NCBI GenBank assembly: GCA_026874595.1 | Contig: CM049313.1 | Location: forward strand, 51,633,659 to 51,697,658 | Length of the DNA stretch: 64,000 bases | Direction of reading: 5' to 3' | Origin: Sipunculus nudus | Lineage: Eukaryota > Annelida > Sipuncula > Golfingiida > Sipunculidae | Shown: piece by piece, positions 1 through 64,000 of the stretch | How positions within the stretch are numbered: position 1 is the first letter of the stretch | How the letters are laid out: each line of letters starts with the position of its first letter | Notes under the pieces: generated by a model | Database searches by the model: none | Told to the model about the DNA's origin: nothing | Seen by the model: the letters and a program-made list of their open reading frames with translations, nothing else | Program-made: the position numbers and the translations under genes

Positions 1-3000
1 CCGTAGGGAGGCCTGAATCGTAAAAAAACCCGAACTAATGTATTGTACTTATTGGAAAAGGTATCTGGCCCAGTATTTTGCTGTACACGAAATGTGGAAA
101 TCTGAAAAATGTTACTTCTAGTGTATCCATTATTGGTTCAGAGTAAGGCAACAGAAACTAAATCTAAAGAATACAGTCTGCTAAGCTTATATAAATGTGA
201 AGATTTTATGATTGTTATATAAATAAGCGTATATATAGCTATAGGGAAGCTTCAAAAATTTTTATTTTCGACAAGGCAGAAACCCATTATACATTAAACG
301 GATATTTTGATAAAGATGCTGTTGGTTTACAGTTGTACATAAAGGCATGAGAAACTGAACCAATTTTTGTTTTATAAATATATGAAACTATTTATCCATA
401 TGACGACCATTCAAACATTTCAATGTTAGAGAGAAATATAGTCAATATAAAAGTGTCATTGTTGTGTAAATTTATTACATTTATAAGGCTTAGTCACAGG
501 CATAATATAAAATAAAAAATGGAAGTAAGACAGCAGTTAGTTAAATGCTAAAAGTCATAATTTGTAAGTTAACAAAAGTATTTGATGCTAGAACAAATAA
601 AACAAGTAATTTCGCATTTTTTAAATAATCTAATGAACAAATTAAAAGCAAGGACTACACTATGTTTATGTTATTGATGACACTAGAAGTAGTAACAAAT
701 CTTGTAGATAAAAGGATAGGACATTAAAAAATATGTATCAAGAGAAAAGAAATTAAAAATAAATTACCAAACAGATGAAAGTAGTTCAAAATTGATAAAT
801 AAGAATGTATTCTAGGTGCATGTGCAGGCCCGGTATTTTTATTAGTTCCATGAAAGCAGCATGTGCACTGGGATAAGAGGGTTTGAAATATATATGTGCC
901 TTACCAAATGATACTGTCCTGTGGGATGTACCCATAAATCTGTTTTTGTCTCTTTGTAGGTCTAGGATAACTCACTATAAACTGGCCTAGTAGGGTCTTT
1001 GTAAAGTCAGTAACCTCAGTGAAAAACTAAACTTATTAAACGGTTGTGTATTTCTTTTTTTTTTTAATATGATAAAAAAACGTAAAAAAATCACGCCTAG
1101 TTATTCACAGAATTAACAAATGAATAAAACAGGGTTGATCTCAACTAATATATCGATTTGACATCAGAGCACCCCTTAAATTCCTTTAGTATGTATATGT
1201 CTTTTAGATCAACTAATATAAATTAAGTTTGTAAAAACATTAAAGTAACAGGTTACAATTACCCTTTAATTAACCAAAAGAAAAAAGAAATAAAGCAACA
1301 TATAGTTGCAGTTACCTGTTAATTATTGCCAGAACCCATGCCAAGCTCACTTGGGAATTACATAATGCAGGTATTATTGCACTATGGTCACATGTTCAGG
1401 CAGGTGTCCTTCAAACGTACTGGCATCAGATTATGTAACACACGATTCATGGCCACAGTCCATTGTCAATCTCGACACTGATTATCTCATCATTCATATC
1501 AGCGTCTGTGTAGATACAATCTGATAAATTATAATACTGCAATACCACAGTTAACACTGGCTATATGTCCTGTCACTGTTGCGTAAGTACTCCGGTATCA
1601 AAATATTTATCAGGTGCATGAGCTTTGTCCACCTTACCAGTGTCAGACAAGACTGATAAAGTCAAGTACTACCAGTTTAGGTAAATCTTGCGGAGAATTA
1701 TGTATGTTTGCTGAATGTCAAGCGTGTTGAATATGGCATATCGGAAACAGGAAACATATGATAGTTTTTATAGATGCCATTAATCACCTTGTAGACAGTT
1801 TAATAATTCAACATCTCACCAACATTAAACATTAGATGTAAGCATTAAAATCTATTAAAAAAGAGATAATATTAGATGAGTGAAAAAATATATATTCCTG
1901 TTAGCCTGTAACTAGTTAGTTCCCTCCATTACAATAAACAATTGAATAAATAGTATGATCTCTTATTCATTATTTAACCAAATGTTTTGTAGCAAAATTC
2001 TACTGATATAGCTAATTTTTAAGGGTATTTACTTTCTGTCTATTACTATTACATTACCAATAACCCAGTATAACAATTAATTATGAAAACATTTTAGTAT
2101 ACCTAGAGGTTAATTGTTTTGAGGCACTTTCACAAACACTCAGGTACATACCATCCCTAGTAATGTATTATAATGAGCGGAATATGTTCTGTATACATAG
2201 TGGTTAACTCAACCAAATCAGCATAGCATGACAATTTAGTCAAGGGATAGTTATACTAATATTGTCATAATGATTCTAATATCAAAGATGTTCATTATTT
2301 GTATATGTATTGTGATTCAATTTGTGATGAATAGATACTGCTTTTTTTTTATTTTGTTGCAGGAACGGACATGTTCTGCCTCCTGCATACACCAGTACAT
2401 TCAGCACAGCTACAGCACGAGGAATACAGTTGATGTTGCCAAGCAGCAATGTTATATTTAAAAATAATAACAGTAAATTAATAAATATGCAAATGGGTTT
2501 GCTTAATAAGAAAAAAACTTTAAATTCAAAGCCTCAGAGCTACACGTGCATTGATCAAACAGTCATGCTGTCTTATACGCATAATGCTGACATGGTGCAG
2601 TCCATGTATTTTTTACAATATTCACGATTATTTGACGTGCTCATTTGAATAAATTTGGCACCATAATAAATTGGGGGTGGGGAACCCATTAAGACATTAA
2701 TGGTTTTGTATGATAAATACTGTCAGGTCAAAAGGAACTTTTGGGTTTTTCCTGGTATATTATCTGTCCGGCCTAGTTGAACACACACAAAACTTGTTTA
2801 TTTTTTTTCCCGTTAACCGGGGAGGGAGTGTAGGATATTCCATATACTCTTAATAGATAACCCCTCAACCCCACACTACAAGCGGGCTCAACCATTAATG
2901 CCCTGATAAAGAATCACAGCCAGTTAATGGGAGGGCCTAGTAGGGCCTATTCAGTCTCGAGTTAGCGGGCCTGGAGGTCAGTCCTCTAGGGCACGCAGGT

Positions 3001-3300
3001 AAGTCCCTTGGGGAAGAGCTGGGATCCCAACGTATTTTTAAATAAAAAATGAAGCTTGTGAAGCCAATGATGAAGTGCAGTAATGGTGAAGTAGAGTAAC
3101 CGGCCACCCTTTAAATCTTTAGTAAAGCGTTCACCCGAAGCATACACTCTGTATCTGTAGTAAAGCTTACATCCTATGCACTGACGGACAGTATACTGTG
3201 TTGGCATGTGAGTAATATACATTCTAAATTCGGACAGGTTTTTTTATCAATTGGAGATGTTAGACTTAAATTCCTGTGCTGTTTTCTATTATCCGTGGGA
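1..3300. other. AT-rich intergenic sequence, no gene seen
   Basis: No open frame here has recognisable protein content or a supported exon structure. Frames at 2270-2648 and on the minus strand at 2986-3222 are short and AT-driven. One polypyrimidine-AG acceptor-like string is present near 2340-2361, without a matching coding exon. It could belong to an untranslated exon, but nothing confirms that. Confidence 0.5.
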
Positions 3301-3309
3301 AAACCCTAC

Positions 3310-4330
3310 AATTCTATAGTCATTCTCATCCCCTCATGTCCACCTGTTTTTTGCAATGAAAAGTTTTATTAGTAACATTTCAAGGGAAACAACATATCTA
3401 TTTCACGAACATGCGCACCGCGCGTGTTTGAGCAGGGTTTGGGTCTGCAGGGTTCGGGTCATGAGTTTTTTTGCATATAAACAAACAGGCTAGACGATGA
3501 TATCAAGTATTCATTAATAAATACTAGGTAGAACGCAAACATATTACTGCTAAATAGCTACATAAATTTTTTTAATTGACCCCAAAATAATGGAATTTAC
3601 ATCATCATTTTGTTGACGTACGCAGCATGTGTATTGTCAGATACAGACACCTTCAAAACATACAGCGTTTCCAAGTTGAACTCTGTATTGTTCAGGTTCT
3701 CACGGTTGTCAATGACTTTATAAGTTATCTCACTGCAACTGGGCAAAAAAAAAACGCTCTGGCCGAGGATTGCTGTGGAATTAATTGTATGCTAATAACC
3801 CAGGATCATACATATCAGATATCTCCAATAGGTGTCGCTAGTGAAAGGAAAAGGTCTATCATAGTGTCCTGTATGACCAAATTTTCAACAAGTCAAATGA
3901 ATACCTACCTTTCACCTTATTTAAGAAACATAATTATTTATAAATATAAAAAAGTCTATATTTTACAATATATCAGACCCACTTATGGCGGTCAAAGTCA
4001 TTGGTTACATGCAAAAACGGCCTCATTTGACAGCTGCTGATTTGAAGATTTCATGTAAACACTAAATATGTAAAAAAAAATAAAACCACAGATGGCTTCT
4101 CATGCAGGACCTGATCATATCTGCCAGGCCAGATCTGTGTGAAGAGACTAACAAGTTGTAAAACATGAACTGGGGGATTTATTGTAAAGTTCTTAATCGT
4201 CACACTTCCATGTGTAGCTTTCTAGAAAATTATTGAAAAATATACACTTTTAAGAAAATTATCAACAAAAACAGGTGAGCACAGGCTGGTGGAACGAAGT
4301 ATATCAAGTACATCTTTAATCTTTGTGAAC
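3310..4330 (+). repeat. Dispersed repeat family 3, copy 1
   Basis: The stretch from the CATCCCCTCATGTCCACCTG string at 3327 recurs at 7421. A downstream block at about 3950-4330 (beginning near TTTTACAATATATCAGACCC) recurs at about 7595-7990. The reading frames in the two copies do not agree, so the conserved sequence is not behaving as protein code. Class of element unknown. Confidence 0.6.
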
Positions 4331-6575
4331 TTGTGATTATAATTAAAATTAATGAATCATAAATGATGCAAGTTTCAGAAACTCACTTATGTTCAATCAC
4401 CTCATAATCAAACTGTAAATAATAAAAATATTGTGTGTGGTAATTTCTTTTTACCTACGTGTTTAATCCTCGTCCCTTTCGTTTGAGTAAAACTAATTAA
4501 ATTATTATAACACATCCAGTAGTGGACAGCATCCAGCATGAAGTTAAGGTAGCACAGGGCCCCAGTGGCTGGGAAATATGGCTAGTAAATGACATGTAGT
4601 TCCTGTGGAAAAATAGGTACCGTGAAATATGTGAAGATACCCATAATATTTTTGTACAGGTATTACACATTGCCATAGCGCCGTTTGTCTTCAAGAGACA
4701 TAACATCTGATTCTAAAAGTGTGCAGAATTTACACACTATAGTGCTTTCTGTTTTGTACAGACAAAACAATTGATTCCATAGACTTTTCAAGCAGATTCA
4801 TGGCATGGTGTTTCATGCTAACACAATAGTAGGCTTCGGTCATAACTAATACAAACTGGCATGTATAATAACATTTTAGCTCATTTCCATTAATATGTAA
4901 CCATAAAACCATCATGTGTTCAGACACGAAATAATATCTTTGATATAAAAAACAATGTGAAAACTCCAGATAAACTCTTCTGACAATAAGTTGTAACTTC
5001 CGATACATATAAACTGACATAAAGGAAAATAATACAATACACAATGGTATATTCAGGAAAATACTATGACTGAGCGAGAAATATGAAGCAAGCGGCTAGT
5101 AAGCCTTTCAATACAGCCATCCTGTGTCCTCGAGCGTGCCACGGTTCCTTCACCGAAATTTAGCCAGAACATTCAGGCTCCAGTACATCACTATATGACG
5201 CTATAGTCTAAACTGGCATGTTCGTCAGGAAAAATAAAATTTAATTCACTTACCTTACGTAGGTATAGGCCTATACAATTTAATATCGTTATACAGTTAC
5301 ATTCAGAAGTCAGAAGTGTTCCTGCCTTAACGTAAAACACCATGTCTGGTCCTATCTCCAATCACATGGTTATACAAAGACAATTATAATAAATAATACC
5401 CAGGTAATCGACATGATGTTATTGTAAGATGGAACATTATCAATGGTTAATGATGTTTAATCATCTTACCTGAGTTCCATGTCCCCTGCCTGTTCAGGAT
5501 CGCATACGGTTCGATCTTCATGAGTGAAAAACATCTGCCATCATCAATGATTGGGCGGAAAGGAAAGTTAAACTTTTCCATAGTTAGCATCACAGTCGCT
5601 TGAATCACTATTTATATATAACGACTGTGATAGCATCATACAAAAAACTAAGTAAAAGGGGCCGCAAGATGGCGTGGTTGTCAGTCATTGAAATTTAAAC
5701 ATGTCAAGACGCATCGCTCGAAATCATCAAAAAAAAGTCTTCATACTTGAACTCTAGGCCATGATTCAGTCATTTTTTTGTCAGATATACGCATTTTAAC
5801 TCAAAGAATCAAAATTATCATACGTCATATAATTTCTCCAATATCTGACGATGCTGCTCATGAGGCGACCATGCAGCTGTCAGTGGCGATCATGCACAGA
5901 TCGAACCCGGCATGGAAAGACTGGAAAATTTATGTTTCATCGAACGAGTTTCTCTATTAGACAAAACGTACATATCTTACGTTCTCATTTAAATTGATAA
6001 AATTAAGTAATTTTTAGATATTTTTAGTTCTAGTGCCGAGATGAAGTGTCAGATTGCATATTTTTTAAATCGCAGTTGGGGTCATGTAACATATAGTCAT
6101 GACACCTCCATGTAAACAATAACAGATTGCCGATGTTTAGACTAAGTGGGCGTTGTCAGGTCTTGCACGTGCCTTCTCAAAAACACAGTGGAATCAGTGT
6201 CATTACATCGAACCCCTCTGTCCACTGAACTGAAATAATTAATATACTCTACTCATACGAAGCACCTCATTGGGACATATATCTGTTTAATTATTGTTAC
6301 AAACTCAACTGAAGGATACCTGTTAATTATATAACCATCTATGGATGGTAGAATAGGATTGTTTTTACTAAGTATTTCATCAAAGACGGTCATAAAATAT
6401 TGTATATATTTATGAGACCATGATTCCTTACACACAGCATATTATAAGATTCGAAATGACGCTGCCTCGATCTAAACATTATAAGTTTTATTCATATTTT
6501 AAAATAATTTATCAATAAAATATTTTATTTCTTGTGTAGCAGAACAGAGTAATCATCATATCTTGCACATATGTT

Positions 6576-6577
<2 letters not shown>
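4331..6577. other. No gene recognised
   Basis: This is AT-rich sequence. Open frames on either strand (for example 4730-5044 minus and 5778-5960 plus) have low-complexity composition, no recognisable domain and no convincing splice context. Confidence 0.45.

Positions 6578-6639
<62 letters not shown>
6578..6639. repeat. (AT)n microsatellite
   Basis: About 31 uninterrupted AT dinucleotides. Confidence 0.97.
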
Positions 6640-6643
<4 letters not shown>

Positions 6644-7407
6644 TTTTTTTCTGAATTGCCGTGAATGCTCTGGGAATACAAACACGTGTACACAAGCCGC
6701 AGTCTTAGAGGATCGTAACGCACTTTTGAAGTTGGCAGATGTGGGTGGGTGGGGGTCGCTTTTAAGGGTATAAAGAATATTTGGAAAATCGAATTTTGAG
6801 AGCGCCCGGGGCGCTTATTACGTCAATTACGGTTTATGTTTCCTGTCTCCTGCTAATTCCTTCCCGAGCAAGTCGATAGATGGCGCTGTAGTAAATTCAA
6901 CCATTCACTACAGCTCGGGCAAAATTTGACGTATCGAGAACCTTGACCTTGTCACACAAAGATGAGTGTACTATTCTCCAAGCATATATTTCTTTCCCGT
7001 TGTTTCTCTTTCGTAAAGCTGTTTTGCAAAGACCTTTACTTTAAGTCATATTTTTGGACATGCTTCGATAAACAGAAATAAAAAAATTGATAAATTTCTC
7101 ATTTATGTCTTTAAAACTCAAATGATATATATAAGCTTCTTTATTTATAGACATTTCTTGGAGAATGGCTAGTAGTGTTGACAAACTTGTGTCCACCGTA
7201 GACCTTAAAATTGACAGTTCCCTGTTCAGTCAGGACAGTGTTTGTTCCATGACATAGGTGACACGGCCGCGGGGAGGTACGTCTCGTAGCAAGAACATGT
7301 AAACTTTAGCCGTAGTGTATCCGAACGACATAGCCGTCATCATTAAAGCCAAAATATGCACCTGGCACAATACAATACAAAACAAAAGCCTACGCAGTAT
7401 GGTAATA

Positions 7408-8000
7408 CTATAGTCCGTTTCATCCCCTCATGTCCACCTGTTTTTTGCTATGAAAATTTTTATTAGGTATATTTCAAGGGAAACAATTATAGTGTAGAGG
7501 AGAGGATTACAGAACCTAATTTTCAACTAGGTAACTAAATTCCAACCTTATGCCATATTTGAGTAACAGAATTTTCTGAAAATATGAGAAATCAGTCTAC
7601 ATTTTACAACATATCAGACCCACTTATGGCAGTCAAGGTCATTGGTCACATGCAAAAACAGCCTCAAATGACAGCTGCTGATTGGATAATCTCATGTAAA
7701 CACTCTAAAAAATATAACCAGCTAAAACAAAGATGGCTACTTATGGAGGGACACACAATATCTGCCAGATCATGATAAAGAAACTAAAATGTTGTGAAAC
7801 ATGAACGGGGGATTTATTGTAAGATTCTAAACTGCCATATTAGGTTGTCACTTCCATATGTTGTTTACTTGGAAAATATTGGAAAATATAAACTTTTAAG
7901 TAAATCATCTACAAAAAACAGGTGGACAGCAGGTGGTGAAATAGACTATAATAGTCTCAAACTCCCATTAAGGTTAGAGGAACGTATTTCCAAGCTCTAT
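7408..8000 (+). repeat. Dispersed repeat family 3, copy 2
   Basis: Matches 3310-4330 in the same order (the CATCCCCTCATGTCCACCTG start, the ATTTCAAGGGAAACAA block, then the block around TCAGACCCACTTATGGC). Spacing between blocks is shorter than in copy 1, so one copy carries an indel of several hundred bases. Confidence 0.6.
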
Positions 8001-8154
8001 ATATATTGTAGTATAAATCATAAAAGGTGCACGTATTATTGGGTGAACTGGAAGTTTTTTCTATCAAGTGTTTGGCATCATGTTATATATCAGACTAGAG
8101 ATATAAACCTGAAATTTTATTTATTCCAGAAAAACATGGGGTTTAGGTAAAAAA

Positions 8155-9012
8155 AAAAAGGTTTGGTTCTCAGGCACTTTTTTTCAGAAGTCAATGCGGG
8201 TGGAACTTTTTTTTATTTTTAAATTTTTTTGTACGTTCCTATAAAAATGTCAAATGATAAGGGAAGAGCATGATAAGGAGCCACTATAGAACGCGGGCTT
8301 CGCTTCTATTGAGGAAAATATAAATAAAACTGTCTCCTGTCATTCCCAATTTTAACTCCTACTTTACCTTTTTCTAACATTATCAACTACTAAGCATCAG
8401 AAGTTGCCTGAATCTGGAATCGAACCTACGATCTCTAGACTAGGAGGCCTACACGCTACTAAGTGAGCCGTGAAGACGAGATACCAGCAGGAGCGAGTTT
8501 TGTTCATTTATATCTGTGATTGAAGTGCCATCTATTGCGAAAATGGGAAACCATTTACTATTCGAACAGGAAAATTAAGCTTAAGGTGGGGGCTCCGCCC
8601 CCACACCCCCGTTCAGTCGGGGAACCCAGGTTCCCAGGACCCCTCCTCCTCTAATATAATAAACTCCAGTTATGAGCAAAATTAAATATGGGAATTCTCA
8701 GGAAAATAATATGTATTGGCCTTTTTCAGGAAATAATTTATTATGGGACACCCTTTGTGCATAATGTACTGGCAGTAGGCTGAAGCCTGGTTTCTATAGT
8801 TCTGCCCATGATAATAACAAGTTTATTTTGCGAAACAAGTTAAAGCACTACATAACAATGGAAATTTTATCAGAATTGTATGATTTTATCTTCTTGAAAG
8901 ATATGTCTGAGCAGCATGAGGAAAAAATTAGTAATTGAAATCAAAATAAAAAATTTTGATGCAGGGGGTTAAAATTGACGCGGGCAGTGCCTGAGAACCA
9001 CACCTTTTATTT
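8155..9012. mobile_element. Non-autonomous DNA element with terminal inverted repeats
   Basis: The left end contains GGTTTGGTTCTCAGGCACT (from about 8160). The right end contains its near-perfect reverse complement, AGTGCCTGAGAACCACACC (about 8987-9005). The ~0.86-kb interior has no transposase frame. It does contain a tRNA-like SINE segment (8398-8492) and a GC-rich GGGGCTCCGCCCC patch. Superfamily not assigned because target-site duplications are not clear. Confidence 0.6.
8398..8492 (-). repeat. tRNA-derived SINE-like fragment, copy 1
   Basis: On the minus strand a box-B-like GGTTCGATTCC follows a box-A-like segment, and the surrounding sequence (CTGGTATCT...TTAGTAGC...TAGAGATCGTAGG) matches the copy at 51357-51456. 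The cloverleaf looks degenerate, so this is read as a SINE head and not a functional tRNA. Confidence 0.55.
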
Positions 9013-9479
9013 TTTTGGCCTTAGTACCTCGTTTTTTTCGCTAGAGACCAGCTTCTGAGTTTACTATAGTGCACTACAAAAGTAGCCACATGCTGAGCCA
9101 TGCCCCCACCACAAGCCCTTACACATTCAATCTCCTCAAACAGCACAAAAAATTATGACTACCTCTGAGAAAAAAACAGTAATAAATGTCTCCCCCATGT
9201 CAAACCAATATATTTTTCCTCATATATTCAATGACTATTAAACTTGAGATGAGCATATTCTCAGAGCTATAAATTCTGTAAATAATTCTTCAATGATGTA
9301 TCATAAGTGGATATTTTAAAAAGCTGTGGACTGATGCAAGAGTTTATTTTGCTTTATGATCAGAAAATAGTTTTAAAAAATGTAATGAATAATATCAATA
9401 AACATTGTGTACATTGTTGTATTGATACAGAAAAAAATAAAAATAATTGGTAATAAAAGATTTGCTAAGTACTTTTGAG

Positions 9480-9625
9480 GAAATATTCTCTTGTACTCTG
9501 TACTTGCACTGAGTACAAACCATGAGTACTTGTACTCGAGTACATGAGGGCATGCCTGTACTTGTACTCATATTTGTTCTTGGTATACTGTCAAGTACAC
9601 GTACTCGTACTCAAGTACTGTAACA
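9480..9625. repeat. GTAC-rich palindromic repeat patch
   Basis: Dense alternation of GTACTTGTACTC, AAGTAC and GAGTAC strings. The same vocabulary recurs at 51700-52860. The patch sits about 350 bp upstream of the first JMY coding exon. Confidence 0.7.
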
Positions 9626-9960
9626 TTGACTCACCCTTACCCTGATATATTTATATATATATATATATTCAAAAATATGTATATCCCTTATAAATATATA
9701 ATATTATATATTTATAATATGCATATAAATATATTTATAAACCCACTATGATTTATAAGTAATCTAGAAAAAAAAAATATATTTATGTATATTTATATAT
9801 ATACCTTATATTTAAATATATATGTTTATATGTTTGTTTGTGTAAGAAAAGTATATATTTGAGTATTTCCAGTGTATTTTTGGTGTGGTTTGACCGGTGG
9901 TATGACTGCAAAAAGTTTTGGAAATACTTATGCATACTTTAAAAAATATACAACACTCTT

Positions 9961-9970
9961 TATATTCCAG
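9961..9970 (+). other. Splice acceptor of the first coding JMY exon
   Basis: TATATTCCAG precedes the initiator ATG by 9 nt. It implies that the start codon lies in the second or a later exon of the transcript and that an untranslated first exon, and so the promoter, lies further upstream. That exon could not be located. Confidence 0.55.
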
Positions 9971-9979
9971 ACATAGAGG

Positions 9980-28492
<18,513 letters not shown>

Positions 28493-29040
28493 CATCTTCA
28501 TTTAATCATATAGTCCATACATTAGTTAAACTAATCAACCTGGTTCTCCATCACTAATGAGATACAGACTGTTAACTTATAACCAGCAAATGATCCTGTT
28601 TTTAAATTATGCAGTTGAGTGATATGTTAAATGTGCCAAGCCAAGGGATATGAACTCTGTTTTGATTCTTAATTCTCTGTTCATGAATTGACTTGATATT
28701 AGATTTATTGTCTTTTATTTTTGTCAAATGTGTAATTAACGAGAAGTCAAGGGTCACATAATTTCGAATATTCCTTAACAATGTGCCATGGAATCCTCGC
28801 CTACAGTGGTGTGTGAAGTCTTGCTTTTTTTGTCATTTTTAATCATTTTTTTTTGGAATCTTAATGACTGAACTTCAGATTATTTATTTCTTATCCATTT
28901 TCTTTTCCTTTAAGGCGCCATTTTCTATTATATCTCTACTGTGTATTTTATAGTTCTATTTAGATTTGGATGTTATTGAGAATCTACATAACCTTAGAAT
29001 TATAAATACGAATTGGGTAATAGTTTATATTTTTTTTAAT
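28493..29040 (+). other. Likely JMY 3' UTR
   Basis: Non-coding sequence directly after the stop. No canonical AATAAA is visible before the first (TA)n tract at about 29050, so the cleavage site is unresolved. Confidence 0.4.
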
Positions 29041-29045
29041 GTAAA

Positions 29046-29090
<45 letters not shown>

Positions 29091-29277
29091 CTTATATTTA
29101 ATGGGGAAAAGGTTTTTCTGAGACAAATGTATTTCGGAAAAATGTTACTTTAATGAACACTTGTCCAAGCTCTTGTCCAAGATACTTGTCTGCAGACAAA
29201 AAGTATCTACACAGTTGTCTCAAGGTTTGTCTGAAACAGATTTGAATAGAATTATCATTAATAAGGGGATGTTTTCT

Positions 29278-29290
29278 ACCTCTCTCTCTT

Positions 29291-29377
<87 letters not shown>

Positions 29378-29415
29378 AGAGAGAGAGAGGGAGAGAGAGA
29401 GAGAGAGAGAGAGAG
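29278..29415. repeat. Compound palindromic microsatellite (CT)n(TA)n(GA)n
   Basis: A pyrimidine (CT) arm, about 75 bp of TA and a purine (GA) arm lie in that order, so the whole is one large inverted repeat able to fold into a hairpin. A shorter (TA)n lies at about 29050-29088. Confidence 0.95.
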
Positions 29416-29576
29416 CGACTTCAGGCAGGCAGGCAGGGAGAGTAAGAAGTGAGAATGAGACAGAAAGAATGTGAAGAATTGTGTATGTGCTTTTGACTGA
29501 GAGCGAGAGAAAGAAGTGAGAGTAAGACGAAATATATATTATAAAGTAAAAATACTGACAAATCAGGTGATTTAAG

Positions 29577-30604
29577 CGCGCGCGATCTTCCGATGGGTCT
29601 GACTCATTAACCGATTGGATATTGAGTCGAACATCGTGAGATGGTCGCCTATCTTAAGATAAGTCGATCCAATAACCGACCATGATCTGCCAATGCATGG
29701 TTACAGCTTTGAATTTAAAATAAATTTTCATTTTTGATCACCGAGTACTTTAATTTGCATATTCTACTGATTCCCCGATTAAATTAAATTAAATTGGTGC
29801 CTAATAAGGAGAGAGAAGGAGGGAGGGGAAAAGGCAACTGGTTCTCGTTATTTTGCAGTCATGTGTTTTCTGGGTGGTTAGTGGGGGTACCAAACTGTAT
29901 GAATTAATATCTTATCACAAGGTATCCAGAGTAGAATTTGCTGTTATCTGAAATCATTGTTTTGATCTATTCTTAAATCCACTTTTAACCTGTAACAATT
30001 TTGACTTAGATTATTGCATGTTAATTTATTTCGTTCCGTTTCGAAGTAAATGTTCAAATAGTGAGATGTATTATTTGTAGGAAGTAGCTGATCAGTGAAA
30101 GATTAGTGTATATGGATTTGATTATTTGGTTGAATAAATTTTTTAGATAATAAATATATATGAAATATATTCAATATCAATAAACGAACATATCGGTAAA
30201 TGGGCCTTTCTCAAGTTGATATTGTTTATAAGTAATTGGCCCAGACCCATCTCGACATTTCCTGACCCGATTCCTAGACATTATCCATTGGTTATTGGGC
30301 CTGACCCATCTTAAGATGGGTCTGAACCAATAACTGATATATAAAAATATTACCAATATCAGTAAATGAACATCGGTTAACATCGGGCCTGACTTATCTT
30401 GACATTTCCTGGCCTGATTCCTAGACATTGTTCATCGGTTATTGTGTCCGACTCATCTTAAGATGGGCGGCCTAATAACCGATGTCGGTTATCCCAATAA
30501 CCGATGTCGGTTATCCCAGTAACCGATGTCGGTTATCCCAGTAACCAATGTCGGTTATTGGGTCTGATCCATCTTAAGGTGGGCCAGATCGGAAGATGGC
30601 GCGC
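29577..30604. mobile_element. Foldback-type DNA element with GCGCGC termini
   Basis: The left end GCGCGCGATCTTCCGAT is matched by the reverse complement of the right end ATCGGAAGATGGCGCGC. The interior is a mosaic of short inverted and direct blocks (TTAAGATGGGTC, ATAACCGATGT, CCTGA..CATTTCC). No protein coded. Flanked on the right by an (AT)n tract. Confidence 0.65.
30477..30560. repeat. 22-bp tandem array with palindromic core
   Basis: Four near-identical units of AACCGATGTCGGTTATCCCA plus two bases, abutting without spacers. Each unit holds the interrupted palindrome AACCGA-TG-TCGGTT. It lies inside the foldback element. Confidence 0.85.
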
Positions 30605-30607
30605 AAC

Positions 30608-30608
<1 letters not shown>

Positions 30609-30675
<67 letters not shown>
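30609..30675. repeat. (AT)n microsatellite
   Basis: About 33 AT units abutting the end of the foldback element. Confidence 0.97.
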
Positions 30676-30678
<3 letters not shown>

Positions 30679-31507
30679 GCATTGTTTTCTTGACAATAAA
30701 TCTCTTTGGAGAGGCAGGGATATCTTGATGGTTTATGAGGAGTATCTGCTCTAATCACCCCAATTATATCTTATACCTGAGAATTTCCACTTGTGTGTTA
30801 TATATCCATGCTACTTTTGGTAATGAGCCATGTGATTGTTTTTACAGGAGGAAAAAACACTTATTATTACTAAGGATGACGCTAAGATGTAAAACATACA
30901 CTGCAAAATGTACAAAAAGTGTACAAATTATTACAGTTTGATGGCTTTTCCGGTACCCCAATATGACCTACCCCTATATCTAAGCAGTTGGTCAAATGGT
31001 TGTATATTGTGGCATCATCTGAAAAAAAAATCATTATAAATAAATTCAGGATATCCTTGGGCCGTCAGCCTTCTGTATATGGTATTAAAAAGACTGTATA
31101 GGAAATAATAAAAAATGAGAACAGTTAATATTTGCACTTGATGGAATTATGGTGCACACATTCGTCTTTGTAGGACTATTCAAATGCTGTTGAAAGCTTG
31201 TTCAATGCTTCGAGTGAGATTCTCTGTCTGTGTAAGGATAATTTTCTAGAATTTGGATACACCAGTCTTTGTTTTACATTGTACATACATTAATTTCAGC
31301 CAATATATGCCATATGATGTCACCTGCAGATATTTAGATTGATTAAATTAACATTGATTGCTGTCTTAATTTTGTCTTTTTTCAGTTTGAAAAGATGAGG
31401 GGACCCTCAATGACTTAACTTTAGTTTTACATATAGGGGAATCTCTATACAGACATGCAGTCCAGTTATTTGGCAGGGAGCATGTGGATACATGCCCGTA
31501 CGCGTAT

Positions 31508-32410
31508 TTATTAGGGCCCCGCTAGAAAGCGGGTGCCCTATAGTAATCGACCTGTCTGTCTGTCCGTCCGTCCGTCTGTCCTCAAATTCTTTCCCGGATG
31601 GTAACTCCAGTTAGGATTGACGGTTAAGTTCAAACCTGAAATATGTATTAACCATTAATTATGGAAGATCCCTATCGATTTTAGGGTCCTGAGGTCAAAG
31701 GTCAGAAAAGTTATTCACAGTATGGTGTTAAATTTAAGGTCCCTCTTTCAGCAGGGCAGAAATCATAATTGTAACCATAATTGTTTGTTCCACCTTAACA
31801 GTAGGACAGGTCCTCATGTCAACAGCAACGAGGCATGATATATGGTCATAGCCATAGTTATGCGGTAAAAAACCATTACTGAATACCTAGAAAGGTTGCG
31901 CTCTCTTAGCAAATATGCATGCAAAAGGACACACATTGTTAACACAATAACTCGTAAAAAGTATATCATATAAGGTCCCCAGACTCACGGCAGTGATGGA
32001 CCTTTTGATGGGCCACATCATGTTTGAAGATGGGTTACCTTGATGGATTTCCAAGGTAAGAGAGGTGATAATGCTAAAATGATGTTAACCAAATAGCTCG
32101 CAAACAATTTGACTAACCCTCACTGAACTTGCACCAGTAATGTTTGTTATGAAGGGCCAGGTCAATTTCGAAGATGGTTGACCTTGACAGAGGCGATAAT
32201 TCTCAAATGATGTTAATGCAATAACTCGCAAAGAATTTGATGAACAATCAATTTCGTTTCTGCATAATAACTCCCCTAACAAATGATGGATAGGTTTCAA
32301 ACATAATATGTATCACCCATGGCCTAAGGAGAAGCTTAGAAGCATAAAAAAGTAATACACAGTTTGGTGTTCAGTTGCTGGTGTCTCCTTCAGCAGGCCA
32401 GAAATGGATG
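31508..32410 (+). repeat. Dispersed repeat family 2, copy 2
   Basis: Shares the hairpin head (TTAGGGCCCCGCTAGAAAGCGGGTGCCCTATAG) and the following GTCTGTCCGTCC tract with 11482. The downstream body contains GGATGGTAACTCCAGTT and GAGGTCAAAGGTCA, as in the repeat at 24355-25400. The boundary on the right is approximate. Confidence 0.6.
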
Positions 32411-33533
32411 AATCTTTTCCGAGTCACTCGTGCACAGCGGCATTACATTTTCACAGTATATTTTGTACAGACAATTTGGAGATTTCCCAGAAAAGGATAC
32501 ACTGGCCCAACGCACTACAGTGGCTCTCATTTTGACCATGTTTGAACAAATTTATCTCCACTTCCAACATCTCAAGGAATTTGGACGTATTATAGTGACC
32601 ATCCACAAATTTAAATTGATATATTCATATGTAGCCATTATACACAACACAGCGCATCTGTAGACCCAAGCCCAAGAACAGCTGAGTCTCAGTTCAAGAG
32701 AACGACCATTTTATCACTACTAACCAGCAGCTGACTCTCTCTAATACTACAAGGTTCATGTACAGACTCAAGCCTCGCATATAATAAGGCCAAATCAACA
32801 TACAAATACTGGAAAAATATTTGACACAGCCCAGCCAAGACTTCAACCAAGAATAATTGGCACAGGTAATACACAAATACAGAAACTAAAAATGCATGCA
32901 GTTCTTTTATATCATTATTTTGATAGCTTTGAACATTTTCACTTTACCATATCTTTTCTTCCAGTATATGTCAGCTGTTCTTTACAGGTTCTTTTATTTT
33001 CAAATATCACTCTATCAGCCCATGCTACCAAAGTACACCAAATTCACATTACTTCAATTTATAATAATAATGACTGCATCTTTTGCGGGGCCCTTCCTGA
33101 CCTGTCAGTTTTCTAGTCATTACAGACTATTGTTATATGATACTTGCCGGTAGATGTGGAGTACCTTTACAATAAAGATACCCCAATCACCCAAATGTGT
33201 TGTTTTCTACGAGATCCGTACTTTAAGAAAAAGACTTTATCTATGTGGTAATAATTTAGACCGTTTGATGAAGTATAAAGTCTTGTGTATTAAATACTGC
33301 CGTGTCAGCATTTTACGACGTCCAGGAGGTGACAGTTCCATTCTAGTTTTGAACGACTTTGACGTCTTAACTTCCGCCCCCCCCCCCCCTTTCTTTTCCA
33401 GCTGCGACCTTATTTAAGAGTGACATGCGGAAAACATGACTTCGAACATCTAGACAGAAAGGAATTAAATTGAAACCTGAAATTAGGTCATAGTGACCTA
33501 TATTCTGCGAGATACTGGCCGAAAACACAACTT
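32411..33533. other. No gene recognised
   Basis: Short frames on both strands, none with domain content. A C13 homopolymer occurs near 33377. Confidence 0.45.
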
Positions 33534-34294
33534 TGTTGTGTTGGTGTCTCTTTTATTATGCGCTTTTGACATTCTGATTCGTGTTAGACAGGCCCCGGTT
33601 TATTGTGCCCATGAGTCTTACATGTGTCTGTTAGGCCGGCATAGTTCGTTACCATGGGAGACGTACGAGTTGGGCTGGCCCACGTGTTGGGTCTGAAGTG
33701 TAGAAACACAGCGTTCTTTGTTCTAGATGTTTCAAGTATGTTCCTGTAACGTCTGTATTGTTCTATGGAGTTTACCATTTCCAGAATTTTTGGATGAAGA
33801 AGTTATAAATAGCTGTGTTTAGAGCCGAGGGAAGAGAGAGATAATTTCCAGCGGACACGGAAGAGTGTGAGTCAGTTTGTGGACCTTTCCGATAATTGCA
33901 GCTTTTATTGATATTCTTCGAAATGTGTAACGGGGTTTATACAGTCTTCAGTTTGCCTTTGGGATTATTGCCAGAACTCCACTTTTGGATTACAACAGAT
34001 TGATTTTGAGATAACATTGGATTATTATTCTCTGAGAAGATTTACGTGAACTGTTCATCTGGATTATGTTTTAAAGGAGTTGTTGACCTGTGACAGTGGT
34101 GGTTTCCAGAATCGGAGCCTAGGATCCGGACACTCTTGTACTGTGAATTTTTATTGTTTTACTGTGAAATTGTATTGATTTAGTGTATTGTAATGTTTGG
34201 ATTGATTAAAGAATAAATAATAATTATTTGTTAACAAAAAAACACTGACTTCTGTATTCATTCCCCTAGACATTTCACGCTGTCTAGTGTGACA
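33534..34294 (+). mobile_element. Solo-LTR-like element, plus-strand copy
   Basis: Aligns in inverted orientation with 44836-45461 (shared GACATTCTGATTCGT, ACACAGCGTTCTTTGTTCTAGATGTTTCA, CCTAGGATCCGGACACTC, GACATTTCACGCTG). It has the order expected of an LTR: TG start, TATAAAT at 33804, AATAAA at 34212 and a CA end. No gag or pol sequence is adjacent. The ~75 bp after the end (to about 34378) is also conserved next to another fragment at 44717. Confidence 0.5.
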
Positions 34295-34378
34295 GAATCT
34301 GATTTTTATTTATCTCCAAAACAAAATTAATGCTCGTCACGACTACGTGATCTGTTGTTATTAGGTTCCGTAACAACT

Positions 34379-36836
34379 TGCATTCATTTTCCCTACAATC
34401 TTCTGATATTACATTCAGGGATCGATGTACTGGGAAAATGTCCTTGGAAATATGAAATCAGGTAACCAATACCTATATTCTGCGAGCTGTAGGAAAAACA
34501 TTTTGCACTCTGAAAGTTAAGGAAAATTGGAAATTAATCATGGAAAGGTCATGGAAAGAATGTTCACATTGTCTGTGGAAACCATGTAATATCAGAAAGA
34601 CAAATGCGGTCTTTTAGGGAATCTTCCTTAGGCGTTTGTAAAAATTGTCAACCAGTGGGTAAACAGATGTCGATTCTCCCTGCATTTCTTGGTGTCTTTT
34701 CTTTTCGATTTTTCTGAGTTAAATTTGCAGTTCAACTTCCTTTTTTGTAGGTGTTTCTGAATCTATACATCGGTCGTCAGATATAATTTTGCTTCGGCAA
34801 TTTTCCTATGCACATCCCTGAAGCTGTGAAACCCCCATCCTGTACACTTGCCCAATGCAGCGAAACCTCTTCTGCTTCCAGATAAATTTAGTACGGTGTA
34901 CCTGAACGATTACAATATTAGTTTTCAAGAAAGAATTAATATACATACATAGTGTCAAAGTTTTAACCATTAACAGACAAAGACAAAAGAAAATGTAAAC
35001 TATACTGGATTGTTATACTGTGGGTTTTTTTAGACACAGCTTATATGTGATAAAACAAGACGCTACCTTGTAGGCTAAATTGGTTGTTTTGTACTAGAAA
35101 CGAATGGCTTTGACGTTACTATCCTCCCTTCGCCAAGGATATTTTAAACAATAATAGAACAACGATAATGACTGCAAAAACTTTATTTAAACAAAGCAAT
35201 TAAAGCAAAATTAATTAAACCGGGTCTTAAACACTATCCCAAAATCTATCCTGATTTAAGAATTAGAAACAAAAATATGAAGATTTGATTTTTATTACAG
35301 CTTGATGTAAACCAAATTGTTGTAAGTATGTATGATAATATATTATCTTATTAAGAGCCGAGTAGTTTTATGAAACCTATACTGCCTTACTTATGTACGA
35401 ATTTGGTAAACATTTGTGAACCCTTCCAATCAATATTTACCAGTCAAATGGAACATTCTTACAAATACTGCCAACATTTTTTTTTTTACTAAGAATGCTA
35501 GGAGCTTGGGGTGGGGGGTGTTATCAAAAGTCACGTCACTGGCAGGGGTGTTTGAAGTGTGCCTGTATTGATCATTTACAAGTGTACTGCATAGCAAAAT
35601 TCCTGTAGAACACCCGGTTCTTGTACCCATTCAGAATAGCCGGTCCGGCTCTGGAGAGATTTTTAAAATGATGACGAACTGTGGCCACCAAGTTTTTGTC
35701 GAGGAAGATGAACGTTCAGTGTCCAGCCATGTGCAGTTTCAGGAGATGCCACTTCCGGACTCTAGGAGGCTGGCATCTGCTTCCGGCCTTGTAAACCATT
35801 ATGGCCATAGCCGTAGCATTCTGCAGAACTACAGTTCTACAAACAATGAATATCAATGTGACTCCGCTGCATCATGTTTATTCATTATACATGAAATACG
35901 TCTAGGTATTTCAAGATGGTTGCCTCTACGTAACGTAAAGATATATGGGATTAAACAAATACGTGTAAGGTTGAAATGACATGATTAATAACACATAAGA
36001 ATAAGCTCTTATCATATGTGCCAACAACAGACTGACAGTCTTCTGTGGTAGTTAATAAAAATGTAAAAAGAGGAAAAACAATTTTTTTCCCTAGCTTTTT
36101 CACCGCCATCTATAGGGTCACTGATACGATAAACTGCGTGACATATAAAAACAGCGTGACAGGTCTGACAGGAATTAGTTGGCAAACGTTAAGGGTTAAC
36201 GGATGTTTGATACAAATTCTCACCAATCAAGAGGGCGAGATAGCTCTAGGATAACCCCCCCCCCCCCCACGGGCAATAAATCCTCAGCAATTACACCCCA
36301 GCAAAAACCACCCGGACATATCTGATTAATTAAAAAAAAACATTTTGTTAATTCGCTGAAAGTTGACCAACACAGATGGCGCCAGTTGCAGCATATGTAT
36401 ATTTACTCTGTATATAACTGGAGTGATAATACTGTCCAGGAATGACAGCTCCATCTCGTTGAAAAGCTGAGGTCAAAGTTGAAGATTCAATGGTCGACTT
36501 GTGTTAGGAATTTCTGGGTAAATTATGATTCCACGATGACAATAGATCAACGTATACGCCCCCCCCCCCACCCACCCATTCGGCTAATTACGTTCCTCTG
36601 ATGTACGTACCGACTTACGGTGTGTTGCTATCTATAAATATAGTTATGTTAAACCAGTTTAGCTAGTCTTCGTTATATAACAGCGCCATCTGTGGTATTC
36701 TTGATGAAACCTAACTGGTCTCCAAGTTAGAAATATTGAAAGGGAAGATAAGCTATTATTTCAGAATAACCATACCTTTTTTCCAAAATTAATGTATCAT
36801 GTAGAGTGCTTTTGAACGAGATGTATGCATGAAAAA

Positions 36837-36841
<5 letters not shown>
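34379..36841. other. No gene recognised
   Basis: Mixed-composition sequence. A 103-codon plus-strand frame at 35668-35979 and a minus frame at 35430-35630 sit in a slightly GC-richer patch but show no domain or splice support. Poly-C runs occur at 36255-36268 and near 36560. Confidence 0.4.

Positions 36842-36897
<56 letters not shown>
36842..36897. repeat. (AT)n microsatellite
   Basis: About 28 AT units. Confidence 0.97.
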
Positions 36898-36900
<3 letters not shown>

Positions 36901-37359
36901 AATAAAATCAATGTTCAAAATATCAAAATATAGCCATTACAAGTTTTAAACTTTCAACCTATCATTTACTTTCTGCATACACTATAAAACAGCTAACCAT
37001 TTGAATATAACAAGGAAATAAAGAAAGTAGACGATCATAGGTCGAACGCTTTCTGGAAATGACGTGGAAACAGTCGAATGAATGAGCAATGACAAAATGA
37101 GAGGAATGAGCCATATTTTTTAAGATAGGACCAATATTGACAATGTTATGAAGGAAATGAGAAATTGACGTGTTTTAATGAAACTGATCTCGACCTTTGA
37201 CCTATATTATTAATACAAATACTGCTTCCATAAATCATTCCGATATTCGATAAGTTTAAGTGCATGTACAACGGTTTTCCTGCCTAATTGTGGCCAGTAG
37301 AACGCTATACTAGTATGCCATACACAAGACCCAGCAAGAAGGCGAAATTGAAGATAACT

Positions 37360-37950
37360 GACAAACAGACAGGCATACTGACAATGTGAAACAAGGTTGA
37401 GACCAGATGACTTGAACAGGTTATAATGAAGATCAAGAAGAAGAAAATATGCTACAGTTTATGTAATTAGGGATATGGCCAAATATGATATGTTGTCGTG
37501 GTTCGAGTGCAGTGCCTCCTAGTTGCCATTTCCTAAAACTGAAAAATTACTTTTGAGATATTAGTGTAAGGCATAAGGTTCAGTTTGAAAAGGATTGCTG
37601 CAAAACTGTGGCCTGTAGATAGCTAATTGTAAGATGCCAGAACCAACAAGCAGGGGACATAGACAAACATACAGACATACTGACAAAGTGACACAAGATT
37701 GAGACCAGATGATCTCACCAGGTTATGGAGAAGTCCAAGAGCAGAAAATAAGGTATAGTTTATGTAATTGAGATTTATAGTTTTGGAGTTATGGCAAAAA
37801 CAGATATGTTGTTGAATATCGAGTCCAGCGCCCCCTAGCGACTATGTTCCAAAAATGAAAAATCCGTTTGATATCCGTCGAGATATTAGTGTAAGACATA
37901 AGATGTATCAGTTTCAAATGGATTTTTTTTTCAAAATTGTGGCCTCTGGG
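37360..37950. repeat. Two ~297-bp tandem units
   Basis: The block GACATACTGACAA.GTGA.ACAAG.TTGAGACCAGATGA occurs near 37375 and 37675. It is followed in both by GAAAATA.G.TA.AGTTTATGTAATT and GAGATATTAGTGTAAG. The second copy is diverged. Confidence 0.7.
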
Positions 37951-38460
37951 CATCTGTAAATGATATATCGCAAAATCTCATTTGATGAGATATTGTGCGA
38001 TATATCGCGAGACTTTTACTTAAATCTTTAAGTACTCATGGGATGCTACCTTACGAAAAAAAGTAGACCTCTCTAGCGTTAAAACTGACAAAGTTAGAAA
38101 ATAGTCCTTTAATTTTCTATTTTTATGACCTTTCCCCGAAAATGCGTAACTATGGTTACGGTAGATTTGAGGCAGCCACACACTAGAAGAAAGGCCTTGG
38201 AATGACAAAGAAAATGAGCTACTGTTGAATTCAGGGTTCAGGAAAGAATTGAATTGTGTGATCTTCAGGTTCTGAACAAAAAAATGTTTTACAAGTTTAC
38301 TAAACATAATTTGCATTTATTATCTTCTTTATATACCAGTTTTATGTCTGAAATACTTACTTTAGGCCTCTATGCAAAGACACGGTGATTGTGTCATTAT
38401 TCTGTAATATTTGTATTATTATGCTGGGAGCGATGTAATGTAAGGTATGCCAGAGGTGTA

Positions 38461-38761
38461 AGATTCCTTAAACTTTTGTGAATATTTCAAACACATGGAA
38501 AATACGTGCTTAGAAACAGGAACCTGTTGTAAGACGTTTTAATCAGTAAGCCACGTGTTTCAAGACATGTAAAAAATAATACATGTAATTCACTTGAAAC
38601 ATGTTGCAAAACATTTTTAAATTGTCTATCATGAATTATGTTTCAAACTGAAACGTGAAAGCATTGATTTGAAACAGGTTTTGTTTTGAAACCCAACGAC
38701 GTGTTTAAAAATGGGACAAAATGTTGTTTTAATTTGAAACTTGTTTCCAGTTTATAAAGTG
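38461..38761 (-). mobile_element. CACTA/EnSpm-type terminal fragment
   Basis: Dense GAAAC/GTTTC-type repeats (CACGTGTTTC, TTGAAACATGTTG, TTTGAAACAGG) lead to a terminus that reads on the minus strand CACTTTATAAACTGG. This resembles CACTCTAAAAAGTGCC at 50409, and both sit beside the same kind of subterminal repeat. The other end was not found. Confidence 0.45.
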
Positions 38762-38940
38762 TATCCTTATAGCTTGGATGTCTTTCCTCAAATGATTTAA
38801 TAAGTAAGTTCTAGTTTCTTACATTTCTATTCATTTTCCAATAACGTCATCCTGCATTATTCGTTTTAATGTAATTTATATCAGGATTTTTGTAAAACTA
38901 AGTTTTCAACATTAAAATAAACTAAGAATTATTTACTTAC

Positions 38941-39223
38941 CTGAAAAACAGGAAGTCATAATTTAGAGAGTCATGCACATTGTAGACCAGACAAGGATAC
39001 CCATACCCTGCCCTCTGCAGAGCAATGTCACTCAGAAATTCTGTAGACACAATATATTCAGGCGCTTGGATCAGATTAGAATTCGCAATTGCCATGCAGA
39101 AGCGGTCTTGTTCCCACATCTTTGGGCTAAAGTCTTTTTCTGTGCTTCCGTCCAAAACTATTGAGCCGAGGGTATCCCCGGTCGTCTCGGAACAGAAAAA
39201 ATAGGAAAATTTGTACCTGTTTC
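38941..39223 (-). CDS. Putative secreted protein exon 2
   Basis: 283 nt, open throughout in the phase set by exon 1. Contains DFSPKMWEQDRFCMAIANSN and ends DSLNYDFLFFR at the donor. Confidence 0.6.
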
Positions 39224-39922
39224 CTGAAATAGCAAAAAATAAGACCCCCACTTTACACTAATGGACATTGTGATGTCATAGCACTGCCTTTGCTTTAGTA
39301 TTTACGCTTGCTACTAAAATTACCCAAATAATATGTGATTCCATGTACCGATCGACGTAACTCAGTGCCAGCTCTTAGGGCCTATAGTAGCCGACCAGAG
39401 AGTCGTAATTGAGTTATATAATTTTCCCGCGAGGTGGTAGTACAAGTTTTAAGCGTTCCGACACAACAAGAGTAAGGTTGAAGAATTATGTTTTAATAAT
39501 TGCATCGACTGGGCCAGTCTATGTGATGACACCGCAGCTTATTCGTCTGTGGATAATACAGGTGTTTAGAACGTATCTCGTATAAGCATCTACTTAGGGA
39601 CAATGCATAAAAATATGTTTGATATGATATATTCTAGATGAGATTAGGTTTTGTCGCGGTTTCCTGCTGTTGGCCAAATAGGTAAAGCAGATTTGAAAAT
39701 TGATATACTATTTTTGGCCGTGTAAGGAACTATTATTTTAGACCACCTCGTTACAGTATGGAATATGAAAGTATACATGTGCTTTTTAATGTGTATATTG
39801 AAAAAAAATATGTTCTTACCATTTCCAATATCATGCGATGAATTGCAAGAGTGGCTCTTCACCGCCGGAATAGCGACAAGAATAGTTATGAGATGAACAG
39901 TTATCCTCGTTGGTGCCATCAT
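38941..39922 (-). CDS. Putative secreted protein, first two coding exons only
   Basis: Exon 1 is 39922-39820 and exon 2 is 39223-38941 on the minus strand. The donor (AATG/GTAAGA) and acceptor (GCTATTTCAG) agree in phase, and exon 2 ends at a strong CAG/GTAAGT donor in phase 2. The 128 complete codons begin with a hydrophobic signal-peptide-like stretch (MMAPTRITVHLITILVAIPA) followed by a small polar linker. They continue with a mixed alpha/beta-looking region containing four cysteines (SHSC, YFFC, DRFC, GYPC). Further exons must lie at lower coordinates, but none could be identified. I do not recognise the family. A donor-like site near 40313 suggests an untranslated exon upstream. Confidence 0.55.
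39820..39922 (-). CDS. Putative secreted protein exon 1 (signal peptide)
   Basis: Start chosen at the first of two adjacent ATGs (39922). The hydrophobic core VHLITILVAIPAV predicts export with cleavage near AVKSHS. Leaves in phase 1. Confidence 0.55.
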
Positions 39923-40413
39923 ATTTGACTTCACACAATAATAAATAAGAAAGTATTACTCAATATTAAAATTGTATAATAGGAATCACTATATTGCATG
40001 GTGCCATATTTGAATCATATTTCTTAAGTGGAGTGTTTCTTTACGAACGGTGCAATTTGCTGGTATACAGGAACCATGTCATAATCATGGCATTATATTT
40101 ATTGCAAGAACAAAAATAATGTTTCTATCTTGAAGAGTCTGTTTTAAAAATATCCTAAACACAATACACCATTTTGAAACCTATATTAACACAAGTTTTA
40201 CGGTTATACAATTATGTATGATTACAACTTAATTAAGCATTTTATACATTAAATCAGACCTAGCTTAGATTTACTTTTCCAATATTTATAAATGAATTAA
40301 AATATTACCTTTCAATCAGTGAGCCTAATCATCCGCAAGTCAGCGAGGACAGTGAAAGGTAGGGATAAAACTGCAGAAGTCACGTGATTCATTCCCCCAA
40401 TCACAAAATGATA

Positions 40414-40650
40414 GAAATCCAACGTAGGTACATATACATCGTCCCACGCTACCGTTCTGAGCCAAAAACAGTGGTATAAATCATCACCTGATACATGATC
40501 AAAAGCTTCTTTTTCATGCTTAGTTAATTACGACACTCCTTGTTGTCACTTGGCGGGGATTATAAACTAATTCATCGATTATTTTCCTTCCGTAATACTT
40601 GGAAATCATGGGTGTATAATCAGATGTAAAACTATTCTGAAAACTGCTCA
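40414..40650 (+). repeat. 237-bp direct duplication, copy 1
   Basis: Nearly identical and equal in length to 41413-41649. It starts GAAATCCAACGTAGGTACA and ends TATTCTGAAAACTGCTCA. It lies just upstream (on the minus strand) of the putative secreted-protein gene, so it may include part of its promoter region. Confidence 0.9.
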
Positions 40651-41165
40651 TCTCACATGTAGCCTGGGTGATGTTGTAATTGTAATGAGCTGTTGTGAAT
40701 ACTGTAAGGTGCTGCCACCTCGAGGCAACCTTCCACGTTAATATATATGTGTATGTGTTCAATATGTTGTGACTTGTGAATTGGCCGCGCCTCCACAGTA
40801 ATCACTTTCTGTGCTACCTGGCTTTTGCTACGGTTTCTTTACGAAAATTGTTGACGTACGTGTCTATTGGTTCTATTTCATCCCTCTTTGAAAAGGGCGT
40901 CTGCTTTTGTCATTGAATTAGGCGGATCCACTGCAAGGTGAATTTCCAAATTCAGCAAAAAGGTGCAAGGACAGACGTTGGCCTGTTCATCTCTTTGCTT
41001 CAGTCAGTTTGAAATGATTGCAAGACAGACAGAGCGCCTCTTAGGAAGACTATATTGTTGGATTTATATGGACCTCCCCACTAACTAATGACCATTGCCT
41101 CTGCCTGAAAGTTTCTGGAATATTGGCCGTTAGCGAGGTTGATCCTATCTTCGCCCCTATCTTCG

Positions 41166-41277
41166 CAGGGGCGGATCCAGGATTTAGAAAAAGGGGAGCG
41201 GGGGGTCCAACCCAGGAGGACAAATGGAAACCCTAAAAAAAGGTCCTCAGGTCTGAAAAAGGGAGATCCAGGCGGCA
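41166..41277 (+). mobile_element. GGGGCGGATCC MITE, partial copy
   Basis: Begins CAGGGGCGGATCCAGGATTT and shares CCAGGAGGAC.AATG.AAACCCT with the complete copy at 44451. The right inverted repeat is missing or degraded. Confidence 0.6.
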
Positions 41278-41322
41278 AAATTTTGTTTGAAGCCCTTAAG
41301 TAAACGTTGTTTCTGATGAAAA

Positions 41323-41342
41323 GGGGGGGGGGGGGGGGGGGG
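41323..41342 (+). repeat. G20 homopolymer
   Basis: Twenty consecutive G, about 70 bp before the second copy of the 237-bp duplication. Prone to quadruplex formation and to length error. Confidence 0.9.
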
Positions 41343-41412
41343 TTATTGTTTAATGAATGCTATGCCGAGCCATCAGAATGCTCCGTTGTATCATTTTAAT
41401 TTCCCCTACCCC

Positions 41413-41649
41413 TGAAATCCAACGTAGGTACAGCTACATCGTCCCATGCTACCGTTCTGAGCCAAACACAGTGGTATAAATCATCACCTGATAAATGACC
41501 AAGAGCTTCCTTTTCATGCTGAGTTAAATACGACACTCCTTGCTGTGACTTGGCAGGGATTATAAACTAATTCACCGATTATTTTCCTTCCGTAATACAT
41601 GGATATCATGGGTGTAGCCTATAATCAGAACTATTCTGAAAACTGCTCA
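41413..41649 (+). repeat. 237-bp direct duplication, copy 2
   Basis: Matches 40414-40650 with scattered substitutions and short compensating indels. Copies are 999 bp apart. Confidence 0.9.
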
Positions 41650-41820
41650 ACGGGTCCTGTTTACCAAGCTATTTGTGTCTGTGTGGGTCTTATGTTTTGT
41701 TTTGCAGACTAAAGCTACGTGTTCACTTTCGCGGACATGGTTATGTTTGTAATCAGATATGTGTTATACATTTAGTCATGTGTAAAAGACAGACACACAA
41801 ACACACACATAGGGTTATAC

Positions 41821-41824
<4 letters not shown>

Positions 41825-41879
<55 letters not shown>
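41825..41879. repeat. (AT)n microsatellite
   Basis: About 27 AT units. Confidence 0.97.
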
Positions 41880-41881
<2 letters not shown>

Positions 41882-41989
41882 TTATATTATTAGTAGTAGT
41901 ACTACAGTAGTAATATTCGTAAAAGCCAAGGGGATATTAGACAGCTTTCAGTTATTTTTGTTAAGCTTAACAGGGGGCTGTGTTTGAGA

Positions 41990-44450
41990 TTTTCACACCA
42001 CACACCCAGCGGACATACCTTCTCGAGTTCCTTCACTCTGAAAAGTCCAAAATATCACTCGTTGTCTGAATTGAAAAACACAAGTTTATTCCGGTAACTT
42101 CCAACAATTGGCCACCGCCGTCGTTGACTGGCTCCAATCTCACAATAACAACGTCTTCAACAAAGTACAAGTCACGTAATCCTCTAACGCCCTGCTCTAC
42201 GTCTCTGCTCTACGTCTCTATGACTAATAATGTCCTCGCGGTATTTTTCTACTACATCCCGCTCGGTGTACACCTAATTTGTCGTTGATATAACACGACC
42301 CGTCGCCAGTTGACGCTGGCTTCCAAATTCATTCACTCACTAACCGGCTTTGACATCACCTATTTATATCTGGGTAGCCGAAACTTCGGGAAGTCTCTAG
42401 AAAGACCAGGTCTTTCTCGTCAAGACTGGCACCTACGAGATTTTCTGGAATTTACCTATTAGAAATTTCACATAGCCTGAATTCTCTAGAACCTTCTGTC
42501 ATCTAATTATAATAAATCTTGGTACAGTAAGTCCATTTACTTACATAATAAACAAAATACTATTGAATAATCCACCAGCCGCCTCGGCACTGATGTAAAC
42601 AATCCGGATGACAACAACAACATACAACTTTACCATATATTATCAACTCCGTCTCTCTTACTACATTTTATGATTTGATGTTCCAAATTAATATAATCTG
42701 ACCTTTTAATGCACTGTATTAACTATGTTTTCCTTAACTAATTTTATCATTTTATGAAATTCCATTTGACATACACTGGGCGGGTAGCACGTTTTGTATC
42801 ACAGATGCAACATAGGCCTACATTTCACGTAGATACAACATATATTATACATATAGACGTTTGCATGAAATCTGTTTTTGAGATCCTGACAGTGGTTACG
42901 TCGGACTTCCCTTACGCTCTTTACACAGCGCTTTACCTATAGGCCTATTACCTATATCGTAAGCGCTGTTTGGTCCAATTAGATGAGACCCGATGCTGGA
43001 AGACACGACCTCAATGATTGGCTGAAATGGTCACATGGTTCATAAATAGCAAATTAAATGCTGTTGGCAAAATCATTTTCGGGGTCCAAGAAGCCACTGT
43101 GTATGAGCTTGACCACAAACTGATTCCATAAATATTTGTGGTACTCTTGACTGCGTAAAAACATTGCCAGATATGCGACACACAACTGATGCGACAAGGA
43201 ATCTACATAATTATCAGGGCGTGTTGCCAGCGAAACGGTTTACCAGCCAAGCGAAGAATACACGGAGCCCATGTTGTTCATTTCGTTTTGACTGACAGCT
43301 CATCGCCCCGGCAACCGTTTGGACAGGCCATAGGCTCAGGGAGCCCGATACGTATTTTGCACAGGTCCTTGTGCACATAGGAGCTCGGCCGGTGTGCTAT
43401 AATTCAAACGAATTGTAACAAAGTTGGCTCCGTGCACACCTCGCTTGCTGGTTTCAGTTGTACTGACAAACGGATACACGGCTACGCTGACATAGTCCTA
43501 ATGTCATAAAAGATTCGGTTGATGATGCGAGAACGCAGAGGGAGCAATTAAAATTTGAATTTTCTTTACTAACCATAAAGTAACCATAAAGCTGTCATCA
43601 AGCGGCCCTTAAAACGCAGCAATGGGCGGAGCCATGATGCCTGTCGAGTGTTTATTAACTGGCATTTGGTTGACTGCTAGTCCCATCAAACGCACAGCAG
43701 ACAAAGACCCACCAGCTGGTGTCAAAGTGTATAATAAACGGTCAAACCAGACGTCGGGAAAATCAGTAGCTTCATTAGAAGCGCATGATTTCCGTTGCTT
43801 CGGGTGCGTAGAGTTCCCTTAATCATGCCCAGAGCGTATATATTCAATATGCCTATGTATTATATATTTCACTCTGGAAAAGACGCCAGCAAGTCTTGGC
43901 GAATAAAAGTATATCATTTCTCGCCGCAGAGAGAGAGGGGTATCAAGATCAGCCAAAACCAGGGATGCCAATATTTAGAGGGGAATTCTGTTATTTGTTG
44001 GAACAATTGTGGACCCGTATGCATGAGTACAGTGGGAATAGAGTACGCCGTATTTATCTCGCTCAAATTTCCTTCTTAAATAAAGCGTCACGGGAACAGG
44101 GAAAAATACATTTTATAAGTCAAGATGACGTCTACATGTGGCACTGACACCTTGATGTGGCCAGAGTAGACCTTAATGGAGTACAGCACTCTTTGTAGTA
44201 TATATGTATTACTGCTACCAGTGATGCGGTCGATTGAAGCCATCATAGTTCTAGAACAAGTCGGATTCCTTGTCAAGTGCAACTTGTTATAGTGCAAAAA
44301 AAAAACAGCCTTGAACCACTACCGAGTCCCAGTTCATCCAATGATAACATCCTTATAATCAAAGTACAGACATATAAAAAAATACAGGTTTGACTATTTG
44401 GTGGTGGAGGCAAGATCGGTCCCTCTAGCCAATAGACTAATAGGTATTCT
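41990..44450. other. No gene recognised
   Basis: Moderate-GC sequence with short frames on both strands and no supported exons. Open frames at 43189-43380, 43622-44147 and 42754-42942 show no domain content. Confidence 0.4.
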
Positions 44451-44590
44451 CAGGGGCGGATCCAGGATTAAGGGAAAGGAGGGGTCCATTCCAGGAGGAC
44501 TAATGAAAACCCTGAAAAAAAAGGTTCCAAGGTCCGGAAAGGGGGAGGGGGGTCCAGACCCCCTGGACCTCTCCCTTGGATCCGCTTCTG
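44451..44590 (+). mobile_element. hAT-like MITE with CAGGGGCGGATCC ends
   Basis: The left end CAGGGGCGGATCCAGG pairs with the right end CTTGGATCCGCTTCTG as an inverted repeat. The element is about 140 bp with no coding sequence. ATTCT flanks both sides, possibly part of a target duplication. CAG-initial termini suggest hAT ancestry, but that is an inference. Confidence 0.65.
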
Positions 44591-44662
44591 ATTCTTGCAG
44601 TAAATATAAAGTTGTCATGCTGTGGGTCTGAAATAGCCACTGGACTGACTGGCCAGAACTTA

Positions 44663-44882
44663 GCCACTAACTTCTTTATTCATTCCCATAGACATTTCAT
44701 GCTGCCCAGTGTTGCGGAATCTGATTTTTCTTATCTCCGTAACATAATTTATTCTCGTCATGATTACGTAATCTGTTGTTATTAAGGTCCGTAAAAATAT
44801 ATATATTTTGTTACTGAATAAAAAAAATCAGATTCTGTAACACTACGCAGCGTGAAATGTCTAAAAGAATGAATAAAGAAGT
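44663..44882. repeat. Inverted pair of LTR 3'-end fragments
   Basis: CTTCTTTATTCATTC...GACATTTCA.GCTG...GTGTTGCGGAATCTGATTT on the plus strand faces its inverted counterpart (AAATCAGATTCTGTAACACTACGCAGCGTGAAATGTC) across about 70 bp. The right arm belongs to the LTR-like element at 44836-45461. Confidence 0.65.
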
Positions 44883-45457
44883 GTTTTTGTTAACAAATAA
44901 TTATATTTATTCTTAGAATACAGTATAACAATAAAAATGTACAGTACCAGAGTGTCCGGATCCTAGGCTTTAATTCTGGATATCACCATTGTTACAGCTT
45001 AACAAGTCTCCTTTAAAACCAAGAATCCACGTAAATAGTAATAATCCAAAGGGAAACTGGAGACAGTCCGTATTAAATCTGTATTATGACCTTATGCCTG
45101 CGGCATAGGTCCGTTAAATATCTGACACCACTGCAATTATCGCTAAAGTCCCAAACTGACGAGAAAGTAACACTCTTAGTGCTCGATGGTATATTCCTTT
45201 CTGCCGGCTCTAAACACAGCCCTAATATATAGCTTCTCACCCGAAAATTGTAGAAATGGATAATTCCCAAAGAACAATACAAATGCCAATGAACCGACCT
45301 GAAACATCTAGAACAAAGAACGCTGTGTCTCTACGCTTCAGATCCCACACGCGCAACAAGCGAGGTTCCCATAGCAACGAACCACGCCTGCGCTATACGA
45401 ATCAGAATGTCAACAGACACATGTAACACCAATGCGAACAATAAAACAGACACCTGT

Positions 45458-45461
<4 letters not shown>
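44836..45461 (-). mobile_element. Solo-LTR-like element, minus-strand copy
   Basis: Reads TGTTACAGGTGTCTG at its 5' end and AGTGTTACA at its 3' end on the minus strand. It is homologous to 33534-34294, with a conserved AATAAA-containing block (AGAATAAATATAATTATTTG) before the final ~70 bp. No internal retroelement genes are nearby. Confidence 0.5.
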
Positions 45462-45507
<46 letters not shown>

Positions 45508-45672
45508 TCATTTTTACAAAAAAGCGCGTGTTTGTTATCAACAGGAAGATTCTGTAAGCAAAACATATATACGGAATTCTTTGCATAAAAGCATAATTCG
45601 TAACGTCTGTCAGATAATCACCCTGGAGCTTACCATAGTGTATTGCAGTTGCAACGCAGGTACCCATGTAAT

Positions 45673-45725
<53 letters not shown>
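45462..45725. repeat. Two (AT)n microsatellites
   Basis: AT tracts at 45462-45497 and 45678-45725 with about 180 bp of other sequence between. The Tyr-Ile frames across them are artefacts. Confidence 0.95.
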
Positions 45726-45728
<3 letters not shown>

Positions 45729-45895
45729 ATTGACATATCACATGATTGGTTAACCTTAGATGAGCGCTGCAGTTTTATATAAAGAAATATTCAAAACATC
45801 ATACCTAGCCTTTTATCAGTGTGTGTGTAAGTGTAGGTTCATTAGTTAATGACGGCACACTTAATAGCATTTAGGTCTATGTAAAAGTTTTGTCA

Positions 45896-46172
45896 TCACA
45901 CCTCCGTGGATTTTATAAGTTGCGAAGTGACAGCCGCCACTTTGGCTTCGTTATAACTATCTTCAATTTTCTTCAGGACTTCAGGGAATACAGACAAGTC
46001 CACACGAAAGAATCCATCGAAGGGCGAGTCAAGGTCAGCCAGGACGTAGCAGAGCATGCTGGTCGAGAAGACGGTCAGTTCAATCATAGCAAGCTCCATG
46101 TGGTAAGACTTGGCGTCGAGGAACATCACACCAAATAAGGAAAACACGCCGAGAATCTCCAGAAACGCCCAC
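45896..46172 (-). CDS. Membrane protein terminal exon
   Basis: Acceptor CTGTTTGCCAG, entered in phase 2. Carries both membrane segments and the stop at 45896-45898. Confidence 0.65.
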
Positions 46173-49106
46173 CTGGCAAACAGAGAAATAGGAGAAAATG
46201 TTGCATCATGTGTCACATTATTTCCTCACGAGTACCTTTTGAACCTTTAAAAAAAAACATTTATTGTGGCAACATCATAGGACACACTGCGCAGACACGG
46301 ACTCACAAAAGTATGTGGGCGTCACAATCTCTTACAATGTAATTATAGATACGCCTGCGGCATAGGTTAAAATGTAGTTAAGAGGGTAATGTAGTCCGTT
46401 CTAATATGTTGACTTAGAATTATTTCAAGGAAAATTACAAAAACATGGGTGTTCACGGAATAAGAAATATTTTGAAAGCATGTACACATGAGAAATATAA
46501 ATAGAAGATATTTCCTTGAAATTTTACAAATTTTTATTTTAAAGTTTGACAGCTGAGACAATGCGTCTCACAGTGCCATTCAGGAAGAGATTAGTTTCGA
46601 GTAGAAACGACCTACGGAAGGATGCATTGTAGCATATTTTAGGTGCTTCTGGTCAAACCGCAGATCTAAACAAAGATTGTTCTAATATCAAGACAGGCCA
46701 TGTTATAATCATTTTGGAAATCTAAAGGTAGATAAATGTATTTATTATATTCGGTCAGCTAAGAAATGAAATTGAGCACCTTGAAAGTTAGATCCCTTTC
46801 TAGACAATTCGTAGAAAAGACCATATTTCTCTTTTTATGGGGGTTCATGGGCTTATCTGGCGGTTATTTTTGGAGCCTTTATGATTGTAATGAAATGACT
46901 GGCGGCGAAACTTGCGATTACCTCTTTGTTACGTACCGTATTTCTTGATCAGACGCCGGGCCTTAAGTAGTCGCCTAGCTTATTCAGACGTCGGGGCAAA
47001 ACAATGTCTCGGAAAAATAAACGCCAGCCTTATATAGACGTCGGTCTTGTTCAGAGGCCGGGTATGAGACTAGTTTTCATGTTTGCGGCAAGATGTCTTT
47101 CCCCGTCACTATAATTGTTTTATTTACCGGTCAAATGGACCACTGTTTGACCTTTCGTTTGTGTTTGTGTTGATAATAAGTTTAATTCCTCTATCAACTT
47201 TCTTAAATCTTATGAGCATACCTGTTTCTATAAAGGTCACAAATATTCCCATTTTGTCCTTTTTTATTAAAGTCGATCAGCGATCCCGCTTAACGCTACA
47301 TAAATATGTCAGCAGTGAGAAAACTAACGTTAACAATGCTGTCAGGATAGGTAAAAATAGTACCGCTTGATAGAAGTGGTATAACTTGGTACGGTGAGAG
47401 TCTGCCTTCTGGACGGTTGTGCAAATACGTTTTGGCACATACTTCTTAAGTAGCATGCAGGTCAAATGGTGGTATCAAGCGGTACAATTTTTGGCTACTC
47501 TCAAGCCAAATTAATCTCCTTGATTTCATTTTTGAAGGAATTTCTTTTTAAGGAATTTCCTTTTTCTTTTATTTTTATATTGCTTCCCAAAATGCTACTC
47601 ACTTGAGAGGATGGATTTTGCAATGGAGCGCTCCCATGCGGTCGGAGCAGATATCATTAAGTTTGAGCATGTAGTTGACCACATTCTCCACCAGCAAGGC
47701 GTTGAGCTTGAATTTGTATTCAGTGTGTGAGGCGGCGTCTCGTAGGATGTCGATAATACTCCAGATCTCCACTGAAACAAGTCAATACCAGTACTACAGT
47801 AGTCGCTGTGACACCATCTATTATCAATACACTCTCCCGCTCTGTTTACACACTCAGGGAGCCGGCACGTTCGTTCGCCACTTTTTTTCACAATCATATT
47901 TCCGTAAATTATAATGGTAACAACCGCCACAGAAACAATATGTTACAATTAACCAATAAGAATTTATTTAAATAGGCAACACCAAAACATAGATCGTTCT
48001 GTGGACTCCAGAGCAGTAAAATATATATATTTTTAATTGACAGTTGAAGAAAAATATGTAATTTTTTTCTCTTAAATTATAAATGATAAAAAAACACAAG
48101 GTTTATTCCGATTTAGTGATACCTTTTTATGATTCAACATTCAGCATTATAAATAAACATTATGATTTCTCTTAACAGATTAAAGCTGAACCAACAATTA
48201 ACAATGGTCCTAACATACATGATATAACAACATTGAGCGAAACATTTGAGTATTTGTATAGGCCTACTAGTACCGCATATATATACTTGTATGTTTTTTA
48301 TTAATTTGGTTAGTTGTATTTACGACAAAGAAGTGAGAAAAGTAATTTCACAAGTGTAAAACTTGTGTTTTTTTGGGAACGTGATCAGATTGTTCTTTAT
48401 GTTATGTTTGCGCGTATAACGCTTGTATTTGTTTGACTTGCATACGTCAATATATCGGCAATGGAAGTATATATCTCCCCACACACTTTTTTAGCAGAGG
48501 GATGGCCAATGTAACCTTCCCCCTGCTATTCAGAGAATAATATAAATATACAGAAACTGAAATAGAATAATATTAGAATTACCTACTTTAGTTCCCTTTC
48601 TGAGTTGAAATATCACATAACTAAAGCTATTATAAAATTAACATATACTAGCAACATAATACCTTCGGCCTTTCAAAACATTAAAGTTCATTGTAATATA
48701 ACTGACATTCGTCACACTAATAATAAAAGGTATTATATATTTATTGTTTATGCATTTGCATATTCAAATTCCACTTGTAACATTGGATTGCAATATGCCT
48801 AAAGTATATGATTGATTCCCCATCATAAAACAAATCTGAATAAAAATGGTCAGTGATGCAACGTCTCGTCATGGCAATCATGTGAAACAAATCAATAGGA
48901 CGTCCGGATGGTGTTGAAAATCACTTCATTCTTCCAGCCTTTATACACTTAACCGGGATTCGATCACGTTCAGGGATAGTGCTAAGGGTTTATGTTTATA
49001 GTGACACGTCGATCAACCAATTGACCAAGTGAACAATCCTCAGCGGGTGACAAATGTGTGTTAACAGTAGAACGATCCCTTTCAGAAACATTAACACTGT
49101 AAACAT

Positions 49107-49150
<44 letters not shown>

Positions 49151-50364
49151 TATTATTATTATAATAATAATAATAACAAATGTAGTTATGATGTTTTGTT
49201 GTTATGATGAATAAATGACACCTAGTTATTTGCTATTTCATTTTAATTGTTTAATTTTCATTATAAAATACTAAAGTACTTAAAGACAGCCATAGATGAT
49301 CTATTTTGGGATGTATTTGTAATAACAATAGTAAAAAAATGTGAATATAAGCATAAGAATGTTGGTCTGAAGCTGAGGACATAATTTTCTCTTGGGAGTG
49401 AACTGCTCCAGATCGCAAGTTTTGCAAGACCACTTTTCTAAACCTAATTAAGCACTAACGGTTATGAATGATAACCCACTGATTTATAAATAATGACACA
49501 ATGATGCTCGTTTTGGCATGACAAGCAGGCTCAGGCTGACGAACTATACCTGCTTGATTTCAAACATGGTTAATTAAAAACACACACATATTCTAGGATA
49601 AACTGTTTGGTCGCTTACTCATGTTCGGGTGGGAGGGTGGGACTTTAGCTGTTTATATCGCCTACAGTACACTTACGAACACCTCCGTTTAGCGACCACC
49701 TCAAAACAACGACCAGTTTTTATTTAATTATCCCGATTCTTTTACGCTCTTTATATAAGACCTCGCCAGGATGACCACCTTTCAAATGTGACCACTTTAA
49801 AGAGGTCCAGAAGGTGGTTGCAGTTTCAAGGTTTTCTAGTGTGTGCATCCTCGGATATAATATCGGCACAGAACTAATCAATTAGATAAACACCCGGCTA
49901 CACAACCCTACTACAAAACTGTAAAATTTCACACTACTTGATATAAAAAAAAAAACAGTATGTTTTCGGTTCTTCATTTTCAATTTCAGAAAAAAAGGAT
50001 ATTCTGCAAAACAACGTTTGGAAAAGCGATATTCGTTTATAATGAATTTATTTAAGTTACGAATAAGCCGGTCTACATGCTTTGTCATGGTTATCCCTTT
50101 TCTATATATTTCCACTACCTACCAACGTCGGTGTGTACATTGACTCTATCCAGCCGTTTTACCTTTGAGATCAGTAGCGTCGGTATGACCAAGATCCTCG
50201 GGCGCTCGGTTCTGTGTCTGTAACATCGTAAACACAACTTCCGCCTTCACCGCCTTACATATCGCCATCAGATGATGTGGAGTTGGCATGTTCATCCGCG
50301 TCGTCATGGTAACGATTTGATCCAGCATGCTCAGTTGCTCTGTTACTAAGTCACTGATGCTCTT
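45896..50364 (-). CDS. Small membrane protein, last three exons (5' end missing)
   Basis: Exons 50364-50163, 47771-47603 and 46172-45896 join in phase to 215 codons plus TGA. The first part is a soluble helix-rich segment (SDLVTEQLSMLDQIVTM, LMAICKAVKAEVVFTML). The middle exon is helical (IWSIIDILRDAAS, LNALLVENVVNYMLKLNDI). The last exon has two hydrophobic segments (WAFLEILGVFSLFGVMFL, MELAMIELTVFSTSMLCYVL) followed by DLDSPFDGFFRVDLSVF. The paired membrane helices followed by a D-x-PF-x-G motif recall the bestrophin-like DUF4239 group, but this is a weak resemblance. The entry exon begins in phase 0 with no ATG, so upstream exons are required. A CACTA-like terminus lies only 44 bp upstream of it. 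Confidence 0.6.
46930..47075 (-). repeat. GACGCCGGG-type dispersed repeat inside an intron
   Basis: Internally repetitive: GATCAGACGCCGGGC, TTATTCAGACGTCGGGG, TATATAGACGTCGG and TTCAGAGGCCGGG follow at 30-45 bp intervals. Non-coding. Confidence 0.5.
47603..47771 (-). CDS. Membrane protein internal exon
   Basis: Acceptor GACTTGTTTCAG and donor CTCAA/GTGAGT. Enters phase 1, leaves phase 2, agreeing with both neighbours. A longer open frame on the same strand (47930-47595) is the wrong frame. Confidence 0.65.
49110..49177. repeat. (AAT)n/(ATT)n compound microsatellite
   Basis: An AAT array, a short ATT inversion, then AAT again. Lies in an intron of the minus-strand membrane protein gene. Confidence 0.95.
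49665..49845 (+). repeat. Short interspersed repeat (ACCACCT/GGTGGT ends)
   Basis: ACACCTCCGTTTAGCGACCACC near the left and GACCACTTTAAAGAGGTCCAGAAGGTGGT near the right have partly complementary content. Non-coding and MITE-like; seen once in this window. Confidence 0.4.
50163..50364 (-). CDS. Membrane protein first recognised exon
   Basis: Acceptor TATCAAAACAG with a weak polypyrimidine tract, donor CAAAG/GTAAAA. Starts in phase 0 (KSISDLVTEQ) and leaves phase 1. No start codon is implied, so earlier exons are expected. Confidence 0.6.
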
Positions 50365-50408
50365 CTGTTTTGATAAAACCTACGTAAACATGTAAACATG
50401 TAATTATA

Positions 50409-50600
50409 CACTCTAAAAAGTGCCGTTTCGCAAGTGTTTTAAAATCCATGGTGGTGTTTCATATAGAAACACGTTTGAACAATAGACATGTTTCGAAACA
50501 CCTGGAACTCAGCTCATGAAAATTTTCCGTGATCGAAACACCAGAAACGTGTTTACAAGAAGTACACACGTCTCAAACGTGTTTTACAAGCGTTTTCTGG
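50409..50600 (+). repeat. CACTA-type terminus with subterminal repeats
   Basis: CACTCTAAAAAGTG is followed by at least six copies of AAACACGTTT/AAACGTGTTT/CGAAACACC in both orientations within 190 bp. The same vocabulary occurs at 38461-38761. CACT-initial termini with short subterminal repeats are the known hallmark of CACTA elements. It also lies immediately upstream of the SAM gene, so it probably overlaps its promoter. Confidence 0.55.
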
Positions 50601-50729
50601 TGCGACCTAAGTCACAACGGGCGTTATATTTGTCCTTTTCAATAACGGGCGGGAGAAGTCTCGGAAGGAAGAAAATGTTCTGACGGAACGCTGCAACTGT
50701 TTTTTAATGTTCTGCTGCCTCACAAAGTA

Positions 50730-50838
50730 ATGGAAGAAACCGAAATTACGTCTGATTCAACCATCGATACTGTGTGTCAGTGGGCAAGAACGAAATTTGC
50801 CGGAGCCGTGCAATCTGCGATTGAGAAGCGGTTGAAAG
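50730..50838 (+). CDS. SAM gene exon 1
   Basis: ATG at 50730 and donor TTGAAAG/GTATCC, phase 1. Encodes the first half of the SAM domain including the conserved Trp (QWARTKF). Confidence 0.75.
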
Positions 50839-53800
50839 GTATCCTAGGCTCAGTATTTAATTATCGTGATTTATATTTAAATATGGTTCATATGAGTACT
50901 TGAATTGTGTTCACAACATGTGAGCACATTGTTAAAATATATATATATATATATATATTACATTACCTAATTTGCTACTTTATATGGTGCACAAGTATTT
51001 GTTTAAAAGTGGTGAACACATCAATAGATTTAGCACCACTCCCCCCCCCCCCCCGCACCAGGTTGTAGCTCTTGTGTATTCACTCGAAATTTGATTTATC
51101 TAGCAGACAGCACATGAAACTGATGCACAGTAGGCCTACTTTTGACAGTGTTCAGCATCTTGTCTACATTTTGGAATGTTAAAATTAAAGAAATTTGTTG
51201 TTTGTTTTCATGTATTTAAATCCCTTGTATATTACTAGCTGCTACACGGCTGTTCACTAGTGAAGGTGAGCAGGTACTTGTAGCACTAGTATATTACCAG
51301 ACATCATGATCCCTGCAATCATGCCATTTATACTAACATGAAATATCAATGAATACAAGAAGTCATCCTAAGTAGGATTCAAACCTGCAATCTCTAGATC
51401 AGAGACCAATTAACATGTTACTAACTGTACCATGGAGGACAAGATACCAGCTGGTAATATAAAATAATATTTCAGTATTTGCAAGGAAATAACATTTAAT
51501 GAAACACCTGTTTGCCATGTCTCATAAAAAGGACGGATTATGAACATACCTGTTTTGGTAACCCTGCATGGCTGAATGCAAGGCTAGCAGTAAAAATGAT
51601 ATATACCTGCTGACTGTATCATGTATGTACCTGCTGACTGAAACAACTGTTAGCTGTGGCCAGCTCACTGGGACATGTGACAGGCCTTGGTCAGCAACAG
51701 GTACACTTACAATTAAGGTACCGTGCAGTACAAGTATCTCAGCTTAGTATTCGGACTAGTACTTGATTTTTCCAGTACATTTTTGGCAAGGATTAATCCA
51801 AGTAATAGTACAGAATTTTTAGGTGTACTCAAGTACATGTACAGGAGTCTGTAATGAAGTACAAAAACATATCATTTAATTCATTTGTATAAAGAAAATG
51901 CACAAATTGTTCTAATTTTTCTTTTATTGTGTATAATAAACATTGTTTATATCTGTATCATTCACTGGATATGGAACAGGTTGCATAATTTGGCTTCTGT
52001 GAGAACATAGAAGTTTATGGTAAAAGGATATTAGTTTTTTGTTTGTTTTTAAAATCTTGTTCTTGACAAGTACTTGATTTTTCAAGTACATTTATTGCAA
52101 GTGCAAGTACAGTACAGGGACTGTATTTGGTTAAAAGTGACAGGTACAGGACAAGAACTCAGATATTTGTACTGAAGTACCAGTACCAAGTACATGTACT
52201 CAACCAAAGTCTGTAGGATGTAGGCCCATTTATTCACCGAGCCACAACTAGGTATAGTAACATCACACACCTCAGTGGTCACCCTAAATATAATGATGAA
52301 TCTTTGCCCATATACCTGTAGTATATGTATCTGTTTTTATCAAGCGATGGGTGCACTTGGTTAAAATTGCCAAGTACAAGTACAGGACAGGTACTCAGAT
52401 ATTTGTACTTAAGTATGAGTACCAAGTACAAGTACATGTACATAACCAAAGTCTGTAGAATGTAGGCCCATTTATTCACAGAGCCACAACTGGGTCTTGT
52501 GACATCACACACCTCAGTTATCACCCAAAGTATAATGATGAATCTCTGCCCATATTCCCATAGTATATATATATATCAGTTTTAATCAAGGGACGGCTGT
52601 ACTTGGTTAAAATTGCCAAGAACAAGTACAGGACAAGTACTCAGATATTTGTTCTTAAGTACAAGTACCAAGATATTTGTTCTTAAGTTCAAGTACCAAG
52701 TACAAGTATATGTACTTGACCAAAGCCTGCGGGATGTAGGCCCTTTTATTCACAGAGCCTCAACTGGGTCTTGTGACATCACACACCTCAGTTATCACCC
52801 AAAGTACAAAGATTGGTCGGTACTTGTATCCCCTTTGTATATATAACAGTATATATATATATAAATTTTAATCAAGCCATATGTTGGTCTCTTAACCCCC
52901 CCCCCCCCCCGAATTGGTCTGAACCAAGTGAGAATCGGTCTGACTTTGCATGTAATAAACATCTTTTTATTATTGTTAATTTATTTGAAAAAAAAAAATA
53001 ATGAATATATCACCTTGGAAACAAAACCCTTGTAAACAATAGCTCTTTTTCTGTCAGTATTTGCAACATGCCAAGATTTTATCAACTTTGGCATAATGCC
53101 AGAAACACATTGGGCCTGTAGGCCTTGTTACAAATACAATTAATACTTTTTCATGATAAACCACCATTTTAAAATATCTACAAATAAGTAAGATGGACAA
53201 GTAGATCCAAGATGAGAGATTTGCTCTGGTGAGACACTGTTGATGGTTTTGTATGGTTATATTCTTGTTTCAATTGGTTTTATTTCTGGCCATCCAAACA
53301 CCACACATGATCATAACAGCTTTATAAGTTATAATAGCGGTTTGCTCTTTTATTTGTAGTATTATAATATGTGATATACCTTCTGCATATATGTTCAAAA
53401 GATATCAGACATATAAATATTGTTATGCAACATGCTTTGTACTATTATTTATGGTTGTGTAGTCAGTAATTACTTATTATAATGCAATTTAATGTTATAT
53501 TCAACAGAAGGCATGTTGCTAATTTTATTTATTTTACAATATTAGTGGGTGTTGATACTTTTCACTGTGTCAAGTTTGAATTTGACACTTTGAGTAGTAG
53601 AATGCACCATTCAAATGATTTTTTTTTTTAGAGAACTTCATTGATGGAGAAGCTTTCTTGAGCCTAAAATTCGAGGATGTGAAGACTATGTTTCCTGAAA
53701 TTGGTTTACAGAAAGCATTTCTCAGGATCCTACAGAATGAACTGGGCCAGGTAATTTAGTCTTATCCTTTCAGGGTGAAATGGAGCCACTGTTCCAGTGC

Positions 53801-56800
53801 ACATTGTGTCCTTGTCAATTTACTCTTAAACCATTGCTGTCGCATCACATATTTAAGAGACACAAAGCCCACCCTTATTTTAATGTGTCATGTGTAGAAT
53901 GTGGAGCATCATATAAAAACTACAATTCCTTTAGGAAACATGTTAAAAGAAACCACAGTTCTGTCCAGGATCCAAGCAGTAATATTGAACAAGTGGACAG
54001 TGATGTTTTAGAAAATGTCAGATTGACAGATGATCAGCTTGCTGACCAGTTAGCAACTACATCACTGCTTGGACTCCTGCTGTTAAAGCTTAAAGCCCAT
54101 TATAATTTGTGTCGAGCTGGACTTCAAGAAGTAGTATCATCATGTTCTGATTTAGTACAACAAGTTGTAAAAGAGACTTGTGAAACTATCCAAGAAAGTG
54201 ATGAGATAAGTGAGGCTCATATAAGTAACATTTGTTCAAAAATCTCAGGAGAGATGATAGCCCCTTTGAATTCTGAATGGCAACAGCAGAAATATTTCAG
54301 GGAGACACTAAATTTGCTGGAACCTATTGAGCTAACAGTTGGAACAAGGATGAAGTGGAATAAAAAAAACAGAAGGATGGTCAAGGTAAAAGCTCAAGGA
54401 TATGTTGTGCCATTTTTGGACAATCTGAGGTCCTTGTTAAAGATCCCTGAAGTTAGGGAATGTATTAAACCAATAGAAAACTATAAAAGCAGGGATGATA
54501 AAATGAGAGACATTTATGATGGTGACTCTTTCAGTGTTACAAGAGAGAAAGAGTGTCAGCTTTGGATTGGGGCTTATTATGATGACCTCGAAATTGCAAA
54601 TCCTGTTGGGGTTCATACAAAAAAACACAAAATTGGAGTCTTCTACTGGCAATTACTGAATATACCACAGCAATATAGGTCTAAGCTACACTGCATACAG
54701 CTTGTTGGTTTGGCTAAAACAAAAGACATTAAATCATTTGGGATGAATGATATCTTAAGTGATTTTACTGGAGGATTGAAAGAACTGTACAGCAATGGGA
54801 TAAATGTGGATGGCCTTGGGGTTCTTTATGGCAAGCTGCTCACATTTAGTGGGGACAATCTGGCATTGCATACAATAGGAGGTTTCAAAGCAGGAGTGGG
54901 TCTTTCACACAGAATTTGCATGTCCTGCTATGCATCAAAGGATCAAATTACAAATCTAACTGTGCATGATGACTGTACATTGCGTCATCTAGAGAGGCAT
55001 ACCCAGGAGTGTGAAATTTTATCAGAGGCTCTAACGCCACAAGCCAGACAATATTGGTCTAAAGAATATGGAGTAAACACAAGATCAGTTTTAATGGGGC
55101 TTCCAGAATTTGACATTACAAAATGCCTACTTCATGACCCCATGCACATATTTTTTGAGGGTATATCCATGTACATTATTAAAGAACTTCTCAAAGATTG
55201 TATTCAGAAACATTTTTTCAGTCTAGCAGACTTAAATAATGCTCTTGAAAAGGTGAATGAATCTGGATCAGTGCCCATGAAGCCTAATCAGGTAGATCAA
55301 ATGTCACTCAAATCAGCTAAACTTAGGCAGACTGCAAGCCAGATGCAGTACTTTTCTCATTTGCTTCCATTGTTCATAGGAAACTTTGTTCCCAAGGATT
55401 ATACAAGATGGCAACACTTCATTGTACTTCTGAAAATACAAACACTAGTAACATCACCAGTGGCAGATGTAATCACAGTAAATTTGCTGAAACAGCTTGT
55501 GGCAGAATTCATCTCACAGGTTCCAGTTCTGTATCCAGATTATGCAACAATCCCCAAAATCCACTATATGGTTCATCTCCCTGAGCAGCTTCAGAAGTTT
55601 GGTCCACTTCGAGCACATTGGTGCATGAGATTCGAAGGAAAAAATCAAACGCAAGAAATACAGAAACTTCAAAAACATTCCTAAGACATTGGCATATTGT
55701 CACCAGCAGTGGATGTGCTTACATCAGTTTGAGAACCCAAGTTTTCTGAATCCCAGCCCAGTAACAAGTATGGGGAAATATGTTCCTCTTCCAGATTATA
55801 TCAGAAACATACCTGATGCACAAGCTGAACAGTGGTTTCTCTCCAGCTGTGTGAGAACATCTGGTGTAACATACAAAACTGGCTCTGTGGTTGTCATTTG
55901 GTCTGAAGGGGCAGATCACTGCATTTTTACTCAAATATCAGAAATATATGTTTCCAGTCTTACCAAAAAGGTGGTCATGTATGGGAAAAGGCACAAGTGT
56001 TCTACATATATTGAAAGTAAAAATGTTTATAACGTTTCTTTCAATGGAGGAGAGGGCATCACCATAGACCCAGGACAACTGGATGTTCCTTGGCCTGCTT
56101 TGTGCTTCCATACAGATGAGGAATACCACACTGTTGTCATCATCTCTGCACCATATGTGGAGCCATGATTATAAATGTAAATATTGTAAATCAGATTATT
56201 TCAAATCTGCTTTTTTTTGGCTCAGTTGACCATATGTGATCTGAGCTATAGCAATGACCCTTTGTCCATCTGTCTGTCCATCCAACCAGATATTGATTAA
56301 CTGCGCACAAACTAAACCAGTAAAGCTACCACCTTGAACTTTTGCATACAAAAACTGTTTATTACCATACATGAAATTGGTAACTGGGACCTAATGCCGT
56401 CATGCAATCAAAAGAAATCTCCATTTTACATGAATATCTAATTGTTACTCTTCAAGACTGCCTGATATTAAAACCACATTTTTTTCCATCAAGTTTCCGT
56501 GAAGGGTTTTCAGTATATTGTCCATGTTTGTGATGATAATTAAATCAATATTGCATAGTTTGTAGAGGTTACTGACTGTAATATGATGTACTAGTCCAAA
56601 AAAGTAGGAAAGATATGAAGTAAATTTAGATTGCACTAAGTTAATAATTTACATGTTAGAGTTATAAAAACTATTTGAGGACGTTATTAATTTTGCTCTA
56701 GATCTTAGTGTATACCAAAGATCAGATCTGACTTTGTGAATTATAGAAGTCATTGCTTTTAATTTATTTCAAGCAAAAAAGGTTTTCCAAATTTATCATT

Positions 56801-59800
56801 GGCAAATTTCTCTGCCAACAGAGATACAATTTAATTCTTCCATTGTGCATTGTTTTCAGGAGGATCTACATGAGTTCCCTGAAATTTTTTAGAACATCAT
56901 TTACTGTAAATGGAAATTTATGTAGACAAAAAGAGGTCCTGTCTAATGTCAGGCTCACTGCTCTTTCTTTCTTTATTTGTCAGTTCCAGTTATCATAGCA
57001 TCATCTTCAGTGGTCACGTTATGACATTGTCATCATTTCATTTCTTATGATGTGATCTCATTCATAGCTTGATCTCTCACAAAAGAATGAATGGTGCGAA
57101 TTGTGTAAATACTTGTTTAGAAATACTGGTCATAAATTACCAACGACAGCATTATCGTTACTGCAGATAACTTTTTTCCCTTTGTTAACATGTGTTAAAC
57201 TGATTAAAAATATAAATAAAAGTAAAGAGTACTATATGTTAATGAAATAAATTATACTTTATTTCCACATTGCATGGGTGTGTGTAGAAAAAATATACAA
57301 TCTGTTTTTGACAGTGTTGCTCTTCTGAACTTTGCAGTCAGTATGTTTGATCTATAAATGTTAATGCTATGATGCTATGTTTGCTGAAAGAATATTATTT
57401 TCACAAGGATTGTATTTTTGTCTACAGAAACTAGATAAAAGGGTATTCATCATTCATGATGCCAGCATAGGTGCTAGAGCAACAGTACTTCATGTAACTG
57501 TTAAATATGACATGCTGATCTGCAGACAACTGAGAGAAAGAACACATTTATGCTATGCAGACAATATTGCCAAGAAATTGCAGGATTTCCACACAAATTA
57601 CTAAAATGCTAGGCCAGGATTTAATTACCCTCCTAGATAATTTCAGCAGAGCACTGTGTCCTATGGATCCCATGTTAGCCAAAAGCATGTTCACTATCAA
57701 TATATGTTATTAAATATAGTATTATCTTCAGGGTAAAACACATTGAAAAATGCATCTACTCCATTATATAACCAATGTCACTTGGTCTCATTCCAGGCAT
57801 TTATACTTTATATACAGGTAGTCTTCCAGTGTGTGTTGTTATTTTTAAAGAGGCTGTAGAATTTCCGATTGTCAGGTAAAAGAAGCAGATAAGGATTATT
57901 TATAATTGGAATAACCTTATAAAAATAAAATTGTTCATATCTGTTTCTCTCTGTCCATTCCCTGACTTTATATTGTCATTACCAACAACAAGACTTAAAC
58001 TGTCATAATTATATTCAAATGATTTACTATTCCACAGGTGTTTGAAGATAACATGCTTCAATCTGAACCCAGTCACTCCCCCAAAGCAGGGCCAAGTCTT
58101 CCTGTGACAGCATCAACTGAGAAACTTGAAGATCTGCCTGTAGTTCCGTACCCAGCCCCGTTACCAAAGTTTTCTGGGCCTATTTCATCTGTGCTGAATG
58201 GGAATGACAAATCGAGGGTTCTTGCTGTTTACAACCAAATAATAGAGGAAGCTGCAGGTTTCTACATGCCTCTCTGTCCCACCAGTTCAGAAAGGGCTAA
58301 GCAGTCATATGAAAACATTGGTATGTTATTTTGTCCACAAATACCACAAAAAAGATTTACTCTTGTTCTCTTTGATGTTTCTCTGTTACATTTTCACTTA
58401 ACATGTTTTATTTCCCCCATACTGCCATTAATGGACTCCATCTATAGCTTTAAGTTCCTAAGGTTCTCAAGTTCTTATCTGTAGTTTCCTATTTTGAGGA
58501 TGTAAACTATAGTCTACATGATTTAAAGTTATATTGAAAAGCTTGTAATAAATATGACATCTGTCACAGACCTTTGATAAAATTTCATTTCCACAGCAGC
58601 TAAGATCATAGGTATAGGTAACTGTGTGAACATAAATATGCCAAAAGGGTTTATTTTTCACTCATTGGTGCTATTTAGGTTATGTTATCATTCACATAAA
58701 CTAAAAGGCCTTTACTGTTGGAACTTGGCTTAGACTGAGCTTGGAGAACAAAGTTATTGTTCCATATGTTTATTTGATCCAGTTTTAAACTGTAGTTCAG
58801 TGTGATGTCTCTAAGTTTAAGGAGCCGAAGAATATTTCTTTACCTGTGGGGTATGGTATAAAAAAAAAACCTGATTAAGGAGCATACTTAGTCCCCCTAA
58901 CTCTAGGAAGGAGGATTATTAAAATGGCCTGTGTCCATCTGTCCGTCCGTCCACACATCCAGCCTCCTCTTTTTACCAATTATCTTTAAAACCCCTGCTG
59001 CTTTCTTCTTTTAAAATAATGTTTCCTGAATCCACAGGACTCTGAATTTTACTGATTAAGAAATGTTATGACTTTTTATGTTTGCATATATTGTGCAAAA
59101 TCTGTTACCTTTTATCTCATGAACTGTTGCACAGGTTTAATATCACACAGGAATGATTCTTTAGTGGTTCTTATTCAAAGTTGTTCGAATGGATCTGATT
59201 CATTGAATTTTAGCTGAGTTATCAGAAGCTGAACTTAGTCATATGCATTTAGAACTCATTTCAGGACTTATTTGTTGGGTAAGACTGATACAAGTTTTCT
59301 TGACTTTTCTTTTCACAGGGAAAACGATGACAATAAAATACCCACTTTTGATAATGGAGGGAAAAAGCAGTTGGCAGTTCTTTAACACAAAATTATCTGC
59401 TTAAATAAGGAACACTAGAAATCGTCGAAAGGAAAAAATGAAGAAATTAAATACAGCTTGTGATGAATACCCAGCAAAAAAACCAAAGCTCTTGTCAACA
59501 GCAAGTTTGGAGGAAGAAGCTTCTCAAACAGAAGAAGAGGAGCTTGAGGTGGAAGATATTATTCAGAAATTAAAGGCAGAAAAAATGAAAGTTCAACCAG
59601 ACATGGAGAAAGTGAAAAAATGGCAAAGGGAAACATTTGAACATCGTAAAGATTGGATACATAGTAAGCCATCAACACAAATTACACTCAGCACAGTATT
59701 GATTGAATATCCTTGGCTAGAGGACACTGTTTGTACAAAACTTGAAATGGAAATGCTTGGATACAAAGAAGAAAGTTTCAAAGAAAACTTTATGGAATTC

Positions 59801-62800
59801 ATGAGAAAAATGGAAAATTTCCAAAACACTGGCTGTGACCTTAAAAAAGAAGCAACCATGTTGGAGCTCCTTAAAATTGCAGAAGCACGTGTTTCCCACA
59901 GAGGAAGAAAAAGAAAGAAGGAAGTGATAAAAATCCTAAAATCTGTAAGTTGTATTATATGTTTTTTGCATTTACCTGTGCTTATTCTGATTACCCTATA
60001 TCTAGCTGTTTAACTCAGCTGACTATAAGTCAACTGAGTTTAAGCAATGGTCCAGCGTCAGTTGTCCGTCTGTCGTTCTGTCCGTCCATCTGTGTATGCT
60101 TCAGTTTTTTATTGTATGGGGGGGGGGAGCTAGACTTTCATTGCCTTTTCAGTTTATTAGCGATCTGTATTTGCATTATGTCATTTGAAATCTAGCAATT
60201 CCATTTAACTTTACCGTTTAATACATTATAATTATAACTTAAAATCTTTTGGTCCATTGTTGTCTTCTTTCATATATTTATTGCAAACTTTCCATTGCTC
60301 TGTTGGGCCAGTATAATATATAAACATTCCTCCTTGACTAGCCCAATCATTTCTTCTACTTTGTCGTTAGTAAACCAGAGGCCTATCTTTTGTTGCTATA
60401 TCTGATCAAAATGCAAAATGCATGTGTGGAATGAACAAATCCAAAATTTATAGATTTTATGCTTGGCAGTTAATTGCCTCATTACAAAATAATCAACAGA
60501 AAAGACTTGTGTGATTAATTCTTCTTTGCATAAACACATTGGGAGTTACATTAGATCATACACAATGCCCATGAGCCATGATACTAGGCTGCATTTGAAG
60601 AATCAAGAGACTCAAGGGGTGTAATGTTCTTGTTAAATAGAACATGGTAATAAATAACGATGAAATAAAATTGTAAACTTGAAAATACCATTTCAGCTGT
60701 AGGCATGCATAAGTGGCACTTCCACAAAGTGGTTTAAATCTGGGAGTGAAATATACCATTACAGATAACAGGAGGGTTAAATTGGTAGTAGTGGGTACTA
60801 ATGTACTCTGGTGGCTTTACCCCAAGTCTCAGTCGAGTACTCATGGTTCTGAACACAGTATGAAGTTCTAAACAGGTAGCTTTTCAACAATGCAAATCAT
60901 GTATATATTGGACTTGGTGATATCTCTATGAATCGTTAGTATACATGCAATATGTAATTTGTTCTTGTAATTTTTATTTCGTTAGCAAGTCTCATCATAT
61001 TGGCCAAAACAAAGCCTGCTCTGGCTATAGAGCCCTACAGTAATAAATAATTAAAGACTGATCTCAGATTTGCTGTGATAAGCAGATATACTTTTAAACC
61101 TTGGATACATGAGTCCTAATTTTGGAACAGAGTGATTGGTTACAGTTGTTCAGACTCTTAGAAGGGCCCCTTTCAGCCTCAGCTCACAGAAAGAAAGGCT
61201 AACATAGGTGGCACTGTCTGTTGTTCAAATGATCAATTTCCTGTAAAACTAGAATACAGGTAGTTGACAAGCGACTAAATGTGTCTGCCAAAATCAGAGT
61301 CGGACTGGTGAAGTGATGCATGGATTGAGTGGCAAGGGGAAATAGATCGAGGTGTGTATGTAGGTTGCGCCACCTACCACAAAATCCAGAGAGCTGTCCA
61401 AGTTATACATATGCAAAATTTTAGGCAGATAAGTCAAACCACTACTTGTAAGTGATTTTATCACACAGCAGACAAACAGAAGGACGCTGAGCAAAAGTAG
61501 TGGCAGGTGGAGCCACCAATTTTGTGTACGATTAAGAGCTATGTAGATCTATACATATGCAAATTTCCAGGGAGATATGTCAAACCAGTCCTGAGATATT
61601 AGCATGGATGTCTGCAGCCAAAATGTGTTTGTAGGTTGCGCCGTCTGCCAAAAAATCGAGAAATGCCATCATAGATGTATAAACATGCAACATTTTAGGC
61701 AGATATGTCAACCACTGCCGAGATATGAGTGATTTTATCCCAAGGCAGATGAACAGATGGACGCTGTGCAAAAATGGTTGCAGGTGGAGCCACCAGTTTT
61801 GACTATGATAAAGAGCTATGTGAGGTCTGAACACTTGCAAATTTTGGCCCAATAGGTCAAACAGTTCCCAAGATATGAGCTATGATGTCTGCAGCATAAA
61901 TATGAATGTAGGTCGCGCCACCTGTCATAAAATCAAGAAAGCTGTCCAGGATGAATACACATGCAAAATTTCAGGTGGATAAGTCAAACCAATGCAGAGA
62001 TATGAGTGATTTTATCCCAAGGCAGACGAACAGATCGATGCTGTGCAAAAATTGTTGCAGGTGGCACCACCATTTTTAGTATATGTTGTAAAGATATCCA
62101 AGGGCTACATTTGTGCAAAATATTTAGCCTGATCGGTCAAACGGTTCCTGAGATATGTGGGTTTATGTGTGGAAACAGATGCACAAATGGATGCTGGGCG
62201 GAAGGGAAAGGTCAAAGGTCAGCCAAAAATGAGGGCGCAGCAGTTCACGTGACCCCATCATAATTCCGAATTTTAAAAAAACTGCCCAGTGGTTACAGAT
62301 GAGTTCTCCGGAAACCTAAGCGGCAGCGACATCTGACTGAAAACATGGTATCCACAAAACTCTGTTCTGGCTGATACAATTAGGTGCTCATAACTGCAGC
62401 CATTCCTGAGATGTTGGTTTACAGACATCATATTATGTATGCAAACACTTCCTGAAAATTTGTGACCAGCAAAATATAGAATTCTATTTCCAAGTTTGAT
62501 TATGCTATGCCTAATATTGTAGTAATCAGGTGTATGCCCTTTTAACAGATGATTGACACAGAAAGGGCCAATAGTATAGCCCAGGTGACTCAGAAAGTGA
62601 CTTCTGTTGCTTGTTGCATTCACATTTTTTTTTTTCAGGAGGAAGTATCACAGAACTCTCTGACATCAGTTACCAGTGAGGAACCGAGTTCAGTTTTTAT
62701 TGTTGATAAAGGAGAGGTCAGATCAAGCGTTATTTTGGGAGATGGAAAACAGATCAATCTGATCAAGGAAGGATGTGTGTGGGAGACGTGCTTTCTTTTA

Positions 62801-62947
62801 CTGGGATGGTATTACATCCTTAACCTCACATATCCACTACCCAACATGCAACTGTTGAATTTGCTTCAAGAAAACTGCCTTGAAGAAGAGGTTCCCATGA
62901 AGGACAAGTCTACAGGTTATAAGCAGTTTGTGGCTCTGCTCAAATGA
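50730..62947 (+). CDS. SAM-domain protein of the transposon-associated SAMD3-like type (5 exons, one in-frame stop)
   Basis: Exons 50730-50838, 53632-53750, 58038-58320, 59319-59944 and 62639-62947 join in phase to 482 codons. Residues ~13-76 form a SAM domain (VCQWARTKF, then ENFIDGEAFLSLKFEDVKTMF and a closing helix FLRILQNEL), a protein-protein or oligomerisation module. A Pro/Ser linker with LPKFSGPISSVL follows at ~125-135. Then come a region resembling the fish SAMD3-like family (KYPLL, W..FF), an acidic and Lys-rich coiled segment, a basic RGRKRKKE cluster at ~367 (possible nuclear signal) and a hydrophobic C-terminal block (CFLLLGWYYILNLTYPLP). Codon 199 is TAA (59402-59404) in an otherwise open exon, predicting a 198-aa truncated product. 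A new ATG occurs at codon 211. It may be a lesion, a polymorphism or a base error. Confidence 0.75.
51357..51456 (-). repeat. tRNA-derived SINE-like fragment, copy 2
   Basis: The minus strand reads CAGCTGGTATCTTGTCCTCC...AGTTAGTAAC...AGAGATTGCAGGTTTGAATCC, with recognisable A- and B-box-like segments. It matches copy 1 at 8398-8492, with copy-specific substitutions in both boxes. Confidence 0.6.
51700..51850. repeat. GTAC-rich repeat patch
   Basis: Strings such as AGTACTTGATTTTTCCAGTAC and CTCAAGTACATGTACAG, the same vocabulary as 9480-9625 and the 242-bp array. Confidence 0.6.
52060..52860. repeat. ~242-bp satellite-like tandem array, three units
   Basis: CATCACACACCTCAGT recurs at 52261, 52503 and 52777 (spacings 242 and 274). 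Each unit carries AAGTACAAGTAC-type palindromes, GTAGGCCC.TTTATTCAC.GAGCC and TTTTAATCAAG. The third unit has an extra ~32 bp from local reduplication of its GTAC segment. Confidence 0.9.
53632..53750 (+). CDS. SAM gene exon 2
   Basis: Acceptor TTTTTTTTTTAG at 53631 and donor GGCCAG/GTAATT. Enters phase 1, leaves phase 0. Encodes ENFIDGEAFLSLKFEDVKTM and the final SAM helix. Confidence 0.8.
53780..55684 (+). CDS. Zinc-finger transposase, 5' frame (634 codons)
   Basis: Continuous open frame holding both zinc fingers and the proposed catalytic region. Its last ~16 codons follow the frameshift and are not homologous to the family. The stop TAA is at 55682. Confidence 0.8.
   Translation: MEPLFQCTLCPCQFTLKPLLSHHIFKRHKAHPYFNVSCVECGASYKNYNSFRKHVKRNHSSVQDPSSNIEQVDSDVLENVRLTDDQLADQLATTSLLGLLLLKLKAHYNLCRAGLQEVVSSCSDLVQQVVKETCETIQESDEISEAHISNICSKISGEMIAPLNSEWQQQKYFRETLNLLEPIELTVGTRMKWNKKNRRMVKVKAQGYVVPFLDNLRSLLKIPEVRECIKPIENYKSRDDKMRDIYDGDSFSVTREKECQLWIGAYYDDLEIANPVGVHTKKHKIGVFYWQLLNIPQQYRSKLHCIQLVGLAKTKDIKSFGMNDILSDFTGGLKELYSNGINVDGLGVLYGKLLTFSGDNLALHTIGGFKAGVGLSHRICMSCYASKDQITNLTVHDDCTLRHLERHTQECEILSEALTPQARQYWSKEYGVNTRSVLMGLPEFDITKCLLHDPMHIFFEGISMYIIKELLKDCIQKHFFSLADLNNALEKVNESGSVPMKPNQVDQMSLKSAKLRQTASQMQYFSHLLPLFIGNFVPKDYTRWQHFIVLLKIQTLVTSPVADVITVNLLKQLVAEFISQVPVLYPDYATIPKIHYMVHLPEQLQKFGPLRAHWCMRFEGKNQTQEIQKLQKHS
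55645..56168 (+). CDS. Zinc-finger transposase, 3' frame
   Basis: Frame +1 relative to the 5' frame, open to TGA at 56166-56168. Contains VRTSGVTYKTGSVVVIW, similar to the C-terminal GxxYKxGxVL segment of the animal families, and ends PYVEP. The first ATG in this frame is only at 55713, so as an independent gene it would lack a plausible start. It reads better as the displaced C terminus. Confidence 0.75.
56217..57675 (+). repeat. Diverged copy of dispersed family 1
   Basis: GGCTCAGTTGACCATATGTGATCTGAGCTATAG at the start, ACTCTTCAAGACTGCCTGATATTAAAACCAC within, and CAGCAGAGCACTGTGTCCTATGGATCCCATGTT at the end match the head, middle and tail of copies A and B in order. AATAAA at 57215 and 57246 are possible poly(A) signals for the transposase transcript. 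Confidence 0.55.
57428..57604 (+). other. Possible alternative terminal exon
   Basis: A good acceptor (TTTTTGTCTACAG) is followed by a phase-0 frame (KLDKRVFIIHDASIGARATV...) running 58 codons to TAA. It would be in frame if joined to SAM exon 2, but it falls inside a diverged repeat copy and shows no family resemblance. Probably intronic. Confidence 0.2.
58038..58320 (+). CDS. SAM gene exon 3
   Basis: Acceptor ACTATTCCACAG at 58037 and donor AACATTG/GTATGT. Phase 0 in, phase 1 out. Encodes VFEDNMLQSEPS, a Pro-rich linker, LPKFSGPISSVLN and the helix RVLAVYNQIIEEAAG. Confidence 0.8.
58321..59318 (+). other. SAM gene intron 3
   Basis: Includes GTCCATCTGTCCGTCCGTCC near 58930 and a segment at 59140-59240 related to repeats in JMY intron 6 (GAATTTTAGCTGAGTTATCAGAAGCTGAACTTAGTCAT). 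Confidence 0.6.
59319..59944 (+). CDS. SAM gene exon 4 with in-frame TAA
   Basis: Acceptor TTCTTTTCACAG at 59318 and consensus donor TCT/GTAAGT. The reading phase set by exon 3 is open for 27 codons to TAA at 59402. It then stays open for the remaining 180 codons to the donor, in phase with exon 5. Sequence before and after the stop reads as one protein (W..FF.TKLSA, then IRNTRNRRKEKMKKL). Confidence 0.7.
60011..60110 (+). repeat. Head of dispersed family 1
   Basis: TAACTCAGCTGACTATAAGTCAACTGAGTTTAAGC followed by GTCCGTCTGTCGTTCTGTCCGTCC. Only the first ~100 bp are recognisable. Confidence 0.6.
61270..62200. repeat. ~278-bp tandem array in the last SAM intron
   Basis: GCAGGTGGAGCCACCA recurs near 61503, 61780 and 62057 (as GGCACCACCA), a spacing of about 278 bp. 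GTAGGTTGCGCC and GAGATATGAGTGATTTTATCCCAAGGCAGA recur in register. About 3.3 copies. Confidence 0.85.
62639..62947 (+). CDS. SAM gene exon 5 (terminal)
   Basis: Acceptor T11CAG at 62638. Phase-0 frame of 102 codons to TGA at 62945. Contains VIWET-like GCVWETCFLLLGWYYILNLT and ends KQFVALLK. Confidence 0.8.
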   Translation, partial: EEVSQNSLTSVTSEEPSSVFIVDKGEVRSSVILGDGKQINLIKEGCVWETCFLLLGWYYILNLTYPLPNMQLLNLLQENCLEEEVPMKDKSTGYKQFVALLK

Positions 62948-63297
62948 CTTCATTACAACTCATTGACTCTACCCTATAATACCTGATGCTTAGATTACAG
63001 TGTGATAAAAACCTGTGTTATTAGTAGTTTGCAGCAGTGCTGAAATTGCAATTTTATATTGATTAGGGCATGATTTCTGGTATTTGAAAGTTATGAGGAG
63101 TAGTTCAGGATTTTTTATTGATGTTAAACACTTTACATTATTAAAGCATATTAAAACTTGTTTTTCATATTTTTGTAAAGTTAGTCAGTTAGATCGATGT
63201 TTTATTTTGGTATGAGCATAGTGATTTATAGTAAATCAATGAAAAACTAACAGCTGCTGGTAAAAACGACCCTTGAAAAGTATCCAATTTTTATATT

Positions 63298-63303
63298 AAT
63301 AAA
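63298..63303 (+). terminator. Poly(A) signal candidate of the SAM gene
   Basis: AATAAA about 350 nt after the stop. An ATTAAA also occurs near 63138. Confidence 0.35.
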
Positions 63304-63345
63304 TCAGTAATGCTTCCTTTGAACAGAAAATTTAAGTTTTACACT

Positions 63346-64000
63346 TTTATTAGCTCAGCTGACTATAAGTCATCTGAGCTATAGTCATGGTCCTTTGTCC
63401 ATCGTTTGTCCATCCATCCATTAACAGGGCACATTTTGAAACTTGGAGCTACAAATCCAAAATTTTGCATACAGTTAGATGTCCCCAAAATCTCCTACCA
63501 TGCCAAAAATTGGGTCATTAGGACTTTGTTCCTTTGAGATATTAAGGAAATACCTATGTTTTCCATTAAAAACCTATTGATACACTTCAAGACTGCCTAA
63601 TATCAAAACCACTGATCTGTTTTACATCATATTTAATATGCATATTTTTAATTCCATACATTTCCTGTGTTCAAACCAAAAATTGGTTCAGTATTACTTA
63701 ATTTATTGAAGTTATACGCCCAAACATAATGCACTTTTTAAAAAATCAGGAAATATATTTACTCACTTAACATAAGAATTGCTGAAGCTAGATACTTTTT
63801 TTTCAGGGATATAACTTTATTTAATCAAGGTCCAATTGTTTACCAAAAAGAAGATCTAAATTTTGCAATTTTTTAAAGTTATTAGCATAAATAAAAAATC
63901 AATACCTTAAATTTTGGCCACGGCACAATTTTCCCCTGTAAGCTCTGTTGATTTAATTTTCACAGCATATATACATAATTTAATTTATTAAAATCTGAAA
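63346..64000 (+). repeat. Dispersed family 1, copy cut by the window edge
   Basis: TTAGCTCAGCTGACTATAAGTCATCTGAGCTATAGTCATGG onward aligns closely with 12103 and 18199 (for example ACTTCAAGACTGCCTAATATCAAAACCACTGATCTG). It runs to the end of the window. Confidence 0.85.

Follow-up and report, generated by a model that had tools for sequence, protein, structure and literature searches.

In the maize transposon En/Spm, the tnpA transcript contains the transposase frames within one of its introns, and TNPA is thought to pair the ends of the element for TNPD. As set out in the accessible part of the source (PMC1636069), the two products that En/Spm requires come from one alternatively spliced unit, and SmTRC1 of Schistosoma mansoni, a CACTA-related element of an animal, likewise yields multiple products by alternative splicing. 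The transposases of plant CACTA elements combine DUF4218 and Transposase_21, according to the available portion of PMC8978399, and the fungal elements with an extra gene that are described in the available portion of PMC12730594 encode a TET/JBP dioxygenase instead of a SAM protein.

Our results point to a related arrangement in the peanut worm Sipunculus nudus, within a 64,000-nucleotide stretch of DNA (the window). Specifically, the locus reads as a 16.5-kb animal CACTA/EnSpm (CMC) cut-and-paste transposon with its DDE-type transposase in intron 2 of a five-exon SAM-domain accessory gene, an interpretation to which we assign a probability of roughly 0.85. The element exists as copies at several sites, with 2-bp target duplications and conserved ends and subterminal repeats, and its two genes are inherited jointly under purifying selection. 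It resembles En/Spm and other plant CACTA elements (tnpA/tnpD) in its CACT-type ends, its dense subterminal repeats and, by anatomy, the nested order and adjacency of accessory gene and transposase, but differs in having an animal host, 2-bp rather than 3-bp duplications, a SAM domain on the accessory protein and N-terminal C2H2-like fingers on the transposase. With SmTRC1 it shares an animal host, CACTA affinity, 2-bp duplications (there in 7 of 14 copies) and, as proposed below, several spliced products per element and two tandem ORFs in one transcript (PMC1636069, accessible part). In contrast, SmTRC1 is 4.5 kb long with a CCC core and a 54-bp TIR, and the same part of that report describes its products beyond the Transposase_21 domain as lacking detectable conservation and does not mention a SAM domain. 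The initial annotation knew of no description of the arrangement; because SmTRC1 is already a published multi-product animal element (PMC1636069, accessible part), only the SAM partner appears to be new.

Extent and ends of the element

Comparison of copies gave an element of 16,453 bp, with its 3' end at CAGCTTTTACAGTG, 2,861 bp beyond the window edge, rather than at 63303 as first annotated (Table 1). An end at the repeat that begins at 63347 was also ruled out, because two other copies include that repeat, which is therefore carried within the element. The 5' terminus was found in four other copies, whose alignments to the window end 0 to 7 bp upstream of it. This terminus and CAGCTTTTACAGTG have the form CACT...AGTG, and the ends of a second lineage, C2, are also of the CAC..GTG type (CACTGTAAAAA and TTTTTAGAGTG). 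Such termini had been predicted together with 3-bp target duplications. The termini were confirmed at both ends and in other copies, whereas the duplications measured 2 bp in all four window-family copies with both ends read (TA/TA, TA/TA, TG/TG and TA/TA), a length inside the CMCT range given in the available portion of PMC12730594. The right TA of the window copy directly follows the 3' end, at C8:51700520-51700521. The C2 copy, flanked by GT and CG, had no matching duplication, and a plant-type 3-bp duplication was seen neither there nor in the four window-family copies.

The subterminal repeats noted upstream of the gene are likewise borne out. On either strand, AAACGTGTTT occurs three times in the 64 kb, every time within 50467-50584, and a dense repeat zone marks the 3' end outside the window. 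Repeats in both orientations are found at both ends of the element in both the window family and C2. The motif GAAACA reaches a count of seven at the 3' end, with six also in a 300-bp interval near 38.5 kb, outside the element.

Table 1. Coordinates of the element and its parts, numbered from the first letter of the window.
Feature	Position	Strand	Basis or content
Left 2-bp target duplication, TA	50407..50408		Comparison of copies
Element, in-window part	50409..64000	+	Alignments of copies, both ends read
5' terminus, CACTCTAAAAAGTG	50409..50422	+	Imperfect inverted match to 3' terminus
5' subterminal repeats, GAAACAC / AAACGTGTTT, both orientations	50424..50610		Counts in window
SAM exon 1 (start ATG; SAM domain, first half)	50730..50838	+	Splice analysis, profile search; counterpart exon in C2 copy
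SAM exon 2 (SAM domain, second half)	53632..53750	+	Splice analysis, profile search, copies
Transposase, first part	53780..55684	+	Two C2H2-like fingers, D268/D269, D359, CxxC 380-383, H456, E460
Transposase, C-terminal part after frameshift	55629..56168	+	Frames, copies
SAM exon 3	58038..58320	+	Splice analysis, second lineage
SAM exon 4	59319..59944	+	Splice analysis, copies
SAM exon 5 (conserved C-terminal domain, stop)	62639..62947	+	Splice analysis, copies
AATAAA, possible poly(A) signal of SAM gene	63298..63303	+	Sequence
Repeat related to 12102-13401 and 18199-19148	63347..64000	+	Also in C11 and C17:28.8 Mb copies

The SAM gene and the transposase

As initially annotated, the SAM gene has five exons with compatible phases (1,0,1,0) and GT-AG introns throughout, with the correction that an in-frame TAA at 59402-59404 breaks exon 4 of the window copy; in six other near-identical copies this exon is a 268-aa frame. 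Codon statistics favour the coding frame in exons 2, 4 and 5 and do so marginally in exon 3, and exon 1 is not coding-like by this measure. When joined, exons 1 and 2 match the Pfam profile SAM_Ste50p at E 3.2e-4 and 21.3 bits, just above the cut-off of 21. Neither exon matches alone, and the whole joined protein, at 17.7 bits, falls under the SAM cut-off. Similarly, exons 1 and 2 of C2 match SAM_3 (E 0.012) and SAM_1 (E 0.015), both under the cut-off, and the full-length C2 accessory protein had no Pfam match with an E value of 1 or less. PDB searches with the SAM protein came back empty or with a single match, at E 0.16, of no relevance, and short exact peptide patterns from exons 4 and 5 found no relatives in viral contigs.

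The C2H2/transposase-like gene reported in the second intron, on the same strand, is also present. Its frame (53741-55684) has 647 open codons, about 3e-14 being expected by chance, and the first good ATG is at 53780. The window copy is frameshifted near 55.64 kb, a defect missing from the earlier description, and copies at C17:28.8 Mb and in C2 keep a single frame. Long open frames are what domestication of the transposon in the service of the host would give, but the window copy carries both this frameshift and the exon 4 stop, and copies elsewhere are 98.5 to 99.5% identical in the DNA stretches compared, as recent insertions are. We therefore regard the window copy as a recent insertion that is by now broken, and domestication as scarcely credible.

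A DUF4218-like region begins within the first part of the transposase, where the window protein matches the profile at E 0.0075 and 16.6 bits (cut-off 27); two homologous transposases match it at E 0.018 and 0.05, also below the cut-off. Transposase_21 is absent from the profile matches of the window protein and appears in one homologous transposase, a 25%-identical relative, at E 5.3e-5 and 22.9 bits (cut-off 28.6). These matches stand in the right order, with every CACTA profile score below the Pfam cut-offs. The unrelated family CLAMP scores about as well on the window protein, a match that we take as chance, and searches of PDB returned mostly zinc fingers. Furthermore, D268/269, D359, C380, C383, H456 and E460 are invariant in all four transposases and follow the CMC/CMCT motif order, with the first H (452) of the H(3)H motif in only two of the four; by itself, the C2C-H-E part was found in 200 of 5,000 shuffles. 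Together, DUF4218, Transposase_21 and the D-D-CxxC-H-E residues support the CACTA affinity suggested by the initial annotation, at profile scores below the Pfam cut-offs. Short exact peptide patterns from the transposase picked up no relative among viral contigs or prokaryote genomes, none was detected in phages with tblastn, and the terminus pattern had no match in viral contigs.

Recurrence of the nested pair

The joint recurrence that had been anticipated for the two genes was found in the window's own 1.43-Gb genome. Each of the seven near-identical transposase loci has exon 2 immediately upstream and exons 4 and 5 downstream, all on the same strand, with exon 2 located 20 bp ahead of the point where the transposase match begins. 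Counted by eye, 13 of 17 exon-2 matches have a transposase match downstream on the same strand, no more than 61 bp away. Within 30 kb of a transposase match, exon 4 lies downstream on the same strand at nine loci (upstream, 0; opposite strand, 0; expected, 0.013) and exon 5 at 11 loci (upstream, 1; opposite strand, 0; expected, 0.08).

An argument can be made that a host SAM gene has simply received a separate transposon in its second intron. A host gene family would account for the 121 of 132 exon-5-like loci with no transposase match upstream of them, and for the four of 17 exon-2 matches that adjoin none. These 121 loci could be defective copies, other families, host genes or, as only the best candidates were scored, missed matches. 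Yet, the SAM exons are flanked by termini and subterminal repeats, before exon 1 on one side and after exon 5 on the other, which places all of them inside the repeated unit. Moreover, only 29 bp separate the exon-2 donor from the transposase ATG, so a separate insertion would lack room for its own left end, and the nested pair is present again at all seven near-identical loci as well as in a lineage with about 50% identity. We consider a host gene with an inserted transposon very unlikely.

That second lineage, C2, is 58% identical to the window family in the transposase and 48% in the SAM protein, and retains the five-exon nested layout with the same phases, open frames and related ends. Between the two, pN/pS is 0.44 for the SAM protein and 0.31 for the transposase at saturated synonymous change, values that indicate purifying selection on both proteins. 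Judging from these alignments, the nested pair stayed together as the elements diverged. In a distant transposase family, a related accessory exon stands alongside at 10 of 12 loci. For the 823-aa family, the accessory relation comes from hhalign with segments picked by eye; in that family's region, tblastn with the SAM query gave nothing better than E 3, and the family's first coding accessory exon has no SAM match.

Extra sequence can be carried by CACTA elements, and the SAM gene might accordingly be a captured host gene riding as cargo, with no role in transposition, which would suit the missing SAM match in the distant 823-aa family. However, the SAM protein is selected between elements whose synonymous change is saturated, and distant transposases, too, come with a related accessory gene; a passenger lasting through several lineages in this way is hardly likely, and we consider cargo status improbable.

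Proposed working of the element

The anatomy of a transposon-borne accessory gene suggests that the product of the SAM gene is probably a helper protein, and from the same anatomy we infer its accessory role and a first exon shared by both products. The accessory protein would bind the GAAACA-type subterminal repeats and could oligomerise via its SAM domain, pairing the ends for the transposase. Transcripts with starts close to the 5' terminus may give rise to both proteins, with intron 2 removed in the SAM mRNA. In the transposase mRNA, intron 2 would be retained or a different 3' splice site beside the transposase ATG used. The acceptor that precedes this ATG, at 53773, has no conserved counterpart in C2, which weakens it as the definer of a transposase exon.

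The findings indicate that animals share the two-protein logic that En/Spm exemplifies in plants, here with a SAM-domain partner, and that selection has kept both genes together. It thereby becomes possible to test the reason for a second protein in CACTA elements, and whether self-association of the SAM domain replaces TNPA in pairing transposon ends. More tentatively, there could be a whole animal CACTA clade with its own conserved partner, in which a SAM (or other N-terminal) domain polymerises on the repeats and joins the ends, and some animal SAM genes could be its domesticated descendants. Annotators also have reason to check multi-copy animal SAM-domain genes as possible transposon genes; as a lead only, vertebrate SAMD3 is one that we presume could descend from the partner protein by domestication.

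The putative accessory gene and its nested transposase

The SAM gene, a putative accessory gene in five exons, and the transposase lying inside it form a mobile two-gene unit whose ends are conserved and whose genes are both under selection. The five exons with compatible phases proposed in the initial annotation were borne out, as was the placement of a transposase-like frame within the second intron (Table).

Table. Features of the window and of related loci. Positions without a contig label are window positions; C2 to C17 are contigs of the same genome.
Feature	Location	Strand	Remarks
SAM gene	50730-62947	+	five exons; GT-AG introns, phases 1,0,1,0
Transposase-like frame	ATG 53780		in intron 2 of the SAM gene
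5' end of element	50409		first base of CACTCTAAAAAGTG
Alternative acceptor	53773
Stop codon TAA	59402-59404		SAM exon 4
Tandem repeats	52135-52672 (intron 1), 61358-62077 (intron 4)		SAM gene introns; 242-bp and 277-bp units
Dispersed repeat family	12102, 18199, 22390, 56212, 60009, 63347		start like TTAGCTCAGCTGACTATAAGTC; longer copies about 1 kb
JMY/WHAMM homologue exon	9983-10864	+	Pfam JMY E 3.4e-29, WHAMM-JMY_N 9.4e-25; indicative of an animal host
Stop-bearing exon-5 copies	C16:59460412, C5:47761170, C4:21912680, C15:1793132, C2:39012676, C17:50701041, C2:51410630
823-aa family, example	C8:30050001-30068000 (L046, L047)		plus 11 other loci

In profile searches, the SAM domain is divided over exons 1 and 2: SAM_Ste50p matched the joined exons at 21.3 bits (E 3.2e-4), barely exceeding the curated cut-off of 21, and matched neither exon searched singly; the whole joined protein scored 17.7 bits, under the cut-off. 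With the transposase frame and a JMY exon as training set, codon statistics favoured exons 2, 4, and 5 in their coding frame. Exon 3 was marginal, with a higher score for a reverse frame, and exon 1 scored under the noncoding mean. The window copy is damaged, with a stop codon in SAM exon 4 and a frameshift in the transposase near 55.64 kb. The copy at C17:28.8 Mb has an open transposase, and its exon 4 runs on beyond the position of that stop. The complete SAM gene was read in two copies only, that of the window (with the stop) and that on C2 (open).

The C2 copy represents a diverged second lineage, with 58% identity to the window in the transposase and 48% in the SAM protein. Its SAM exons measure 121, 119, 283, 635, and about 310 bp (109, 119, 283, 626, and 309 bp in the window), the phases after exons 1 to 4 are equal, and both the SAM frame and a 798-aa transposase are open, the transposase ATG standing 19 bp past the exon-2 donor. 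For this one pair of copies, synonymous change is saturated (pS, 0.80 to 0.81) and pN is 0.35 for the SAM protein and 0.25 for the transposase, selection having kept both proteins as elements diverged. This is our strongest evidence that the element makes functional use of the SAM gene.

Element ends and recurrence in the genome

Our search covered one genome of one species (1,426,538,692 bases in 153 contigs), in which the window lies at C8:51633659-51697658. The transposase query gave at least 69 matches (69 scored of 224 candidates), or 58 loci once merged, both lower bounds; at least seven merged loci are near-identical (93 to 100% by match). The 5' end was set by copy comparison at CACTCTAAAAAGTG, because this sequence is present in four other copies and their alignments to the window stop 0 to 7 bp upstream of it. 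The 3' end, ...CAGCTTTTACAGTG, lies 2,861 bp past the window edge, for a full length of 16,453 bp. The 3-bp target duplications that the initial annotation had predicted were not found: all four window-family copies with both ends read carry 2 bp, namely TA (window, C17:28.8 Mb, and C12:52.6 Mb) or TG (C17:8.06 Mb). The 3' end alone was found for the C11 copy, the 5' end alone for that at C17:23.6 Mb, and neither for the C1 copy in the copy comparison. The C2 element ends in CACTGTAAAAATGACGTTTC and ...CCTCAGTTTTTAGAGTG and shows no target duplication, its flanks being GT and CG.

GAAACA-type repeats are abundant in both subterminal zones of the window element and occur at both ends of the C2 element. 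The last 500 bp of the window element hold 10 copies of GAAACA, along with 14 of the 43 occurrences of AAACATG in 72 kb. Counted per 300 bp, GAAACA reaches its maximum of 7 at the 3' end, and 6 near 38.5 kb, outside the element. AAACGTGTTT is confined to the 5' end.

The SAM gene and transposase recur together in the nested order, as had been anticipated. SAM exon 4 gave 24 matches (21 merged loci). Within 30 kb of a transposase match, it stood downstream in the same orientation at nine loci, against 0.013 expected, and at no locus upstream or on the opposite strand. For exon 5, with at least 147 matches (150 of 298 candidates scored; 132 merged loci), the counts were 11 downstream, 1 upstream, and 0 opposite, against 0.08 expected. 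The 121 of 132 exon-5-like loci not downstream of any transposase match listed may belong to other families of elements, to defective copies, or to genes of the host, or their transposase matches may have been missed. By a count made by eye, 13 of 17 exon-2 matches have a transposase match at most 61 bp beyond on the same strand. The spacing is 20 bp in 7 of 7 near-identical copies, and the remaining six paired matches show 47 to 69% identity in exon 2. Three of the 17 have no transposase match nearby, and the one at C12:17.57 Mb adjoins exon-4 and exon-5 matches without a transposase match, as would be expected from internal deletion. Seven exon-5 matches with stop codons (92 to 94% identity) probably form a deletion-derivative subfamily; an exon-4 tail lies near six of them and a transposase match near none.

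Affiliation and a possible mode of action

In plant CACTA transposases, DUF4218 accompanies Transposase_21 (PMC8978399). The window transposase matched DUF4218 weakly (E 0.0075), as did two distant relatives, one of which also matched Transposase_21 (E 5.3e-5); the matches stand in the correct order, though all fall below Pfam cut-offs. All four aligned transposases share D, D, CxxC, H, and E without variation, and in two of them H(3)H lacks its first H. These residues form the motif group stated for the CMCT group in PMC12730594, whose CMCT range also includes 2-bp duplications, whereas plant CACTA elements make 3 bp. We file the element as an animal CACTA/EnSpm type in the CMC sense, the profile evidence being weak. 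SmTRC1 (PMC1636069) is already an animal CACTA-related element with several spliced products, and it has 2-bp duplications like those of the window element. Among the literature matches listed, which cover few subscription journals, none reported a SAM-domain partner for CACTA-type elements, and no Repbase record was met.

The SAM protein would be the counterpart of TNPA, binding the subterminal repeats and pairing the element ends through SAM self-association, while the transposase would do the cutting. The latter may be translated from transcripts that retain intron 2. Ribosomes might also translate a short SAM frame and then reinitiate at the transposase ATG, since the SAM frame read through the exon-2 donor stops 1 base before that ATG in C2 and 20 bases before it in the window. 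The alternative acceptor ranked at the 99.1 percentile among all AG sites, on a generic matrix, and is not kept in the C2 lineage.

Distant transposase families

Two distant families in the same genome bear on how far this arrangement extends. The 823-aa transposase family, 25% identical over the alignment to the window transposase, has 12 loci at 94% identity or more, most of them 99 to 100% identical and seven full length and stop-free; it is a young family, likely recently active. At 10 of 12 loci its accessory exon 5 follows downstream in the same orientation. Of 32 other transposase loci in that search, 3 have it downstream, and of the 23 loci matched by this exon-5 query, 10 lack a transposase upstream. 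With segments picked by eye, hhalign related its accessory gene to the C-terminal half of the SAM gene (E 2.8e-9) and the C15 family to the SAM gene (E 9.6e-10). With the SAM protein as query, an 18-kb region of the C15 family yielded tblastn matches at E 5.5e-5 and 4.7e-4, and the 823-aa region none better than E 3; neither region was recovered when exons 4 and 5 were searched genome-wide (E 1e-3). SAM and strict nesting are features of the window's lineage and nearer relatives, not of the whole clade, because in the 823-aa family the earliest coding accessory exon seen stands downstream of the transposase and, in profile searches, had no SAM match and only a weak one to DUF5537. The accessory C-terminal half may resemble vertebrate SAMD3.
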